A DNA stretch of 64,000 nucleotides from Caldicellulosiruptor changbaiensis (GTDB taxonomy: Bacteria > Bacillota > Thermoanaerobacteria > Caldicellulosiruptorales > Caldicellulosiruptoraceae), in NCBI RefSeq assembly GCF_003999255.1, contig NZ_CP034791.1:825001-889000 (forward strand). The letters run 5' to 3'. The number at the start of each line of letters is the position of its first letter. Position 1 is the first letter of the stretch. The notes below the pieces were generated by a model. It made no database searches and was not told where the DNA came from. It was given only the letters and a program-made list of their open reading frames with translations. Both the position numbers and the translations under genes were made by a program. Below, in pieces: positions 1 to 64,000 of the stretch.

Positions 1-1301
1 AAGGCTGAAGGTGGAGCATCGTGTTTTTTAAGACCATCTGCACTATAATAAAAAGCATGAGGAACAAACATGTCTATTCCCTGTAGTATTAGCCAATCAA
101 ATATCCATTTCATATCTTGCATTGTCATGCTCCAGCCGATACTATGAAAGCATTCACACAAAACCCTTTCCTTTTTATAAAAGTGAGCGGCAGATGATGC
201 TATCTTTGGATTTGCTCTGTAGTTTTCAGATACAACCTGGGGAATGTCACCAGCCTTTTGATGTCCTGCGTCTATTCCAGGAATATCCATAAAGGCTAAT
301 TGTGAGCTTCTCAAAATTGGCTTTTCGCCCACATACAAAAGATTGTTCTGGTGGCACCATTCAAGGATTTGTTTGTCGTAGCTTTCAATAAATGTGTCCA
401 CAACAAGCTTCCAAAACTGATACTTAATTTTTGAACAAGCTGTATCAAATATGTCTGTGCAAATAATTTGAGGTAATTTTTCAATAAGATTTTCCCCATA
501 TGTTTGCTCAAAAAGCTTAGGAAGCAATTTTGACCAAGGAAGTTTGCCGGCAACTGGAGCTGTTTCATCCGTAAAAATTCCCTTTATTGTTTTTCCAAAC
601 TCATGACCTAAGTATTTTTTATATTTTTCATGAGTGGTTTGAATGAACAGTCTTACAGCATCTTTGTTTAGAGGGTCGATAAATGTTCCGAAATATTTAA
701 AATTTTTTAATGGATACTGATAAAACAAAAATATCTTCCACTCTCCTTTTGGTACTTTCCATTTAAGAACTTTTGCCCCATCTCCAACAAAGTATCTTTT
801 CCTATTGTAAAATGTAAGCCCGCTTTCTTGGTAAATATGTTCTTTGTAGATTACACCAATATAATCAATCAAATCTATGTATTCATTCCATACTATAGTA
901 TTGTTTCTTATTCTATAAGCTCTTGGTAATAACACTTCACACATGGGAATTTCAATGCAAATCTCTTCATTATCTTTTGCCTCAAACACTTTATAATCTA
1001 ATATAAAAGCTTGATACTCAGGATGCTGAGCAACTACTTCACCAGCTGAAATTCCACTTGGATAAGGATATTCATCATAAAGCCACACTTCCATGTTATA
1101 TTTTTTTGCACATTCAATTGCAACAGAAACCTTTTCAAACCACTCGTGAGAAAGGTAGGGTATTTCAAGGCCTTGCCGTGGATGAATGAAGAACCCGCCA
1201 ATTCCTTTTTCATGCATCTGAGCTATTTGAACTGCTATTTCATCATTTTCAATTTTCCCATTCCAAAACCAGAAAGGTTTTATTTTGAAATTGATGTCCA
1301 T
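1..1301 (-). CDS. Glycoside hydrolase, GH106-like (N-terminal 433 residues, cut by window edge)
   Basis: The reading frame is open from an ATG at 1301 to the window edge, so the C-terminus is missing. The start MDINFKIKPFWFWNG follows GGAGTGAAAGAA. The N-terminus has the pattern KPFWFWNG..I...I..M...GIGGFFIHPRQGL, then WLYDEYPYPSG and later GIFTDETAP. These are the hallmarks of large TIM-barrel glycosidases related to GH106 alpha-L-rhamnosidases and their uncharacterised cousins. No signal peptide is visible, so it probably acts in the cytoplasm on imported oligosaccharides. It diverges from a LacI-type regulator and a fucose operon, which suggests a role in plant side-chain sugars. The exact substrate is not shown by the sequence. 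Confidence 0.7.
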   Translation of the reverse strand, partial: MDINFKIKPFWFWNGKIENDEIAVQIAQMHEKGIGGFFIHPRQGLEIPYLSHEWFEKVSVAIECAKKYNMEVWLYDEYPYPSGISAGEVVAQHPEYQAFILDYKVFEAKDNEEICIEIPMCEVLLPRAYRIRNNTIVWNEYIDLIDYIGVIYKEHIYQESGLTFYNRKRYFVGDGAKVLKWKVPKGEWKIFLFYQYPLKNFKYFGTFIDPLNKDAVRLFIQTTHEKYKKYLGHEFGKTIKGIFTDETAPVAGKLPWSKLLPKLFEQTYGENLIEKLPQIICTDIFDTACSKIKYQFWKLVVDTFIESYDKQILEWCHQNNLLYVGEKPILRSSQLAFMDIPGIDAGHQKAGDIPQVVSENYRANPKIASSAAHFYKKERVLCECFHSIGWSMTMQDMKWIFDWLILQGIDMFVPHAFYYSADGLKKHDAPPSA

Positions 1302-1496
1302 TTCTTTCACTCCAAATTGTTTTAGTTGTATTTATTTTAAAGTTATTTATTTTAATTATACACAACAAAATAAAAAGAATCAACAAAAACAAATCAAAAC
1401 CTATGGGTATTTCAAACAATGCTTCCCAAAATTCTTGATTTAAGAGAGCTTAGGGTGGTAAAATAAACTAATAAAAAATTCATTGTACAAAAGAGG

Positions 1497-2513
1497 GTGA
1501 TAAAAATTCCTGCGACCATCAAAGACATTGCTCGCTACACAGGCTTGTCAATTGCAACAATTTCAAAATACTTAAATGGAGGAAATGTGCTTGAAAAAAA
1601 TAGAATATTGATTGAAGAAGCCATAAAAGCCTTGGATTTTGAAGTGAATGAGATTGCAAGAGGCTTGAGGACAAACAAGACTATGACCGTGGGTGTGCTT
1701 ATACCTGTATTTGAACAGTTTTTTAGCACTATTATTTCAAGTTTAGAAACAATCTTGCTTGAAACAGGCTATAGCGTTGTTGTGTGCGACTATAAAGATG
1801 ACGAAAAATTGGAAAAGGAAAGATTTGATTTTCTTTATAAAAAAAGAGTAGATGCTCTTGTAGTTGTTCCCACTTCTTTGAGGGGCTGTGATATAAGAAA
1901 AATTGTAAAAAGAGATATTCCAATAATAGCAATTGATAGACCAATTCCAGATTATGAGTGTGACACAATTGTTGTAAACAATTTTGAAATTTCATACAAA
2001 GCGGTAGAAAAACTTATCACTATGGGACATAGAAAAATTGGCATAATATGCGGTCCACAAAATATTTATACAGCAAAGGAAAGGCTGAGAGGTTACATTG
2101 AGGCACACAAGGATTATAACGTGGAAATAGATGAGGAGTATATAAAATTTAGTGATTACCACAGCATGGAATCAGGATTTAAGAGGATGATGGAGCTTTT
2201 AGAGAAAGATGACCCTCCCACTGCAGTATTCATTACAAATTACGATATGACTGTTGGAAGTGTAATTGCTATGAATGAAAAGGATGTTAAAATTCCTGAT
2301 GAACTTTCTGTTATTGGATTTGACAGCATTGAAATAGCAAGAATGGTAAAACCACCTCTATCTTTAGTACTACAACCAACAGAGGAAATTGGCAAGGCTG
2401 CGGCTGAACTTATTTTAAACAGACTAAAAGGTGATAAAAGCGATTTCCCTCTCTTTAAAAAGTTGGATGCACAACTTTTGATAAAAAAGTCTATACGAGA
2501 GATCAAGTGTTGA
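1497..2513 (+). CDS. LacI-family transcriptional regulator
   Basis: The protein has an N-terminal LacI helix-turn-helix (TIKDIARYTGLSIATISKYLNGG, about residues 7-30), a hinge helix (ARGLRTNKT) and a periplasmic-binding-type sugar domain starting VGVLIPVFEQFF. It should be a sugar-responsive repressor. Two identical inverted LacI-type operators bracket the promoter of the following fucI-fucosidase operon, so the likely effector is fucose or a fucosylated sugar (inference). The start is unclear. GTG at 1497 lies inside the ribosome-binding sequence AAGAGGGTGAT. The in-frame codon with good spacing is ATT at 1506, which would give MPATIKDIAR, the usual family N-terminus. Confidence 0.9.
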   Translation: MIKIPATIKDIARYTGLSIATISKYLNGGNVLEKNRILIEEAIKALDFEVNEIARGLRTNKTMTVGVLIPVFEQFFSTIISSLETILLETGYSVVVCDYKDDEKLEKERFDFLYKKRVDALVVVPTSLRGCDIRKIVKRDIPIIAIDRPIPDYECDTIVVNNFEISYKAVEKLITMGHRKIGIICGPQNIYTAKERLRGYIEAHKDYNVEIDEEYIKFSDYHSMESGFKRMMELLEKDDPPTAVFITNYDMTVGSVIAMNEKDVKIPDELSVIGFDSIEIARMVKPPLSLVLQPTEEIGKAAAELILNRLKGDKSDFPLFKKLDAQLLIKKSIREIKC

Positions 2514-2640
2514 TTTTATTGGTTTTAAGATGATTTAGAGTGTTTTTGACTTATTTTTTATTCAATTTATTTGTTATTGACAAGGAATGTATCAAAGAAT
2601 ATAATAAAATCAAAAGTAAAGTTTTCATTTTGTCATGGTT

Positions 2641-2655
2641 TGTGAAACGTTTAGC
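2641..2655 (+). promoter_or_regulatory. LacI-type operator O1
   Basis: TGTGAAACGTTTAGC is an imperfect palindrome centred on AAACGTTT with the central CG typical of LacI-family operators. The exact reverse complement occurs at 2853-2867. O1 lies upstream of the fucI promoter and downstream of the regulator gene. Confidence 0.7.
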
Positions 2656-2778
2656 ATATGGTGAGAGAGTTTTAGTGATAATTGACTCTCTATTTTTATA
2701 GTAAATAGAAAAATGCGATATACAATTAGGACTAACGGACAATTATATAAAAGCTTGGGGCAAAAAATTAGTTAAATA

Positions 2779-2807
2779 TTGACAAGTTGTAAAATAGCAT
2801 ATATACT
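2779..2807 (+). promoter_or_regulatory. Promoter of the fucI-fucosidase operon
   Basis: TTGACA (2779-2784), a 17-nt spacer and TATACT (2802-2807) form a near-consensus sigma-A promoter. Transcription would start near 2814, about 120 nt before fucI. It sits between operators O1 and O2, so repression by looping or roadblock is plausible. The rest of 2514-2935 holds no gene that I can support. Confidence 0.8.
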
Positions 2808-2852
2808 TAAAGACAGAATGAATAGCGTTATAATTATTTTTCTAAAACAAAA

Positions 2853-2867
2853 GCTAAACGTTTCACA
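2853..2867 (-). promoter_or_regulatory. LacI-type operator O2
   Basis: GCTAAACGTTTCACA is the exact reverse complement of O1, 212 bp downstream of it. It is about 40 nt past the predicted transcription start, in the 5' leader of fucI. Confidence 0.7.
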
Positions 2868-2935
2868 TACTTTCATTCCATTTCACCAATGTAGTTTTGC
2901 ATCTCAAAAACTGAAAGAAAGGAGAAATAGCAAAA

Positions 2936-4750
2936 ATGTCAAATGAAAGATTGAATGTTTTCATAGGTGAAAAAAGATTTGTTGAAGATTACCCCAAGGT
3001 GGGTATAAGACCAACTATAGATGGAAGATATGGTGGAGTAAGAGAGTCTTTAGAAGAGCAGACATGGAGATTAGCAAAATCGGTAGCAGAATTTATTGAA
3101 AAGAATGTTTATTTGCCAAATGGCGAGAAAGTAAAGTGTGTGCTCCCTCCTCGGTGTATTGGTGGTGTTGTTGAGGCAAGAATGGCAGATGAACTTTTCA
3201 AAAAAGAGGGAGTAGGCCTTTCTATAACAATCACGCCTTGCTGGTGTTATGGTTCTGAAACAATGGATATGACACTGGATATTCCAAAAGCTGTATGGGG
3301 ATTTAACGGTACAGAAAGACCGGGTGCTGTATATCTTGCTGCAGTGTCGGCCGCTCACAATCAAAAAGGGTTACCTGTCTTTAAGATATATGGGAAGGAT
3401 GTTCAAGACAAAGATGATTTTTCAATTCCTCAAGATGTTCAAGAAAAGATTTTAAAGTTTGTAAAAAGTGCTTTGGCAGTTTCTATAATGAAAAATAAGT
3501 CTTATCTTTCAATTGGAAGCGTATCGATGGGAATTGCGGGTTCGATTGTTGATCCTGACTTTTTTGAGGACTATCTTGGGATGAGAGTTGAGTATGTTGA
3601 CATGTCAGAGATAATAAGGCGAATAGAAGAAAAGATATACGACCAAGAAGAATTTGAAAGGGCAATACAGTGGGTGAGGAATAATTGTAAGGAAGGAGAA
3701 GACCCCAATCCACCAGAGAAAAGAGTTGACAGAAAAAAGAAGGATGAGGTATGGGAATTTGTAGTCAAGATGGCTATAATAACGAGAGATTTAATGGTTG
3801 GTAACAAAAAACTTGAAGCATTAGGTTATCCCGAAGAAGCACTTGGACATAATGCAATTTTAGCAGGATTTCAAGGACAGCGGCAGTGGACAGATCATTT
3901 TCCAAACGGTGACTTTATGGAAACAATTCTCAACTCCTCATTTGACTGGAATGGACTGAGACAGCCATACATAATTGCTACAGAAAATGATAGTTTAAAC
4001 GGTGTATGTATGTTATTTGGGCATCTTCTTACAAATACAGCCCAGATTTTTGCAGACGTTAGAACATATTGGAGTCCAGATGCTATTTATAGAGTTACTG
4101 GATGGAAACCAGAAGGACTTTTGGAAAATGGGGTTATTCATCTTATAAATTCAGGTTCAGCAGCACTGGACGGAACAGGTCAGCAAGAGATTGACGGCAA
4201 GCCTGCTATAAAACCTTTCTGGGAAATCACTGAAGAAGAAGTTAGAAAGTGTTTAGAAGCAACAAGATTCTGTTATGCAAATTTGGGCTATTTTAGAGGT
4301 GGCGGATTTTCAACAAAATTTGTGACAAGAGGTGGTATGCCTGTTACAATCTCAAGATTAAATATTGTTAAAGGGTTGGGACCTGTTCTTCAGATTGCAG
4401 AAGGCTGGACAGTAGAACTTCCTCCAAATGTTCATGAAATACTTGACAGAAGGACAGACCCGACATGGCCAACCACATGGTTTGTACCAAAACTAACTGG
4501 CAAGGGAGCATTTAAGAGCGCATACTCTGTGATGGAAAACTGGGGAGCAAATCACTGTGCGATAACCTATGGACATGTAGGTGATTTGTTTATCACATTG
4601 GCAACTATGTTAAGGATTCCAGTGTGCATGCACAATGTAGAAGAAGAAAGAATATTCAGACCAAGTGCTTGGAGTGCGTTTGGAACAGAAGACTTAGAAG
4701 GAGCAGATTTTAGAGCATGCAAGAATTTTGGGCCACTTTATAAGAAATAA
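2936..4750 (+). CDS. fucI: L-fucose isomerase
   Basis: This enzyme interconverts L-fucose and L-fuculose in the cytoplasm (Mn2+-dependent; D-arabinose is an alternative substrate). The length of 604 aa is close to E. coli FucI (591). The signature [19 protein letters not shown] is at the N-terminus. Aligning the block ATENDSLNG...FADVRTYWS with E. coli puts the catalytic pair at E350 and D374, with the E. coli spacing of 24 residues. The start ATG follows AAAGGAGAAATAGCAAAA. It is the first gene of an operon with the fucosidase 26 bp downstream, under two LacI-type operators. No fuculokinase or aldolase is visible in the window. Confidence 0.95.
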
Positions 4751-4776
4751 TTTGTACACAAGGAGGTCTTTTATAC

Positions 4777-6237
4777 ATGGAGGAGTATTTAAAAACCATC
4801 CAACAAGGTCCATTCTCACCAACATGGGAATCTTTAAGGCAGTTCAAATGTCCTCAATGGTTTTTAGATGCCAAGTTTGGTATTTGGGCGCACTGGGGGC
4901 CTCAATCGGTTCCTATGTATGGTGATTGGTATGCACGCAATATTTATAGAGAAGGAGAGCCACAGTATTACTACCATTGGCGAAAGTATGGGCATCCTTC
5001 AAAGGTTGGTTACAAAGACATTGTTCAGATGTGGAAAGCCGAAAAGTTTAATCCAGAGGAATTAATTGATCTGTATATAAAAGCAGGGGCAAAATATTTT
5101 GTTGCTCAGGCTGTTCACCACGATAACTTTGATAACTGGAATTCCCGATACCATAGGTGGAATGCAGTAAATATGGGTCCCAAAAAAGATATTGTTGGAA
5201 TGTGGGCAAAGGCTGCAAGGGAAAGAGGGCTTCCGTTTGGTGTATCAGAACATTTAGCAGCAAGCTTTTCATGGTTTGCACCAAACAAAGGATGTGATTC
5301 AAAAGGACCATATAAGGGTGTTCCATATGATGGAAATGACCCTGTCTATGAGGATTTTTATCACCCAAATAGGGACGAGTATGAGTTAGAAAAACAGCAT
5401 GGAAAAATTGTCAATTGGTACTCGCAAAGTACACAGTGGCATATGAAATGGTTTTTAAGAATAAAAGATTTAATTGACCAGTATGAACCAGACTTTTTAT
5501 ATTCAGATGGTGGTGTTCCATTTGGTGAGATTGGGCTGAGTATAGTTGCGCATCTTTACAATACAAGTGCCAAGAATCACGGTGGTATAAATCAAGCAGT
5601 GTACACTCAAAAAGACACAAATCCGGATGTGTATAAAATTGGTGTTTTGGACATTGAACGTGGAGCAGCCGAAGATATTCTACCTCATCCATGGCAGACA
5701 GATACATGTGTAGGTGGCTGGTTTTATGATGTAAGAGCTGTATATAAAACTCCTGAGCAGGTAATTGAAATGCTTATTGATATTGTCAGCAAAGGTGGAA
5801 ACCTTCTTTTAAACATTCCACAAAAACCAGATGGTACACTGGATGATGAGTGTCTTTATATTCTTGATGAAATTGCAAAATGGATGAAAGTAAACGCAGA
5901 AGGCATATATGCAACACGTCCATGGATAAGATATGGAGAAGGTCCGACAAAAGGTCAAGGTGGAGCTTTCCAGGAGAAAAAGCTTGAGTGGACAAAAGAG
6001 GATTTTAGATTTACCCAAAAAGATGGAAAAATTTTTGCTTTTCAAATGAAGTATCCAGAAGATAACAGAGCAATCATCAAAAGTTTGGGACTGTCAAGTG
6101 GCATCTCTGTCAAAGAGGTAAAACTTTTGGGTTTTGAAGGTGAGCTTGAATTTGAACAGCTCGATAACGCACTGATAATCAAATTGCCAGAAAAGTACTG
6201 CAGCACAGGATATCCACATTGTTTTTGCATAAAGTAA
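4777..6237 (+). CDS. Alpha-L-fucosidase, GH29
   Basis: The protein is a family GH29 retaining fucosidase that releases L-fucose from fucosylated oligosaccharides. Seen: WFLDAKFGIWAHWGPQSVP near residue 28, the VAQAVHHDNFDNWNS block near 110, and FLYSDGG with the predicted nucleophile D244. The domain continues to about residue 370, followed by a C-terminal beta domain. No signal peptide is present, so it should act on imported sugars. The start ATG follows AAGGAGGTC. Co-transcription with fucI implies that free fucose goes straight to the isomerase. Fucosylated xyloglucan side chains are a likely source, given the alpha-xylosidase gene 15 kb away (inference). Confidence 0.93.
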   Translation: MEEYLKTIQQGPFSPTWESLRQFKCPQWFLDAKFGIWAHWGPQSVPMYGDWYARNIYREGEPQYYYHWRKYGHPSKVGYKDIVQMWKAEKFNPEELIDLYIKAGAKYFVAQAVHHDNFDNWNSRYHRWNAVNMGPKKDIVGMWAKAARERGLPFGVSEHLAASFSWFAPNKGCDSKGPYKGVPYDGNDPVYEDFYHPNRDEYELEKQHGKIVNWYSQSTQWHMKWFLRIKDLIDQYEPDFLYSDGGVPFGEIGLSIVAHLYNTSAKNHGGINQAVYTQKDTNPDVYKIGVLDIERGAAEDILPHPWQTDTCVGGWFYDVRAVYKTPEQVIEMLIDIVSKGGNLLLNIPQKPDGTLDDECLYILDEIAKWMKVNAEGIYATRPWIRYGEGPTKGQGGAFQEKKLEWTKEDFRFTQKDGKIFAFQMKYPEDNRAIIKSLGLSSGISVKEVKLLGFEGELEFEQLDNALIIKLPEKYCSTGYPHCFCIK

Positions 6238-6251
6238 AAACTTTTCTTTTT

Positions 6252-6285
6252 CAGGGCTATTCCAAAAAAAGGCGGAATAGCCCTG
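6252..6285. terminator. Bidirectional intrinsic terminator
   Basis: A perfect 12-bp stem (CAGGGCTATTCC with GGAATAGCCCTG) has a 10-nt loop and T-rich sequence on the plus side. It separates the fucosidase from the convergent glycerate kinase gene. Confidence 0.85.
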
Positions 6286-6302
6286 ATGGTTTTATCTGCT
6301 TT

Positions 6303-7436
6303 TTAAAGATTTTTTGCCCTTAAAATCAAATTCACAATGCTCTTTGTAGTTTCTTTCAAAAGCCGTGGTGCCTCTTTGAGACATCTGTCAAGCGATGATG
6401 CCATATCAACGATAGAAAAAATTGAAGTTATGCCTTCTTTTGAATATTCTTCAAAAGGACAATCAATAGACCCTGAAATAACAATTACCATCTTGCCAAG
6501 CTTAACCCCAAGTCTTGCAATTCCAATTGTAGATTTTCCAGATAGACTTTGCCTGTCAAATCTTCCTTCACCAGTGATAATAATATCTGCCCACTTGACA
6601 TGTTCTTCTGCATTTGAAGCGCTGAGTATATAATCTATTCCTGATACATACTGAGCGTTCAAAAAAGCCAAAAGTGCAAATCCTAATCCCCCTGCAGCAC
6701 CAGATCCGCTTGAAAGCGATAAATCTTTTCCGAGGTACTCTTTGGCAACATTTGCAAAATTCCTAAGCCCCATATCAAGAAGCTTTACAGCATTTTCATC
6801 TGCTCCTTTTTGGGGTGCAAATACATACGCTGCACCGTTTTCTCCATAAAGTGGGTTTGTCACATCACACAAAACTGTAAATTTTATCTTGAGAGCATCT
6901 TTCAAAAATTCTGAATCATCAATCTTTTTTATTTTTACTAAGTTTTCCCCAATTGGTTTTAACTCATTTCCATTCTCATCTAAAAATTTCATACCAAGGC
7001 TATTTAGCATCCCTACTCCAGCATCATTTGTTGCAGACCCACCAATGCCAATGATGATTTCTTTCACTTTCTTTGAAATTGCGTATTTGATGAGCTCACC
7101 AACACCGTATGTTGTTGTGTAAAGGGGATTTCTTTCTTCATCTTTTAAAAGAAGAAGTCCTGAACATTCTGCCATTTCAATAATTGCTTTGTCTTCAAAA
7201 AATCCTATCCTGCTTTTTATCTTCCTAAAAAGTGGGTCATTTACCTCAACCTCTTCTATTTTGGCACCGAAGATTTTAGATAGAGCTGTCAACGTTCCTT
7301 CGCCACCATCAGCAAGCGGAAGCTGGAAAACTTCTGCACCTTTGTCAACCTCAACAATAGCTTCTTTTATTATCTCAGATGCGACTAAAGCGTCAAATGA
7401 CCCTTTATATTTATCCGGTGCAACCAAATATTTCAA
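6303..7436 (-). CDS. glxK: Glycerate kinase (GckA/GlxK type)
   Basis: This kinase phosphorylates D-glycerate, feeding it into lower glycolysis. Seen: the N-terminus KYLVAPDKYKGSFDAL, LPLADGGEGTL, IIGIGGSATNDAGVGML, CDVTNPLYGENGAA and ITGEGRFDRQSLSGK, all typical of the glycerate kinase family (about 380 aa). I place the start at TTG 7436 (MKYLVAPDKYKG...), 8 nt after AAGGAGGAAATGTTA. An ATG six bases upstream is only 2-3 nt from GGAGG, and longer starts lack a ribosome site. It is a single gene, convergent with the fucose operon. Confidence 0.92.
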   Translation of the reverse strand: MKYLVAPDKYKGSFDALVASEIIKEAIVEVDKGAEVFQLPLADGGEGTLTALSKIFGAKIEEVEVNDPLFRKIKSRIGFFEDKAIIEMAECSGLLLLKDEERNPLYTTTYGVGELIKYAISKKVKEIIIGIGGSATNDAGVGMLNSLGMKFLDENGNELKPIGENLVKIKKIDDSEFLKDALKIKFTVLCDVTNPLYGENGAAYVFAPQKGADENAVKLLDMGLRNFANVAKEYLGKDLSLSSGSGAAGGLGFALLAFLNAQYVSGIDYILSASNAEEHVKWADIIITGEGRFDRQSLSGKSTIGIARLGVKLGKMVIVISGSIDCPFEEYSKEGITSIFSIVDMASSLDRCLKEAPRLLKETTKSIVNLILRAKNL

Positions 7437-7525
7437 TAACATTTCCTCCTTTCTTGTCAATCTTATCAATGCGGAGTTTACATTTATATTTTACCAAAAT
7501 TCTTGTCAAATGCCTTGCATTTTTA

Positions 7526-7550
7526 AAATAAAAGTATTTACTTATACTTA
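7526..7550 (+). repeat. 25-bp direct repeat flanking the IS, left copy
   Basis: The 25 bases here (AAATAAAAGTATTTAC...) are identical to 8664-8688 on the far side of the insertion sequence. Copies directly abut, or lie 1 nt from, the IS ends, as expected of a target-site duplication. The length is unusual for most DDE insertion sequences. Confidence 0.8.
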
Positions 7551-7551
7551 G

Positions 7552-8663
7552 AGGTTGTTGAATAAAAGAAATAACCATATAAAGTAAACATAGTAACAAA
7601 TGAAAAAAACCCCTTGTGTTATAATTTAATTTAAGAGAAAACCACAACAAAACACAAGGGGGAAAAGATATACTCATGAATATTAAAGCACAAAATAAGA
7701 AATTTTTAAAGCTACTTTTTGTAGTGAAAAAGGTTACTGAAGCTCTGACAAGGAGAATAAAGCACAATAGAAGAGGACGCCCAAGGAAATTTAATTTGTT
7801 TCAAATAATAGCTTGTCTGGTTTACAAAGTTAAGAAGGGGATAAAGAGTTTCAGAGAATTAGAATATCGAATAAATCAAGACACAGAGTTTAAGCAAGTA
7901 GTAGGTATAGAAGAAAGTCCGGACTATTCATATTTTGCGAAGTTGTCAAGAAAAATAGAAAAAGAATACATGCAAGATATAAAAGACATATTAATAGCTA
8001 AGATAGAACCTGATATGAGTATAGCGATAGTAGATTCTACACCTTTGAGAAGTGCCAAAAATGATTCAGAAGCAAAAATAGGTATACATATTACAATAGG
8101 ATTTTACAGGGGATACAAATTACATCTTTTGTGTACAGGTAAAGAAGAAGTAATACCACTTTTCTGGATTTTAACAGGGGCAAATGAACATGACTCAAGA
8201 CAAGAAGAGCTTTTATATAGGGCATGGGGCTTTGGCTGTGAGATTGTATTAGCAGATGCGGGATACGATTGTAGCAGATGGTTTAATATAGCAAATGAGC
8301 TTAAGGTTAAATTTGTTGCTGGGATAAACAAAAGAAACATGAAAGATAAAAACAATGTTAAGAATGTTTTTAGAAGAAATAACATAAGATTTTTAGAAAC
8401 TGAAGAGGGCAAAAAGCTATACAAGCATAGAACAAAGATTGAAAGACTATTTAGTAAATTAAAAGGTGAATATAATCTTGAGAATGTAAGGCTCAGGAGG
8501 TTTAAGAATTATAAAAGGTATATTGATTGGATACTAATTACTTTTTTGTTTGAGCAACTTCTCAGAAAAGTAGAAGGTAAGAAGTTTTCTTTCGCATATG
8601 AATGGAATCAATAACTTTTGCTCATTTTATGTATTATTGGTAATAATTTTTATTCAACAACCT
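7552..8663 (+). mobile_element. Intact insertion sequence (about 1.1 kb, IS4/IS5-like)
   Basis: The element is bounded by 16-bp perfect inverted repeats, AGGTTGTTGAATAAAA at 7552-7567 and its complement at 8648-8663, and has one transposase gene. It is inserted between glycerate kinase and the rplM promoter, which is left intact at 8711-8739. A decayed, inverted copy of the same IS lies at 60632-61754. I cannot name the IS without a search. Confidence 0.9.
7676..8614 (+). CDS. IS transposase (DDE, IS4/IS5-like)
   Basis: This 312-aa protein is a DDE transposase. It has an RGRPRKF basic motif near residue 35, SFRELEYRI and SPDYSYFAKLS in the N-terminal region, then candidate catalytic residues in IVDSTPLR (first D), LADAGYD (second D) and HRTKIERLFSKLKGEY (E). 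The last follows the usual Y-x2-R-x3-E-x6-K arrangement of IS4/IS5-type enzymes. The reading frame is uninterrupted and both inverted repeats are present, so the element may still be active. The start ATG follows AAGGGGGAAAAGATATACTC. The family is assigned from motifs only. Confidence 0.9.
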   Translation: MNIKAQNKKFLKLLFVVKKVTEALTRRIKHNRRGRPRKFNLFQIIACLVYKVKKGIKSFRELEYRINQDTEFKQVVGIEESPDYSYFAKLSRKIEKEYMQDIKDILIAKIEPDMSIAIVDSTPLRSAKNDSEAKIGIHITIGFYRGYKLHLLCTGKEEVIPLFWILTGANEHDSRQEELLYRAWGFGCEIVLADAGYDCSRWFNIANELKVKFVAGINKRNMKDKNNVKNVFRRNNIRFLETEEGKKLYKHRTKIERLFSKLKGEYNLENVRLRRFKNYKRYIDWILITFLFEQLLRKVEGKKFSFAYEWNQ

Positions 8664-8688
8664 AAATAAAAGTATTTACTTATACTTA
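8664..8688 (+). repeat. 25-bp direct repeat flanking the IS, right copy
   Basis: Identical to 7526-7550. It starts directly after the right inverted repeat and ends 22 bp before the -35 box of the rplM promoter. Confidence 0.8.
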
Positions 8689-8710
8689 TTAAAAATCGTT
8701 ATCCAAGCAA

Positions 8711-8739
8711 TTGACATTGACAATATAATGTATTAGAAT
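8711..8739 (+). promoter_or_regulatory. Promoter of rplM-rpsI
   Basis: TTGACA (8711-8716), 17-nt spacer, TAGAAT (8734-8739). The leader of about 80 nt contains GGCCCCGAGTATGAGTTGATAAC. It could form an autoregulatory ribosomal-protein leader, but I cannot match it to a known L13 leader by eye. Confidence 0.75.
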
Positions 8740-8828
8740 ATTTAATGTTTTAAAATAAGGCCCCGAGTATGAGTTGATAACATAGATTTTCAGAAAACAA
8801 AATTTCAAAAGGAGTGAAGAAGAAAGCG

Positions 8829-9257
8829 ATGAAGACATACCTTGCAAAGCCAAATGAAGTTCCAAAGAAGTGGTATGTGATAGATGCAACAGGAAAACCG
8901 CTGGGAAGGCTTGCAGCAAAGATTGCTGTGATTTTGAGAGGAAAACATAAACCCCAGTTTACACCTAATGTTGACACTGGAGACTATGTGATTGTGGTAA
9001 ATGCTGAGAAGGTTGTTTTATCAGGTAAAAAGCTTGACAAGGATGGATACAGATATCATACAAAATATCCTGGGGGACTTAAGTTCATACCATATCGCAG
9101 ACTTCTTGAAAAGCATCCAGAGAAAGCAATTGAGATTGCGGTGCGCGGAATGCTTCCTAAAAATAGGCTGAGAGATAGGTTCATGAGAAAGCTAAAAGTC
9201 TACAGAGGACCAAATCATCCACATGCTGCACAAAAGCCAGAAGTGTTGGAAATATAG
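8829..9257 (+). CDS. rplM: 50S ribosomal protein L13
   Basis: This is the standard L13 of the large ribosomal subunit. Seen: [20 protein letters not shown] at the start, [22 protein letters not shown], and [20 protein letters not shown]...HPHAAQKPE at the C-terminus. The length of 142 aa fits the family. I use ATG 8829, the family start; the upstream GTG at 8814 sits on the GGAG ribosome site itself. Forms the usual operon with rpsI, 17 bp downstream. Confidence 0.97.
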
Positions 9258-9274
9258 TTTTGTAAGGGGAGGAT

Positions 9275-9673
9275 ATGAAAGTGGCACAGATAAAATACTA
9301 TGCAACTGGTAGAAGGAAAACTTCTGTTGCTAAGGTTTGGCTTTCACCTGGAAGTGGTAAGATTATTGTGAACGATAAGAGCATGGAAGAGTATTTTCCA
9401 CTTGAGACATTGAGAATAATTGTAAAGCAGCCACTAACTCTTACAGAGACTTTGAACAAATATGATGTAATCGCAAAGGTCATGGGTGGCGGGCTTTCTG
9501 GCCAAGCAGGTGCTGTAAGGCATGGTATTGCAAGAGCTTTAGTGCTTGCAGACCCAACCCTAAGACCTGTTTTAAAGAAAGCAGGATTTCTCACAAGAGA
9601 CCCACGTATGGTGGAGAGGAAGAAATACGGTCTCAAGAAAGCAAGGAGAGCACCCCAGTTCTCGAAAAGATAA
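9275..9673 (+). CDS. rpsI: 30S ribosomal protein S9
   Basis: S9 of the small ribosomal subunit, 132 aa. Seen: [19 protein letters not shown] near the N-terminus, [19 protein letters not shown] in the middle, and the basic tail [17 protein letters not shown] that reaches into the P site in the family. The start ATG follows AGGGGAGGAT. Partner of rplM in one operon, ended by a terminator 13 bp downstream. Confidence 0.97.
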
Positions 9674-9685
9674 AAGAATTTTTGC

Positions 9686-9716
9686 AGCTCCTTTTTTCAA
9701 GGAGCTTTTATTTTTG
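9686..9716 (+). terminator. Intrinsic terminator of rplM-rpsI
   Basis: AGCTCCTT paired with AAGGAGCT, short T-rich loop, followed by TTTATTTTT. Confidence 0.85.
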
Positions 9717-9744
9717 CAATTTCACCAATTTAAAATTTCACCTA

Positions 9745-9773
9745 TTGACATCATCTCAAAAGCTGGATATAAT
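9745..9773 (+). promoter_or_regulatory. Consensus promoter of amtB-glnK
   Basis: TTGACA (9745-9750), exactly 17 nt, TATAAT (9768-9773): a perfect sigma-A consensus pair. Transcription would begin near 9780, directly ahead of the leader hairpin. Confidence 0.85.
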
Positions 9774-9788
9774 AAAATTGTAGTTGCC

Positions 9789-9825
9789 AATGGGGGCATA
9801 CCAAAAAAGGGTATGTCCCCATTTT
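9789..9825 (+). promoter_or_regulatory. Terminator-like hairpin in the amtB leader
   Basis: AATGGGGGCATACC pairs with GGTATGTCCCCATT (14 bp with one G-T pair, loop of 6-7 nt) followed by a weak T stretch (TTGCATTTT). It lies only about 10 nt after the predicted transcription start and 50 nt before the amtB start, which suggests premature termination or 5' protection of the mRNA. Confidence 0.6.
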
Positions 9826-9875
9826 GCATTTTAGGCGGATATAGACTTTCAAAATAAGATTTGGGGGTGTTTTGG

Positions 9876-11096
9876 ATGAACTATGCTGATATTGTATGGG
9901 TACTCATTTCAACAGCTCTGGTTATGCTGATGACACCGGCGGTAGGTCTTTTTTATGGTGGTATGGTCAGACGAAAAAACCTTCTTTCCACAATTACCAT
10001 GTCAGCGTTGACTTTGGGGATAATTAGCATTGAATGGGTACTGGTTGGCTACAGCATGGCGTTTGGCCCTGACAGGTTTGGTTTGATTGGAAGTCTGGAT
10101 TGGGCAGGTTTAAGAAATGTGGGATATAAACCCAACCCTGACTATGCAGCCACAATCCCACACCTTTTGTTCATGGCATTTCAGATGATGTTTGCTGTTA
10201 TTACTCCAGCCCTGATTGTGGGAGCATATGTAGAAAGAATCAAATTTAGCAGCTATATACTCTTTACATTGCTGTGGGCTCTATTTGTCTACAACCCTGT
10301 TGCGCATTGGGTGTGGGCAAAAGGTGGATGGCTCAAAGACTTAGGTGCTTTAGATTTTGCAGGCGGGACTGTTGTGCATATTACTGCTGGTGTCTCAGCT
10401 TTGGCTTTGTCGCTTGTGATTAGAAAAAGGAAAGACTTTGGGAAGGTTCAGATGGAACCAAACAATATTCCACTTACATTACTTGGTGCGTTTTTACTTT
10501 GGTTTGGATGGTTCGGGTTCAATGGTGGAAGCAGTTTAGCTGCAAATGAGATAGGAGTAAATGCTTTTGTAGTGACAAATGTGGCTGCTGCATCTGCCGC
10601 TGTTTCGTGGATGATTATAAGCTGGCTCTATAAAAAACCAAGTGCAATTGGAATTGCAACAGGTGCGGTTGTTGGGCTTGTTGCAATAACACCTGCATCA
10701 GGTTATGTAAATGCTCTTACAGCAATTGTAATAGGTGCAGTTGCATCTGTAATCTCATTCTACTTTATAAGACTTCGCGAAAGGCTAAAACTTGATGAGA
10801 CTTTGGATGTATGGGCATGCCATGGCATGGGTGGAACTTGGGGGGCGCTTGCGACAGGCATATTTGCAAGCAAGGCGGTAAACCCTGGTGGAAATGATGG
10901 CTTGATATTTGGAAACTTTAACCTATTTTTAGTACAGTTAATTTCTGTAGCTGTTGTATGGGCTTTTTCATTTGTAATTACATTTATAATAGCGAAAATT
11001 CTTGACAAGACAGTTGGGCTTGCTGTGACATATGAAGAGGAGACAGTTGGCCTTGACATATCTCAGCATGGTGAAGAGGCTTATGGCGGAATTTAA
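9876..11096 (+). CDS. amtB: Ammonium transporter AmtB
   Basis: A trimeric membrane channel for ammonium/ammonia. The protein of 406 aa has about 11 hydrophobic segments. Seen: TPAVGLFYGGMVRRKN near the N-terminus, the channel histidines in GGTVVHITAGVSAL and ACHGMGGTWGALATG, and NPVAHWVW. I use ATG 9876 (MNYADIVWV), spaced well from the TTGGGGGTG site; TTG 9861 lies in that site. It precedes a PII gene by 18 bp, the classic amtB-glnK pair in which PII blocks the channel when nitrogen is plentiful. A consensus promoter and a leader hairpin lie upstream. Confidence 0.96.
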   Translation: MNYADIVWVLISTALVMLMTPAVGLFYGGMVRRKNLLSTITMSALTLGIISIEWVLVGYSMAFGPDRFGLIGSLDWAGLRNVGYKPNPDYAATIPHLLFMAFQMMFAVITPALIVGAYVERIKFSSYILFTLLWALFVYNPVAHWVWAKGGWLKDLGALDFAGGTVVHITAGVSALALSLVIRKRKDFGKVQMEPNNIPLTLLGAFLLWFGWFGFNGGSSLAANEIGVNAFVVTNVAAASAAVSWMIISWLYKKPSAIGIATGAVVGLVAITPASGYVNALTAIVIGAVASVISFYFIRLRERLKLDETLDVWACHGMGGTWGALATGIFASKAVNPGGNDGLIFGNFNLFLVQLISVAVVWAFSFVITFIIAKILDKTVGLAVTYEEETVGLDISQHGEEAYGGI

Positions 11097-11114
11097 TTTT
11101 GGGGGTGTTTTGAA

Positions 11115-11450
11115 ATGAAAAAGATTGAAGCCATCATCAGGGAAGAGAAGCTAAATGACCTCAAAGAGTGCTTGGAAAAAGAAGGAATCTATGGTATGAC
11201 AGTTATGAGAGTAAAAGGAAGAGGAATCCAACGAGGAATTACTCTGCAGTGGAGGGCAGGGTCGTACACAGTAGACCTTTTGCCAAAGGTTTTAGTAATG
11301 ATGGTTGTAAGCGATGAACAATTTGAAAAGGTTATAGATATTATTCTTGACTGCTGTTCAACTGGCAACCCAGGCGATGGAAAGATATTTGTCTCAGAGG
11401 TAAGTGAGGTTATCAGAATTAGCAGCAAAGAAAGAAATGTAAAGATTTAA
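11115..11450 (+). CDS. glnK: PII nitrogen-regulatory protein (GlnK/GlnB)
   Basis: A trimeric signal protein that binds ATP/ADP and 2-oxoglutarate and docks on AmtB. The 111-aa length is normal. Seen: MKKIEAIIREEKL at the start, the GMTVMRVKGRG motif, the T-loop with Tyr51 kept (GSYTVDLLPKV) though position 46 is Trp, and the C-terminal signature GDGKIFVSEVSEVIRI. It has the same TTGGGGGTGTTTT ribosome-site context as amtB, so the two are probably translated at similar levels. A terminator follows. Confidence 0.95.
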   Translation: MKKIEAIIREEKLNDLKECLEKEGIYGMTVMRVKGRGIQRGITLQWRAGSYTVDLLPKVLVMMVVSDEQFEKVIDIILDCCSTGNPGDGKIFVSEVSEVIRISSKERNVKI

Positions 11451-11474
11451 AAGTTTTAAAAAGCAACAAAAATC

Positions 11475-11530
11475 AAAGGGGCTACCTGCTTGGTAAAAAT
11501 TTCTGCAAAAGGTAGCCCTTTACCTTTTTT
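11475..11530. terminator. Bidirectional terminator between glnK and the glycosyltransferase gene
   Basis: AAAGGGGCTACCT pairs with AGGTAGCCCTTT (one bulged G), with T-rich sequence on the plus side (TACCTTTTTT) and the complementary stretch on the minus side. The right arm overlaps the stop codon of the convergent gene. Confidence 0.75.
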
Positions 11531-12647
11531 GCATAATCCTTTTGTAAATCTCAAATTGCATTTTTGCCATATTCTCAGCTGAAAATTTTTCTTTTGCTTT
11601 TTGAGAAAGTCTTTTGCCAAAAGTTGTAATAACTTCTTTGTTATTTAAAAGAGTTTCTATTTTTTTAGAAAGTTCTTTATAATCTCCTACCTCGAACAAA
11701 AAGCCATTTTCACCATCTTCAATCAAGTCAGGGACAGAACCTACTTTACTTGAGATACAGCATTTTTCAAGAGCTGTTGCCTCTAAGATTGAGTATGGGA
11801 ATGTCTCTGAATATGAACTAATTACATTTATGTCTATTGCGTTGAAAAAATCATATGGATTTCTTATATTGCCAAGCAAAAAAACTTTGTCATTTAATTT
11901 AAACTCATTTATCATATTTTGAAGATACTCCCTTTGGGGACCACTGCCACCAATTAAAAAAATCACATTAGGGTTATCTTTAACAACCAAGTTTGCAGCT
12001 TTAATAAAAACGTCTAATCCCTTTACTTTATATAACCTGCTTAAGTTTCCTACAATTGTTTTAGATTGATATACAGATTTGTCCATGTACCTTGATAAAA
12101 ATGCATCTTTTTCTTCAAAGCTTATCTCTTTGGCGAAGTCAAATCCGTTGTACAAAAGAAAAATTTTCTTTTCATCTACTCCTAAACTTTTAATCTTATC
12201 AATCAAGGCAGACCCAACAGAAATAAAATAGTCAAACCTTTTTAGTGAGACCTTGTTCAAGTACGAAAAAATAATCCTTTTATAAAACACGTCCTGAAAA
12301 TCCAAGTCAAAATCACTATGTATTGTTGTTATAAAAGGTATGTTTTTGACCTTCCTTTTGAGAAACATTCCGATAAAGTTTGCCCTTGCACCGTGACAGT
12401 GAATTATATCGTACCCCTCATGCTCTATCATTTGATATATCTTGTCAACAACACTCAAATCAAATCGTGAACGTTGCGGGATAACATCTATGTCAATTCC
12501 AGCATTTTTTACCTCATCATAAAATGGTCCATACATAAAACAAATAATCTTCAGCTTAACCAGATTTTTTAATTTTGAACAAAGGTTTATGATATGTGTT
12601 TTTGCACCCCCAGTATCTCCACCACTTATTAAATGCAAGACCTTCAT
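11520..12647 (-). CDS. Glycosyltransferase, GT4 family
   Basis: This 375-aa protein has the two-Rossmann-fold GT4 layout. Seen: MKVLHLISGGDTGGAKTHI (donor-side loop), HCHGARANFIGMFL, then TIVGNLSRLYKVKGLDVFI and IGGSGPQREYL, and the nucleotide-sugar-binding block SYSETFPYSILEATALEKCCI ending in a conserved glutamate. It probably adds a sugar to a surface polysaccharide or lipid-linked glycan in the cytoplasm. Donor and acceptor cannot be read from the sequence. It stands alone, divergent from radA. Confidence 0.88.
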   Translation of the reverse strand: MKVLHLISGGDTGGAKTHIINLCSKLKNLVKLKIICFMYGPFYDEVKNAGIDIDVIPQRSRFDLSVVDKIYQMIEHEGYDIIHCHGARANFIGMFLKRKVKNIPFITTIHSDFDLDFQDVFYKRIIFSYLNKVSLKRFDYFISVGSALIDKIKSLGVDEKKIFLLYNGFDFAKEISFEEKDAFLSRYMDKSVYQSKTIVGNLSRLYKVKGLDVFIKAANLVVKDNPNVIFLIGGSGPQREYLQNMINEFKLNDKVFLLGNIRNPYDFFNAIDINVISSYSETFPYSILEATALEKCCISSKVGSVPDLIEDGENGFLFEVGDYKELSKKIETLLNNKEVITTFGKRLSQKAKEKFSAENMAKMQFEIYKRIMQKR

Positions 12648-12772
12648 TTTCTAAAAACAAACCTCCTCATCTTTTACCATGCCCATCAATTAGATTATAT
12701 CATAACTCTTTATTAATAGGTGAAAATATGATAAAAATATATCGTATGGATTTAAAGAAAAGGTGATTTGAA

Positions 12773-14107
12773 TTGAAAATGGTTTATGTCTGTCAAGAAT
12801 GTGGCTACAAGACTTCAAAGTGGCTTGGAAGATGTCCAAATTGCTCAAGTTGGGACACGTTAGTGGGAGAATACGTAGAGGATAAGAAAAAAGAGGTTAC
12901 AAAACCTCAACAAAGTAATTTGACACCTTTAAAGCTCTCAGATGTCGCAACAGAAGAAGAGAGGTTTTTATGTGGAATTGATGAGCTTGACAGTGTCCTT
13001 GGTGGAGGTTTTGTCAAAGGTGAGCTGATTTTGCTTGGCGGTGAGCCAGGGATAGGGAAGTCAACTTTGCTTTTGCAGGTTGGAAGTATATTGAGCAAGA
13101 GGATGAAGGTATTATATGTCTCTGGTGAAGAAGGGGCAAACCAGTTAAAACTACGAGCCCAGAGGCTAAAGATAGATGGCGATATTGATATTTTATGTGA
13201 GACAAACTTTGACCTTGTTGAAAGGTTGATTTTAGACCTTAAACCCGAGTTTATTATAATAGATTCAATTCAAACAATGTATCTTCCGGATAATCAATCA
13301 GCTCCGGGAAGTGTTACACAGGTAAGAGATGTGACAATGAAACTTTTGAAACTGGCAAAAAGCTTAAAAATTACAATTGTAATTGTTGGACATGTCACAA
13401 AAGACGGACTTATTGCCGGGCCAAGGGTTTTAGAGCATATGGTTGACTGTGTTTTATATTTTGAAGGTGAGCGATTTAATACATTTAGAATTATAAGAGC
13501 TTATAAAAACCGATTTGGACCAACAAACCAGCTTGGGATATTTGAGATGACCGATAGCGGGCTTGTTGAGGTAAAAAATCCTTCAAGTCTTTTTTTAGAG
13601 AGTAGCTACAATGTAGAAGGAGTTGCTATTTACTCTGCAATTGAAGGGACGCGTGCTATTTTATTGGAGATTCAGGCACTGACCACCCCGACATCTTTTG
13701 GTACACCACGAAGGACTGTGACCGGAATTGACTATAACAGGTGTGTAATGCTTTGCGCAGTGCTTGAAAAAAAGGTTGGTCTTCCTTTGAATGTTCAGGA
13801 TATATATGTAAATGTTGCAGGTGGATTTAAGGTTACAGAACCTGCGGCAGACCTTGCAATTGTGTGTGCTATTGCCTCAAGTTATAAGGGCGTGCCGATT
13901 GGAGATAATGTATTAATAGGTGAAGTGGGTTTAACCGGCGAGATTAGAGCAGTAAATAGCATTGAAAAAAGGCTAAATGAGGCTAAAAAACTGGGCTTTG
14001 AAAGGGCAATAATTCCAAAGAGGAATTCAGAAAATTTGTCTTCAGATTTTGGAATGAAGATATATGCAATGTCAAATATAGAAGAAGTATTTGATTTTAT
14101 ATTCTAA
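12773..14107 (+). CDS. radA: DNA repair protein RadA
   Basis: RadA (Sms) is a RecA-like ATPase that promotes branch migration in recombination. Domains in order: a zinc finger CQECGY...CPNC (residues 8-25), a RecA core with Walker A GEPGIGKST (about 85-93), the family-specific YKNRFGPTNQ motif (about 240), and a Lon-like C-terminal domain. The length of 444 aa is normal. The start is TTG 12773, 5 nt after AAGGTGAT; an in-frame ATG follows two codons later. Divergent from the glycosyltransferase; a QueG-like gene follows 20 bp downstream. Confidence 0.95.
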   Translation: MKMVYVCQECGYKTSKWLGRCPNCSSWDTLVGEYVEDKKKEVTKPQQSNLTPLKLSDVATEEERFLCGIDELDSVLGGGFVKGELILLGGEPGIGKSTLLLQVGSILSKRMKVLYVSGEEGANQLKLRAQRLKIDGDIDILCETNFDLVERLILDLKPEFIIIDSIQTMYLPDNQSAPGSVTQVRDVTMKLLKLAKSLKITIVIVGHVTKDGLIAGPRVLEHMVDCVLYFEGERFNTFRIIRAYKNRFGPTNQLGIFEMTDSGLVEVKNPSSLFLESSYNVEGVAIYSAIEGTRAILLEIQALTTPTSFGTPRRTVTGIDYNRCVMLCAVLEKKVGLPLNVQDIYVNVAGGFKVTEPAADLAIVCAIASSYKGVPIGDNVLIGEVGLTGEIRAVNSIEKRLNEAKKLGFERAIIPKRNSENLSSDFGMKIYAMSNIEEVFDFIF

Positions 14108-14127
14108 AAAAGAGAGTGATTTTCAAT

Positions 14128-14817
14128 ATGATCTTAAAAGAATTAAAAGAAATGCTAATTAAAGAAGGCGCAAGTGACGTTGGTATTTCAAATATACATG
14201 AATACCTTCCAGCTGAACTAAAAATGTTTAAAACCTGCATAACTGTAACTGTAAGACTTTCTGACGCTATCGTAAATGAAATTGTGGATTCACCCACATT
14301 TACATATTACCACCATTACAAGGCAGTAAATAACCTCATTGACCTTTTGACTTTAAAAGGGGTATTATTTTTAGAGTCAAAAGGATATTTTGCGATGAGT
14401 GTTGCTGCATCACAGAGCGTCCATGGCAAGGACAACGGTTTTTCAGGAGTTTTATCTCACAAGATAGGAGCAGTTTTGTCTGGCATGGGGTTTATAGGGA
14501 AAAACAACCTTTTTGTTCACAATAGATTTGGTCCGAGAGTAAGGCTTGGAACAATACTTACAACATATGAACCAGAAGAAAAGATTGAAAATCATATAAT
14601 GGAGCCTCAATGTGGACAGTGCAATCTCTGTATTATAAGCTGCCCAGCACAGGCACTTCGTGGAAGTACATGGTACTTGGGCATTGATAGAAATGAGATG
14701 ATAGACCCCCATGCATGTAGCACTTACATGAAGGAAAAGTTTAAGTATATAGGGCGTGGCCAGGTTTGTGGTATATGCATGAGGGTCTGTCCTTACGGAA
14801 GTGAGGTCAAAAGATAG
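14128..14817 (+). CDS. Epoxyqueuosine reductase (QueG)-like 4Fe-4S protein
   Basis: This 229-aa protein carries two ferredoxin-type cysteine clusters in its C-terminal half, CGQCNLCIISCP and CGICMRVCPYG, preceded by GFIGKNNLFVHNRFGPRVRLGTILT, a block shared with QueG. QueG (about 310-380 aa) reduces epoxyqueuosine to queuosine in tRNA. This protein lacks the long C-terminal HEAT-repeat part, so it may be a paralogue with another reductive role. I use ATG 14128, 7 nt after AGAGAGTGAT, instead of GTG 14116, which lies in that site. Confidence 0.75.
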   Translation: MILKELKEMLIKEGASDVGISNIHEYLPAELKMFKTCITVTVRLSDAIVNEIVDSPTFTYYHHYKAVNNLIDLLTLKGVLFLESKGYFAMSVAASQSVHGKDNGFSGVLSHKIGAVLSGMGFIGKNNLFVHNRFGPRVRLGTILTTYEPEEKIENHIMEPQCGQCNLCIISCPAQALRGSTWYLGIDRNEMIDPHACSTYMKEKFKYIGRGQVCGICMRVCPYGSEVKR

Positions 14818-14822
14818 GAATT

Positions 14823-14981
14823 TTATCTTCTTAAGGTGTATGTGTGGCAATTTGTTTTTTCTTTTGTGCCGTGAGCTGTAGAACCACCACCATCAACTGA
14901 TACTTCAATTGATGGTGCTGTACATCTTTTGTTGTCCCAGTACATGCAATCAGAGACATTACAGGTGATTCTATCTGGCAT
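14823..14981 (-). CDS. DUF1540 domain protein
   Basis: A small cysteine-rich protein of 52 aa with the DUF1540 pattern: MPDRITCNVSDCMYWDNKRC at the start, then KTNCHTYTLR at the end. The four cysteines could bind a metal. The start ATG 14981 is 8 nt after GGAGG; the longer frame has no ribosome site. Related small proteins are common in Firmicutes, but their function is unknown. It ends 5 bp from the convergent QueG-like gene. Confidence 0.8.
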   Translation of the reverse strand: MPDRITCNVSDCMYWDNKRCTAPSIEVSVDGGGSTAHGTKEKTNCHTYTLRR

Positions 14982-15092
14982 CTTATATACCTCCAGTATT
15001 GATGTGATTTTTAAGTTTTCCATAGATTATTCTCTGCAGATAATTTGAACTTTATTCAAAACCAATATTTTAATTTTGGGTGAGAAAAGCAA

Positions 15093-16931
15093 ATGAAAAA
15101 TATTGTTATATCAGGATATTACGGACAATTGAATACTGGTGATGAGGCAATCTTAAGGGTTTTAGTTGATAAACTAAAAGAATATGAAAGAGAGAGCAAT
15201 AGCAGTTTGAATATAGTTGTGTTGTCTTCAAGACCAGAGCTTACATCAAAGATCTATAATGTGGAGTCTGTCAACAGGAAAAAGATTCCTTCTGTTATAA
15301 AAGCAATAAAGAGATGTGACATTTTTATTTCTGGCGGGGGAAGTCTTTTTCAAAATGAGACAAGCAACAGAAGCCTTTATTATTACCTTTTTCAGATCTT
15401 TCTTGCAAAGCTTTTTGGCAAAAAGGTTTTTATTTTTTCTCAGGGAATTGGACCCATTAAAAGGTGGTATAATATATTTCTTTTCAAACATGTGATAAAA
15501 CTTGCAGATTATATTACAGTAAGAGACTATGATTCGTTTGATTTTTTGCATAAATTAAAAATAAACAAAAAGATTGAACTTTCAGCAGACCCTGCCTTTT
15601 TACTGAATCCTTGCTGTGAGCAAAAAATACAAAAACTTTTAGAAGAGTATAAAATAGATTTTAGCAAAAAGACCATAGGCATTGTGGTAAGAAAATGGAA
15701 AAAGGAAAAGGACATGACTGACAAAATTGCAAAGATTGCTGACATTCTTATAGAAAGTGAAGGGTACAACGTTGTGTTTATTCCTTTTCAAGGCAAGTGG
15801 GACATAATCAAGATAAATGAGATTGTCTCAAAGATGAAAAATAAACCATACGTGCTAAGTGAAAAGCTATCTCCGCATGAGCTTTTAGGAATTTTCAAGA
15901 AATTGGATTTAGTAGTTGGGATGAGGCTTCACGCTCTTGTGTTTGCAGCAAAGATGGGTGTTAGATTCATTGGTATTTCCTATGACCCAAAGATTGACAG
16001 TTTTCTAAAGATATATGGGTTTAAACCTGCAGGGTATGTAGACAGTTTCGATGAAAATAATGTGCTAATTAGTATTCAATATATGCTATATGATGGGAAA
16101 GTAACAAAGAAAATTGATGAGATTACAAAGAACATGACCCAGAAAGCTGAAAAGGCTTTTGAAATATTAAGAGAGGCTTTGAATAATATTAAAAAGAAAG
16201 ATAGCATAAACATCTTAGGTGTGAGGATTGACTGTGTGAACTTTAAAAAGGCAAAAGAAAAGTGTCTTGAGTTTTTAAATTCCTCATCACCTCATGTTGT
16301 TTTTACTCCAAATGTAGAGATGATTATGCTTGCACAAAAGGATGAAAAGTTTAAAAAGATTCTAAACTCAAGCGATTTAAATGTTCCAGATGGAATTGGG
16401 GTTGTATGGGCATCAAAATATTTTGGTGAAAAACTGTATGAGAGGGTTACTGGCTTTGACCTGATGATGGCGCTAATGCCAGAGCTTGAAAGACAACAAA
16501 AAAGGGTGTTTTTACTTGGTGCAAAGCCTTCAGTTGCTGAAAAGGCAAAAGAAAATCTTTTAAAGATTTTTAAAAACTTAAGTATCTGTGGTACACACCA
16601 TGGCTATTTTTCACAAGAAGAAAACGAAAAGGTGATAGAGCTTATAAACTCTTCAAAGGCAGACGTAGTCTTTGTTGCTATGGGTATGAAAAGGCAAGAG
16701 GAGTGGATTTACAAAAATAAAAAGAAGCTAAATTGCAAACTCATCATGGGAGTTGGTGGAAGTTTGGATGTACTCTCAGGTGAGGTCAAAAGAGCGCCAA
16801 AGATTTTCCAAAAGCTTGGACTTGAGTGGTTTTATAGGCTTATTACCCAGCCTTGGAGATTTAAAAGAATGCTTGCATTGCCCAAGTTTATATTTGTTGT
16901 TTTGAAAACTAAACTATTTGGGGGAAGATAG
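15093..16931 (+). CDS. csaB: Fused polysaccharide pyruvyl transferase CsaB - WecG/TagA/CpsF glycosyltransferase
   Basis: A single 612-aa reading frame joins two enzymes. Residues 1 to about 365 match CsaB: GYYGQLNTGDEAIL at the N-terminus, FISGGGSLFQ, FSQGIGPI and GMRLHALVFAAKMGV. CsaB adds ketal pyruvate to secondary cell-wall polysaccharide, the ligand of S-layer SLH domains. Residues from about 370 to 612 are a GT26 TagA/WecG domain: TPNVEMIMLAQ, NVPDGIGVVWA with the likely catalytic Asp, GAKPSVAEKA and VFVAMGMKRQEEW. That family transfers N-acetylmannosamine (or similar) to lipid-linked GlcNAc. The fusion implies coupled steps of one wall-polymer pathway. A YitT gene follows directly. Confidence 0.9.
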   Translation: MKNIVISGYYGQLNTGDEAILRVLVDKLKEYERESNSSLNIVVLSSRPELTSKIYNVESVNRKKIPSVIKAIKRCDIFISGGGSLFQNETSNRSLYYYLFQIFLAKLFGKKVFIFSQGIGPIKRWYNIFLFKHVIKLADYITVRDYDSFDFLHKLKINKKIELSADPAFLLNPCCEQKIQKLLEEYKIDFSKKTIGIVVRKWKKEKDMTDKIAKIADILIESEGYNVVFIPFQGKWDIIKINEIVSKMKNKPYVLSEKLSPHELLGIFKKLDLVVGMRLHALVFAAKMGVRFIGISYDPKIDSFLKIYGFKPAGYVDSFDENNVLISIQYMLYDGKVTKKIDEITKNMTQKAEKAFEILREALNNIKKKDSINILGVRIDCVNFKKAKEKCLEFLNSSSPHVVFTPNVEMIMLAQKDEKFKKILNSSDLNVPDGIGVVWASKYFGEKLYERVTGFDLMMALMPELERQQKRVFLLGAKPSVAEKAKENLLKIFKNLSICGTHHGYFSQEENEKVIELINSSKADVVFVAMGMKRQEEWIYKNKKKLNCKLIMGVGGSLDVLSGEVKRAPKIFQKLGLEWFYRLITQPWRFKRMLALPKFIFVVLKTKLFGGR

Positions 16932-17783
16932 ATGCTAAAAAAGATTTTCAGAGTTATATACGAATATGCTGCTATAACATTTGGTTCACTTTTGGTTGCA
17001 CTGTCTTTAAACCTCTTTCTTGTTCCAAACAAGATTGCAGCAGGTGGATTTTCTGGTATTGCAACCGTTGTGTATTATGTCTCTCGTTTTAAACTTCCTG
17101 TTGGTATGACAATGCTTGCTTTGAACATTCCTGCTTTTATTTGGGGCGTGAAGACAATTGGAGTAGATTTTGGAGTCAAGAGTGTGTACGGTACAATAGC
17201 CCTTTCAGTTTTGACAGACCTGACAGCTTTCTTGCCCTGTATTACATATGATAAACTACTTGCTTCAGTTTTTGGTGGAGCACTAATGGGGCTGGGACTT
17301 GCTATTGTGCTTTTGTACGAGGCAACAACTGGTGGAACTGAGATGCTTGCAAGAATAATTCATAAGTTTATCTCCTTTATCTCAGTTGGACAGATTCTTT
17401 TAGGGCTTGATGTTGCTGTAATTGCAATGGCTTCAATAGTATTTAAAAACTATGAACTTGGACTTTGGGCAGTTTTGACCCTTTTTGCATGTTCAAAAGT
17501 AATGGATGCTATCTTAGAAGGTGTCAACTTTGCAAAAGCACTTATAATAATCTCTGACAAATCAGACATAATCGCAGAGAAGATTCTAAAAGAGCTTGAC
17601 AGAGGTGTGACAGGTCTTCATGGCATTGGCATGTGGACAAAGACAGAAAAAAACGTACTGCTTTGTGTTGTGAAAAGACATGAGGTAAGCCGTGTAAAGA
17701 ACCTCGTCAAGAGCATTGATCAGAAAGCTTTTGTCATTTTAACAGATGTTCGTGAGGTTTTAGGTGAAGGTTTTTCTGTTTGA
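16932..17783 (+). CDS. YitT family membrane protein
   Basis: A 283-aa protein with five or so membrane segments in the first 200 residues (for example TFGSLLVALSLNLFLVPNKI and GALMGLGLAIVLLYEATTGG), followed by a cytoplasmic DUF2179 domain (AKALIIISDKSDIIAEKI...VILTDVREVLGEGF). The YitT family is widespread in Firmicutes and its substrate is not established. The start ATG lies next to the stop of the CsaB-TagA gene, after a GGGGGAAG site, so the two are probably co-transcribed. Confidence 0.88.
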   Translation: MLKKIFRVIYEYAAITFGSLLVALSLNLFLVPNKIAAGGFSGIATVVYYVSRFKLPVGMTMLALNIPAFIWGVKTIGVDFGVKSVYGTIALSVLTDLTAFLPCITYDKLLASVFGGALMGLGLAIVLLYEATTGGTEMLARIIHKFISFISVGQILLGLDVAVIAMASIVFKNYELGLWAVLTLFACSKVMDAILEGVNFAKALIIISDKSDIIAEKILKELDRGVTGLHGIGMWTKTEKNVLLCVVKRHEVSRVKNLVKSIDQKAFVILTDVREVLGEGFSV

Positions 17784-17808
17784 GTTAAAAATGATTTAAT
17801 GGTATAAT
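17780..17808 (+). promoter_or_regulatory. Promoter of the transketolase operon
   Basis: TTGAGT (17780-17785), 17-nt spacer, TATAAT (17803-17808). The -35 box overlaps the end of the YitT gene. Confidence 0.7.
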
Positions 17809-17886
17809 ATAAAGAAAAAAGAAGTAAACCATCAGTTAATTGGTAAATGAGAATCCAAATTTCGTAAGGGAGGTTCAAGGTACAAG

Positions 17887-18735
17887 ATGGACAAGGCAAA
17901 GGAGCTTGAGCTCAAAAAGATAGCAACTGAAATAAGAAAGAGCATAATTATTCAAACAGCTGAAGCTGGTTCTGGTCACCCTGGCGGTTCACTTTCTGGT
18001 GTTGAGATTTTGACATATCTTTACTTTGTTGAGATGAACATTGACCCGAAAAATCCAAAAGATCCAAAGAGAGACAGGTTTGTTCTTTCCAAAGGACATG
18101 CATCACCACTTTTGTATGCGGTTTTGGCTGAAAAGGGTTTCATAAGCAAGGAGGAGCTAAAAGGTTTTAGGCAGATTTATTCAAGTCTGCAGGGCCATCC
18201 CGATATGAAAAAGGTGCCCGGGGTGGAAATGTCAACAGGGTCATTAGGTCAGGGATTGTCTGTTGCAAATGGAATGGCACTGGCTGCAAAGCTTGACAAA
18301 AAGGATTATAGAGTATATGTTTTGCTCGGCGATGGCGAAATCCAAGAAGGACAAATTTGGGAAGCTGCAATGACAGCTGCACATTACAAACTTGACAATC
18401 TCACAGCATTTTTAGATCACAATGGCCTTCAGATTGATGGGAAAATCACAGAGGTTATGTCCCCCGAGCCTGTTGATGAAAAATTCAGGGCATTTGGCTG
18501 GCATGTTATAAAGATTGATGGACATGATTTTAACCAGATTGAAAAGGCTGTAAACGAAGCAAAGACAATAAAAGGGAAACCCACAATCATTATTGCTGAA
18601 ACAGTAAAAGGCAAGGGTGTATCATTTATGGAAAATGAAGTAGGCTGGCATGGTACAGCTCCTAATAAAGAGCAGGCACAAAAAGCTTTAGAGGAGCTAC
18701 AAAAGCAGTATGAAGCTTTGGAGGTGCAAGGATAA
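17887..18735 (+). CDS. Transketolase, N-terminal subunit
   Basis: The thiamine-diphosphate-binding half of a split transketolase (282 aa). Seen: [52 protein letters not shown] and the TPP motif [15 protein letters not shown]...[10 protein letters not shown]. With the C-terminal subunit encoded next door it moves two-carbon units between sugar phosphates in the non-oxidative pentose phosphate pathway, needed for pentoses from xylan or xyloglucan. The start ATG follows AGGGAGGTTCAAGGTACAAG. A 1-bp gap separates it from the second subunit gene. Confidence 0.95.
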
Positions 18736-18736
18736 G

Positions 18737-19678
18737 ATGGCAAAAATAGCAACAAGAGAAGCATATGGCCAAGCACTGGCTGAGTTTGGTGAAGTATACA
18801 AAGACATTGTTGTACTTGATGCAGACCTTTCAAAATCAACAAGGACAGAGATTTTCAAAAAGAAATTTCCTGACAGGTTTTTCAATATAGGAATTGCAGA
18901 GCAGGATCTTATGGCGACAGCAGCAGGACTTGCAACGTGTGGCAAGATTCCTTTTGCAAGCACATTTGCAGTCTTTGCCGCTGGAAGAGCTTATGACCAG
19001 GTGAGAAACTCCATTGGCTATCCACACCTAAATGTCAAGATTGGAGCATCACATGCAGGTGTATCAATTGGCGAAGATGGTGCATCTCATCAGATGCTTG
19101 AAGATATAGCATTGATGAGAGTAATTCCTGGGATGGTAGTGCTCTCTCCTTCTGATGCAGCATCCACGTATGAATGTGTAAGGCTTGCAATCGAGCATGA
19201 AGGCCCTGTTTATATTCGTTTGGGAAGACTTGGGGTTGAGGAGATTTACAAGAAAGGTGAACTAAAACTTGAGCTTGGGAAAGGTATTGTTCTGCAAAAA
19301 GGTACAGACGTTGGAATTTTGGCAACAGGGCTGATGGTCCATGAAGCTATAAAAGCTGCAAAGATGCTCCAGGATGAGGGAATTTCGGTATATCTTGTTG
19401 ATATGCCATGCATAAAGCCAATTGATATTGATTTGATTTTAGATGTTGCAAAAATGACTGGCTGCATTGTCACAGCAGAAGAGCACAATATCTTGGGCGG
19501 TTTTGGAAGTGCTGTGTCTGAGGTTTTAATTCAAAATTATCCTATACCTGTTAAGATGGTTGGAGTAAATGATGAGTTTGGAAGGTCAGGAAAGCCTGAG
19601 GATGTTTTGAAATACTACAGGCTCACAGCAGAAGAGATTGTAAATAAAGCAAAAGAGGTTATGAAGATGAAAAAATAA
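18737..19678 (+). CDS. Transketolase, C-terminal subunit
   Basis: The pyrimidine-binding and C-terminal half of the split transketolase (313 aa). Seen: ATREAYGQALAEFGE, VLDADLSKSTRT, FNIGIAEQDLMATAAGLA (with the TPP-activating Glu), GASHAGVSIGEDGASHQ and TAEEHNILGGFGSAV. The start ATG 18737 lies just after the stop of the N subunit and behind GGAGGTGCAAGGATAAG. A strong terminator follows, so the operon has two genes. Confidence 0.95.
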   Translation: MAKIATREAYGQALAEFGEVYKDIVVLDADLSKSTRTEIFKKKFPDRFFNIGIAEQDLMATAAGLATCGKIPFASTFAVFAAGRAYDQVRNSIGYPHLNVKIGASHAGVSIGEDGASHQMLEDIALMRVIPGMVVLSPSDAASTYECVRLAIEHEGPVYIRLGRLGVEEIYKKGELKLELGKGIVLQKGTDVGILATGLMVHEAIKAAKMLQDEGISVYLVDMPCIKPIDIDLILDVAKMTGCIVTAEEHNILGGFGSAVSEVLIQNYPIPVKMVGVNDEFGRSGKPEDVLKYYRLTAEEIVNKAKEVMKMKK

Positions 19679-19699
19679 AATATTATCAATGGATGAAAT

Positions 19700-19738
19700 G
19701 CTGCCGCAAGTTTTAGATTGCGGCAGCTTTTTATTTTG
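19700..19738 (+). terminator. Intrinsic terminator of the transketolase operon
   Basis: GCTGCCGCAA pairs with TTGCGGCAGC (10 bp, 8-nt loop) followed by TTTTTATTTT. Confidence 0.92.
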
Positions 19739-19815
19739 TTGTGCTTGTGGTAAAATTTATTTAAGATTAATATATTGCTTTTATTGAAAACATACAAAAA
19801 AGTGGGGAAATTGTA

Positions 19816-20676
19816 ATGGATGAAAGGTTGAGACTCAAAGAAAAGGTTCAGCATGGCAGTGCGGTGTTTCCTATAAATGTATATGAAAAAATATTTGTTC
19901 ACGAAAACAATACTCTTCTACCTCATTGGCATGATGAATTTGAGATAGTCTATCTTGAAAAGGGAACGGCAAGTTTTAGAGTTGATGGCAAAGAATATTT
20001 TTTAGGACCAAAACAGTTTTTATTTGTCAACTGTGGGTCAATTCATGGTGGAAAAGCAGAGGATAATCCCGAACCTTATGCAATTGTATTTAATTTGAGC
20101 ATGCTATTTTCCGAAGGTCCGGATATATGCAAAAGTAAGTATTTGCAGTCTGTTTCAGAAAGAAAACTACTTGTTCAAAATAGTTTTGAGGATGAACATA
20201 CAAGAGAACTAATTTCGAACATAATCACAGTGTGGAAAGAAAAGCCAAAAGGTTATGAGCTTTTGGTTAAAGGCTATTTATTTGTTATATTTTATTATCT
20301 TTTTAATAAAAGATATGTGACAGCAAATTCTACTGACAGAGAGCTTGATTTAAAACTTGAAAAAATAAAGTCCGCGCTTGATTTCATCAATTCCAACTAT
20401 TCATCTGATATAGATATTGACCTACTCGCAAAGCTTGCAAACCTGAGCAAATTCTATTTTTGTCGTCTTTTTAAGGAGATTACTCATCTTACACCAGTTG
20501 ATTACATAAATAAGTTCAGGGTTGAAAAAGCAATTGAGCTTATTAAAAACACAAACATGAGTATTTCTGAAATTGCATTTGAAGTAGGATTTAATAATGT
20601 GAGCTATTTTATAAAAGTATTTAAAGAGTATGTGGGTGTTACTCCATTCAGATACAAAAAAAATATCTTGTGTTAA
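19816..20676 (+). CDS. AraC-family regulator with cupin sensor domain
   Basis: A 286-aa regulator. The N-terminal cupin (LPHWHDEFEIVYLEKGTASFRVDGKEYFL, about residues 33-65) should bind a sugar. The C-terminal AraC domain (about 185-285) has two helix-turn-helix units: IDLLAKLANLSKFYFCRLFKE and ISEIAFEVGFNNVSYFIKVFKE, with the family tail GVTPFRYKK. It lies directly upstream of, and in line with, the alpha-xylosidase gene, so it probably activates that gene in response to a xyloside (inference). The start ATG follows GTGGGGAAATTGTA. Confidence 0.92.
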   Translation: MDERLRLKEKVQHGSAVFPINVYEKIFVHENNTLLPHWHDEFEIVYLEKGTASFRVDGKEYFLGPKQFLFVNCGSIHGGKAEDNPEPYAIVFNLSMLFSEGPDICKSKYLQSVSERKLLVQNSFEDEHTRELISNIITVWKEKPKGYELLVKGYLFVIFYYLFNKRYVTANSTDRELDLKLEKIKSALDFINSNYSSDIDIDLLAKLANLSKFYFCRLFKEITHLTPVDYINKFRVEKAIELIKNTNMSISEIAFEVGFNNVSYFIKVFKEYVGVTPFRYKKNILC

Positions 20677-20801
20677 TATAATTTTCATTTCACTTTTCCT
20701 ACCAATAGTTGCATTTCTTTTGTAAAAGCAATCATTTTTATTGGATTAGTTTTTTGAGTATCGAAGTTCAAATTTTTTATATTGATTAGAGCAAAGTATT
20801 T

Positions 20802-20823
20802 ATACTTTTTTGCAAAAAAGTAT
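20802..20823. promoter_or_regulatory. 22-bp perfect palindrome before the alpha-xylosidase gene
   Basis: ATACTTTTTTGCAAAAAAGTAT is a perfect inverted repeat. It is about 24 bp upstream of a TATAAT (20847-20852) without a clear -35 box, so it may be an activator site, or a terminator for the araC-type gene. The remainder of 20677-20926 is AT-rich and holds no gene I can support. Confidence 0.45.
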
Positions 20824-20926
20824 GAGAAGTAAAAAAAGGGATTTTGTATAATAAAACTTGATTGTTTTGGACCTCTTTTATAAATAAATAATCGTTTCAA
20901 ACCAAGTAAGGGAGGAAATTTACAAA

Positions 20927-23263
20927 ATGAAATTTACAGAGGGCCTTTGGCGTGTAAAAGATGGAGTTAAGTTGTATCATCCAGCCCATGTATATGACTA
21001 CGAAATTTCGAAAGATTCAGTCATAGTTTTTGCCCCAGCTCACTTCATTACAAACAGAGGACAAACTCTGCAGGGTCCTGTTTTCACTATACGCTTTTCG
21101 TCACCTTTTAAAGATGTTATAAGAGTACAAATTTGGCACTACAAGGGTCAAAAAAGCAAAAAGCCTTATTTTGAATTTTATAAAGAAGAAGGATATTGTC
21201 CTTGCATAGAAGATTTTTCAGATAATATTGTAATAACAAGTGGAAAGCTCAGAGCTGTTATTAATAAAAAAGATGAATGGAAAGTAGAATATTACTATGA
21301 AGATAAATATCTCACAAAAAACGGTTATAAATATCTTGGTTATGCAATCATGGCTGATAATAATACTTACATGAGAGAACAGCTTTCTTTGAGTGTTGGC
21401 GAATGTGTTTATGGGCTGGGTGAGAGGTTTACCCCTTTTGTTAAAAACGGACAAGTGGTTGATATGTGGAACGAAGATGGTGGTACAATCTCTGAGCTTG
21501 CTTACAAAAACATTCCTTTTTACATCACAAACCGTGGTTATGGTGTTTTTGTGAATGATCCAGGGCGTGTATCATTTGAAGTTGCCACTGAGAATGTGGA
21601 AAGAGTCCAGTTTTCTGTGGAAGGTGAATATTTAGAGTATTTCATAATTGGTGGCAGCAGCATGAAAAATGTTTTAGAAAATTACACAAAGCTGACAGGA
21701 AGACCGCAGCTTCCTCCTGCATGGTCTTTTGGACTTTGGCTTACAACCTCATTTACTACAAACTATGATGAAAAAACAGTTACAAGCTTTATAGATGGAA
21801 TGATTCAAAAAGATATTCCACTTCATGTATTTCATTTTGACTGTTTCTGGATGAAGGATATGCACTGGGTTGACTTTGAATGGGACAAGAGAGTTTTTCC
21901 AGATCCGAAAAATATGCTTGAAAGATTAAAAGAAAAGGGAGTTAAAATTTGTATTTGGATAAATCCTTACGTGTCTCAGTTTTCAAAACTTTTTGATGAG
22001 GGAAAAGAAAAAGGATATTTTTTGAAAAAACCAAATGGTGATGTATGGCAGACAGATGATTGGCAACCCGGCATGGCAATTGTTGATTTTACAAACCCCG
22101 AGGCGTGCAGGTGGTATTCAGATAAGCTCAAAGAGCTAATTGAAATGGGAGTTGACTGTTTTAAGACAGATTTTGGTGAAAGAATTCCAACAGATGTTGT
22201 TTATTTTGATGGTTCAGACCCTCAAAAGATGCACAATTACTACACCTATCTTTACAACAAGACAGTATATGAAACGCTTCAAGAAACGTTTGGCAAGGGA
22301 AATGCAGTTGTGTTTGCAAGGTCAGCGACAGCAGGAAGCCAGAAATTTCCTGTGCACTGGGGCGGAGACTGTTTAGCTTCATATGAGTCTATGGCAGAGA
22401 CACTCAGGGGTGGCCTTTCACTTTCACTTTGCGGGTTTGGTTTTTGGAGTCATGACATAGGGGGGTTTGAGAGTACAGCAACACCAGATCTTTACAAAAG
22501 ATGGGTAGCATTTGGACTTTTATCTTCTCACAGCAGACTTCATGGAAATTCTGCCTATAAAGTTCCATGGCTTTATGACGAAGAGGCGGTTGATGTACTT
22601 AGGTTCTTTACAAAATTAAAATGCAAACTTATGCCATACATCTTTTCAGCGGCTGTAGAGGCAGTAGAGAAAGGAATTCCAGTTTTGAGACCCATGGTAT
22701 TAGAGTTTCCAGATGACCCAGCATGCGAGTACCTTGATAGACAGTATATGTTAGGAAGTAGCCTCTTAGTTGCTCCAATCTTCTCACCAGATGGCGAGGT
22801 TCAGTATTATGTTCCAGAAGGCGTGTGGACAAACATATTGACAGGTGAAAAGATTGTTGGTGGCAGGTGGAGAAAGGAAAAACATGATTATTTTAGCTTG
22901 CCGCTTTTGGCAAGGCCAAATTCTATAATTCCAATAGGAAGTTGTGACACAAAGTCTGATTATGACTATGCTCAAAATGTAACATTGAATGTATATGAAT
23001 TGGAGGATGGGAAGACTGCTTCTGTGACTGTGAAGAATACAAATGGCGAGACAGAACTTGAGTTAGAAGTAATAAGAGAGAAAGATAATATCTCTATAAA
23101 TGTATTAAAGGATACTCAAAAGCCTTGGAAGTTTATTTTCCATGGACTTAACTTAAAATCTCAATTTAATGCTTTAGTTAGTAAAAAAGAAGATGGATGT
23201 GAAGTAGTTTTAGAATCAGCAGACAAAAAAGCACTGTTGAGTGTTGAAAAAACAGAGTTATAA
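20927..23263 (+). CDS. xylS: Alpha-xylosidase, GH31 (YicI type)
   Basis: This retaining glycosidase removes alpha-1,6-linked xylose from the non-reducing end of xyloglucan oligosaccharides or isoprimeverose. The 778-aa length matches E. coli YicI (772). The nucleophile motif CFKTDFGERIPTD gives D415 (YicI D416) and HWGGDC gives the acid/base D481 (YicI D482). Also seen: GLGERFTPFVKNGQ and VFHFDCFWMKDMHWVDFEWD. No signal peptide, so it acts in the cytoplasm. The start ATG follows AAGGGAGGAAATTTACAAA. It lies between an AraC regulator and a two-component system plus sugar importer, which suggests a xyloglucan-oligosaccharide locus. Confidence 0.95.
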   Translation: MKFTEGLWRVKDGVKLYHPAHVYDYEISKDSVIVFAPAHFITNRGQTLQGPVFTIRFSSPFKDVIRVQIWHYKGQKSKKPYFEFYKEEGYCPCIEDFSDNIVITSGKLRAVINKKDEWKVEYYYEDKYLTKNGYKYLGYAIMADNNTYMREQLSLSVGECVYGLGERFTPFVKNGQVVDMWNEDGGTISELAYKNIPFYITNRGYGVFVNDPGRVSFEVATENVERVQFSVEGEYLEYFIIGGSSMKNVLENYTKLTGRPQLPPAWSFGLWLTTSFTTNYDEKTVTSFIDGMIQKDIPLHVFHFDCFWMKDMHWVDFEWDKRVFPDPKNMLERLKEKGVKICIWINPYVSQFSKLFDEGKEKGYFLKKPNGDVWQTDDWQPGMAIVDFTNPEACRWYSDKLKELIEMGVDCFKTDFGERIPTDVVYFDGSDPQKMHNYYTYLYNKTVYETLQETFGKGNAVVFARSATAGSQKFPVHWGGDCLASYESMAETLRGGLSLSLCGFGFWSHDIGGFESTATPDLYKRWVAFGLLSSHSRLHGNSAYKVPWLYDEEAVDVLRFFTKLKCKLMPYIFSAAVEAVEKGIPVLRPMVLEFPDDPACEYLDRQYMLGSSLLVAPIFSPDGEVQYYVPEGVWTNILTGEKIVGGRWRKEKHDYFSLPLLARPNSIIPIGSCDTKSDYDYAQNVTLNVYELEDGKTASVTVKNTNGETELELEVIREKDNISINVLKDTQKPWKFIFHGLNLKSQFNALVSKKEDGCEVVLESADKKALLSVEKTEL

Positions 23264-23295
23264 TTAGAATTAAAGAAATCTAATGGGTGAGAAAA

Positions 23296-25047
23296 ATGAA
23301 ACTTTTTTTTACAAATTTAAAAATAAAGAAAAAGTTCATATTAGCCTTTGTGATTTCTGCTTTAATTCCCCAAACTATTTTGGGGATTATTCTTTTTTTA
23401 AACCTCAGAGCAATTGCTTTGGAAAATGCTATCAAAGACACAAGGAAAAATGTTGAGGATGTAAAAATCAAACTTATGGATATTGTACAGAATGCTGTTG
23501 ATATTTCTAATAAATTATATCTTGATAAAAAACTTCTGAATATACTTTCAACAGAGTACGAAGATATATCCAAAATATACGATGATTATATTTCATATAC
23601 AGAGCTTTCCAATCTCATGTCTATTTACAACAAAAATATTCATGCAATAAAAATTTATGCCTTTAATCCCACATTGCTTGATACAGGCGAAATTGTAAAG
23701 GTTGACGATTATACAAAAAATCAAGAATGGTTTAAAGAAGCCATAAAAGGCGATGGGAAGATTTTATGGGAGCTTGTGTTTGACAATAATCCATTTCGGC
23801 CGCAGTATTATTTTAGCTTGATAAGGCTTATAAAAAACTCTTATGGTGAAAGAATAGGTGTAATGGTAATTTACATAAAAAAAGAAAAGCTCGAGGAAGT
23901 GTTGTCATTGCACTTAAACACATTAGTTATTACCGACAAAGGAATAATTGTTGCTGCAAAAGACAAAGATCTTGTTGGTAAGAAACTGAATTTTAATTTT
24001 TCCTCTCAGGATGGCAAACTTATTGAGAATGTCAATATTGATGGTCAAAGAACAATGGCAATTTTAGGTACAATTAGTGCAAGTGAAAGCGGAAGTAGCT
24101 TTCTCAAAGTCATTTCCTTTTTCTCGAAGAAAGAGATATTTAAAAGGGTCAACAAAATAACTTTTATAACGTTTGTGCTTATACTTGTTAATTCTTTAGT
24201 ATCACTTCTTCTTATGCTCTTATTCTCTAAACTGATAACTGACAGAATTGCAATCTTGAACAAAAAAGTGAATGAAATTTCGCATGGCAATTTGGATGCA
24301 CAGATAAATATTTTAGGCAATGATGAGATTGGACAGCTCACAGAGAATATAAAAACAATGGCTAAAAATATCAAAAACCTGATTGACCAGGTGTATCTGG
24401 CAGAGGTACAAAAACAACAAATAATTGCTAAACAAAGAGAAATCCAGTTTGAGATGCTTTGTAGTCAAATAAATCCTCATTTTTTATTCAATACTCTTGA
24501 GGCTATCAGGATGAAGGCTTTTTGTACAGGTCAGTATGAAATAGCTCAAGTTGTTTATTTGCTGAGTAATTTGCTCAGGAAAAGTATAGAGATGACAATA
24601 GATTTAATAACTTTGGAAAAAGAAATTGAGATTGTTAAGGAATTTTTAGAGATTCAAAAGTTTCGATTTGGAAATAAGATAGATTACAAAATTGAAGTTC
24701 AAGATGACCTTCTTTCATCAAAAGTACTTCCGTTTATTATCCAACCACTTGTGGAAAATTCAATTAGGCATGGTATTGAACCAATGATAGGAAAAGGGAC
24801 CATTGAAATTAAGGTATTTGAAAAAGATGGAACAATAAAGATAATTGTTACAGACAATGGTGCTGGAATGCCTAAGGAAAAGCTTGAGGAGGTCTTACAG
24901 TCGTTAGATAGCAAAGACAAAAGTCATGTGGGACTGAAAAATGTTTATCATAGACTAAAACTATTTTATGGGGAAGAGGCAAAAATTTTTATAAATAGTG
25001 AACTTGGGAAAGGCACGAGCGTGGAAATTCAAATTCCAAAGAGGTGA
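23296..25047 (+). CDS. Sensor histidine kinase, YesM/LytS-type
   Basis: A membrane sensor kinase of 583 aa. An N-terminal membrane segment (about residues 13-38) is followed by an extracellular sensing domain of about 240 residues, a second membrane segment (LILVNSLVSLLLMLLFSKLI), a HAMP domain, and a His_kinase domain with QINPHFLFNTLEAIRMKA carrying the phosphoacceptor His. The ATPase has NSIRHGIEP and DNGAGMP. YesM-type kinases usually sense extracellular sugars and control ABC importers. I use ATG 23296; GTG 23287 lies within the GGGTGA ribosome site. The response regulator gene follows after 7 nt. Confidence 0.93.
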   Translation: MKLFFTNLKIKKKFILAFVISALIPQTILGIILFLNLRAIALENAIKDTRKNVEDVKIKLMDIVQNAVDISNKLYLDKKLLNILSTEYEDISKIYDDYISYTELSNLMSIYNKNIHAIKIYAFNPTLLDTGEIVKVDDYTKNQEWFKEAIKGDGKILWELVFDNNPFRPQYYFSLIRLIKNSYGERIGVMVIYIKKEKLEEVLSLHLNTLVITDKGIIVAAKDKDLVGKKLNFNFSSQDGKLIENVNIDGQRTMAILGTISASESGSSFLKVISFFSKKEIFKRVNKITFITFVLILVNSLVSLLLMLLFSKLITDRIAILNKKVNEISHGNLDAQINILGNDEIGQLTENIKTMAKNIKNLIDQVYLAEVQKQQIIAKQREIQFEMLCSQINPHFLFNTLEAIRMKAFCTGQYEIAQVVYLLSNLLRKSIEMTIDLITLEKEIEIVKEFLEIQKFRFGNKIDYKIEVQDDLLSSKVLPFIIQPLVENSIRHGIEPMIGKGTIEIKVFEKDGTIKIIVTDNGAGMPKEKLEEVLQSLDSKDKSHVGLKNVYHRLKLFYGEEAKIFINSELGKGTSVEIQIPKR

Positions 25048-25054
25048 AGAGGTT

Positions 25055-26608
25055 TTGCTAAAGGCGATTTTGATTGACGATGAGCCTATCATATTAGAAG
25101 GTCTTCAAAAAATTATTGATTGGAAAGCCTTGGGATTTGAGATTGTTGCCACTGCTCAAGATGGGATAGAAGGATTAGAAAAGATAAAGAAATTTAAACC
25201 TGAAGTTGCTTTGGTTGATATTAGGATACCTGGAATAGATGGGCTTACGCTAATAAACAAGTTAAAAGAGGAAGGAGTGAATACCAAAATTATAATCCTT
25301 TCAGGGTATTCTGAATTTGAATATGCAAAAGAAGCAATTGAACTTGGTGTTGAAAGTTATTTGCTAAAGCCTGTTGACCCGTATTTACTCCAGCAGAAGT
25401 TAGAGAAAGTAAAACAAAAAATCAGTCAAGAAGTTGAAATGCAAAAAATAATGCGTACAACTCAAGAAATTGGTTTGGAAAAAGTAATAGAAAAGCTTTT
25501 GTTGGGGACATTTGATGACCATGAAATAGATTATGTCAGTAGTTTTTATGGACTTTCACTGCCATGGAAGAAATATCAGGTTGCAATAGTAACGTTTTGC
25601 GGCAGAGATAATCAAAAGGTTATAGAGAATAAGGTATTTCAATTAAAAAGAGAGGTAGATTTGTTTTTAAAAAGAAATTGTTGTGGATATTCTACAATTA
25701 TTAATCATGATATATGTATTCTCTTCAAAGATTTTTGGTATCCATTCAATAGCAAAAGTATTAACATGTTAAAGGAAAACTTGGTAAGAGTAGTTGGTAA
25801 TCAAGTGGTAATTTCAATTGGCAGTGAGGTAGATAACTACGCTCTTATCAAAGAGTCGCTTAATGAAGCAATTGAATTACTTGAAAAGCGGTTTTTGTTA
25901 GGATACAAAGGAATTATTTACATAGGAGAGTATCAGGAAAGCAAAGAAAGTAAGAAGGTCAAGTTTGATGATAAAGAGTATGCTGAAAAATTGGCAATGG
26001 CTATTGCACTAAATGGGTTTGATAGTATTAATCAGATAATTGAAGAGAAGAGTGAACAACTTTTATATAGCGATATGTCTGAAGAGGATATAAAGATAAA
26101 TTTTTCAAACTTTTATATTGAGACATTATATAAATTATCACAAAATGAGTTGTACAAACCTCTTGTTGAAAAATATCTTAGCCAAGAGGTTTTAAAAAGT
26201 TTTTATATTCAGCCTACTTTGACAGAATTAAAAGGTTTGATAAAATTCTACTTTGTATCTCTTGCAGATGAGATTAATAAAGTTAACCCTGATAGCTTAA
26301 AACAAAAAATTGCTGACTTTATAGAGAAAAACTATTTTGCGGATATAAAATTAGATACAATTGCCAATGCTTTTGGATACAATAGCTCTTATTTTAGTAA
26401 ACTCTTTAAAAAGATATTTGGAGAGAACTTCACTGTATATTTAGATAGAATACGAGTAGAAAAGGCAAAAGTCTTTTTAAAAGAAGGATGTAAGGTATCT
26501 GAAACGTGTAAAAAAGTTGGCTTTGAAGATGTTGATTATTTTTGTTCAAAATTCAAAAAATATGTAGGGCTTTCACCAAAGGAGTATAAAGAAAAACAAA
26601 AAAATTGA
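25055..26608 (+). CDS. Response regulator, YesN-type (receiver plus AraC output)
   Basis: A 517-aa regulator with an N-terminal receiver (ILIDDEPIILEGL..., phosphoacceptor D55 in ALVDIRIPG, signature ILSGYSEFEYAKEAI, and LLKPVDP), a long middle linker, and a C-terminal AraC domain (IANAFGYNSSYFSKLFKKIFG ... GFEDVDYFCSKFKKYVGLSPKEYK). The start TTG 25055 gives MLKAILIDDEP and is spaced 7 nt from GAGGTGA; longer starts run into the kinase gene. With the upstream kinase it should control the importer genes that begin 170 bp downstream, whose upstream region holds repeated 20-bp motifs. Confidence 0.93.
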   Translation: MLKAILIDDEPIILEGLQKIIDWKALGFEIVATAQDGIEGLEKIKKFKPEVALVDIRIPGIDGLTLINKLKEEGVNTKIIILSGYSEFEYAKEAIELGVESYLLKPVDPYLLQQKLEKVKQKISQEVEMQKIMRTTQEIGLEKVIEKLLLGTFDDHEIDYVSSFYGLSLPWKKYQVAIVTFCGRDNQKVIENKVFQLKREVDLFLKRNCCGYSTIINHDICILFKDFWYPFNSKSINMLKENLVRVVGNQVVISIGSEVDNYALIKESLNEAIELLEKRFLLGYKGIIYIGEYQESKESKKVKFDDKEYAEKLAMAIALNGFDSINQIIEEKSEQLLYSDMSEEDIKINFSNFYIETLYKLSQNELYKPLVEKYLSQEVLKSFYIQPTLTELKGLIKFYFVSLADEINKVNPDSLKQKIADFIEKNYFADIKLDTIANAFGYNSSYFSKLFKKIFGENFTVYLDRIRVEKAKVFLKEGCKVSETCKKVGFEDVDYFCSKFKKYVGLSPKEYKEKQKN

Positions 26609-26620
26609 TAAATATATCAG

Positions 26621-26660
26621 AAAAGAAGCTACAAAAATGGCTTCTTTTTTTGTTTTTTTA
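26621..26660 (+). terminator. Intrinsic terminator after the two-component genes
   Basis: AAAAGAAGC pairs with GCTTCTTTT across a 10-nt loop, followed by a long T tract. It separates the two-component genes from the importer operon. Confidence 0.85.
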
Positions 26661-26754
26661 ATGTCTAAACTGTAGGGTATAAGATGTCAAAAAAATAGGG
26701 TATTGTGATTTTATTTTTCTTTTTAAAATCATTTATGTCTGAACAGTGGGTTAT
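26661..26754 (+). promoter_or_regulatory. Repeated activator-type motifs upstream of the sugar importer
   Basis: Three direct repeats fit the pattern ATGTC.AAA...TAGGGTAT: 26661-26680, 26684-26703 (period 23 bp) and a weaker one at 26735-26754 (ATGTCTGAACAGTGGGTTAT). Tandem same-strand sites about two helical turns apart are typical of AraC-domain activators. The adjacent YesN-type regulator is the obvious candidate to bind here (inference). Confidence 0.6.
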
Positions 26755-26777
26755 AGAGTAAAGTTGGAGGTCTTAAA

Positions 26778-27692
26778 ATGAACAGTGCAAAACTTTCAAA
26801 AAAACTGTGGCGGCAAAGATATCTAATTCTAATGATTTTTCCTTTTATCATATGGCTTATTATTTTTAGGTATGTCCCACTATGGGGTTGGATTATGGCC
26901 TTTCAAGATTATAAGCCTGGTAGACCTATTTGGAATCAAGAATGGGTTGGATTTAAATGGTTTGTTGAGATGTTTCAGGACCCTGACTTTTATAAAGCTA
27001 TGAGAAATACATTAATAATGAGTTTTATGGGGTTGGTATTTGGCTTTCCACTACCGATAATCTTAGCTTTGCTTTTAAATGAAATAAAAAATATAGCATT
27101 TAAAAGAACGGTTCAGACAATCTCATATCTTCCACACTTTGTTTCGTGGGTTGTTGTGGCAAGTTTAGTAAGCGAAATTCTATCGCCAAGTGGTGTGATA
27201 AATCAAATTTTACAAAAGCTTCATCTCACAAACTACCCAATTATGTTCATGGCAGAACCTCGTTATTTTTGGTGGATAGTCACATTTTCTGATATTTGGA
27301 AAGAACTCGGATGGAACACAATTATATACTTGGCAGCAATCACTTCAATAAATCCTGAACTGTATGAAGCTGCAACAGTTGATGGTGCGGGAAGATTCAG
27401 AAAGATGATAAGCATAACTCTTCCGGGGATAATGCCGACAGTTATAGTTCTATTGATTTTGAGCATAGGAAACATAATAAACATAGGTTTCGAAAAGCAA
27501 TTTCTTTTAAGAACTGCGGCAACAAGAGATGTTGCTGATGTCATCGACCTTTATATACTTACATATGGTATCGGCACAGGCAGATACTCATTTGGAACAG
27601 CTGCAGGTGTTTTCAAGTCAGTTGTGAGCTTGGTTCTACTTGTTTTTGCTAATTGGTTTTCTAAAAAGACAACTGGCTATCGCATGATGTAA
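26778..27692 (+). CDS. Carbohydrate ABC transporter permease (LplB-type)
   Basis: An inner-membrane permease of 304 aa with six predicted membrane segments. The N-terminus has IFRYVPLWGWIMAFQDY. The cytoplasmic EAA loop, YEAATVDGAGRFRKMISITLPG, contacts the transport ATPase. This CUT1 subgroup resembles LplB/YtcP-type importers for oligosaccharides. It forms one operon with the second permease (33 bp downstream) and the binding protein. The start ATG follows TTGGAGGTCTTAAA. No ATPase gene is nearby, so a shared MsmK-type ATPase encoded elsewhere is likely. Confidence 0.93.
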   Translation: MNSAKLSKKLWRQRYLILMIFPFIIWLIIFRYVPLWGWIMAFQDYKPGRPIWNQEWVGFKWFVEMFQDPDFYKAMRNTLIMSFMGLVFGFPLPIILALLLNEIKNIAFKRTVQTISYLPHFVSWVVVASLVSEILSPSGVINQILQKLHLTNYPIMFMAEPRYFWWIVTFSDIWKELGWNTIIYLAAITSINPELYEAATVDGAGRFRKMISITLPGIMPTVIVLLILSIGNIINIGFEKQFLLRTAATRDVADVIDLYILTYGIGTGRYSFGTAAGVFKSVVSLVLLVFANWFSKKTTGYRMM

Positions 27693-27725
27693 AAAAGAAA
27701 GCTTGATTCAAGGGGGCATTTTAAA

Positions 27726-28616
27726 GTGAAAAAGAAAACAGCTGGGGATTTGGTCTTTGAAGTATTTAATTACACACTGATGGTAATTTTGGCTGTGGTC
27801 ACCCTCTATCCTTTTTTACACGTTTTAGCTGTATCACTTAATGATCCTTATGATACAGTGAAAGGTGGAATTACGATATTTCCACGAAAGTTTACGTTGA
27901 TAAATTATATAGAAACATTAAACTATCCTCAAATTCCGTGGGCTGTGTTGATAACTGTGCTGAGAACTGTTATTGGCACTGCAGTAGGTGTTTTGTCAAC
28001 TGCTATGGTTGCTTATGTTATAAACAGGAAGGATTTTATTGCAAGAAAACCAGTTGCTATAATGTTTATTATTACTATGTATGTAGGTGGAGGCTTGATT
28101 CCTGATTACATGTTGGTAAGAGGGCTTGGACTTATGAATAACTTTTTGGTGTATATTCTTCCCGGTCTTATAAGTCCTTTTAATGTTATTGTTATAAAGT
28201 CGTATATGGAAGGGATTCCGCCCGATTTGGAAGAATCAGCAATGATAGATGGTGCAAATGACTTTTTGATATTTTGGAAAATAATTTTGCCACTTTGTGC
28301 TCCTGTTATTGCAACAATTAGTTTGTTTATTGCAGTTGGACATTGGAACTCTTGGTTTGATACATATCTCTATTGCTCAAGTGAACCAAAGCTTACCACC
28401 TTGCAGTATGAGCTTCAGAAGATTCTGTCTAATGCAACTGCATCTTCTCAAGTAGATTATTATAGTAATCTTGATCCTAACAGGACCATGAAAGTCACAC
28501 CACATTCATTGAGAATGGCAATGACAATAATTGTAACGCTTCCCATATTGCTTGTGTATCCATTTATTCAGAGATATTTTATACATGGTATGACAATTGG
28601 TGCAGTAAAAAGCTAA
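27726..28616 (+). CDS. Carbohydrate ABC transporter permease (LplC/YtcP-type)
   Basis: The second permease subunit, 296 aa, six membrane segments. Seen: TLYPFLHVLAVSLNDP near the N-terminus, the EAA-like loop EESAMIDGANDFLIFWKIILPL, and the family end YPFIQRYFIHGMTIGAVKS. It pairs with the upstream permease to form the channel. The start is GTG at 27726 after AAGGGGGCATTTTAAA. Confidence 0.93.
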   Translation: MKKKTAGDLVFEVFNYTLMVILAVVTLYPFLHVLAVSLNDPYDTVKGGITIFPRKFTLINYIETLNYPQIPWAVLITVLRTVIGTAVGVLSTAMVAYVINRKDFIARKPVAIMFIITMYVGGGLIPDYMLVRGLGLMNNFLVYILPGLISPFNVIVIKSYMEGIPPDLEESAMIDGANDFLIFWKIILPLCAPVIATISLFIAVGHWNSWFDTYLYCSSEPKLTTLQYELQKILSNATASSQVDYYSNLDPNRTMKVTPHSLRMAMTIIVTLPILLVYPFIQRYFIHGMTIGAVKS

Positions 28617-28709
28617 ATGTCAAAAAAGTTGTTAGAATTTTGGTTTTAAGCTGGTTACTCCAGCTTAAAATAAACTAAAAACATAAAAAAGGGGAGGTTT
28701 CGAAAAACT

Positions 28710-30407
28710 ATGAGAATCTCAAAAAGATTTTTTGCAGTTATTTCGGTAGTTGTTATAATTAGCTTTGTCTTAGGTATTTGTTTAGTTGGTAATGCTGGGA
28801 GTTCAAAGCTTGTGAAGCCTCTCAAGCCAACACCCGAAGCAAAAAAGCCAATTACCCTCACTATGTACAGTGCTGAAACAAACCCAAATGATGATGGATT
28901 TAAGTCACCAGTTGCACAGAAGATAAAAGAACTTACAGGTGTTACATTAAAAATTGAGTATGCAATAGCTGCAGGTGCGGGACAACAAAAACTTCAACTT
29001 ATGGCTGCAAGTGGTGATTATCCAGATCTGGTATATGCAAAAGGAGACTTGCAACTTCTTAAAAATGCTGGCGGTATTGTACAATTGGATAGTTTAATTG
29101 AAAAATACGGTCCTAATATCAAAAAAGCATATGGCAAAAACCTCAAGAGATTAAGATGGAGCCCACAAGATCCACACATTTACTGTTTGGGAATTACAAC
29201 AGACAATGACGCAACTTTAGATGTTAATGGCGGTTTTATGATTCAGCACAGAGTAGTAATTGAACAAAATTACCCAAGAATAAGAACAATAAAAGACTTT
29301 GAAAATGCAATAGTCAAGTACTGGAAAAAACATCCTACTACAGATGGACTTCCAACAATTCCGCTCACACTTTCTGCTGATGACTGGCGAACTGTTATAT
29401 CGGTTACAAATCCAGCTTTTCAGGCAACAGGCGCACCAGATGATGGAGAGTTTTATGTTGATCCAAAAACTTTGAAAGTAATAAGACATTATAAACGTCC
29501 AATTGAAAAAGAATATTTCAAATGGTTAAATCACTTATGGAACGCAGGAATCCTTGATAGAGAGACATTTGTCCAGAAAGACGACCAATATAAAGCTAAA
29601 ATAGCATCTGGAAGAGTCCTTGCTTTAATTGATGCAGGCTGGGCGGTAGGTGAACCAATTACAGCTCTCAAAAAGGCAGGTAAATATGAATACACATACG
29701 GTTATTATCCTGTTACAGTTAATGAAAAAATAAAACAATGTCCACCTGATGTAAAAGTTGGATATACAGGCGGTTGGGGCATTGCTATAACAGTAAAGTG
29801 CAAAGATAAAGTAAGAGCAATCAAATTCCTTGACTGGATGTGCACAGAAGATGCTAATATCCTTAGACAGTGGGGTATTGAAGGTGTTCATCACACATAT
29901 GTAAAGGGCAAGAGGGTATTTTTGCCAAAGATTGACCAGATGAGAAAAACAGATCCAACATTTTCTAAGAAGACTGGTATAGGTGCATATGTTTATCCAT
30001 TCCCAAGACTGCCCAATACGTATATTGATTCGACAGGCAATCCAATTGCGCCTGACACAAGAAAAGAAGATATAAGAAAGAACTATAGTGATGTTGAGAA
30101 GAAAGTATTGTCAGCATATAAGGCAGAAATTTGGAAAGATTTGTTCCCAAAAGCTAATGAGTATCCTGAAAAGACATGGGGTTATTTATGGATGATATCC
30201 ATTGACGATCCGAATATCAAGACTATTAACGATAAGATTTGGAATTATACACTATCAACAATTCCAAAGGTTGTTATGGCAAAAGAAAAGGATTTTGATA
30301 AGGTATGGAACGATTTTCTGGCTGGGTTTGAGAAACTTGGCAATAGCAAGGTTGAAGAGTATTACACAAAGAGAATCAAGCAAAATATTGAACTGTGGAC
30401 AAAATAA
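28710..30407 (+). CDS. Extracellular sugar-binding protein (LplA-type)
   Basis: A 565-aa secreted or anchored solute-binding protein of the large LplA-type group that works with this permease type. The N-terminus is a signal peptide (RISKRFFAV then a hydrophobic run). A cysteine at position 24 sits in LGIC, which is not a standard lipobox because Ile is at -1, so lipid anchoring is uncertain. Typical blocks: LQLMAASGDYPDLVYAKGD, GLPTIPLTLSADDW and a C-terminal WNDFLAGFEKLG. The ligand is probably an oligosaccharide, perhaps xyloglucan-derived (inference from the neighbouring alpha-xylosidase). The start ATG follows AAGGGGAGGTTTCGAAAAACT. Confidence 0.9.
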   Translation: MRISKRFFAVISVVVIISFVLGICLVGNAGSSKLVKPLKPTPEAKKPITLTMYSAETNPNDDGFKSPVAQKIKELTGVTLKIEYAIAAGAGQQKLQLMAASGDYPDLVYAKGDLQLLKNAGGIVQLDSLIEKYGPNIKKAYGKNLKRLRWSPQDPHIYCLGITTDNDATLDVNGGFMIQHRVVIEQNYPRIRTIKDFENAIVKYWKKHPTTDGLPTIPLTLSADDWRTVISVTNPAFQATGAPDDGEFYVDPKTLKVIRHYKRPIEKEYFKWLNHLWNAGILDRETFVQKDDQYKAKIASGRVLALIDAGWAVGEPITALKKAGKYEYTYGYYPVTVNEKIKQCPPDVKVGYTGGWGIAITVKCKDKVRAIKFLDWMCTEDANILRQWGIEGVHHTYVKGKRVFLPKIDQMRKTDPTFSKKTGIGAYVYPFPRLPNTYIDSTGNPIAPDTRKEDIRKNYSDVEKKVLSAYKAEIWKDLFPKANEYPEKTWGYLWMISIDDPNIKTINDKIWNYTLSTIPKVVMAKEKDFDKVWNDFLAGFEKLGNSKVEEYYTKRIKQNIELWTK

Positions 30408-30442
30408 TTAAATTGATGTTATTTTAAAAATTGTGGATTGTG

Positions 30443-30480
30443 AAAGGGGCTGTCTGAAGATGGGGCAGCCCTTTTATTTT
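30443..30480 (+). terminator. Intrinsic terminator of the importer operon
   Basis: GGGCTG pairs with CAGCCC within a longer stem, followed by TTTTATTTTG. Confidence 0.8.
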
Positions 30481-30538
30481 GTCATAATTTGTAGTATAAA
30501 ATAATTAATATTCTCTTCTTAAATTGAGGGATTTGAGA

Positions 30539-31189
30539 ATGTTAGAGGATGTACTAAAAATTATCTTTGCGATCTTAGCAGGTGGGCTTATTGGTATTGA
30601 GAGAGAAAATGTTCACAGACCGGCAGGTTTTAGAACTCATATTTTAGTCTGTGTGGGCTCTACTCTTGTGATGATGACATCACAGTATATTTTCAATGTA
30701 TACTACAAGGGCCACGCAAACATAGATGTTGCGAGGCTTGGTGCTCAAGTTATCTCGGGTATTGGTTTTTTGGGTGCAGGGACAATTATAAAAGATGGTG
30801 CGACTGTAAAGGGTTTGACAACTGCTGCAACTTTGTGGGCTGTTGCGTGTATTGGTCTTGCAATTGGAATCGGGTATTACAAAGGAGCTTTTTTGGCAAC
30901 TGCAGCAGTGTATCTTACTTTGATTCTATTAAAAAAGTTTGAAGTAAGATTTGTTTCAAAAGGAATTTTGAGGACAATTATTGTTGAGGGTCACAATCTA
31001 AGAAGTTCTATTCAAAAGATAGATTCAATTTTGACTTCACACTCAGTAACTATAAAGGATATTAAATTTATGCATGAAGAGTCTGAAAAAGTGTTTTATA
31101 AAGCTTTAGTTCTACCAGATAGCAATATAAACCAGCTTATTACGGATTTATATTTGGTTGAAGGTGTGAGCCGCGTAACTTTTGAATAA
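30539..31189 (+). CDS. MgtC/SapB family membrane protein
   Basis: A 216-aa protein with four to five membrane segments in the first 140 residues and a cytoplasmic tail. MgtC hallmarks: LAGGLIGIERENVHRPAGFRTHILVCVGS, GIGFLGAGTIIKDGATVKGLTTAATLWAVACIGLAIG. The tail (about residues 145-216) resembles an ACT-like fold. MgtC proteins are linked to growth at low Mg2+ and to control of ATP synthase, but the role here is unknown. I use ATG 30539, placed after TTGAGGGATTTGAGA; TTG 30524 overlaps that site. Confidence 0.9.
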   Translation: MLEDVLKIIFAILAGGLIGIERENVHRPAGFRTHILVCVGSTLVMMTSQYIFNVYYKGHANIDVARLGAQVISGIGFLGAGTIIKDGATVKGLTTAATLWAVACIGLAIGIGYYKGAFLATAAVYLTLILLKKFEVRFVSKGILRTIIVEGHNLRSSIQKIDSILTSHSVTIKDIKFMHEESEKVFYKALVLPDSNINQLITDLYLVEGVSRVTFE

Positions 31190-31254
31190 AAAATACTTTT
31201 AAAAAAATTGTAGTGTGGTATAATTATCATTCAGAAAATTAAAAAATATAATGG

Positions 31255-32736
31255 ATGGAGGCAGGGCAGAATAAGGTGACAAAGGAGGACCAGAGCAAAA
31301 CACCCCTTTTTGATGCTGTAAAAAGACACATTGAGAAAAACATCATCCCATTTCATGTGCCAGGTCACAAGTATGGCAGAGGATTGAAGGAGTTTACCGA
31401 TTTTGTTGGACAGAACGTCATGCTAATGGACCTAAATGGTATGGAAGATTTGGACAATGCAAACAATCCGATTGGAGTTATCTACGAGGCTGAAAAGCTT
31501 TTTGCAAGTGCATTTGGTGCTCAATATGCATACTTTTTGGTAAACGGTACAACATCTGGTGTCCAGACAATGATAATGTCGGCATGCGAACCTGGGGATG
31601 AGATAATACTGCCTCGAAATGCGCACAAGAGCGCGTTTGGCGGAATAATCTTGAGCGGGGCAATTCCAGTGTATGTACAGCCAGAGGTAAATGAAGAGCT
31701 TGGGATTACAATGGGCGTGACAATTGAGAATGTGAAAAAAGCTATCTTAAAACATCCTCATGCAAAAGCTGTATTTGTTATTAATCCAACATACTATGGT
31801 ATAGCGAGTGATTTAAAGTCTATAACTCGAACTGCACACAAATTTGGCATGGCAGTTTTAGTTGATGAGGCACATGGTGCTCATATGGGCTTTCACAACG
31901 ATTTTCCACTGACTGCCATGGAAGTTGGTGCTGATATGAGTGCTGTGTCAACACACAAGACAGGTGGGTCACTTACTCAAAGTTCTGTACTTCTTTTGCG
32001 AGGTCACAGGATTCAACCAGAGACAGTAAAACAGGTTTTAAACCTGACAATGACAACAAGCTCGTCATACATTCTGATGTGTTCAATTGACGTTGCACGA
32101 AAACAGCTTGCTATGTATGGTGAAGAGATGTTAGAAGAGACTTTGAGACTTGCCAGAATGGCAAGGGAAGAGATAAACAAGATTGAAGGACTTTATGCAT
32201 TTGGAAAAGAGCTGATTGGAACACCTGGCGTATATGATTTTGACGAAACAAAACTTGGAATCAACGTTCGAAGGCTTGGTATCACTGGTTATGAAGCAGA
32301 GAGAATCCTGAGAGATGAGTACAACATCCAGATAGAGATGTCTGACCTTTACAATATTTTGGCAATAATCTCGTTGGGTGACACACAAGAGAGTGTAGAA
32401 AAGCTAATTGAAGCACTTAGAGATATGGCAAAGAAGCTTGGTGTAAAAGATGTAAAGACTCCAACAATAGTGCTTCACTCACCACAGGTTATTGTTTCGC
32501 CACGTGATGCTTTTTATAGCTCAAAGAAGGTTGTTGAGCTTGACAATGCAGTCGGTGAGATTTCTGGCGAGATGGTCATGGCGTATCCACCTGGAATACC
32601 ACTTATTTTGCCTGGTGAGAGAATAACAAAAGACCTTGTTGACTATATTAAACTCCTGAAAGAAGAGGACTGTCAGCTTCAAGGTACTGCTGACCCGTAT
32701 GTCAATACAATTAGAGTTTTAGGTACCGCTGATTGA
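31255..32736 (+). CDS. Orn/Lys/Arg decarboxylase (PLP, fold type I)
   Basis: A 493-aa enzyme of the SpeA/CadA-like group that decarboxylates a basic amino acid; in Firmicutes this form is most often arginine decarboxylase of polyamine synthesis. Seen: IPFHVPGHKYGRGL at the N-terminus, NGTTSGVQTMIMS, LVDEAHGAHMGF and the PLP-lysine motif STHKTGGSLTQSS. The C-terminal domain has AYPPGIPLILPGE. The start is uncertain: ATG 31255 has no clear upstream ribosome site, and GTG 31276 lies 14 nt after GGAGG. A TATAAT at 31219-31224 marks the promoter. Confidence 0.92.
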   Translation: MEAGQNKVTKEDQSKTPLFDAVKRHIEKNIIPFHVPGHKYGRGLKEFTDFVGQNVMLMDLNGMEDLDNANNPIGVIYEAEKLFASAFGAQYAYFLVNGTTSGVQTMIMSACEPGDEIILPRNAHKSAFGGIILSGAIPVYVQPEVNEELGITMGVTIENVKKAILKHPHAKAVFVINPTYYGIASDLKSITRTAHKFGMAVLVDEAHGAHMGFHNDFPLTAMEVGADMSAVSTHKTGGSLTQSSVLLLRGHRIQPETVKQVLNLTMTTSSSYILMCSIDVARKQLAMYGEEMLEETLRLARMAREEINKIEGLYAFGKELIGTPGVYDFDETKLGINVRRLGITGYEAERILRDEYNIQIEMSDLYNILAIISLGDTQESVEKLIEALRDMAKKLGVKDVKTPTIVLHSPQVIVSPRDAFYSSKKVVELDNAVGEISGEMVMAYPPGIPLILPGERITKDLVDYIKLLKEEDCQLQGTADPYVNTIRVLGTAD

Positions 32737-32754
32737 GAAAAGTCAAGTGAGTAA

Positions 32755-33186
32755 GTGACTTTTAAAATTCATTCAAGAGAGAGTGTTGATAAATTGCTTA
32801 GTCCTTTAGTATATGCTTATATCGGTGATGCAGTGTATGAATTATATGTAAGAAATAAAGTGATATCCGAAAATCCTGATTTGACTCCTTATCATTATTA
32901 TTTGAAAACTACTAAGTATGTAAGAGCTTCAAGTCAAGCAATAGCCATAAAAAAGTTGTATGAAATGCTTGATGAAAGTGAAAAGAGAATTGTGAAAAGA
33001 GGTAGAAACGCAAAGAGTAAAACTGTTCCTAAGAATGCAAAGTTAAGTGATTATAAATATGCTACGGCACTTGAAACATTGATTGGTTATTTGTATTTAG
33101 AAAACAATACTGAAAGATTAGAGTATATTCTTTCTCAAGTATATGAAATAATAACACAAGAGCAACAAATAGGAGAAAATAACTAA
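32755..33186 (+). CDS. mrnC: Mini-ribonuclease III
   Basis: A 143-aa RNase III catalytic domain without an RNA-binding domain. It trims the 3' and 5' ends of 23S rRNA precursors in Firmicutes. Seen: SPLVYAYIGDAVYELYVRNKVI (catalytic Asp), YVRASSQAIA, RGRNAKSKTVPKNAKLSDYKYATALETLIGYLYL with the second acidic cluster. The start GTG 32755 has no strong ribosome site and a GTG further in is possible. In Bacillus it sits next to rlmB and yacP; here those are about 4.4 kb away, in the thyX cluster. Confidence 0.92.
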   Translation: MTFKIHSRESVDKLLSPLVYAYIGDAVYELYVRNKVISENPDLTPYHYYLKTTKYVRASSQAIAIKKLYEMLDESEKRIVKRGRNAKSKTVPKNAKLSDYKYATALETLIGYLYLENNTERLEYILSQVYEIITQEQQIGENN

Positions 33187-33219
33187 TTTTGCTATTAGTC
33201 TTGGAGGAGTTGATAAAAA

Positions 33220-34245
33220 ATGATCGGCGGGTTAATAGTTCTGCTTTTGATTATTTTATTTTTGCCTTTTTTTGTTAAGGCAGTAGAACATAATTTAGAG
33301 TATTTTTTGTTCATAATGGGTATTATAGGTGTTATTATTTCAAAGCAAATGAGCTTAGATTTATTTGAACATATTCTTAAAAATCATTTGCTTTATTATA
33401 TAACTTTTGCTGTTTTAATAGCGGGGATGTTGTTTTTCTTCTTTAGAAATAGAATAAACACAATGATAGAATTACTAACTCATAGAATTTCAATCCAGTT
33501 TTTTGTGTTTGTTGTAATTGTTATTTTGGGATTAAGTTCAAGTTTTATTACTGCCATAATTGCGTCACTTTTATTAACCGAAATAATGCATCACATGCCA
33601 CTTGACAGAAACACCAAGGTAAAGGCTATTGTATTGGCGTGCTTTGCAATTGGATTTGGAGCGGCATTGACACCAGTTGGTGAACCATTAGCAACAATTA
33701 CTATTTCAAAGCTTAAAGCAGACTTTTTCTATTTAGCAAGAGCAGTTGGGTTAGAAATTTTTATCACAATACTGTTAATGGCTTTTTTAGCAGCTCTTGT
33801 TGTTAAAAAGGCAAGTAAAGTAGATAAAGATGAATTTACTGAAAGTGCAGAGAGCATTAAAGATGTGTTTTTAAGGGCTTTTAAGGTTTTTGTATTCGTA
33901 TTTGCACTTGAACTGTTAGGGACTGCTTTTAAACCCTTGATAGATTTGTACATTATAAAGTTAGATGCCCAAATTCTTTACTGGGTAAACATGATTTCTG
34001 CTATAGTTGATAATGCTACCCTGGCAGCTGCAGAGATTTCAAGAGAAATGACAGATGAACAGGTCCGAGCAATTATTCTTGGAATGATTATAAGTGGAGG
34101 AATGTTAATTCCTGGAAATATACCAAATATAATCTCTGCAGGAAAGTTCAAAATTAAAAGTAAAGAGTGGGCAAGGATTGGAGTTCCGATAGGTTTGATT
34201 TTGATGGCTGTATATTTTGTTTTGGTGTTTATAATTAAACTGTAA
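33220..34245 (+). CDS. DUF1646 family membrane protein (putative cation transporter)
   Basis: A 341-aa protein with about ten hydrophobic segments. The conserved core is FAIGFGAALTPVGEPLATITISKL and ILGMIISGGMLIPGNIPNIISAGKFKIKSKEW. These features match DUF1646 proteins, which belong to the ion-transporter superfamily that includes Na+/H+ and citrate carriers. No substrate can be assigned. The start ATG follows TTGGAGGAGTTGATAAAAA. Same direction as mrnC, 33 bp apart. Confidence 0.8.
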   Translation: MIGGLIVLLLIILFLPFFVKAVEHNLEYFLFIMGIIGVIISKQMSLDLFEHILKNHLLYYITFAVLIAGMLFFFFRNRINTMIELLTHRISIQFFVFVVIVILGLSSSFITAIIASLLLTEIMHHMPLDRNTKVKAIVLACFAIGFGAALTPVGEPLATITISKLKADFFYLARAVGLEIFITILLMAFLAALVVKKASKVDKDEFTESAESIKDVFLRAFKVFVFVFALELLGTAFKPLIDLYIIKLDAQILYWVNMISAIVDNATLAAAEISREMTDEQVRAIILGMIISGGMLIPGNIPNIISAGKFKIKSKEWARIGVPIGLILMAVYFVLVFIIKL

Positions 34246-34281
34246 AAAATTTCAAAAACTTATGAAGGGAAGATGTGGCTA

Positions 34282-34704
34282 ATGTACGATGTTACCGGCA
34301 TATTGCAGATTTTACCACACAGGTACCCATTTTTGCTTGTTGACAGAATAATTGAGATAGAAGAGGGAAAAAAGGCAAAAGGCATTAAAAATGTGACAAT
34401 AAATGAGCCATTTTTCCAAGGACACTTTCCGGGGAACCCTGTTATGCCAGGTGTTTTAATTGTTGAGGCAATGGCACAGGTTGGAGCTGTTGCTATACTC
34501 TCAAAAGAAGAGTTTAAGGGCAAAACACCATTTTTTGCAGGAATTGACAAGGTAAGATTTAAAAAAGTTGTAAGACCGGGGGATGTGCTTTTGATTGAAA
34601 CAGAACTGATTTCCCTAAAAGGGTATATTGGAAAGGCAAAGGCAACTGCTTATGTTGAAGATGAAATTGTCTGTGAAGGAGAGCTACTTTTTGCAATTAA
34701 GTAG
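34282..34704 (+). CDS. fabZ: 3-hydroxyacyl-ACP dehydratase FabZ
   Basis: FabZ dehydrates 3-hydroxyacyl-ACP in fatty-acid elongation. The 140-aa hot-dog fold protein has [14 protein letters not shown], the active-site block [22 protein letters not shown] (catalytic His and Glu) and [19 protein letters not shown] use ATG 34282 (MYDVTGILQ), the family-like start; ATG 34273 three codons upstream is only 2 nt from AAGGGA. It overlaps the convergent dnaI-like gene by 8 bp. Other fatty-acid genes are not in this window. Confidence 0.93.
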
Positions 34705-35734
34705 CTCTCCTTTCTAATTGGCTTTTTGCTTTTAACACTCTTATATCGTCACCAAAAAAGTGCAAAAACATGAAATACTCATGAAGTCTTCCCATTGTTT
34801 TGTCTGAATAGAGCTTTAACAAACCGTCAATATTATAGTTTGTTGTAATAACCGTCTTTTTATTTGTCATGTAGCGTTTATCCAAAAGGCTTTGGAATAC
34901 ACCATGACAAAACTCTGGGCTTTTTCCCTCATTCCCAAGGTCGTCTATAATCAAAAGGTCTACCTCTTCAAGACTTTTGTACTCTTCATCATCTACCTCA
35001 TCGTATAGCCTTACCATTTTGGAATATTTTTCTTTTAGAATCTCGAAAAATGCAATGCTGTCAAGAAATATTACAGTTTTTTTCTTGTCAATAATCTCTT
35101 TGGCAATACAGTGGGCTAAAAAGGTCTTTCCAAGCCCAGTACTACCGTAAAAAAGTAGTCCTTTTTGAGAGGATTTGTCAAAGTTTTTTACAAATTTTTT
35201 TACTTCTTTTATGATGTTTAACATATTTTCATAAGGTGATATACCTTCCTGAGGGTCTATCTCTTTTGAATAATACTCTAAGTTAAAATTTTTAAAGTTA
35301 TGCTCTTTTAGAATATCTTTTAACTTGCTTTGTTCATACAAAATCTCTATAAAAAGCTGTGTTCTACATCTGCAAACTTCAATCCCGTTTTCACTTACAA
35401 TAAAACCAGTGTCATGGCATGCCTGGCATGTGTACTCAGGCTCTAAATAATTACTTCCAAGTCCAAGCTCAATCAAAAGTTTTGTCCGCTTCTGAAGTAA
35501 GCTATCAAGTATCTTTGAGTACTTTTCTATCTCAGCTTGGTTTTGAGAAAGAGAGGCTTGTGAAAGTTTTAGGCCTGCCTTTGTTATCTTTTCACTTAAT
35601 ATAGCAAAATCTTTTGACTTGGAAGAAAGCTGAGCAATTTTTCTTTCTCTTGCAATTTCAGCATTTTGACGCCGTTGCTGATATATCTTGTTTATCATCT
35701 CAATTATCTTCTTTTTATTCGTCATCATTGTCAT
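34697..35734 (-). CDS. DnaC/DnaI-type helicase loader ATPase
   Basis: A 345-aa AAA+ ATPase that should help load the replicative helicase. Seen: a coiled N-terminal region, a four-cysteine zinc site ([10 protein letters not shown]...CRC, about residues 105-130), Walker [16 protein letters not shown], Walker [13 protein letters not shown], and sensor region [14 protein letters not shown]. It overlaps the end of the DnaD-like gene by 20 bp, so the two are translated together, as dnaD/dnaI-like pairs are. The start ATG 35734 follows GAGAGGTAATAGAG. Confidence 0.92.
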
Positions 35735-36740
35735 CTCTATTACCTCTCAACGCCTTTTTATAAAGTTCTTCAAGAGCTGTATATGTAGATGGATCTCTTT
35801 CCTCGTATAAAGCTTTCTTAGAACTTGACTGTTTTTTATTCTTCTCCCTCTTTTGTGCATTTTCAAGCTCAAACTTTTTGATTGACTCTAAACTTCTTAG
35901 CCCTGCTTCATACCATCGCTTTATTATACCATTTACATAGTTTACAGTTGGGTTGTTGACATTTTTTGTAAGAGTTAGAGCATACATTATGACCTCTTCA
36001 GGCATCTTCCAATCGTTTATCCAAACGTTCATAATCTCATCTTCAACCTTAGTTGGAGCTCTGTTATATATTCCAAGGTTTTGAAGCACAAGCCTCTTTA
36101 TCTTGCTTGTGTCCTCTTGTGATCTTATGTACTCCTCAGCCTTTTCGATACTATCTATATTCAGCTCTTTCCATTTAATTGCCATTTGTTCAAGGTATTT
36201 AAGATTCTTATTATTCTTATTGATTGTCACATAGTTGATGAGAAGATATATTACCTCAATAGGGAGCTTTAACCAATCATAAATCTCAAGGAGCACGTCT
36301 ATATCGTTTTTATTGAAAGTTCTGCAGTATTGCTTTTGAGCAAATTCAAGAAGTCCCCTAAATTTTTCGTCTGTTTCGTAAAATCTTGATAAGTCCTCAG
36401 TTGTGTATATAGGGGGTGTAGGTGCATTTTCAACCTTTTCAAACTCAAGCTTTTCGTCCAAAAAATCAATTGTTATATTTCCATCTGCATCTTTTGTAAG
36501 CTTTATCAGTCTTCTTTCTGACCAAAATTCAAGAGCTTTGATTACATCACTTTCAAGAAGGTTTAAGTCTTGTGCTATCTTGTTTATCTCAATAGTTTCC
36601 ACTTTGTTTTGAAGCAAGAACTTTAGGTATATGTATACCTTCACGAACTCCCCGTCAGAAAAAGGCATATGGTTTTTGATAAAGTCATAAGTGATTACAA
36701 CAAAGTTTTGGACCTTTTGTTGAATAAAGACCTTTAGCAT
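35715..36740 (-). CDS. DnaD-domain replication protein
   Basis: A 341-aa DnaD-like protein. The N-terminal winged-helix part (MPFSDGEFVKVYIYLKFLLQ...) is followed by one or two DnaD/DnaB_2 domains (LLEIYDWLKLPIEVIYLLINYV; and IMNVWINDWKMPEEVIMYALTLT...NPTVNYVNGIIKRWYEAG, about residues 235-290). In Bacillus such proteins act in replication initiation and restart. I use ATG 36740, after AAAGGGGGCATTTTTATAT; the longer frame to 36869 would reach into thyX. Divergent from thyX across about 100 bp containing the palindrome GATAAAATAATTTTATC. Confidence 0.9.
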   Translation of the reverse strand: MLKVFIQQKVQNFVVITYDFIKNHMPFSDGEFVKVYIYLKFLLQNKVETIEINKIAQDLNLLESDVIKALEFWSERRLIKLTKDADGNITIDFLDEKLEFEKVENAPTPPIYTTEDLSRFYETDEKFRGLLEFAQKQYCRTFNKNDIDVLLEIYDWLKLPIEVIYLLINYVTINKNNKNLKYLEQMAIKWKELNIDSIEKAEEYIRSQEDTSKIKRLVLQNLGIYNRAPTKVEDEIMNVWINDWKMPEEVIMYALTLTKNVNNPTVNYVNGIIKRWYEAGLRSLESIKKFELENAQKREKNKKQSSSKKALYEERDPSTYTALEELYKKALRGNRDDNDDE

Positions 36741-36839
36741 ATATAAAAATGCCCCCTTTTTGTGATAAAATAATTTTATCACAAAATCATCTTTATTTTT
36801 ATACCAACAAAAGTTAATAAAAGAAGATGGAGGATAAAA

Positions 36840-37628
36840 ATGAGCTTTAAGGTTGTTCTTTTGTCGCATACACCCGACCCAGAAAAGGTTGTAGCAACAG
36901 CTGCAAAGCTTTGTTACTCAAATACATCAGTTGAAAATATTTATGATAAGCTCGATAGCGAAGCAGTTAAAAACTTTTTAAATTTCTTAGTTGATGTTGG
37001 TCATGAATCTCCGCTTGAGCATGTGAGCTTTACGTTTGGGATTGAGGGTGTTAGCAGGAGCTTTACACACCAGCTTGTCAGGCACAGGCTTGCTTCATAT
37101 TCTCAGCAGTCCCAAAGGTATGTAAGGCTTGATGGGTTTGACTATGTAATCCCGCCAAGTATAGAAGAAGACCAAGAGCTTAAAAATATATTCATAGACA
37201 CAATGAATGAGATTGCAAAAACCTATAGACTTTTGACAGAAAAGTTGCAGGAAAAACACAAGGAAGTTCTTGTTAGCAAAGGTTTGAGTGAAAAAGAGGC
37301 TTTGAAGAAGGCCGAGAAGATGGCAATAGAAGATGCAAGGTATGTTCTTCCGAATGCGTGTGAGACAAAGATAATCATGACAATGAACGCAAGAGAACTT
37401 TTACATTTTTTTAATGAGCGATGTTGTAACAGAGCTCAGTGGGAGATAAGAAGCGTTGCTGATAAAATTTTGGAGATAGTAAAAGGTATTGCGCCAAATT
37501 TATTCAAATTTGCAGGCCCTAAATGTATAAAGCTTGGCTATTGTCCAGAAGGCAAATTTTCTTGTGGGGAGTATGACAGGGTCAGGCAAAAATACCTTGG
37601 AAAGAGGGAAAAAGATGAGGACAATTGA
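36840..37628 (+). CDS. thyX: Flavin-dependent thymidylate synthase ThyX
   Basis: ThyX makes dTMP from dUMP using FAD, NADPH and methylene-tetrahydrofolate. The signature RHR-x7-S appears as [11 protein letters not shown] (about residues 81-91). Also seen: [15 protein letters not shown] and [27 protein letters not shown]. The length (262 aa) is normal for the family. The start ATG follows AGATGGAGGATAAAA. It overlaps the next gene, rlmB, by 14 bp, so they are translationally coupled. Confidence 0.96.
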
Positions 37629-38376
37629 AGGCAAAAATCCAGTGAAAGAGGCACTAAATAGCAGCACTCAAATAACAGAGGTATATATATCAAATACTGC
37701 AAAGGATAAGAGCATATCTGAGATTATAAACCTTTGCAAACAAAAAGGTGTTGTTGTGAAGTTTGTTGATAAAAGCAAGATTGACAAGATGTCAAAGACG
37801 AAAAATCCACAGGGAGTAATTGCTATTGCTCAGGAATATAAGTACTGGGATATAGATGACCTTTTGCTTGAAGCAGCAAATAAAGGCGAAAAGCCTTTTT
37901 TAGTGTTATTAGACGAGATTACTGACCCACACAATTTTGGCTCAATTATAAGGTCTGCACATTTGTGTGGTGCACATGGTATTATCATTGAGGCAAGAAA
38001 CTCATGCCCAATTACTCCAACTGTTGAAAAAGCTTCAGCTGGTGCAATTGAACACATTAAGGTAGCAAGAGTTGTTAACTTAAGAAGAACAATAGATGAG
38101 CTTAAGCAAAAGGGTATTTGGGTGTACGCAGCAGACAACAATGCCACAAAGCTTTTGTATGATTGTGATTTTAAGATTCCAATGTGTATTGTGATTGGCT
38201 CTGAAGGTAAAGGAGTTTCGAGGCTTGTAAAAGAAGGAGCTGATTTTTTAGTTAAAATTCCTCAGAAAGGCAAAGTCAATTCTTACAATGCTTCTGTTGC
38301 AGCAGGGATTATATTCTTTGAGGTTTTAAAACAAAGAATCGAAGAAGGAGAAAGAAAAGGTGCACTTGATGGTTGA
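37615..38376 (+). CDS. rlmB: 23S rRNA 2'-O-methyltransferase RlmB (TrmH family)
   Basis: A SPOUT-fold methyltransferase of 253 aa that should methylate G2251 of 23S rRNA. Seen: [14 protein letters not shown] at the start, the knot motifs [36 protein letters not shown] and [19 protein letters not shown] use ATG 37615, spaced from AAAGAGGG; it overlaps the thyX end. It is followed, with a 17-bp overlap, by the yacP-type gene, an order kept in many Firmicutes. Confidence 0.95.
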
Positions 38377-38872
38377 CGGCTACAACTTTATAAACGCTTG
38401 GAGCAAGTTAAAAGAGATTGCTAAAGATGATTTAGAAGTAGCACGAAAAAAACTTATAGATATTTTGGCTGACTTTTCGGGGTATAAAGGGTATAGAATA
38501 ACAGTTGTTTTTGACTCACATTTGGTAAGAGGTGCTCAGCGGAGAAAAGAAGTTATAAATGACATAGAAGTGGTATTTACTAAAGAAGGTGAAACAGCTG
38601 ATAACTACATAGAAAAGTATGTTTATGAAAATGCAAAGTATGAATCAATAGCAGTTGTGACATCTGATTACTTAGAACAGCTTATGATTTTAGGGAATGG
38701 AGCTGTTAGAATGCCTCCAAGAGAGCTTATATATGAGATTGAGAATTACAAAAAGGAGCTTGAGAAGAAGACGAATGAAAAGATAAGGAGAAAAGACAGA
38801 CTTGAAGATACGCTTGATAGTAGCATTCTTGAAAAGTTAGAGAAATTCAAAAAAAGATTAGACCAAGCTTGA
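38360..38872 (+). CDS. yacP: NYN-domain ribonuclease, YacP/Rae1 family
   Basis: A 170-aa PIN-like NYN-domain protein. Conserved acidic residues are in [30 protein letters not shown] and VVTSDYLEQ. The Bacillus homologue Rae1 cleaves mRNA in the ribosomal A site. The C-terminus is a charged helix. The start GTG 38360 lies 9 nt after AAGGAG and gives MHLMVDGYN, like the Bacillus protein. Part of the thyX-rlmB-yacP operon with sigH downstream. Confidence 0.92.
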   Translation: MHLMVDGYNFINAWSKLKEIAKDDLEVARKKLIDILADFSGYKGYRITVVFDSHLVRGAQRRKEVINDIEVVFTKEGETADNYIEKYVYENAKYESIAVVTSDYLEQLMILGNGAVRMPPRELIYEIENYKKELEKKTNEKIRRKDRLEDTLDSSILEKLEKFKKRLDQA

Positions 38873-38970
38873 TACACCTTTGGTGATAATATATAATTAT
38901 GATGTGGGAAGATATCTTGCGTGTGAACATATGACAAAAAAGGCTTAAAAAATTAAGGAGGCATTTTGCC

Positions 38971-39603
38971 TTGACATCACAAAAACAACTTTTAAATTTC
39001 AAAGAGTGTACAGATGAAGAACTTGTAAAGTATTCGCGCGAGGGTATCAAAGAGGCTACAGAAGAGCTTTTAAATAGGTATCAAAACCTTGTAAAGGCAA
39101 AGTGTAGAATGTACTTTTTAATTGGTGCTGAAAAGGATGACATTTATCAAGAAGGCATGATAGGGCTTTTTAAAGCTGTACGTGATTTTGATGAGACCAA
39201 GTATCCTGCCTTTAAGTTATTTGCAGAGCTCTGTATAACAAGGCAGGTGATAACTGCAATAAAGACAGCAAGTAGGCAAAAGCATATACCTCTTAACACG
39301 TACATATCACTGAACAAACCCGTTTATGAAGAGAATGACGAGAGGACTTTGCTTGACACAATTGCTAACTCTTTTATCTCTGATCCGGAAGAGGTTATGA
39401 TTACAAAGGAGGAGTTTGAAAACGCCTTAAATGTCATCACAGGGTGTCTAAGTCCATTTGAGTACAAGGTTCTAAACCTATACCTTGAAGGAAGGAGCTA
39501 TCAAGAAATTGCTGAGATGATTCACAAAGATGTGAAATCAATTGACAATGCTCTGCAACGTGTAAAAAAGAAGATTGAAAAGTATTTAAATACTTCTGAA
39601 TAA
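38971..39603 (+). CDS. sigH: RNA polymerase sigma-H factor
   Basis: A 210-aa sigma-70-family factor matching SigH (Spo0H). Seen: region 2 (EELLNRYQNLVKAKCRMYFLIGAEKDDIYQEGMIGLFKAVRDFDETKYPAFKLFAELCITRQVITAI) and region 4 (LSPFEYKVLNLYLEGRSYQEIAEMIHKDVKSIDNALQRVKKKI). In Bacillus it drives transition-phase and early sporulation genes. In this lineage the target set may differ. The start TTG 38971 lies 9 nt after AAGGAGG. The thyX-rlmB-yacP-sigH order resembles that of other Clostridia. Confidence 0.94.
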   Translation: MTSQKQLLNFKECTDEELVKYSREGIKEATEELLNRYQNLVKAKCRMYFLIGAEKDDIYQEGMIGLFKAVRDFDETKYPAFKLFAELCITRQVITAIKTASRQKHIPLNTYISLNKPVYEENDERTLLDTIANSFISDPEEVMITKEEFENALNVITGCLSPFEYKVLNLYLEGRSYQEIAEMIHKDVKSIDNALQRVKKKIEKYLNTSE

Positions 39604-39645
39604 GAGATGTAAACTTTGAAAAGGACAAAAAAAGAGAGTTTTAGG

Positions 39646-39696
39646 AAGATGGCTGCAGCAAAGTTGGGAGATAGGCTTGCGCAGGCCATCTTTTTT
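39646..39696 (+). terminator. Intrinsic terminator after sigH
   Basis: AAGATGGC pairs with GCCATCTT, enclosing a longer loop, followed by TTTTTTG. Confidence 0.8.
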
Positions 39697-39763
39697 GTTT
39701 GTTGTAAAAATTTTAAACTATATTATAATATAGTTGTCCAATTTTTTTAAAAAGGGGGCCAAA

Positions 39764-41173
39764 ATGAAAATGAAAAAAATAACCTTTGGAACAGATGGTT
39801 GGCGAGGGATTATGGCAGACGACTTTACCTTTGACAACGTGAAAATTGTTGTTCAAGCCATTTCGGATTATGTCCTGGAAACTTACGAAAATCCGAAAAT
39901 AATCATTGGTTATGACTATAGATTTCACTCAGAAAACTTTGCAAAAATTTGTGCTGATATTTTGAGTGCAAATGCTATCCATGTACTTTTTTCAAATAAT
40001 CCGATTCCAACGCCCGCTGTTGCACATGCAGTTGTGAAAAAAGGAGCAAGCGGTGCAATTATGATAACAGCAAGCCACAATCCATATTATTACAATGGAA
40101 TAAAGTTTATACCTCATTATGGTGGTCCAGCGAATACACAAATTACTGATAAGATAATAAAAAATGTTGAGAGACTTCAAAAGGAAGGTCTAAAAGACAT
40201 AAATCCTGACAAAGATCTCATCGAGTACTTTGACTACAAAGAAGAGTATTTGAATGACATATTAAATCTGATAGACAAAAAAGCGTTTGAGGACAAAAAA
40301 CTAAAAGTGCTTGTAAATCCCATGTATGGTTGTGGGATAGGGTATATTGACGAGGCGCTAAGAAGGCTTGGGTGTGAGGTAAAGGTTATAAACAACTGGC
40401 GTGACCCACTTTTTGGTGGTCATTTGCCAGAGCCAAATTTAGAGAATATGAAGGATTTGCTTGAGATTATAAAGACAGAGGAGTTTGATTTAGGGCTTGC
40501 AACAGATGGTGATGCTGACAGGTTTGGTGTTGTAAACCCTGACGGTCAGTTTATTTCAGCAAATGAAGTGATATTTATGTTAACAGATTATTTAATTAAC
40601 ACAAGAGGCAAGGCTTCGTCTGTTGCCAGAACTGTTGCAACAACATCTATGATTGACAAGATTGCTCAAAAACATGGTATGAGATGCATTGAAACACCAG
40701 TTGGGTTTAAGTACATTGCAGAGTGTCTAATGAAAGAGGATGCTTTAATTGGTGGTGAGGAATCAGGTGGACTTTCTATAAAAGGGCATGTACCAGAAAA
40801 GGATGGGATTTTAGCTGACCTTTTGGTGGCAGAGGCGGTTGCAAAACTTCAAAAATCTCCAAGAGAGATTTTAGATAGAATTGAATCTGAGTATGGAAAG
40901 CTATATAATAAAAGAATTGATGTTAGAACCACACATAGCAAAAAACAAGAAGCATTGGAAAGAGTAAAAAATTTTGGAAAAGACAGTATAGCCGGACTTA
41001 AATGTTTAGAGTACAGGACAAGAGATGGACTAAAGGTTATTTTAGAGGACGAGTCATGGTTTCTGGTAAGAGCCTCTGGTACAGAGGATTTGATTAGAAT
41101 ATATGCAGAAAGCAAGGATGCAAAGACTCTTGAAAATATACTTTCTGAGGTAAAAGAATATCTGGGTTTGTAG
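39764..41173 (+). CDS. Phosphoglucomutase/phosphomannomutase
   Basis: A 469-aa alpha-D-phosphohexomutase that converts hexose 6-phosphate and 1-phosphate. Seen: FGTDGWRGIMADDFT, the phosphoserine loop ITASHNPYYYNGIKF, the metal loop DGDADRFG, the sugar loop GGEESGGLSIKGH, and the phosphate loop RASGTEDLIRIY. Whether it prefers glucose or mannose cannot be read from the motifs. The start ATG 39764 follows AAGGGGGCCAAA; the longer frame to 39734 lacks a site. Single gene between sigH and the ddl-murI cluster. Confidence 0.94.
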   Translation: MKMKKITFGTDGWRGIMADDFTFDNVKIVVQAISDYVLETYENPKIIIGYDYRFHSENFAKICADILSANAIHVLFSNNPIPTPAVAHAVVKKGASGAIMITASHNPYYYNGIKFIPHYGGPANTQITDKIIKNVERLQKEGLKDINPDKDLIEYFDYKEEYLNDILNLIDKKAFEDKKLKVLVNPMYGCGIGYIDEALRRLGCEVKVINNWRDPLFGGHLPEPNLENMKDLLEIIKTEEFDLGLATDGDADRFGVVNPDGQFISANEVIFMLTDYLINTRGKASSVARTVATTSMIDKIAQKHGMRCIETPVGFKYIAECLMKEDALIGGEESGGLSIKGHVPEKDGILADLLVAEAVAKLQKSPREILDRIESEYGKLYNKRIDVRTTHSKKQEALERVKNFGKDSIAGLKCLEYRTRDGLKVILEDESWFLVRASGTEDLIRIYAESKDAKTLENILSEVKEYLGL

Positions 41174-41280
41174 TTTTTTATACAGGATTGCTTATTGCTT
41201 AAGTGTAATAAAATTGAAGAATCTATGAATATGAATATTATAAATTTGCAAAAAGCACATTTGTGGAGGTAATTCGTAAG

Positions 41281-42375
41281 ATGACCAAATTAAAGGTTGC
41301 AGTTTTGTTCGGTGGAGTTTCAACAGAGCATGAAGTTTCGATAATCTCTGCAAAATCGGTTATGCAAAACCTTGACAAGGAAAAATATGAGATAATACCA
41401 ATTGGTATTACAAAAGAAGGAAAATGGCTTTTGTACACAGGTAAGATAGAAGATTTAGACAGCAAATGGACAATGTATTCAATTGAATGTTTTATCTCAC
41501 CAGACAGGACTAAAAAAGCGCTTGTGAAGATAAAAGATAGTGAAGCTACCTTTATTGACATTGACGTTGTATTTCCTGTATTGCATGGATTAAATGGTGA
41601 GGATGGTACTGTACAAGGCCTTTTAGAACTCTCTGGTATTCCATATGTTGGGTGTGGAGTGTTGTCATCAGCGCTCTGCATGGACAAAGCTTTTGCCAAG
41701 AAACTTGCTCTTTTAGAGGGGATTCCACAGGGCCATTTTTTAGTGATTTACAAAGATGAGTATCTTTCCAAAAAGGAGTATTTCATCAGACGGATTGAAA
41801 GTGAGTTTTCGTATCCTGTATTTGTAAAGCCTGCAAATTCGGGCTCCTCAGTTGGGATTTCAAAGGCAAAAGACAAAGACGAGCTGATTTTGGCAATCCA
41901 CGAAGCATTTTTGTATGATACCAAGATTTTGATCGAAGAGGCTATAAATGCACGTGAGATTGAGTGTGCAGTGCTTGGCAATAGCGAAATTTTTGTGTCA
42001 GCCTTGGGAGAGATAGTGCCTTCGAGGGAGTTTTATTCATATGAAGCAAAGTATATAGATGGCTCATCAGAATTAATCATTCCTGCAAAACTTGAAAAGC
42101 AGGTAGAGGATGAGATTAAGGAGCTTGCTATTAAGATTTACAAGCTTTTTGAGTGTAGTGGTATGGCAAGAATAGACTTTTTTGTTGACAAAGATACTAA
42201 CAAGGTGTATTTCAATGAAGTAAATACAATCCCTGGCTTTACAAGTATTTCTATGTATCCAAAACTGATGGAGTACAGCGGTATACCATATCCTCAGCTT
42301 CTTGACAGACTCATACAACTTGCAATTGAAAAGAACCAACAAAAACAAAGCATAAAATATAGCAAAGAGGGTTAA
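41281..42375 (+). CDS. ddl: D-alanine--D-alanine ligase
   Basis: An ATP-grasp ligase of 364 aa that makes D-Ala-D-Ala for peptidoglycan. Seen: [19 protein letters not shown] at the start, [48 protein letters not shown], and the metal-binding end [29 protein letters not shown] use ATG 41281 (MTKLKVAV), after GGAGGTAATTCGTAAG; GTG 41263 lies in that site. Followed by murI after 5 bp. Confidence 0.96.
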
Positions 42376-42380
42376 AGCCT

Positions 42381-43184
42381 ATGGATACAAGACCAATTGG
42401 GATATTTGACTCAGGCCTTGGCGGGCTTACAGTATTTAAAGAGATTGTAAATCTCATGCCAAATGAGAGCATTGTATATTTTGGTGATACGGCAAGGATC
42501 CCTTATGGGTCTAAGTCCAAAGAGACAGTGACAAAGTTTGCAATGCAAAATACAAGGTTTTTACTTTCAAAAAATGTCAAGATTGTAGTTGTTGCTTGCA
42601 ATACAGCCTCTGCTTATGCATATGAGTTTTTAAAAAGCCAATTTGATATTCCTATAATTGCTGTTATTGAGCCAGGGGCAAGAGCTGCAGTTATGGCAAC
42701 AAGGAATAAAAAGGTTGGTGTAATTGGAACAGAGGGGACAATTGCAAGCGGTTCTTTTGAGAAAAAGATTTTAGAGTACGACCCTAATATAAGTGTGTTT
42801 TCAAAGCCCTGTCCTCTATTTGTGCCGCTTGTTGAGGAAGGATGGATTGACAAAGAGGTAACATACCTTGTTGCAAAAGAATATCTAGAAGAGTTCAAAG
42901 AAAAGGGAATAGATACCCTTGTTTTAGGGTGTACACACTATCCATTTTTACAAAATGTCATAAAGAAGATTTTACCAGAGGTAACTTTGATAAACCCTGC
43001 GCTTGAGACAGCAAAACAAACATATGATGTACTAAAACAAAATGATATGTTAAATACCTTAGATGACGAGCCAACATATTATTTTTATGCAAGTGACAAT
43101 TTAAAAAAGTTCGAAGCAGTTGCTTCAATATTCTTAAATGAAAAGATAAAATGTGAAGAAAAGATTGATATAGAAAAATATTAA
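42381..43184 (+). CDS. murI: Glutamate racemase
   Basis: MurI supplies D-glutamate for peptidoglycan. The 267-aa protein has the two catalytic cysteines in VVACNTASAYAY and LGCTHYPFL. Also seen: IGIFDSGLGGLTVFKEI at the start and YFGDTARIPYGSKS. It is in one operon with ddl, 5 bp away, and with the downstream DUF1934 and argS genes (gaps of 25 bp and an overlap). Confidence 0.96.
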   Translation: MDTRPIGIFDSGLGGLTVFKEIVNLMPNESIVYFGDTARIPYGSKSKETVTKFAMQNTRFLLSKNVKIVVVACNTASAYAYEFLKSQFDIPIIAVIEPGARAAVMATRNKKVGVIGTEGTIASGSFEKKILEYDPNISVFSKPCPLFVPLVEEGWIDKEVTYLVAKEYLEEFKEKGIDTLVLGCTHYPFLQNVIKKILPEVTLINPALETAKQTYDVLKQNDMLNTLDDEPTYYFYASDNLKKFEAVASIFLNEKIKCEEKIDIEKY

Positions 43185-43209
43185 AACCAATGGTTTTTGG
43201 GGTGAAAGT

Positions 43210-43647
43210 ATGAAAAAAGACGTTTTGATTTTTGTTAAGGGCACCCAAGAGTACCCCATAAATAGCCTTGAAAATAGCATAGAGTTTTTTACAGAAGGTA
43301 CGTTTTATAAAAAAGGTGAAAGCTTTTATGTGACATATAAAGAAAGCGAGCTTACTGGGCTTGAAGGTACAACTACTACATTTAAGATTCAGCCAAACCA
43401 TATAACATTAATTCGCTATGGCGATGTTACTTCAACCCTTATTTTTGAGCCGGGTAAAAGGCATATATCAACATATATCACTGAAGACGGTGTGATAATG
43501 ATAGGTGTGTACACAAAAAAGATGAAAGTGGATTTAACAGAGAATGGTGGAGAAGTTTTTGTTGAGTATGCCATAGATTTAGATTCGCATATGATGTCTG
43601 AGAACGACTTTTTACTCAAAATAAAAGAGGCAGGTGTAAAAAATTGA
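43210..43647 (+). CDS. DUF1934 domain protein
   Basis: A 145-aa protein of the DUF1934 (YwiB-like, calycin-type beta-barrel) family. Seen: EFFTEGTFYKKGESFYVTYKESELTGLEGTTTTFKI and RHISTYITEDGVIMIGVYTKKMKVDLTENGGEVFVEYAIDLD. Its biochemical role is unknown. In many Firmicutes it directly precedes argS, as here, with a 4-bp overlap. The start ATG 43210 follows TTTTTGGGGTGAAAGT. Confidence 0.88.
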   Translation: MKKDVLIFVKGTQEYPINSLENSIEFFTEGTFYKKGESFYVTYKESELTGLEGTTTTFKIQPNHITLIRYGDVTSTLIFEPGKRHISTYITEDGVIMIGVYTKKMKVDLTENGGEVFVEYAIDLDSHMMSENDFLLKIKEAGVKN

Positions 43648-45332
43648 ATTTAGTAAAATTTGCAAAAGACCAGATAAAAGATACCATTGAAAAGGCTATA
43701 AATACTTGCGTTGAAAAGGGCATATTTCAGCTAAACGATGTTGTTCCTCCAATAATGATCGAAAAACCAAAAGAAAAAGCTCATGGCGATTTTGCAACCA
43801 ACATTGCAATGGAGCTTACGAGAAAACTCAAAAAAAACCCACGTGAAATAGCTCAGAACATTGTAGATAATATTGACCTGACAAACACTTTGATTGAAAA
43901 AGTAGAAGTTGCAGGGCCAGGCTTTATCAATTTCTTTTTCAAAAAGGAGTGGCTTTACAAAGTTGTAGATGTTATACTTTCTGAAGGTGATGGTTACGGT
44001 AGGGTAGATATTGGAAATGGCAAAAAGGTAATGGTGGAGTTTGTTTCGGCAAATCCAACAGGACCTATGCACATGGGAAATGCGCGAGGCGGTGCGCTTG
44101 GCGACTGTCTTGCAAACCTTTTAAAATGGGCAGGGTATAAAGTTACAAAAGAGTTTTATGTAAACGATGCAGGCAACCAGATAGAAAAATTTGGACAGAG
44201 CCTTGAGATAAGATATAGACAGCTAAAAGGTGAAAATATTGAGCTTCCTGAGGACTGTTATCATGGTGATGATATAATTGAAAGAGTAAAGGAGTATTTA
44301 AATGAAAATGGGGATGACTTAGAAGGCTTACCATCTGAAGAGAAAAGAAGAAAACTTGTGGAGTTTGCATTAAAAAGAAATATTGCTCTTATGAAGGAAC
44401 ACTTGCAAAAGTATGGTATTGAATATGATGTTTGGTTTCATGAAAGTAGTCTTTATGAAAGTGGTGAGGTTTACGAGACAATTGAGGATTTGAAAAAACA
44501 CGGTTTTACCTATGAAAAAGATGGAGCTGTTTGGTTTGCTGCGTCAAAGTTGGATGAAAACTTAAAAGATGAGGTTTTGATAAGAACAAATGGAATACCC
44601 ACGTATTTTGCAGCTGACATCGCTTACCACAGAAACAAGTTTGAGAAACGAGGGTTTGACATTGTAATTGATATTTGGGGAGCAGACCATCACGGACATG
44701 TCCCAAGAATGAAGGCTGCAATGAAAGCACTTGGGATTGACCCTGAAAGGCTTGTTATAATCCTTATGCAACTTGTACGGCTTGTTCGTGGCAAAGAAAT
44801 AGTGAGAATGTCAAAAAGGACAGGTAAAGCTATTACGCTTATTGATTTAATAGAAGAAATTGGTAAGGATGCTGCAAGGTTTATGTTCAACACAAAGTCA
44901 GCTGACACGCACATTGAGATAGATTTAGACCTTGTAACACAGCAAACACTTGACAATCCTGTATTCTATGTGCAGTATGCTCATGCGAGAACTTGTGGAA
45001 TATTAAGGGCTCTTTCTGAAGAGGGGATTGTATTAAATAGAGATAAGATAAAACTTGAGCTTTTGCAGCAAGAGGAAGAGCTTGAGCTTCTCAAAAAACT
45101 TTTGGAGCTTCCAGAAGAGATAGAGATTGCAGCACGCAATTTAGATGTTAGCAGGGTTACAAAGTACCTTTTAGATTTAGCCTCAATTTTTCATGCTTTT
45201 TACAATGCATGTAGGGTAAAAAATGAAGACGAAGAGTTAATGCATACAAGACTTTCACTTGTCGAATGTGTAAGGATTGTAATTAAAAATGTGCTGACAC
45301 TTTTGGGTGTTGATGCTCCAGAAAAAATGTAA
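43644..45332 (+). CDS. argS: Arginyl-tRNA synthetase
   Basis: A class I synthetase of 562 aa that charges tRNA-Arg. Seen: the N-terminal Add-1 domain, VEFVSANPTGPMHMGNARGGALGD containing the HIGH-like motif (HMGN), YVNDAGNQ, WGADHHGHV, KRTGKAITLIDLIEE, and a C-terminal DALR anticodon-binding domain ending LLGVDAPEKM. The start is TTG 43644, overlapping the DUF1934 stop, behind AGGCAGGTGTAAAAA. A terminator follows directly. Confidence 0.96.
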   Translation: MNLVKFAKDQIKDTIEKAINTCVEKGIFQLNDVVPPIMIEKPKEKAHGDFATNIAMELTRKLKKNPREIAQNIVDNIDLTNTLIEKVEVAGPGFINFFFKKEWLYKVVDVILSEGDGYGRVDIGNGKKVMVEFVSANPTGPMHMGNARGGALGDCLANLLKWAGYKVTKEFYVNDAGNQIEKFGQSLEIRYRQLKGENIELPEDCYHGDDIIERVKEYLNENGDDLEGLPSEEKRRKLVEFALKRNIALMKEHLQKYGIEYDVWFHESSLYESGEVYETIEDLKKHGFTYEKDGAVWFAASKLDENLKDEVLIRTNGIPTYFAADIAYHRNKFEKRGFDIVIDIWGADHHGHVPRMKAAMKALGIDPERLVIILMQLVRLVRGKEIVRMSKRTGKAITLIDLIEEIGKDAARFMFNTKSADTHIEIDLDLVTQQTLDNPVFYVQYAHARTCGILRALSEEGIVLNRDKIKLELLQQEEELELLKKLLELPEEIEIAARNLDVSRVTKYLLDLASIFHAFYNACRVKNEDEELMHTRLSLVECVRIVIKNVLTLLGVDAPEKM

Positions 45333-45343
45333 ATAAAGATGGG

Positions 45344-45384
45344 GCCTCTTAACTATTTTTGACAAATGGTTAAGAGGCTTTTTT
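45344..45384 (+). terminator. Intrinsic terminator of the ddl-murI-argS operon
   Basis: GCCTCTTAAC pairs with GTTAAGAGGC across a 15-nt loop, followed by TTTTTTG. Confidence 0.9.
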
Positions 45385-45425
45385 GTTTACTTTAAATAAA
45401 ATTTAGATTAAAAGTTTTTTATCTA

Positions 45426-45455
45426 TTGTTAGTCTTTGAAACAATATGATATAAT
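45426..45455 (+). promoter_or_regulatory. Promoter of the CapK-like gene
   Basis: TTGTTA (45426-45431), 18-nt spacer, TATAAT (45450-45455). Confidence 0.6.
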
Positions 45456-45492
45456 TTGAATAGTAAAAAGCACTCAAGTTGGGAGTTATACC

Positions 45493-46908
45493 ATGGATAT
45501 ATTTGCAATACTAATTAGAAATGTATTCTTTCCTTTAATGGAATTATTCAAAGGTAATAGGATTAGAAAAAAATTGAATATTTTGAGAAATAATCAATCA
45601 AAAAGTAAATTGGAGATAGAAAACATCCAGAAGGAAGAGTTAAAAAAACTACTTCTTTTTTGTCTAGAGCATGTCCCAGCGTACAAAAAGTTTGAATATT
45701 TGAGAGAAAAAATTATGACTGAACCAGAAAACGCTTTGCTTGAATTTCCTATCTTAGAGAAAAAAGAGTTCAACCAAAATAGAGATTTGTATTTGTCTGA
45801 CAAAGCAAATTTATCCCACTGTATTCTCAACAAAACAGGTGGTTCTACAGGTGAGCCTGTGAAGTTTTACATAGACAGGGAGACAGTTGAGTGGTACGAG
45901 GCAGCAAGGTATTTGGGACTTTCATGGTGGGGGATTAATATTGGCGACAGGTGTCTTATGCTTTGGGCGTCCTTAAATGATATTGAAAATGCAAAGAATT
46001 TTAAAGACAAACTTAAAGAGCTTGTGTTGAAAAATAGACTGATAATCTCATCTTGGGAGATAAATGAAAGAAATATAGAAAATATAGCTAAGAAGATTCA
46101 AAAATACAAACCTTCCTTTATATACGCTTATCCTTCGGCTGCTTATAAACTTGCAAGCCTTATTAAGGAGAATAAGATAGAGCTCAAATTAAAACTAAAA
46201 GGTGTTGTTACAACAGCAGAGAATTTATATGAATACCAGAAAGATTTGATAGAAGAGGTTTTCAGATGTCCTGTGATAAATGAATATGGTGCAAGAGATG
46301 GAGGTATTATTGCCTATCAATGTAGAAAAGGTAAGATGCATTTGATGACTCTAACAGGCTATTATGAGTTTGTCGATATTGAAGGTGTGGAAGATAGAAA
46401 CAAAAAAGCTATTTTAGTGACAGACCTTCACAATTATGTAATGCCAAGGCTGAGGTATCGGCTTGGAGATGTTGTAACTTTGGATGACGAGATGTGTGAC
46501 TGTGGGATAGGTTTTCCTACTATCAAGGAAATAGATGGTAGGATAGACGAGATTTTTGTGGCAAAAAGCGGTGAAATTTATGATAGTCATTTCTTTAACA
46601 TATTAGCAAGAGAGATGGAGGGAGTGCTACAGTATCAGCTCATTCAGCATGATTTAGATAATATGACACTTAAGATTGTAAAAGGAAAAAGATTTGATGA
46701 AAGAGAAGTAGAACAATTTGTAAAGAGTATAAAAAATAAGTTTGGCGACATTTCCATAAAGGTTGATTATGTAAATGAGATTCCAACTGGACCCTCAGGC
46801 AAAATAAGATATACAATCAGAGAATACAAAATCCCCATTATGAGAACACTTTTACCGTTGGTAAAAATTGGCGCAACAATGTTAGCTTTACTTAGTATAG
46901 ATCTATGA
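45493..46908 (+). CDS. CapK-like adenylate-forming enzyme (phenylacetate-CoA ligase family)
   Basis: A 471-aa member of the PaaK/CapK branch of the AMP-forming ligases. Seen: the P-loop-like NKTGGSTGEPVKFYIDRE, the block VINEYGARDGGIIAYQC, the Asp/Arg motif LVTDLHNYVMPRLRYRLGDV, and IPTGPSGKIRYTIRE with the C-terminal catalytic Lys. CapK relatives are found in capsule or surface-polysaccharide loci; true phenylacetate-CoA ligases are about 430 aa. The N-terminus is hydrophobic (IFAILIRNVFFPLMELF). The substrate is unknown. It is transcribed from its own promoter and is ahead of the flavoprotein gene by 53 bp. Confidence 0.82.
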   Translation: MDIFAILIRNVFFPLMELFKGNRIRKKLNILRNNQSKSKLEIENIQKEELKKLLLFCLEHVPAYKKFEYLREKIMTEPENALLEFPILEKKEFNQNRDLYLSDKANLSHCILNKTGGSTGEPVKFYIDRETVEWYEAARYLGLSWWGINIGDRCLMLWASLNDIENAKNFKDKLKELVLKNRLIISSWEINERNIENIAKKIQKYKPSFIYAYPSAAYKLASLIKENKIELKLKLKGVVTTAENLYEYQKDLIEEVFRCPVINEYGARDGGIIAYQCRKGKMHLMTLTGYYEFVDIEGVEDRNKKAILVTDLHNYVMPRLRYRLGDVVTLDDEMCDCGIGFPTIKEIDGRIDEIFVAKSGEIYDSHFFNILAREMEGVLQYQLIQHDLDNMTLKIVKGKRFDEREVEQFVKSIKNKFGDISIKVDYVNEIPTGPSGKIRYTIREYKIPIMRTLLPLVKIGATMLALLSIDL

Positions 46909-46961
46909 TTTAATACAACTACTTATTAATGTTATATAACTCAACAATGTAGGAAGGGAGG

Positions 46962-48560
46962 ATGGTTAAAGTGAACCTAAGAAGGCCTAATGCGAACGAG
47001 GCAACTGGTACATTTAACCGTTCAAGAGATGTTGTTCCCATGTCAGGACTTTGTACAAGGTGTCTTGATGGCTGCGAAGGAGGCTGTGAGATTTTTTTAG
47101 CATCATTTAGAGGAAGAGAGGTTCTATATCCTGGACCATTTGGTGAGGTGACAGCAGGAGCTAACAAAAATTATCCTGTCGACTATTCACATTTAAACAT
47201 CCAAGGTTATGCAGTTGGTGCAAAGGGCCTTCCTGAAGGGGTTGAGGCAAATCCTGACACAGCAATCTTCTCAAACGTTGACACAACAACTGAATACGGT
47301 TGGGAAAAGAAGGTAAAAATGAAGGTTCCGATATTCACAGGTGCGCTGGGGTCAACAGAGATTGCACGCAAAAACTGGGAACATTTTGCGATTGGTGCCG
47401 CTATTTCAGGCATTACTCTTGTCTGTGGTGAAAATGTCTGTGGGGTTGACCCAGAGCTTGAACTCACATCAGATGGCAAAGTCAAGAAATCTCCTGAAAT
47501 GGACAGGAGAATTACTACATACAAGAGGTTTTACGAGGGCTGGGGCGAGATACTTGTTCAGATGAATGTTGAAGATACACGTCTTGGTGTTGCAGAGTAT
47601 GTCATTGAAAAGCATGGGCTTGACACAATCGAGCTCAAATGGGGCCAAGGCGCAAAATGTATTGGTGGAGAGATTAAGTTAAAAAGCCTTGAAAGAGCTC
47701 TTGAACTGAAAAAAAGAGGTTATGTAGTTCTTCCTGACCCAACTTTGAAAGAAGTGCAAGAGGCGTTCAAGAAAGGTGCCCTAAGAGAATTTGAAAGACA
47801 TTCAAGACTTGGTTTTGTTGAGAAAGAAAGCTTTTTGAAAGAGATAGAAAGACTTAGAAGTCTTGGATTTAAAAGAATCACTTTAAAAACTGGTGCATAT
47901 TCAGCTGTTGAACTTGCAATGGCATTAAGGTTTGGTGCTGAGGCAAAGCTTGACTTGATAACAATAGATGGTGCACCAGGTGGTACTGGCATGAGCCCGT
48001 GGCCAATGATGAATGAATGGGGAATTCCAACATTTTACTTAGAAGCATTGGCATATCAGTTTGCCGAGAAGCTTACTAAAAGAGGTTTCAGAGTTCCTGA
48101 CCTTGCAATTGCAGGTGGTTTTTCAACCGAAGATGGTGTATTCAAGGCAATTGCAATGGGTGCACCATATGTAAAAGCTGTTTGTATGGGAAGAGCACTA
48201 ATGATACCAGGAATGGTAGGCAAAAACATTGAAAAGTGGCTCAAAGAAGGTAATTTGCCAAAGACAGTTTCTAAGTATGGTACAACACCAGAAGAGATAT
48301 TTATCACATATGAAGAGCTTAAAGAAAAATACGGTGATGAGATGAAGAACATTCCGCTTGGTGCAGTTGGAATTTATACATTTGTGCAAAAGTTCAAAAC
48401 AGGTCTACAGCAGCTTATGGCAGGGTCAAGGAACTTCAGAATCTCTACAATCTCAAGAAAGGATTTGATTGCACTCACAGAAGACGCTGCTAAGATATCA
48501 GGTATTCCATACGTAATGGATGCGTACAGAGAAGAGGCAGAGAGAATTTTAGAGGAATAA
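46962..48560 (+). CDS. FMN-binding glutamate synthase-like protein
   Basis: A 532-aa protein with the FMN/4Fe-4S domain of glutamate synthase but no amidotransferase domain. Seen: an N-terminal cysteine cluster CTRCLDGCEGGCE, KVPIFTGALGSTEIARKNWEHFAIGAAISG, ELKWGQGAKCIGGEIKLKS, TIDGAPGGTGMSPWP and IAGGFSTEDGVFKAIAMGAPYVKAVCMGRALM. Related stand-alone proteins occur in thermophilic anaerobes and may be ferredoxin-linked oxidoreductases. Without a glutaminase partner nearby, glutamate synthesis is not certain. ATG 46962 (MVKVN) follows AAGGGAGG closely; the GTG at 46971 (MNLRR) is better spaced. Confidence 0.85.
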   Translation: MVKVNLRRPNANEATGTFNRSRDVVPMSGLCTRCLDGCEGGCEIFLASFRGREVLYPGPFGEVTAGANKNYPVDYSHLNIQGYAVGAKGLPEGVEANPDTAIFSNVDTTTEYGWEKKVKMKVPIFTGALGSTEIARKNWEHFAIGAAISGITLVCGENVCGVDPELELTSDGKVKKSPEMDRRITTYKRFYEGWGEILVQMNVEDTRLGVAEYVIEKHGLDTIELKWGQGAKCIGGEIKLKSLERALELKKRGYVVLPDPTLKEVQEAFKKGALREFERHSRLGFVEKESFLKEIERLRSLGFKRITLKTGAYSAVELAMALRFGAEAKLDLITIDGAPGGTGMSPWPMMNEWGIPTFYLEALAYQFAEKLTKRGFRVPDLAIAGGFSTEDGVFKAIAMGAPYVKAVCMGRALMIPGMVGKNIEKWLKEGNLPKTVSKYGTTPEEIFITYEELKEKYGDEMKNIPLGAVGIYTFVQKFKTGLQQLMAGSRNFRISTISRKDLIALTEDAAKISGIPYVMDAYREEAERILEE

Positions 48561-48592
48561 ATTTGAGATAATTTGATTTTTAGCCAAAAACT

Positions 48593-48640
48593 AAAGGGGC
48601 TGTTAACTAATAAATAAAGAGTTGCAGCCCCTTTTATATT
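48593..48640 (+). terminator. Intrinsic terminator after the glutamate-synthase-like gene
   Basis: AAAGGGGCTG pairs with CAGCCCCTTT across 22 nt, followed by TATATTTTG. Confidence 0.88.
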
Positions 48641-48706
48641 TTGACTTTATAGAGAATTAGTTCACATTTAACTTATTCCCTATTCTAATTTCAGTGGCAA
48701 ACTTTA

Positions 48707-48755
48707 ATGGCAGGGGCGGAGGGACTCGAACCCCCAGCCAACGGTTTTGGAGACC
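48707..48755 (-). repeat. attL: 3' half of tRNA-Trp
   Basis: Identical over 49 bp to 58673-58721. It contains the 3' part of tRNA-Trp from GGTCTCC (anticodon stem/loop) through the T arm to CCA, but lacks the 5' half, so it cannot give a functional tRNA. This is the left recombination product of integration. Confidence 0.95.
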
Positions 48756-48860
48756 AGAATTTTACATTTAACCTCCTAACACCCGCAAATCCTTGATTTT
48801 TCGGCATGGGATATTCTACCATTTAGCAGCTAACACGCTTGACCATATTCCCTATTTTTC

Positions 48861-48875
48861 ACCGACGGTCTTCCC
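48861..48875 (+). repeat. Left arm-type site (inverted partner at 58606-58620)
   Basis: ACCGACGGTCTTCCC; its complement, GGGAAGACCGTCGGT, matches 58606-58620 (GGGGAGACCGTCGGT) with one mismatch. In the excised circle the two would face each other across attP at about 105 and 52 bp, a layout like integrase or excisionase arm sites. Confidence 0.55.
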
Positions 48876-48916
48876 ACTTTTCATCAGACAGTTTGTCAAT
48901 TTGTGCTGGTAATTAC

Positions 48917-48945
48917 TTTATACCTTCTCATCAACAATCAGTCAA
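48917..48945 (-). promoter_or_regulatory. Outward promoter at the left end (possible circle-specific integrase promoter)
   Basis: On the minus strand TTGACT (48945-48940), 17-nt spacer, TATAAA (48922-48917). It points out of the element toward attL. When integrated it reads into chromosomal DNA beyond the tRNA fragment. In the excised circle the same transcript would cross attP and enter the integrase gene after about 285 nt. Confidence 0.65.
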
Positions 48946-49748
48946 TACCGCTTTTTTGTTCTCTATGTGTGCTGTTAGTTTTGCAATTAGGGGACACGAC
49001 AAGTATTTTCTGGCTTTGTGGTCGTTATTTTCGCTTCAAAGCCCTCTAAAAGCTCTCACAACGCACAAAAATGGATTGGCTTGCGGGTAGGATGAAATAT
49101 CCCATCCCTGCAAGGATTAGATTACGGGGATGTTGAATTTCACGCCCCCCTTTTGTTATCTCCTCTGTTTAATCCAAAATAGAAAGCTTAGTAAAACTTA
49201 GTAACACACCTTGCTTGATAACAGACAACGAATTTCGTCGTTTGTTAACAGCAACAAACAGTGTGGTATCCGCAAGTTAAGGATACCTCGCAAACCTTAA
49301 ACATTTTTAAACGCATACAAGCACACAAAGTTAACAACTTTGTAAACTATCAAAAAGGTTTGACTGGTAAAAGTGCAACTATGAATAACACTGTGTTTTA
49401 AAATGCTATTTTTCATTCCCAAAAATTTTTAAAAACTTGCGGTCGCATATGCAAGCCCCAGCCCGCTGGTCCTGATTGAAAAGCTGCAGAGATTTGCAAT
49501 ACCCTATCCCTATGAGATGACTTCCCAAATCAGAGATGCGTCTTTTTTAGGGACTCGGAAATCTCGGGATAGCTTTCAGGATGTCGTGAATTTCGACACC
49601 CTGAGATGTTAGCATTTGTTAGCATGTTCTCTTGATTTGGTGCTGCAAAACATAGTTCTCTATTGCATACTGCAAAGCATAAAGCTATAGTGAAAGTAAC
49701 CAGCAAAGCCTATTGGAATATTCTTGAGTGTAAAGTGATACTGTTTTA

Positions 49749-49780
49749 AAGCGTGGTCAACAAACCACGCTTGTTTTCTT
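49749..49780. terminator. Hairpin, terminator-like, in the element's left end
   Basis: AAGCGTGGT pairs with ACCACGCTT (9 bp, 6-nt loop) with TTTTCTTTG following on the plus strand and TTTAAAAC on the minus strand. Confidence 0.55.
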
Positions 49781-49797
49781 TGTATGGACATTCATAG

Positions 49798-49864
49798 CTT
49801 TTCCATTGTTTCCTTTTATTTATTAGGACATTTTGTCCCTTTAAATCTTTTCCATTGTTTCCTT
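49798..49864 (+). repeat. Duplicated 18-bp motif in the element's left end
   Basis: CTTTTCCATTGTTTCCTT occurs at 49798-49815 and 49847-49864 (49 bp apart). Each copy is preceded by GGACATT (49786-49792, 49826-49832). On the minus strand each reads AAGGAAACAATGGAAAAG, a ribosome site and ATG followed by a stop within a few codons. Confidence 0.8.
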
Positions 49865-50097
49865 ATCATTTCTTAGCATGCGTAAAACTTGAAATGCTGC
49901 CACATAGGGATTTGTCAGCTGCGACAAGCTTTCAAGAATGGTCAAGGCTGCCCCATTCCTTATTTTACATTATGCAGATGTCAAAAACCCGCAATATTAG
50001 GTTTCTCGATGGATGACAAGCTTTTAGGTGTGGTTCAAAGCGTAAAAAGATGTAAAATTCCACGTCTTGTTGGGATGTTCCAAGTTAGACCGCCCTT

Positions 50098-51033
50098 TCA
50101 TCCCATCAACTTTTGGACTGCACGCTTAATTTGGGCTTTGTAGCCGCTACCATACTTCTGAACCATCGCCAAATGTGAATAGCACCAAACAAAGTAGTCC
50201 TGAAGAAGTTTGATGTGGTTGATTGACAGCTTGTCGATGTGCCTTTCAATAAACTCTTCAACTTCCCATTTGGCAGCAAGAAGCTTCATCCTGTCCTGTT
50301 CGCCTTGTTGCTTTAAAACCCTCAGCTTGTCCAACTGTGGAATTGAAGACAAAACCTCAAGCTGTTTTCTTTTCTCCTCTCTATCAATAACAGTTGCCTC
50401 AACTGGTGAATAGCCAAAATTACTACCACTTGCTATGTGCACCGCTGGACAGGATATGAATACTGTCAAATCGTCAAGGTCTGCCTCAAACTGTTCTTGT
50501 CTCATTTTGGCTATTATCTTTCTTCTTGCTTTTCTAAACACCTTATCGCTGGCAGGTGGAGTTTTTCCTGTGGAGACGTAATATAAAACTCTCTCTTTTT
50601 CCTCATCGGTCAAAGTATCAAAATACCTTTGTAGCTTCTGTAGAGTGTCTTTTCTGATTACTTCCCTTTCAACTGAATAACCATCTGAGATTACATCACC
50701 AATTGTTGATGTGTCCTCTTCTGGTTCTTTTGATACTGGACTGTCCAAAGATATGGCAGAAGATAGCTTATATTTTGACAAGCTTCTTTTTATCTTGCTT
50801 TCAATCACTTTGCAAGCATAGGTTGAGAATGCTACTCCTAAACTGGGATTAAAGTTTTTAGCTGCCACAACCAAACCAAAGTAACCCTCAGAAATCAAAT
50901 CGTCAACTTCATACATGTAACCCTTAGGACATGGCATAAACTTGTTTGCAACGTGATACACAAGCTTTAAGTTGTCGGCAATTAGAAGCTGCCTTTGTGC
51001 GTTGTCAAGCTTTAAAGTTTTTGTCTGCTGCAT
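50098..51033 (-). CDS. Sigma-70 family-like protein of the mobile element
   Basis: A 311-aa protein. Residues 17-85 match sigma region 2: NLKLVYHVANKFM, VDDLISEGYFGLVVAAKNFNPSLGVAFSTYACKVIESKIKRSL. A region-3/4-like part follows (DTLQKLQRYFDTLTDEEKERVLYYVSTGK...KVFRKARRKI), but the final 120 residues are not like a standard sigma factor. It may redirect host RNA polymerase to element or helper genes. The start ATG 51033 lies 10 nt after GGAGTG and 29 bp past the terminase-like gene, so both share a transcript. It could also be a non-sigma regulator using the same fold. Confidence 0.72.
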   Translation of the reverse strand: MQQTKTLKLDNAQRQLLIADNLKLVYHVANKFMPCPKGYMYEVDDLISEGYFGLVVAAKNFNPSLGVAFSTYACKVIESKIKRSLSKYKLSSAISLDSPVSKEPEEDTSTIGDVISDGYSVEREVIRKDTLQKLQRYFDTLTDEEKERVLYYVSTGKTPPASDKVFRKARRKIIAKMRQEQFEADLDDLTVFISCPAVHIASGSNFGYSPVEATVIDREEKRKQLEVLSSIPQLDKLRVLKQQGEQDRMKLLAAKWEVEEFIERHIDKLSINHIKLLQDYFVWCYSHLAMVQKYGSGYKAQIKRAVQKLMG

Positions 51034-51062
51034 TTGTTATTAACACTCCTTTGGCTGCAAAC

Positions 51063-51548
51063 TTAGTTTACAACAGAAGTCTCGTCTGGTTCATGGAGTG
51101 CTTGGACAATTTCTCTAATCCTGCTAAGAAGTTGTTCGCTTTGGTCTTCTTTGTTCTCATCCAGTCCTAACGCTAAACGCTGCCCCTTCTGTGCTTTTTC
51201 CATGATGTTTGCCAACCTCTCAAGCACATACACGTTATACTTGCCTTCTTTGGTCTTAATGGTCTTCTCATCATGAAGGGCTGTCCAAACAAGCCGCAAA
51301 AACTCATTCCAAATCTCAACGTGCCATGTATTGTAATCGGCAGCCTTTTTTACTTGCTGCTGGAGAGTCTTCTCAAAAATAAGCTGGTTCTTCTCTCTGT
51401 TAACTTGCTGCTTTTCTTTCAACCAATCCCTTGCCTTGTTTCTCAACACTCCATAGTTAACGCCTTTTTCCTGTGCAAACTCTTTTAGCGTTCTGTAGTT
51501 GCCTATCATGAATTCACGCTTCAATTCTTCCCAATCATAGAAATGCAC
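51063..51548 (-). CDS. Small terminase subunit-like protein
   Basis: A 161-aa protein with an N-terminal helix-turn-helix (FYDWEELKREFMIGNYRTLKEFAQEKGVNYGVLRNKARDWL, about residues 3-43), a charged helical middle, and LERLANIMEKAQKGQRLALGLDE near residue 120. This combination is typical of phage small terminase subunits (TerS) of Firmicutes, which select DNA for packaging. No large terminase is encoded in the element, as in PICI satellites that use a helper phage's motor. The start GTG 51548 lies 5 nt after GAGGTGG. It is followed by the sigma-like gene. The assignment is from pattern, not a search. Confidence 0.62.
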   Translation of the reverse strand: MHFYDWEELKREFMIGNYRTLKEFAQEKGVNYGVLRNKARDWLKEKQQVNREKNQLIFEKTLQQQVKKAADYNTWHVEIWNEFLRLVWTALHDEKTIKTKEGKYNVYVLERLANIMEKAQKGQRLALGLDENKEDQSEQLLSRIREIVQALHEPDETSVVN

Positions 51549-51580
51549 TTAAACCACCTCAACCTTATGTTCTTGATTTG

Positions 51581-51610
51581 ATTATACCACGTGAAAAGTC
51601 TGCATGTCGA
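51581..51610 (-). promoter_or_regulatory. Promoter of the terminase-like/sigma-like gene pair
   Basis: On the minus strand TATAAT (51586-51581) is preceded, with 18-nt spacing, by TCGACA, a weak match to TTGACA. The gap 51549-51898 also holds a perfect stem GGGACATA/TATGTCCC (51838-51858), probably a terminator for the gene upstream, and inverted TGTCAT/ATGACA motifs around 51617-51655. I see no gene in it. Confidence 0.55.
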
Positions 51611-51898
51611 ATTTTGTCATATCGTTGTTATGAATGTGCAATGACAAAGTGTCATAGGCAAAAAGTAATTAGGATGGAATAAAGCGTACCGTCCCAAACC
51701 TGCAATGGAGACCACGATATTGGGGATACCTTGCAATAGCTGGGGATGAGTCGTCTTTGTCCTCACAAAGTCCACAATAGCACGGCATACCCACATACCC
51801 TATTTGAAACCGATTTCTTTTGAATACAAAATGAAAGGGACATATTTTATATGTCCCGACCTTTCCTGTACGTTTTAAAAGCCTTCTATGAAATTTCT

Positions 51899-52636
51899 CT
51901 ACTGGCTTTCTGCTGGCAAAGCTTCTTCCCCGCAGCCGCTACATAGCCACCTTTCCCATTCATCGTTGCTAAACCATTTGAAGGATTCACCGCAACGTGT
52001 ACACAAGCTGTTAGGAATAAGTCTCCCTGTCCCTAACGTTATACGATTTTTCCACTCTGGCACATCATTTTCGATTGACACACAAGCTACAAATTCAACC
52101 CTGCCCATTGCTTTTAAACACGGCAAACACACAAAGCCTTTTTCCTGTCCTTTCTCAGCAAACTCAAAATCTTTGCTGCCACATACAGGACACTTTGCAT
52201 TTAGGGAAGACTGTAGCTTTTCGATTTCCCAGTCTCGCTGTGCATACTTGACGAACTTTGTCCAAAGCTGCAAGTCAAATTCATTGGGCTTCTTCTTTGC
52301 AAACTCTTGTGATAACCTTTCCAGCATAGCCCAAAAGTGCCCTTCTTTACTGCAAAGTTGTTTTTCATAAGCCTTCTTTTTCAGCCTTGCAAAATAGGAA
52401 GGCTTTTGTTTTTTGGCAAACTCTCTTATCTCAAGGTCGGTCATTAGCTTTATAGTGTATCGTCGGTTAACTTGCTTATTTGCTGCTTTTGCTGGGTTAA
52501 CTCGGTTATCCAGCGTTGCAGCAGCCCTGCCTTCCTCGTTAACCGCAAGCGTCGGCAAGCTGGCAGCAACACCAACATTGCTTTTGGAATTTTCAGCAGC
52601 CTCTTCAATTAGGGAAAGCCAATCCCATGGTCGCAT
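51899..52636 (-). CDS. Double zinc-ribbon protein of the mobile element (unknown function)
   Basis: A 245-aa protein I do not recognise. The first 55 residues are low-complexity (MRPWDWLSLIEEAAENS...AAATLDNRVNPAKAANKQV). The middle is basic and helical (about 60-150). The C-terminal third has two zinc-ribbon motifs: CPVCGSKDFEF...CLPCLK and CTRCGESF...CSGCGEE. This suggests nucleic-acid binding. I use ATG 52636, about 9 nt after GGGGTGG. It lies between the initiator/iteron locus and the terminase-like gene, and could act in replication or transcription switching. The codon choice is more GC-rich than in neighbouring host genes. Confidence 0.6.
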   Translation of the reverse strand: MRPWDWLSLIEEAAENSKSNVGVAASLPTLAVNEEGRAAATLDNRVNPAKAANKQVNRRYTIKLMTDLEIREFAKKQKPSYFARLKKKAYEKQLCSKEGHFWAMLERLSQEFAKKKPNEFDLQLWTKFVKYAQRDWEIEKLQSSLNAKCPVCGSKDFEFAEKGQEKGFVCLPCLKAMGRVEFVACVSIENDVPEWKNRITLGTGRLIPNSLCTRCGESFKWFSNDEWERWLCSGCGEEALPAESQ

Positions 52637-52843
52637 GTGAGATACCACCCCTCTTTGGTTGCTAATTTTTGCCTTCAAGTTTATACAACGGCAGGAATAT
52701 GCAAAAAATTTAAATCCAACTTTTTTCTAATAGAGAGAGTTGTAAACTCTCTCTTTTAATTTTAATTTTAATTTTACCCGTTTTTGTACCCGCAAACCCT
52801 TGTCCTAACTGCATTTACCATTTTCTTCCCTACTATTTTCTGC

Positions 52844-52908
52844 AGGTACATACTACGATTTTTTATAGGTACATACTACGATTTTTTGTAGGTACATACT
52901 ACGATTTT
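52844..52908 (+). repeat. Three 23-bp iterons (candidate replication origin)
   Basis: AGGTACATACTACGATTTT occurs at 52844, 52867 and 52890, in direct orientation with an exact period of 23 bp (about two helical turns). No spacer separates the units apart from TTAT/TTGT. They lie 42 bp past the stop of the probable initiator gene. This is the classic arrangement of iteron-controlled plasmid or satellite origins. Confidence 0.88.
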
Positions 52909-52932
52909 CCCAGCTGATACCAGTGCCCTTTT

Positions 52933-52941
52933 TGTGCATAA
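52933..52941 (-). promoter_or_regulatory. DnaA box
   Basis: The minus strand reads TTATGCACA, a full match to TTATNCACA. It sits between the iterons and the initiator gene, next to the AT-rich palindrome GCATAATTATGC (52936-52947) that could be part of the unwinding region. Confidence 0.6.
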
Positions 52942-52949
52942 TTATGCGA

Positions 52950-53753
52950 TTATTTGCGTATATTTATGCAAACAATGTCTTTCTCGATTCTGTATGATAT
53001 TAGCCCCATACTTTCCAGCCTTATAAGTGCGTTTATAACCTTTTCCTTGCCTTCCTCTAATGGTAGTTCTGGGCAAATATCTTGTTGCACAAACTGTGCA
53101 AAATTGCGTTTATAAGTTTTGTTGCGTGTGCATTTGCCCATTAGGAAGTGGTAAAGTCTATGTGCTATCTTGTGTTTAACAAGCTGTTTAGCGATGTCCA
53201 AATCACCACGTGCAACATAGCCATTGTCAAGGTTGTAGCAAATTTCTTTGGCAAGCGTGACAGTTAACTTTGTTTTATATCCACGTCCTTTGCTGCCTTT
53301 CTGCGATATCCTATAGGAAGGCAACAGTATAAATTTTGCCACATCTCGCCTAAACGTCTTTTCGTTGATATAACCGTATCTTTCTACAAAAATCTTTGTC
53401 ATCATTAAACGGTCAAGTGATTGCAAGACTAACTTAACGTTTTCTGATTGTGTAACATCCAATCCTCGCTTTTTCATGATGTACTTTAGCGGTATTTCAA
53501 AGGTATCACCTTTTTGTCCTGTTTCCTGCCTATAAGTGGTCAAGATGTATAATGTGTTTATGTCGGCTGGTGTTAGCATGTAGTAGTTTGTACCAATCTG
53601 GACTTTACCGCCATCGTTTGTTTCATACTCATAAACAAGCTTACATTCTCGCCCTTGCCGTGGTTGTATGCTATCTTCCAGTAGGGAAAAGATGTTGATA
53701 GGTAAGTTTGCGTCTGTGATGTAAAAGTTCTCATTGTTTTGGTTGTTCATCAT
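52950..53753 (-). CDS. Probable replication initiator protein
   Basis: A 267-aa protein. It has a beginning NFYITDANLPINIFSLLEDSI, a middle with helix-rich segments (LTPADINTLYILTTYRQETG; IPLKYIMKKRGLDVTQSENVKLVLQSLDRLM) and a second likely winged-helix region (DLDIAKQLVKHKIAHRLYHFLMGKC...EGKEKVINALIRLESMGLISYRIE). This two-wing layout resembles plasmid RepA/TrfA-type initiators. Three iterons and a DnaA box directly downstream strongly support the role. I use ATG 53753 after AGGAGGGATTACA. It follows the primase-helicase by 76 bp. The family itself is not identified by me. Confidence 0.7.
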   Translation of the reverse strand: MMNNQNNENFYITDANLPINIFSLLEDSIQPRQGRECKLVYEYETNDGGKVQIGTNYYMLTPADINTLYILTTYRQETGQKGDTFEIPLKYIMKKRGLDVTQSENVKLVLQSLDRLMMTKIFVERYGYINEKTFRRDVAKFILLPSYRISQKGSKGRGYKTKLTVTLAKEICYNLDNGYVARGDLDIAKQLVKHKIAHRLYHFLMGKCTRNKTYKRNFAQFVQQDICPELPLEEGKEKVINALIRLESMGLISYRIEKDIVCINIRK

Positions 53754-53829
53754 TGTAATCCCTCCTATCTGTAGTTTTTGTTTTACAACGCCGCCTTGCC
53801 GATTCCCGTACAAGGCAGCGTATGATGAA

Positions 53830-55644
53830 TTATAAGCTTCTGTCGTCGGCTATTTCCTCGAATAGGTATATGCCGCCCCAAAAACGCATTGTTATATCTT
53901 CTCCTATGCTGCCATATCTGTTTTTGACACAATTGAATTTGATTGTGTAACCATTGCCTTTGTAGTCATCGTGAATAGGTTTGTCTTCATCTCTTTTCAT
54001 TAGGAAAGCGGCTGCTGTTCCATATTCAATTGCCCCAGATTCCTTGAATGCTGTCATGTCGTCTTTGTCATAGTTTTCCCTGTTCAAGCTGCTGATAGCG
54101 ACAACTGGGATTAAAAACTTGTTTTTGATTTCAAACAACTCTTGCATTATCAGGTCAACTCTTTGCTTATCGCTTTGATATGGTTTTGCTGGTTGCAAAA
54201 GCTGTAAGTAATCAACAAATAATATGGGTTTTTGCAAATGGTCAAGGATATAATAGACCTCATCAAGTTTTTGACTTTCTAAAATGTGAAGTGCAAAAGC
54301 ATAACGTTTGATGTAGTCTTGCATAACGGACATAAACTCTTGCAGTTCTTCATTGCTTGCTGTTCTTGTTCTAAGTTTGCGGTAAAAATCGAATGCAGGT
54401 ACTTTGACGTTTGCCTTCTTAAGACCATATTCACGACAGAAAATCCTTGTCAAAATCTCTTCTTTTGACATTTCGGCAGATAGGAAGACGCATTCATAAC
54501 CTTGCTGCAACAAATTGTCGACTAACTGTAAGACAAAAGTAGTCTTGCCGACGCTGGGTTTTGCACCAAAGACATATAGGTTGCCTATTACAAAACCGCC
54601 ATTTAGCACATCGTCTAATTGCTTAAATCCTGTGGCAATAGCTTTAAACTTCTCAGACTTGATGAAGTCAACATACACGGCAGCAAAATTAATGAGTGCA
54701 TAGGGATAAAAAGCCGATTTAAGCTGCCATTTCAAAAACTTTGTGCATTCCTCGGGATTAGCCACCCAAAATTCGTTGACGTCTTTGTAAGATACTCCTT
54801 CCCAACTGCATATAGCTACTTCATACTGGTTTTTCATCTTATCAAACAGTTGTTTTGCAGCCTTCAATCCTGCCTCGTCGTTGTCAAACAGAATGTAAAA
54901 TTTCTTGCCTTTGGGTTTGATTTGGTTTAGCACTTGCAAAAACTCTTTTTGATTTTCACAACCGTTCAAGGCTATTGCTGGTTGTTCAATTGCTGCCTCA
55001 ATGGTCAATGCGTCAAATATTCCCTCAGCAATGAAGACGTTAGTTTGCTGTTCATCTTTCAGCAAGTCAACATTGAATGGTATTGCATTGCTGCCTTTAG
55101 GAAATTCATATCGTGGCTTGTTATCATCAAGATTGCGACGCACATAGCTTATTATCTGCCCGCCTTGGAAGATAGGTAGTACAATTGCGTTGTTTTCCAC
55201 ATCAAAGCCCAGTTTGTATTTGTCAATTAGAGAAGCTGGAATTCCCCTATCAGCAAAGTAACTTGTCAAACATACATATTGATGGCAGGTCTCCACGTAT
55301 GCTATAATCTGGTCGATAGAAAGCTTTTCTTTTTGTGCGTTTTCTTCTGTTTGCTTGCTGCCAATAGACAAGCCTATTTCCTCAGCCAACATTCTTATCG
55401 CCTCCTTGAAGTCAATATTGTGATACTTCATAGCAAACGTAATAACGTCGCCTTTGGTATCGCAACCAAAACACTTGAAAAACTGTTCACTGGGCTTGAT
55501 ATAAAACGATGGGTTTTTATCAGGGTGGAAGGGACACAAAGCTTTGTAACTGCTACCTTCCTTCTCTAATTGCAAGTATCTCCCAATGTAATCAACAATG
55601 TCGATTTTGCTTTTAATTTCTTTGACAATCTCTTGCATTTGCAT
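53830..55644 (-). CDS. Fused primase-helicase (CHC2 zinc finger, TOPRIM, DnaB-type RecA domain)
   Basis: A 604-aa replication protein built like phage T7 gp4. Order: CHC2 zinc finger (CPFHPDKNPSFYI...CFGC, about residues 37-62), primase core with TOPRIM motifs (VFIAEGIFDALT near 215; ILFDNDEAGLKAA near 255), linker, then a hexameric helicase with Walker A GAKPSVGKTTF (about 369), ILFVDYLQLL (Walker B, about 497) and VVAISSLNRENY. It should prime and unwind DNA for autonomous replication of the element. Start ATG 55644 follows AGGAGGTGTTTTGGA. It heads a run with the initiator gene and the iteron origin. Confidence 0.93.
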   Translation of the reverse strand: MQMQEIVKEIKSKIDIVDYIGRYLQLEKEGSSYKALCPFHPDKNPSFYIKPSEQFFKCFGCDTKGDVITFAMKYHNIDFKEAIRMLAEEIGLSIGSKQTEENAQKEKLSIDQIIAYVETCHQYVCLTSYFADRGIPASLIDKYKLGFDVENNAIVLPIFQGGQIISYVRRNLDDNKPRYEFPKGSNAIPFNVDLLKDEQQTNVFIAEGIFDALTIEAAIEQPAIALNGCENQKEFLQVLNQIKPKGKKFYILFDNDEAGLKAAKQLFDKMKNQYEVAICSWEGVSYKDVNEFWVANPEECTKFLKWQLKSAFYPYALINFAAVYVDFIKSEKFKAIATGFKQLDDVLNGGFVIGNLYVFGAKPSVGKTTFVLQLVDNLLQQGYECVFLSAEMSKEEILTRIFCREYGLKKANVKVPAFDFYRKLRTRTASNEELQEFMSVMQDYIKRYAFALHILESQKLDEVYYILDHLQKPILFVDYLQLLQPAKPYQSDKQRVDLIMQELFEIKNKFLIPVVAISSLNRENYDKDDMTAFKESGAIEYGTAAAFLMKRDEDKPIHDDYKGNGYTIKFNCVKNRYGSIGEDITMRFWGGIYLFEEIADDRSL

Positions 55645-55736
55645 TCCAAAACACCTCCTAATTGGTTTTGTTCGATGTCTTTCTAATCCATAAAGCCGCC
55701 CTACCGATGACCGAATAGGGCAGCATTAAAAAGAAG

Positions 55737-56063
55737 TTAGGAAGCTTTCTCTGCCTTGGTGAAATATTTCAATGGTAGGTAATACTGTTCTGTGGAATTA
55801 CCAAATGTACGCAAGATAGCTTTTTCAATAAATTTGTCAAAGTCAATTTCATACATGTTACCCATGTTAATTTCTTCAATCTGTATCAGCTTGCAACCTC
55901 TTTCCTTGAGTTCTTCAACAACGCACTTTTCGATTCCATACGCATTTAGGACAAGTAACTTGCTGTGAGTAGAGACCGCTTTGTAAAAGATTTTTGTTTT
56001 TGAATTGAAGTGTCCTGCAGTAATTTCACGTCCTAAACATTTGTTGTAAACCTTGAAGACCAT
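55737..56063 (-). CDS. Hypothetical protein of the mobile element (108 aa)
   Basis: A 108-aa protein without recognised domains. Sequence features: N-terminus MVFKVYNKCLGREITAG, a mixed alpha/beta middle (LLVLNAYGIEKCVVEELKERGCKLIQIEEI), and a helical end. It could be a small regulator or an excisionase-like factor, but no helix-turn-helix is apparent. ATG 56063 follows AAAGGAGGCGTCCTT, an excellent site. It lies between the repressor and the primase-helicase on the same strand, so it is probably the first gene of the replication operon. Confidence 0.55.
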   Translation of the reverse strand: MVFKVYNKCLGREITAGHFNSKTKIFYKAVSTHSKLLVLNAYGIEKCVVEELKERGCKLIQIEEINMGNMYEIDFDKFIEKAILRTFGNSTEQYYLPLKYFTKAEKAS

Positions 56064-56193
56064 AAGGACGCCTCCTTTCATGTTTGAAAACTTATTGCAG
56101 TTTCAGAAAGCATTTGACATTTGGTTGTGTTACAATCAAAATCAAAAGGGGATTAATTACTTGTTCATTTAGGTGGCTTCAAGCCACTTTTTT

Positions 56194-56418
56194 TTATGCG
56201 GTTTTGCTATCCACCTCTTTTAAGCTACCGTCTGGGTTTGCGATTTCCTCTATAGGCACACCGAAATACGCTGCCAAAGACTGCAACAACTTGGGATAGG
56301 GTTTTCGCCAGCCTCTCTCTATTTGTGAAAGGATGTTAGGATTAACCCCAATCGCAAGCCCCAGCTTGCTTTGAGACAGATTCCTTTCTTTTCTCAACTG
56401 TTCTAATCTTGTCATCAT
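56194..56418 (-). CDS. XRE-family repressor (short)
   Basis: A 74-aa protein that is almost entirely one Cro/C1-type helix-turn-helix: LEQLRKERNLSQSKLGLAIGVNPNILSQIERGWRKPYPKLLQSLAAYFGV. It has no extra sensor or protease-sensitive domain. ATG 56418 (MMTRLEQL) lies behind GGGGTGAGGTA. It diverges from the 355-aa gene across 104 bp, so it probably controls that interval and the replication genes. This is the immunity-repressor position of satellites and prophages. Confidence 0.88.
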   Translation of the reverse strand: MMTRLEQLRKERNLSQSKLGLAIGVNPNILSQIERGWRKPYPKLLQSLAAYFGVPIEEIANPDGSLKEVDSKTA

Positions 56419-56522
56419 TACCTCACCCCTTGACTTTGTTGCTAATTCCATTGTAAAATCGTAAGTAACGGATTGCAATTTTAGTTCGGTGACTTTTCGG
56501 TTACAATTAGGGGGAATTGAAA
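56419..56522. promoter_or_regulatory. Divergent control region with repeated TTCGGT motifs
   Basis: TTCGGT occurs at 56485-56490 and 56496-56501 (11 bp apart, one helical turn), next to TTGCAATTTTAG and TTACAATTAG, which are similar to each other. A related GTTACAATCA lies near 56130. These may be XRE operators; no clear sigma-A promoter is visible. Confidence 0.4.
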
Positions 56523-57590
56523 ATGTTTTTAGCACGTTCAATTGTTCCAGAAGGTGGCTTTGTGTGGAGAAGTGACAATGTGTTTCCTTCCAATGAGATA
56601 GGGATACCACGCAGAGAAGAAGCCAAACCTCCCTATTTGGTTCCTGTGTCAAAAATGGCTAAGATTACTGTTTTTGACCCCATCATAACCCAGAGAGAAG
56701 TAAAACTGTACCAAAAATTTGCACAATTAAAGCCCGATAAAAACGAAATTTTGAAATTTGCCAATCAATATGGCTTGCCCAAATGGGAATATGTTGTTGT
56801 CGACCCCGATAGTGTAAAACACCCGTATGAATTAGGTAGTGAAGAAGACCCAACGACGATAGGACTTTCATTTTGGGAATGGCAAAAAGAAATTGTGTGG
56901 ATGGTCATATTTGTGACCTTGTTGAAAAAGATTGTCGAAGAAGATTACATGTTTTTTGAAGACTTTTTGCGAAAAGGCAAGGATTATTTAGAATTGCTTG
57001 TCCCTATTGATTGTCTCCCAGATTGGGTAAATGAGTGGATAAAAGAGGACGATTGGGGAATTGCCAAATTCCATCGACTTGTAGGCATAGGTGTACTGAA
57101 AAGATTTAAAAACAACCACGCTGTTAGCTTTAACCTACAAACTCAAAACTGGAGTTGGTTCTCCTATGCTATGTCATTAGAAGACCCTATTGAAGTAGCA
57201 AAGCTTCTTATTGTGGACAAAATTAACAACCGCTATTTTAAAGATGGTTTTCGTGTTTCGGTGATACTAAACAGGACAAAAAATAAGCTTGAACAGAAAG
57301 TTATGCCCAAAAACTTGCTGGTTGCAATGTACCAACAGTACCTTGCCGACCTATTAGGGCAAAGGAAATTAAGAGAATGTGCTTACTGTGGACGGCTTTT
57401 CGAAGTAACCGACAAAAGGCAAATGTATTGTTCTTTTGGACATTGCAAGGAATACTACTTCAGAGAGAAGAAGAAGGTATTGCAGCTTTACAAGGAAGGC
57501 AAGACAATTGAAGAGATAGCAAAACTATTAAACCGCCCAATAGAGAAGATACAAGTCTACCTAAAAGAAAAGCCTTGCCCCAACAGTTAG
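56523..57590 (+). CDS. Orphan zinc-finger protein on the plus strand of the mobile element
   Basis: A 355-aa protein of unknown function and the only plus-strand gene in the element. The N-terminal 260 residues show no motif I know. Near residue 288 it has a zinc-finger like that of CGNR/ABATE proteins: CAYCGRLF...QMYCSFGHCKEYYFREKK. The C-terminus is a short helix-turn-helix (LYKEGKTIEEIAKLLNRPIEKIQVYL). This suggests a DNA- or RNA-binding regulator or cargo. ATG 56523 is spaced 8-9 nt from AGGGGGAAT; TTG 56517 is too close. A hairpin overlapping its stop acts as terminator toward the convergent integrase. Confidence 0.6.
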   Translation: MFLARSIVPEGGFVWRSDNVFPSNEIGIPRREEAKPPYLVPVSKMAKITVFDPIITQREVKLYQKFAQLKPDKNEILKFANQYGLPKWEYVVVDPDSVKHPYELGSEEDPTTIGLSFWEWQKEIVWMVIFVTLLKKIVEEDYMFFEDFLRKGKDYLELLVPIDCLPDWVNEWIKEDDWGIAKFHRLVGIGVLKRFKNNHAVSFNLQTQNWSWFSYAMSLEDPIEVAKLLIVDKINNRYFKDGFRVSVILNRTKNKLEQKVMPKNLLVAMYQQYLADLLGQRKLRECAYCGRLFEVTDKRQMYCSFGHCKEYYFREKKKVLQLYKEGKTIEEIAKLLNRPIEKIQVYLKEKPCPNS

Positions 57591-57606
57591 GGACAAGGCT
57601 TTATGT
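57569..57606. terminator. Bidirectional terminator between the orphan gene and integrase
   Basis: AAGCCTTG-CCC pairs with GGG-CAAGGCTT (one mismatch) with a T run on both strands; it overlaps the last codons of the plus-strand gene. Confidence 0.75.
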
Positions 57607-57608
57607 TA

Positions 57609-58571
57609 TCAACTCTTGATAAGGCTAATAAGTCTTTTCACCTTGGTTGTTCTTTTCACAAAGTTGTTTACTGGGCTTGCTAATGTATGTTGTTGTCTTA
57701 TGTCCTGTTGAGTTAGCTGCAAATATCTTTTGGTGGTACTAATGTCTTGATGTCCCATTTCGTACTGAAGTGCAAAAACATTGCCACCATTTCTCAAAAA
57801 CATTATGGCAAATGTGTGCCTCAACTGGTAGGGAGTGATTTTGCAGCCTATCTTTTTGCTGTATTCACTTAATCTTTTCTCCCATCTGTTGATGGTCATT
57901 TCGTTACCTTCAACAGTGTGGAAAACTCTGTTGTTCCAATCTTTTGGTGTGACTTCAAGCAAAGCTTTAAGGGTCTGGGCAGTTTGCGGAGAGAGAGGAA
58001 GAATCCTCTCTTTGTTAGTTTTCGAGTACTCTTTCCTAATGGTGACGGTAAGCCGTTCAAAATCTATGTCCTCAAAAGTTAAAGCAAAAGCTTCTTTGGG
58101 TCTTATGCCCGTGTCTAACGTTAGCAAAATTAACGCATAGTCTCTTAATCCCGCATATGTTTTGACGTCAATTACAGATAGAAGCTTTTTGATGGTGTTT
58201 TCTTCAACATGCCTTAATTTGCCTTCATCTCTTTTCTTTTTAAGTCCCAAAACTTTGATTGGGTTTTCTGATAGGAAGCTATTTCTTTTGCACCATTCAA
58301 AAAATGTGTGGAGATTCGAATAGGGGCGGTTATAAGTCGCTGGTTGCTTGTTTGCTTTGGATTTCAGAAATTCAATTACAGCTAATTTTAGGGCGTGTTC
58401 ATCAATTTGTTTGTGAAAGTCAATGTACTTGCTGAATTCCTTGAAAGTGTAGAAGTAATCCTGAAGTGTCCTTTCCCGCAGTCCTTCAGCCTGCTTAAAA
58501 TCAATGAAAAGGTCAATTAGGTCTTTTAACGACAATGTGTTACCATTCTTAGTTTTTCCTTTTCTGGGCAT
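57609..58571 (-). CDS. int: Tyrosine recombinase / integrase
   Basis: A 320-aa site-specific integrase. The N-terminal SAM-like core-binding domain (LIDLFIDFKQAEGLRERTLQDYFYTFKEF) is followed by the catalytic domain: first Arg in LDTGIRPKEAFAL, TYR-box Lys region in TVTIRKEYSKT, HTFAIMFLRNGGNVFALQYEMGHQDISTTKRYLQ with H-x-x-R-type residues (LRHTFA), His/Trp position HQD and nucleophile Tyr in KRYL. It should insert the element into tRNA-Trp. I use ATG 58571; the GTG at 58592 lies ahead of AAAGGGGAG. The gene starts 101 bp from attR. The ribosome site is inside a terminator-like hairpin. Confidence 0.93.
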   Translation of the reverse strand: MPRKGKTKNGNTLSLKDLIDLFIDFKQAEGLRERTLQDYFYTFKEFSKYIDFHKQIDEHALKLAVIEFLKSKANKQPATYNRPYSNLHTFFEWCKRNSFLSENPIKVLGLKKKRDEGKLRHVEENTIKKLLSVIDVKTYAGLRDYALILLTLDTGIRPKEAFALTFEDIDFERLTVTIRKEYSKTNKERILPLSPQTAQTLKALLEVTPKDWNNRVFHTVEGNEMTINRWEKRLSEYSKKIGCKITPYQLRHTFAIMFLRNGGNVFALQYEMGHQDISTTKRYLQLTQQDIRQQHTLASPVNNFVKRTTKVKRLISLIKS

Positions 58572-58572
58572 C

Positions 58573-58613
58573 AAAAAAGTCTCCCCTTTCACTTTTTGCT
58601 AATTAGGGGAGAC
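58573..58613 (-). terminator. Hairpin and T run just before the integrase start
   Basis: On the minus strand GTCTCCCCT pairs with AGGGGAGAC (58605-58613 with 58579-58587; 9 bp, 17-nt loop), followed directly by TTTTTT and then the integrase ATG. It is a good intrinsic terminator for the tRNA-Trp transcript in the integrated state and also hides the integrase ribosome site AAAGGGGAG. It probably limits integrase synthesis. Confidence 0.75.
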
Positions 58614-58620
58614 CGTCGGT
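58606..58620 (+). repeat. Right arm-type site (inverted partner at 48861-48875)
   Basis: GGGGAGACCGTCGGT is the inverse of the left-end motif with one mismatch. It lies 52 bp inside attR and partly overlaps the integrase leader hairpin. Confidence 0.55.
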
Positions 58621-58672
58621 TGTATTTTTGCTGCTACTTTTTTCCACGCTGCAAAGTCAATTGTCTCAACGC

Positions 58673-58721
58673 ATGGCAGGGGCGGAGGGACTCGAACCCC
58701 CAGCCAACGGTTTTGGAGACC
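58673..58721 (-). repeat. attR: element-borne 3' half that restores tRNA-Trp
   Basis: Identical over 49 bp to attL. It forms the 3' part of the complete tRNA-Trp gene; divergence from attL begins at 58722, in the anticodon stem. Confidence 0.95.
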
Positions 58722-58749
58722 GCTACTCTACCAATTGAGCTACGCCCCT
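58674..58749 (-). tRNA. tRNA-Trp (CCA)
   Basis: Reading the minus strand, the acceptor AGGGGCG pairs with CGCCCCT, with discriminator G and an encoded CCA. The D arm is GCTCAATTGGTAGAGT, the anticodon loop CTCCAAA gives CCA (Trp), and the T arm has GGTTCGAGTCC. It is complete and serves as the integration target of the mobile element. The minus-strand promoter lies just upstream. Confidence 0.96.
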
Positions 58750-58761
58750 ATGCCTGTTTTT

Positions 58762-58791
58762 ATTATAAGCTATAACTTATTACTTTGTCAA
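58762..58791 (-). promoter_or_regulatory. Promoter of tRNA-Trp
   Basis: TTGACA (58791-58786), 18-nt spacer, TATAAT (58767-58762) on the minus strand. Transcripts pass through the tRNA toward the integrase gene and meet the hairpin at 58573-58613. Confidence 0.85.
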
Positions 58792-58940
58792 CCCCATCTT
58801 GAATTGTATCATTAGAATTACTTAAAACTCTCAAGTAGCATTATGTTAACAAAATCAATTTTTTACTTAATATTGTTTGGATTTTATCCTATTTTGTGAT
58901 ATAATGTATTTGAAATTTTCAAATATTATAGGAGGGAGTT

Positions 58941-60335
58941 ATGTTGAATACCACAGCAGAGCAACAAAAACAAATAAATATTGCATATATTGGTGGGGGT
59001 TCTCGTGGTTGGGCATGGAGATTGATGACTGATTTGGCTCTTGAGAAGGATTTGGCTGGTACTGTTAGGCTCTATGATATTGACTTTGAAGCTGCAAAGA
59101 ACAATGAGATAATTGGAAACAAACTTTCAAGCAAGCCTGAGGTTGTAGGAAAGTGGAAATATGTCGCTGTAAAAACCTTAGATGAAGCTTTATATGGTGC
59201 TGATTTTGTTATAATTTCAATTTTACCAGGAACTTTTGAAGAGATGCATTCAGATGTTCATGCTCCTGAGAAATATGGGATATACCAATCTGTAGGTGAC
59301 ACCACAGGTCCCGGAGGACTTATCAGAGGTTTGAGGACTGTTCCAATGTATGTAGAATTTGCTGAAGCAATAAAGAAAAACTGTCCTAACGCATGGGTAA
59401 TCAACTATACAAACCCAATGGCTATATGTTTGAAAACTCTTTATGAAGTATTCCCAAATATAAAGGCTTTTGGCTGCTGCCATGAGGTTTTTGGCACACA
59501 AAAGCTTTTGACAGAGGTTGTAAAAGAGTTTTTAAATGAAGACCGGGAAATTTCAAGAAGAGAAATCAAGGTAAATGTCCTTGGGATAAATCACTTTACA
59601 TGGTTTGACAAGGCTTCATACAAAAGTGTTGATTTGTTCCCTCTTTACAAAGAGTTTGTAGATAAATATTATGAAGAAGGTTTTGAAAGAGTAAAGGGGC
59701 TGTGGGAAAAAGATTATTTTGCTTCTGCAAACAGAGTAAAATTTGATTTATTCAGGCGATTTGGACTCATTGCGGCAGCAGGTGACAGACATTTAGCTGA
59801 ATTTGTTCCATATCTTTACCTTACTGATAGGGAAACAGTTAAAAAGTGGAAATTTAATTTGACACCTGTTGAGTGGAGAATAAAGCATAGAGAAGAGTTA
59901 ATTGAGCTTAGCAAAGAATATGCATCAGGTAAAAAAGATATTCCTTTGAATCCTTCTGGAGAAGAAGGTGTTATGCAAATAAAAGCAATTTTAGGTTTAG
60001 ATACTTTAGTTACAAATGTTAATTTACCAAACAGGGGACAAATACCAAATTTGCCTTTAGGTGCTATTGTTGAGACAAATGCTGTTTTTACTCATGATGA
60101 TGTACGCCCTGTTTATGCAGGTACTTTACCTTCTGATTTAGCAAGTATAATGATAAGGCATATCAGCAACCAAGAGCTAATTGTTAAAGCAGCTTTAGAA
60201 AAGGATTTAAATCTTGCAAAGAGAGCATTTTTAAATGATCCTGCAATTGAGCGTTTGAGCCAAGATAAGGCAAATGACTTGTTTAATGAGATGATAAATA
60301 ATACTAAGAAGTATTTAACATATCTTGGAATATAA
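58941..60335 (+). CDS. GH4 glycosidase, probable alpha-galacturonidase (LplD-like)
   Basis: A 464-aa GH4 enzyme that works by an NAD+- and Mn2+-dependent redox mechanism. Seen: the NAD-binding start INIAYIGGGSRGWAW, the NYTNPMAICL block, and the family-specific metal motif FGCCHEVFG. In GH4, CHEV is linked to alpha-galacturonidases such as LplD, CHSV to alpha-galactosidases and CDMP to alpha-glucosidases. It is probably a cytoplasmic enzyme for pectin or related oligosaccharides. The start ATG follows AGGAGGGAGTT; a TATAAT about 35 bp upstream marks the promoter. A terminator follows, so it is a single gene. Confidence 0.9.
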   Translation: MLNTTAEQQKQINIAYIGGGSRGWAWRLMTDLALEKDLAGTVRLYDIDFEAAKNNEIIGNKLSSKPEVVGKWKYVAVKTLDEALYGADFVIISILPGTFEEMHSDVHAPEKYGIYQSVGDTTGPGGLIRGLRTVPMYVEFAEAIKKNCPNAWVINYTNPMAICLKTLYEVFPNIKAFGCCHEVFGTQKLLTEVVKEFLNEDREISRREIKVNVLGINHFTWFDKASYKSVDLFPLYKEFVDKYYEEGFERVKGLWEKDYFASANRVKFDLFRRFGLIAAAGDRHLAEFVPYLYLTDRETVKKWKFNLTPVEWRIKHREELIELSKEYASGKKDIPLNPSGEEGVMQIKAILGLDTLVTNVNLPNRGQIPNLPLGAIVETNAVFTHDDVRPVYAGTLPSDLASIMIRHISNQELIVKAALEKDLNLAKRAFLNDPAIERLSQDKANDLFNEMINNTKKYLTYLGI

Positions 60336-60361
60336 GATGTACTTGCGAAATAATGTAATAT

Positions 60362-60402
60362 AAAAAGGGGCATATAAAATCCAAAAAAGCCCCTTTTTTT
60401 AT
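60362..60402 (+). terminator. Intrinsic terminator after the GH4 gene
   Basis: AAAAAGGGGC pairs with GCCCCTTTTT across 17 nt, followed by more T. Confidence 0.9.
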
Positions 60403-60437
60403 TTAATGGCGCTGGGGAATTTTCTTGGCTAAAGACT

Positions 60438-60631
60438 TTATTTACCCTGCAAATATTCCTTTATTTTTGCAAAATCAATTTCTAAGTCATCAAACAGGTT
60501 AACTTTTATTTTATCATTGAAGCTGTACCTTTGAGGTGGCAAACAGCCTACTGGCTCCTTATAGAGATAAATAAGTATGTCTTCTTCATATGGACTAACA
60601 ATCCAACATTCTTTTATTTTAAAGTTGTAAG
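60438..60631 (-). pseudogene. C-terminal fragment of a Uma2-type (DUF820) endonuclease-like gene
   Basis: On the minus strand an open frame runs out of the adjacent IS remnant and reads KECWIVSPYEEDILIYLYKEP, followed by a region ending KIKEYLQGK and a TAA at 60440-60438. The pattern K-E-x-W-I-V-P-Y-E is that of Uma2/DUF820 proteins, restriction-endonuclease-like folds that are common in multiple copies. The N-terminal part is absent, and is not found on the other side of the IS remnant, so a deletion must have come with or after the insertion. Confidence 0.6.
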
Positions 60632-61754
60632 AGCTTGTTGAATAAATATTTTTGCCATAAAAGTATCTATAAGGTTAGCAAGATTGATTACATACATAAG
60701 CAAGACTAAATTTACGTTTTTCCGATTTCCTAACAAATTCTTCAAATAAGTAAGTTATTAATACCCACTCTACCTGCCTTTTATAAGTCCTAAAGCCTCT
60801 TAATCTCATATTTTCTAATTTTATATTCCCCTTTAAGTTTACTGAAAAGCCTCTCTATCTTTGTTCTTTTCCTGTATACCTTTTTCCATTCCCCAGTTCT
60901 AAGTAACTTCATATTCTCTGCCCTCAATTCACTTTTTACATTATCCTTGTTTTTCATATTCCTTTTGTTTATCCCTGCAGCAAATTTTATCTCAAGCCCC
61001 TGAGCTGTCTTGAACCATTTTTCGCTGTTATATCCTGCATCTGCTACAACTGTTGTGACTCCATATGCCCACGCCTTGTACAAAAGCTCTATTCTACAAA
61101 CTATCATGCTCATTCGGACAGGAAAATTCCCACGCTAAAGGTATTATTTCATCTTTCCCTGTAGCAAGCAAATGTAATTTGTATCTCTTGTAAAAACCCA
61201 AAACTGCACTTACACCTGTCGCTGGATGTCTGTCATTTTTGCTACTTCTCAAATGTGTCAAATCTACCACACAAATACTTGTGTCTGGATTTATTGCTAC
61301 TGCCTAGTATTTTTTTTATATCAGCTAAATATTTTTCTTCTATCATTGCTGCATACCTCGCAAAATAAGAATAGTGCTGTTTTTTTTTTCTATCCCTACC
61401 AATCTTCTAAATTCCCCATCTTCATTTATTCTGTACACAAGTTCTCTAAAACTTGTAATATTATTTTTTACTTTGTAAACCAAACACGCTATTATTGAAA
61501 TACTTCAAATTTTCTCGGCCTTCCTCTTTTATTTGATTTTCCCGAAACATTTAAGAATTGAGCTACTTTCTTTATAGCAAAAAGAATTTTTAAAAATCTT
61601 TTCTTTTGTGGTTTAATCTATTTAGTCATGTTTTGTATCCACCTTGTGTTTGTTGTGTTCTTGCATTTTAAAATTTTATCACAAGGGGGATATTTTTAAA
61701 TTTCTCCTGTGGATATTTTTACTTACAATGGTTATATCTTTTATTCAACAACCT
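60632..61754 (-). mobile_element. Decayed copy of the 7.5-kb IS, inverted, with broken transposase
   Basis: The ends are AGCTTGTTGAATAAAT (60632-60647, degraded) and, at 61739-61754, the complement of AGGTTGTTGAATAAAA. The internal sequence parallels the intact IS: RGRPRKF, then the block LVADAGYNSEKWF...FAAGINKRNMKNKDNV...YRKRTKIERLFSKLKGEYK in the minus-strand fragment 60790-61113. Frameshifts and stops split the transposase, so it is inactive. No clear direct repeat flanks it. Confidence 0.85.
60790..61113 (-). pseudogene. Transposase remnant (C-terminal half)
   Basis: The longest piece of the broken transposase, 107 codons, with the second catalytic Asp (VADAGYN) and the glutamate motif KRTKIERLFSKLKGEY. 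The N-terminal part lies at about 61114-61680 in other frames. Confidence 0.85.
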
Positions 61755-61833
61755 CAATTTATTATTATTTTTATTTATTCATGTATGTAGTGACCATGGG
61801 GGATACTTAAATATTTGGTTAGCAACAATTCAT

Positions 61834-62031
61834 GTGACGTACAAGAAGAGATTAAAAAAGCTTACTTATAACATAGAAGAAATTGCAAAACTGCCGGGAG
61901 TGAGTTATAAGTTGGCTTCAAAACTCGTCGACTTAAAAGGTTTTCAAAAAATACAAATGGGACGCAGAATCCTTATTCCAAAGGACTTGTTCTGGGAGTG
62001 GATGAAAAACAATCCTGAAATAAAAATTTGA
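61834..62031 (+). CDS. Small helix-turn-helix protein, excisionase-like
   Basis: A 65-aa ORF with the pattern of excisionase/MerR-type winged-helix proteins: TYNIEEIAKLPGVSYKLASKLVDLKGFQKIQMGRRILIPKDLFWEWMKNN. The GTG start has no ribosome site, and the frame is open upstream into the IS remnant, so the original start may have been lost. It may be a leftover of a mobile element between two broken genes and a tRNA cluster. Confidence 0.45.
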   Translation: MTYKKRLKKLTYNIEEIAKLPGVSYKLASKLVDLKGFQKIQMGRRILIPKDLFWEWMKNNPEIKI

Positions 62032-62206
62032 GGGAAACACAAAAACAACATTTCCCTTGTCTTATTTATGCATAATTTATCGTATGAATATTCAATTAGT
62101 TCCACTACTAATTTTTGATAATTCAAAAGCTATTTCTGTAGATGTAGTTAAGATGTAAAAATGCTATTTGTAAATTTTTCTCAAGTCTCAAACCCTTTGA
62201 TTTATC

Positions 62207-62283
62207 TGGCGCGCCCAGGAGGACTCGAACCCCCAACCCTCAGATCCGTAGTCTGATGCTCTATCCAATTGAGCTATGGGCGC
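62207..62283 (-). tRNA. tRNA-Arg (ACG)
   Basis: On the minus strand GCGCCCA pairs with TGGGCGC (discriminator G, encoded CCA). The D arm is GCTCAATTGGATAGAGC. The anticodon stem TCAGA/TCTGA encloses loop CTACGGA, giving anticodon ACG for arginine. T arm GGTTCGAGTCC. Confidence 0.95.
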
Positions 62284-62348
62284 GCAATTTTTATTTTTTA
62301 CATAAAAAATAAAGCCCTTTTTGGCAGGGCCTTATTTGCTTTTTAAGT

Positions 62349-62436
62349 TGGTGCCGAGAGCGAGACTCGAACTCGCACGGGCATAACGCCCACTACCCCC
62401 TCAAAGTAGCGTGTCTGCCAATTCCACCATCTCGGC
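62349..62436 (-). tRNA. tRNA-Leu (GAG)
   Basis: A class II tRNA with a long variable arm. GCCGAGA pairs with TCTCGGC, discriminator A, encoded CCA. The D region is TGGTGGAATTGGCAGAC, typical of tRNA-Leu. Anticodon stem CTACT/GGTAG with loop TTGAGGG gives GAG. The gap to tRNA-Arg is 65 bp with a terminator-like hairpin GCCCTTTTTGGCAGGGC. Confidence 0.95.
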
Positions 62437-62504
62437 ACCTCATTGGCTTTGCAATATATATTATAAAAAGCTCTCTCAACTTTGTCAATAACCTTTTTTG
62501 AATT

Positions 62505-62726
62505 TTAACTCCCGCAACAGCCTCTATTACCTGAACAGGTACTACAGCTCTCACCTTTTGAACCATTTCCTACAGACGTTCCAAAGTTTATTCGAGAGTA
62601 ATCTCTTCTTACATCTTCTGATGCACATTTTGGACAGCTTACTTTAAGACCATTTGAAATCTCTGATATAGATGCTTTTACTTCAAAGACTTCTTCACAG
62701 CTATTGCAGATATATGTGTAAAGCAT
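62505..62726 (-). CDS. FmdB-type zinc ribbon protein
   Basis: A 73-aa protein with an N-terminal zinc ribbon (LYTYICNSCEEVFEV...VSCPKCASEDVRRDY) and a Cys/Gly-rich tail (ESCSTCSGNRGCCGS). FmdB-like proteins are small putative regulators; the role is not known. I use ATG 62726 (GTG 62729 lies directly before it), 6 nt after AAGGTGAC. Same strand as the ferritin gene located 80 bp upstream. Confidence 0.85.
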   Translation of the reverse strand: MLYTYICNSCEEVFEVKASISEISNGLKVSCPKCASEDVRRDYSRINFGTSVGNGSKGESCSTCSGNRGCCGS

Positions 62727-62807
62727 CACAGGTCACCTTCGTGTAGGTTATTATTTTTCTACTCAAATAGTATAGCAGAAAATTATACAAATTCAAATAC
62801 TAATTTA

Positions 62808-63326
62808 TTACTCTGCTTGCATTATTGAAGGTGGTGTGTAAACTCTTGTTGAAAGCTCTTTGTCCAAAAACAAAAGTCCGCTTGGGTCTTCTTTGATAAA
62901 TTTTAGTTTTCTCAAGATCTTGTCCATTGTCTCCTCTTCTTCTGCCTGTTCATTTATAAACCATTGCAAAAAGCTGTGAGTTGTGAGGTCCTTTTCTTCA
63001 AGAGCAGTTTTTGCTATCTCATGGATAGAAGATGTTATAAACTGTTCATGAGCAAGTGCCAGCTCAAATACTTCTGTAGGGGATGTGTAATCTATTTTTG
63101 GCTGTTTTAATTCTTTTAGAATAACCCTTCCACCAATCTTGTTAATATAGTCAAAAATCAGCCTTGCATGGTCTAATTCCTCTTTTGTTTGCACCATAAA
63201 AAAGTGTGCAAAACCATCTAAATTTTGTGAAGCAAAATAAGCTTCCATAGCTGTGTAAAAATAAGCAGAAAACAATTCCTTGTTCAGTTGTTCGTTTAAC
63301 ATGTCAATTATCTTTTGATTTTTCAT
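62808..63326 (-). CDS. ftnA: Ferritin (non-heme, FtnA-type)
   Basis: A 172-aa four-helix-bundle ferritin that oxidises and stores iron in a 24-mer. Ferroxidase residues: Glu in LNKELFSAYFYTAMEAYF, E-x-x-H in TKEELDHARLIF, and Glu/Gln residues in FINEQAEEEETMDKIL. Length is normal. The start ATG 63326 follows AGAGGTGCGATTGTACG. It may be co-transcribed with the FmdB-type gene downstream. Confidence 0.95.
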   Translation of the reverse strand: MKNQKIIDMLNEQLNKELFSAYFYTAMEAYFASQNLDGFAHFFMVQTKEELDHARLIFDYINKIGGRVILKELKQPKIDYTSPTEVFELALAHEQFITSSIHEIAKTALEEKDLTTHSFLQWFINEQAEEEETMDKILRKLKFIKEDPSGLLFLDKELSTRVYTPPSIMQAE

Positions 63327-63421
63327 CGTACAATCGCACCTCTTTTTTTAAGCATTTTTTTCATAGTTATTTTTACCCTCTAAACAAAAAAACTAACACT
63401 ATTTTTTTTCAGATATTGTGG

Positions 63422-63427
63422 TATAAT
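63422..63427 (+). promoter_or_regulatory. Extended -10 promoter of the DUF2520 gene
   Basis: TGGTATAAT (TATAAT 63422-63427 with TG one base upstream) without a clear -35 box. Transcription would start near 63434, exactly at the leader stem-loop. Confidence 0.65.
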
Positions 63428-63435
63428 TAATATAA

Positions 63436-63610
63436 GGTGGCATCGACAAGAATGTCGAGCCATACCATACCTATTTAGACTATCTTCTGTTTAAAAAATT
63501 AAATAGAAAGCTGCCCTGATTTTTTAAAGAACAGGGACTGCTAAAAAGCTTTGCTTCTACACTTTAATAACATTTTGCAAAAAAAAGGCAGACTCTGTTC
63601 TGCCTTTTTT
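63436..63610 (+). promoter_or_regulatory. Structured leader with terminator upstream of the DUF2520 gene
   Basis: The transcript would open with a stem-loop (63436-63466): GGT/ACC and GGC/GCC separated by a bulged AT, an internal loop with A, then CGACA/TGTCG with loop AGAA. A second hairpin (CCCTG/CAGGG, near 63515-63536) follows, and then a strong terminator, AAAAAAGGCAGA with TCTGCCTTTTTT (63581-63610), 8 nt before AGGAGG. The layout suggests attenuation. The first stem resembles the pan motif in having bulged As, but I cannot confirm this. Confidence 0.5.
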
Positions 63611-63632
63611 AATTTTTTAGGAGGTAATTTTT

Positions 63633-64000
63633 ATGAAAATCGGTTTTTATGGAGCATCAAGAGCAGGAGTTTCTATGTGTTTTTATCTTATGAGCAAGGG
63701 CATTGAGGTTGCAGGATTTTACAATCGCACATATGAAAAAGCAAAAGAAGCTGCCAATTTGACAAATACAAGGGTTTTTCAAACTGTAGAAGAGTTGATT
63801 AGGTCATGTGATGTAATTTTTCTTAGCATATCTGACTCTGCTATTGAAGAAGTTTCTAAAAATCTTCCTCAAGAACTTTCTAAAAACAAAGTTTTTGCTC
63901 ATCTTTCTGGTGCACTGCTGTCGAGTGCAATAAAAGTGTCTTGCAGAGGAAAATTTTCTCTGCACCCGGTGCAGACATTAAGAGGTCAGATAGAAGATAT
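63633..64000 (+). CDS. Rossmann-like / DUF2520 protein (N-terminal part, cut by window edge)
   Basis: The frame is open to the window end (122 codons seen). Seen: MKIGFYGASRAGVSMCFYL (NAD(P)-binding GxxxxG), YNRTYEKAKEAANLT, IFLSISDSAIEEV, LSGALLSSAI and FSLHPVQTLRG. This is the N-terminal Rossmann domain of the DUF2520 family, which is related to ketopantoate-reductase/ProC-type enzymes and is often found next to panB-panC-panD. The start ATG follows TAGGAGGTAATTTTT. A structured leader lies upstream. The next genes are outside the window. Confidence 0.82.
   Translation, partial: MKIGFYGASRAGVSMCFYLMSKGIEVAGFYNRTYEKAKEAANLTNTRVFQTVEELIRSCDVIFLSISDSAIEEVSKNLPQELSKNKVFAHLSGALLSSAIKVSCRGKFSLHPVQTLRGQIED

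Follow-up and report, generated by a model that had tools for sequence, protein, structure and literature searches.

A 30-nucleotide motif, TATCCCGAGATTTCCGAGTCCCTAAAAAAG, lies in the gene-less end of a small integrative element of Caldicellulosiruptor changbaiensis, where it matches DNA from inside the small-terminase gene (terS) of a phage. We read it as a packaging (pac-like) recognition site that a phage satellite may have captured or mimicked, and we put the probability of this reading at roughly 0.58. The evidence comes from comparing the element with its relatives, and from comparing the motif with the phage terS genes which carry it.

The element and its relatives

The window (the whole stretch of 64,000 nucleotides that was analysed) contains an element of about 10 kb integrated at a tRNA-Trp gene. 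A 49-bp piece of the tRNA 3' end is present twice, and the 1.34-kb noncoding stretch starts exactly where the distal copy stops, which makes that stretch the tRNA-distal end of the element. The main features are listed here.

48707-48755, minus strand: attachment-site copy, the 49-bp tRNA-Trp 3' end, identical to 58673-58721
48756-50097, no strand assigned: noncoding distal end of the element, gene-less, bordering the attachment-site copy
50098-51033, minus strand: sigma-70-like protein gene, with a region 2 match
51063-51548, minus strand: TerS-like (small terminase subunit) gene
53830-55644, minus strand: primase-helicase, with matches to CHC2 zinc finger, Toprim and DnaB_C domains
56194-56652, minus strand: Cro/C1-type repressor gene, by domain match
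57609-58592, minus strand: tyrosine integrase gene beside tRNA-Trp, by domain match
58673-58721, minus strand: attachment-site copy (the 49-bp repeat) within the intact tRNA-Trp gene (58674-58749)

A scan of the nine main ORFs found no TerL, portal or capsid gene in the element, and from that lack its gene content is taken to be of the phage satellite type; Terminase_3 is absent from the whole genome. The genomic features expected of a PICI-like satellite are present: site-specific integration by its own tyrosine integrase with att repeats at tRNA-Trp, a repressor together with a primase/replication module, and a homologue of TerS in the absence of TerL, portal and capsid genes. By its genes the element is satellite-like: it integrates, encodes a TerS and has no capsid genes.

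Judging from profile match, full-length similarity and synteny, the product of 51063-51548 is TerS-like. Of the 10 family members that were aligned, every one hits an uncharacterised PHROG, and 9 hit a TerS PHROG. Phage Dp-1 gp36, whose gene stands immediately before terL, is 30% identical to it. In a prophage of another genome (G009), a protein 41-45% identical directly precedes and overlaps the large terminase gene, and the 41% identity covers the whole length of the element's protein. The AlphaFold model has low confidence and adds little; a fold search with it gave no match below E 0.001, with TerS structures among the weak matches.

The sigma-like protein (50098-51033) has a region-2 match only, and its strongly conserved C-terminal half contains no known domain. 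Its family is confined to Caldicellulosiruptor in the collections searched, and no close wider relative of the gene appeared in the viral contigs or the genome collection. Elsewhere in the window, 63434-63544 matches the Rfam pan cis-regulatory motif, barely over the cut-off.

In the sampled genus the sigma gene has 15 close copies, located at several different tRNA genes and on the plasmid pATHE01, and noncoding DNA of a similar kind adjoins the gene in all 15. This DNA follows the sigma stop codon for 0.5-2 kb. Its building blocks, named A, B, D, F, Y, E, V and U, keep a single orientation and a mostly constant order, with block E relocated in a subset of copies. Between colinear close copies the noncoding DNA diverges about as much as the four-fold sites of the sigma gene (0.05 vs 0.05; 0.15 vs 0.14). 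On this comparative evidence, the noncoding stretch is recombining element DNA and not one rigid RNA gene.

pATHE01 (pBAL) is an 8291-bp plasmid native to C. bescii. The TerS-like gene, the sigma-like gene and the noncoding DNA form a cassette of 2790 bp that is 99.96% identical between this plasmid (L039 1764-4553) and the chromosome (L040 7766-4977). The flanks are unrelated, so the cassette moves, or is homogenised, as a unit. On the plasmid, the homologue of the conserved noncoding core lies at 1867-2079. The sharing between plasmid and chromosome has already been described (PMC7071700). The plasmid also carries a second noncoding region of 1.5 kb (L039 4560-6117), made of pieces of the same blocks and located downstream of an AAA ATPase gene.

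The first-pass annotation had seen no credible gene in 48756-50097, and examination of the window's ORFs upheld this: no ORF is common to the copies. A minus-strand ORF of about 110 amino acids in four copies is broken in others, and was rejected as a hidden gene. Comparison with the proteins encoded around the loci reveals no gene remnant in the core except for a family of ORFs (F9, about 145 amino acids) in the noncoding DNA of some copies. These F9 ORFs recur in both orientations in the noncoding stretches of L034, L042, L073 and L074, and they are possibly an IS200-like transposase. A six-frame search of the window region returned no phage protein family better than E 0.18. A match to a lambdoid Q gene at 49572-49595 (E 5) was regarded as chance.

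A phage terS motif in the noncoding core

Seven features of the noncoding stretch are referred to below.

49010-49112, no strand assigned: module E, a conserved block whose position differs between copies, without consensus structure
49420-49528, no strand assigned: module A, which makes up the conserved noncoding core together with module B, with palindromes TTGCG/CGCAA and CCAGC/GCTGG
49489-49506, plus strand: inverted and degenerate counterpart of the motif (GAGATTT-N6-CCCTA); most of the 7 aligned copies retain both ends of the motif
49542-49571, minus strand: terS-like motif and candidate pac-like site (X5 pattern at 49545-49571), a 30/30-nt match to phage terS
49545-49630, no strand assigned: module B of the conserved core, with the motif, a hairpin at 49576-49604 and a direct repeat at 49607-49625
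49749-49772, plus strand: terminator-like hairpin, the one found vs 1.5 expected by chance
49870-49953, no strand assigned: module F, a conserved block without consensus structure

The link to phages came from scanning viral contigs for the pattern of the most widely kept piece of the core, and the match to terS was unexpected. The motif is a tandem pattern, X5-ATTT-X5-NCC-YTAAAA, whose half-sites in the window read CCGAG-ATTT-CCGAG-TCC-CTAAAA on the minus strand. It is the same as the terS DNA of viral contig L115 at 30 of 30 nucleotides and would translate as YPEISESLKK; no other portion of terS is present. An exact 21-mer of the motif occurs once in the window, against 0.01 expected. Among viral contigs, the exact 22-mer pattern was found in 48 stretches, and 44 of these lie inside terS reading frames. 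Several viral contigs carry the motif outside terS, including L171, an unrelated element with an integrase, ParA and a primase-helicase, which has about four spaced copies in noncoding DNA (1000-1300). Among 398 Bacillota genomes the exact motif appears only in Caldicellulosiruptor, leaving some 390 genomes without it, and the reversed control appears in none.

The half-sites in satellite copies are either CCGAG/CCGAG or CGGAG/CGGAG, switching together with a few one-letter departures. Five of the 15 sigma-linked copies have no recognisable motif. The motif and its inverted partner account for much of the nested stem that was noted earlier.

In the phages, the DNA letters themselves are conserved at the motif, beyond the amino acids. 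The alignment covers 24 genes of one TerS family from Lactococcus, Enterococcus, Staphylococcus, Streptococcus and Clostridioides phages, from gut and rumen contigs, and from Vibrio and E. coli (CUS-3); Tuc2009, ul36 and CUS-3 all belong to this motif-bearing family. Synonymous identity reaches 2.0 times the expected value exactly at E-I-S-E-S-L-K-K and is mostly near expectation elsewhere, with a weaker rise at the start of the gene, and in 200 rounds of codon permutation the highest peak was 1.46. Since some of the 24 genes had been found via the motif, the test was repeated with 15 genes chosen by protein similarity alone; the peak there is 1.95 times expectation and was reached in 0 of 200 permutations. 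DNA-level constraint of this kind, at one place inside terS, is what an embedded pac site would show.

This synonymous conservation arises because the five letters before ATT are the same as the five after the next T within one terS gene, while differing between phages. Variants of X5 include CGGAG, CCGAG, CGGAC, TGGAG, CTTCC, CTAAC, GTAAT and CTGAG. In the protein-selected genes, 64 of 75 positions of X5-ATTT-X5 match between the half-sites, whereas random pairing of half-sites gives 40 (0 of 5000 shuffles reach the observed value). The agreement is 4.27 of 5 at the motif vs a median of 1.40, and nothing comparable occurs elsewhere in terS.

From these comparisons, the motif is the best-supported candidate for a functional site in the stretch, and a pac-like one. 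The TerS family that holds it differs from the family of the element's own TerS-like protein, and a search of 12 sampled Caldicellulosiruptor genomes returned no TerS of the former. The motif was also compared with the P22 pac consensus (AAGATTTATCTG), and the similarity does not exceed chance: the best-matching segment of the P22 terS gene lies elsewhere, and 24 of 300 shuffles reach the score. A literature search that had most subscription journals outside it returned no description of the motif, and priority is not claimable.

Folding, and other explanations of the stretch

The first-pass annotation described this end of the element as packed with inverted repeats and nested stems, and raised the possibility of a large ornate RNA, with a minus-strand transcript of about 1 kb to be looked for. 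The repeats are real but modest, so that the observation is partly confirmed: the stem CTATCCC/GGGATAG does close 49504-49572 and the hairpin CAGG-TGTCG does lie at 49576-49604, but the number of stems is only mildly above chance. In 48756-50097 a count of perfect stems gives 10 with 7 or more base pairs, compared with 5.8 +- 2.4 expected from dinucleotide shuffles (17 of 200 reach 10), and 4 with 8 or more, compared with 1.5. Direct repeats are more unusual, with 21 pairs of 9-mers vs 7.8 expected (a level seen in 5 of 200 shuffles). Relatives do not conserve the 49504/49572 stem. Folding z-scores per 200-nt segment lie between +0.6 and -3.7, and for most of the stretch the two strands differ little.

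The proposal of a 1-kb RNA found no support: there is no Rfam family, no consensus fold, and the module order is mobile. GOLLD, ROOL, HEARO and OLE are Rfam families, and none of the four matched, whether at the gathering cut-off or with E allowed to rise to 5; the only Rfam hit there was the tRNA fragment. The covariance check on homologues divided the stretch. Neither module E (11 copies) nor module F (7 copies) yields a consensus structure on the plus or the minus strand. The A-B core (about 200 nt, 7 copies) does give a signal on the plus strand, with few sequences and weak covariation: its consensus is -28.8 kcal/mol, z -5.6, SCI 0.76, and 0 of 300 column shuffles reach it, vs z -1.7 and SCI 0.51 on the minus strand. 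The near-zero covariation term, from 7 related sequences, leaves room for a plus-strand RNA of about 200 nt and none for a minus-strand RNA of 1 kb.

Such a shorter RNA would span 49425-49604. Its fold would comprise two small hairpins, one long, imperfect stem whose tip varies, and a closing hairpin. An RNA of this kind might be regulatory or antisense, given that at the motif the plus strand runs antisense to terS. Several observations speak for it. The fold signal survives masking of the motif (z -3.7 on the plus strand, -0.8 on the minus), the helix AGCTG/TAGCT still pairs through GC, GU and AU, and G-U pair types outnumber A-C types by 13:5 on the plus strand vs 7:11 on the minus, although the structure was selected on the plus strand, a choice which itself favours G-U. 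The outer stems, however, are unconserved, an excess of promoters was not found, and Rfam offers no match. Taken with the lack of a fold in modules E and F and the near-zero covariation, this makes a structured RNA in the core unlikely.

The stretch might instead be neutral mosaic DNA, recombined or decayed remnants of element and phage genes with no present function. The divergence at the level of four-fold sites and the variable order and content of the modules agree with this, as does a second short fragment, which matches a prophage antirepressor gene. Yet a decayed terS would not leave just some 30 nt intact in most copies, and the motif is both the most widely kept short piece and one whose half-sites changed together. 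We regard neutral remnants as quite improbable. The stretch could also be a replication origin or an operator array of the element, bound by the element's own proteins at short direct repeats and palindromes. The repeats invoked are TTAGCAT, spaced 10 bp, and TGTTAAC; direct repeats are in excess, the conserved TGTTAGCAT repeat has a spacing of one helical turn, and the region is found on the replicating plasmid pATHE01 too. Against this, the region shows no clear GC-skew switch, the primase-helicase is kilobases away, the replication genes accompanying the region differ among elements, and the terS-derived motif is left unexplained, so that an origin or operator array seems very improbable.

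The second phage-gene fragment lies at 49085-49113. These 29 bp match the antirepressor gene of the G009 prophage at 93% (L101 2787-2815) and read RMKYPIP in the same frame as that gene.

Proposed packaging by a helper phage, and known systems

The first-pass annotation had also offered an origin or packaging zone, and of its options packaging fits best, through the terS-type motif in the core and the element's TerS-like gene. TerS proteins assemble into rings that carry helix-turn-helix domains, and the P22 pac is located in its terS gene (PMC9611059, PMC11226127). Co-varying tandem half-sites fit what a repeated DNA-binding subunit would require. The motif would be the headful-packaging (pac) recognition site bound by TerS, and in satellite DNA it would sit outside any gene, with an inverted degenerate copy. 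Much of the nested stem noted earlier would then be this pair of sites in DNA and not part of a large folded RNA. A helper phage's terminase might then recognise the replicated satellite DNA, which would be packed into helper particles. Four points count against packaging: the element's own TerS is of another family, 5 of the 15 copies are without the motif, the likeness to the P22 pac does not exceed chance, and the core has a plus-strand RNA-folding signal.

A broader proposal, to which we give slightly less than even odds, is that X5-ATTT-X5-NCC-YTAAAA is a tandem, specificity-carrying packaging signal hidden in the terS of a large phage family with Bacillota and Gram-negative hosts. Each phage would have its own X5 "address" in both half-sites, and satellites, here in extreme thermophiles, would have captured a slice of terS of about 30 bp to hijack packaging independently of their own TerS. 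The mechanism of TerS-pac binding has been elusive, with in vitro binding mostly weak and non-specific (PMC9611059). If the proposal is true, recognition becomes directly testable, as the motif halves change together from phage to phage, and packaging sites, satellites and likely helper pairs could be read from genome sequence. It would also point to phage satellites, hence capsid-borne gene transfer, in Caldicellulosiruptor, where the native plasmid of a biotechnology strain bears the same module.

Among known systems, GOLLD and ROOL resemble the stretch as noncoding parts of integrated phage-related elements beside a tRNA gene, but the stretch has no covariance-model match, fixed module order or full-length consensus fold. 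pATHE01 has the same cassette of TerS-like gene, sigma gene and 1.3-kb noncoding DNA as the window element; unlike it, the plasmid is extrachromosomal, has no annotated integrase and has a replication ATPase of a different kind. PICMI satellites use headful-like packaging without any identified site (PMC10803314).

PICIs, including SaPIs, resemble the element in size (about 10 kb) and in gene content: an integrase beside a tRNA gene, a repressor of the Cro/C1 type, a primase-helicase, and terS but neither terL nor capsid genes. They also share noncoding DNA at or close to one end that serves packaging, putatively so in the element. The window element, a putative satellite, differs in its sigma-like gene beside terS, in having a plasmid among its relatives, and in that the TerS family of the candidate pac motif is not that of its own TerS. 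In P22 headful packaging, too, a short DNA recognition site is embedded in the small-terminase gene (PMC9611059, PMC11226127). The motif is not significantly similar to the P22 pac and the TerS proteins have no detectable homology; what distinguishes the site described here is that it is a tandem pair of co-varying half-sites.
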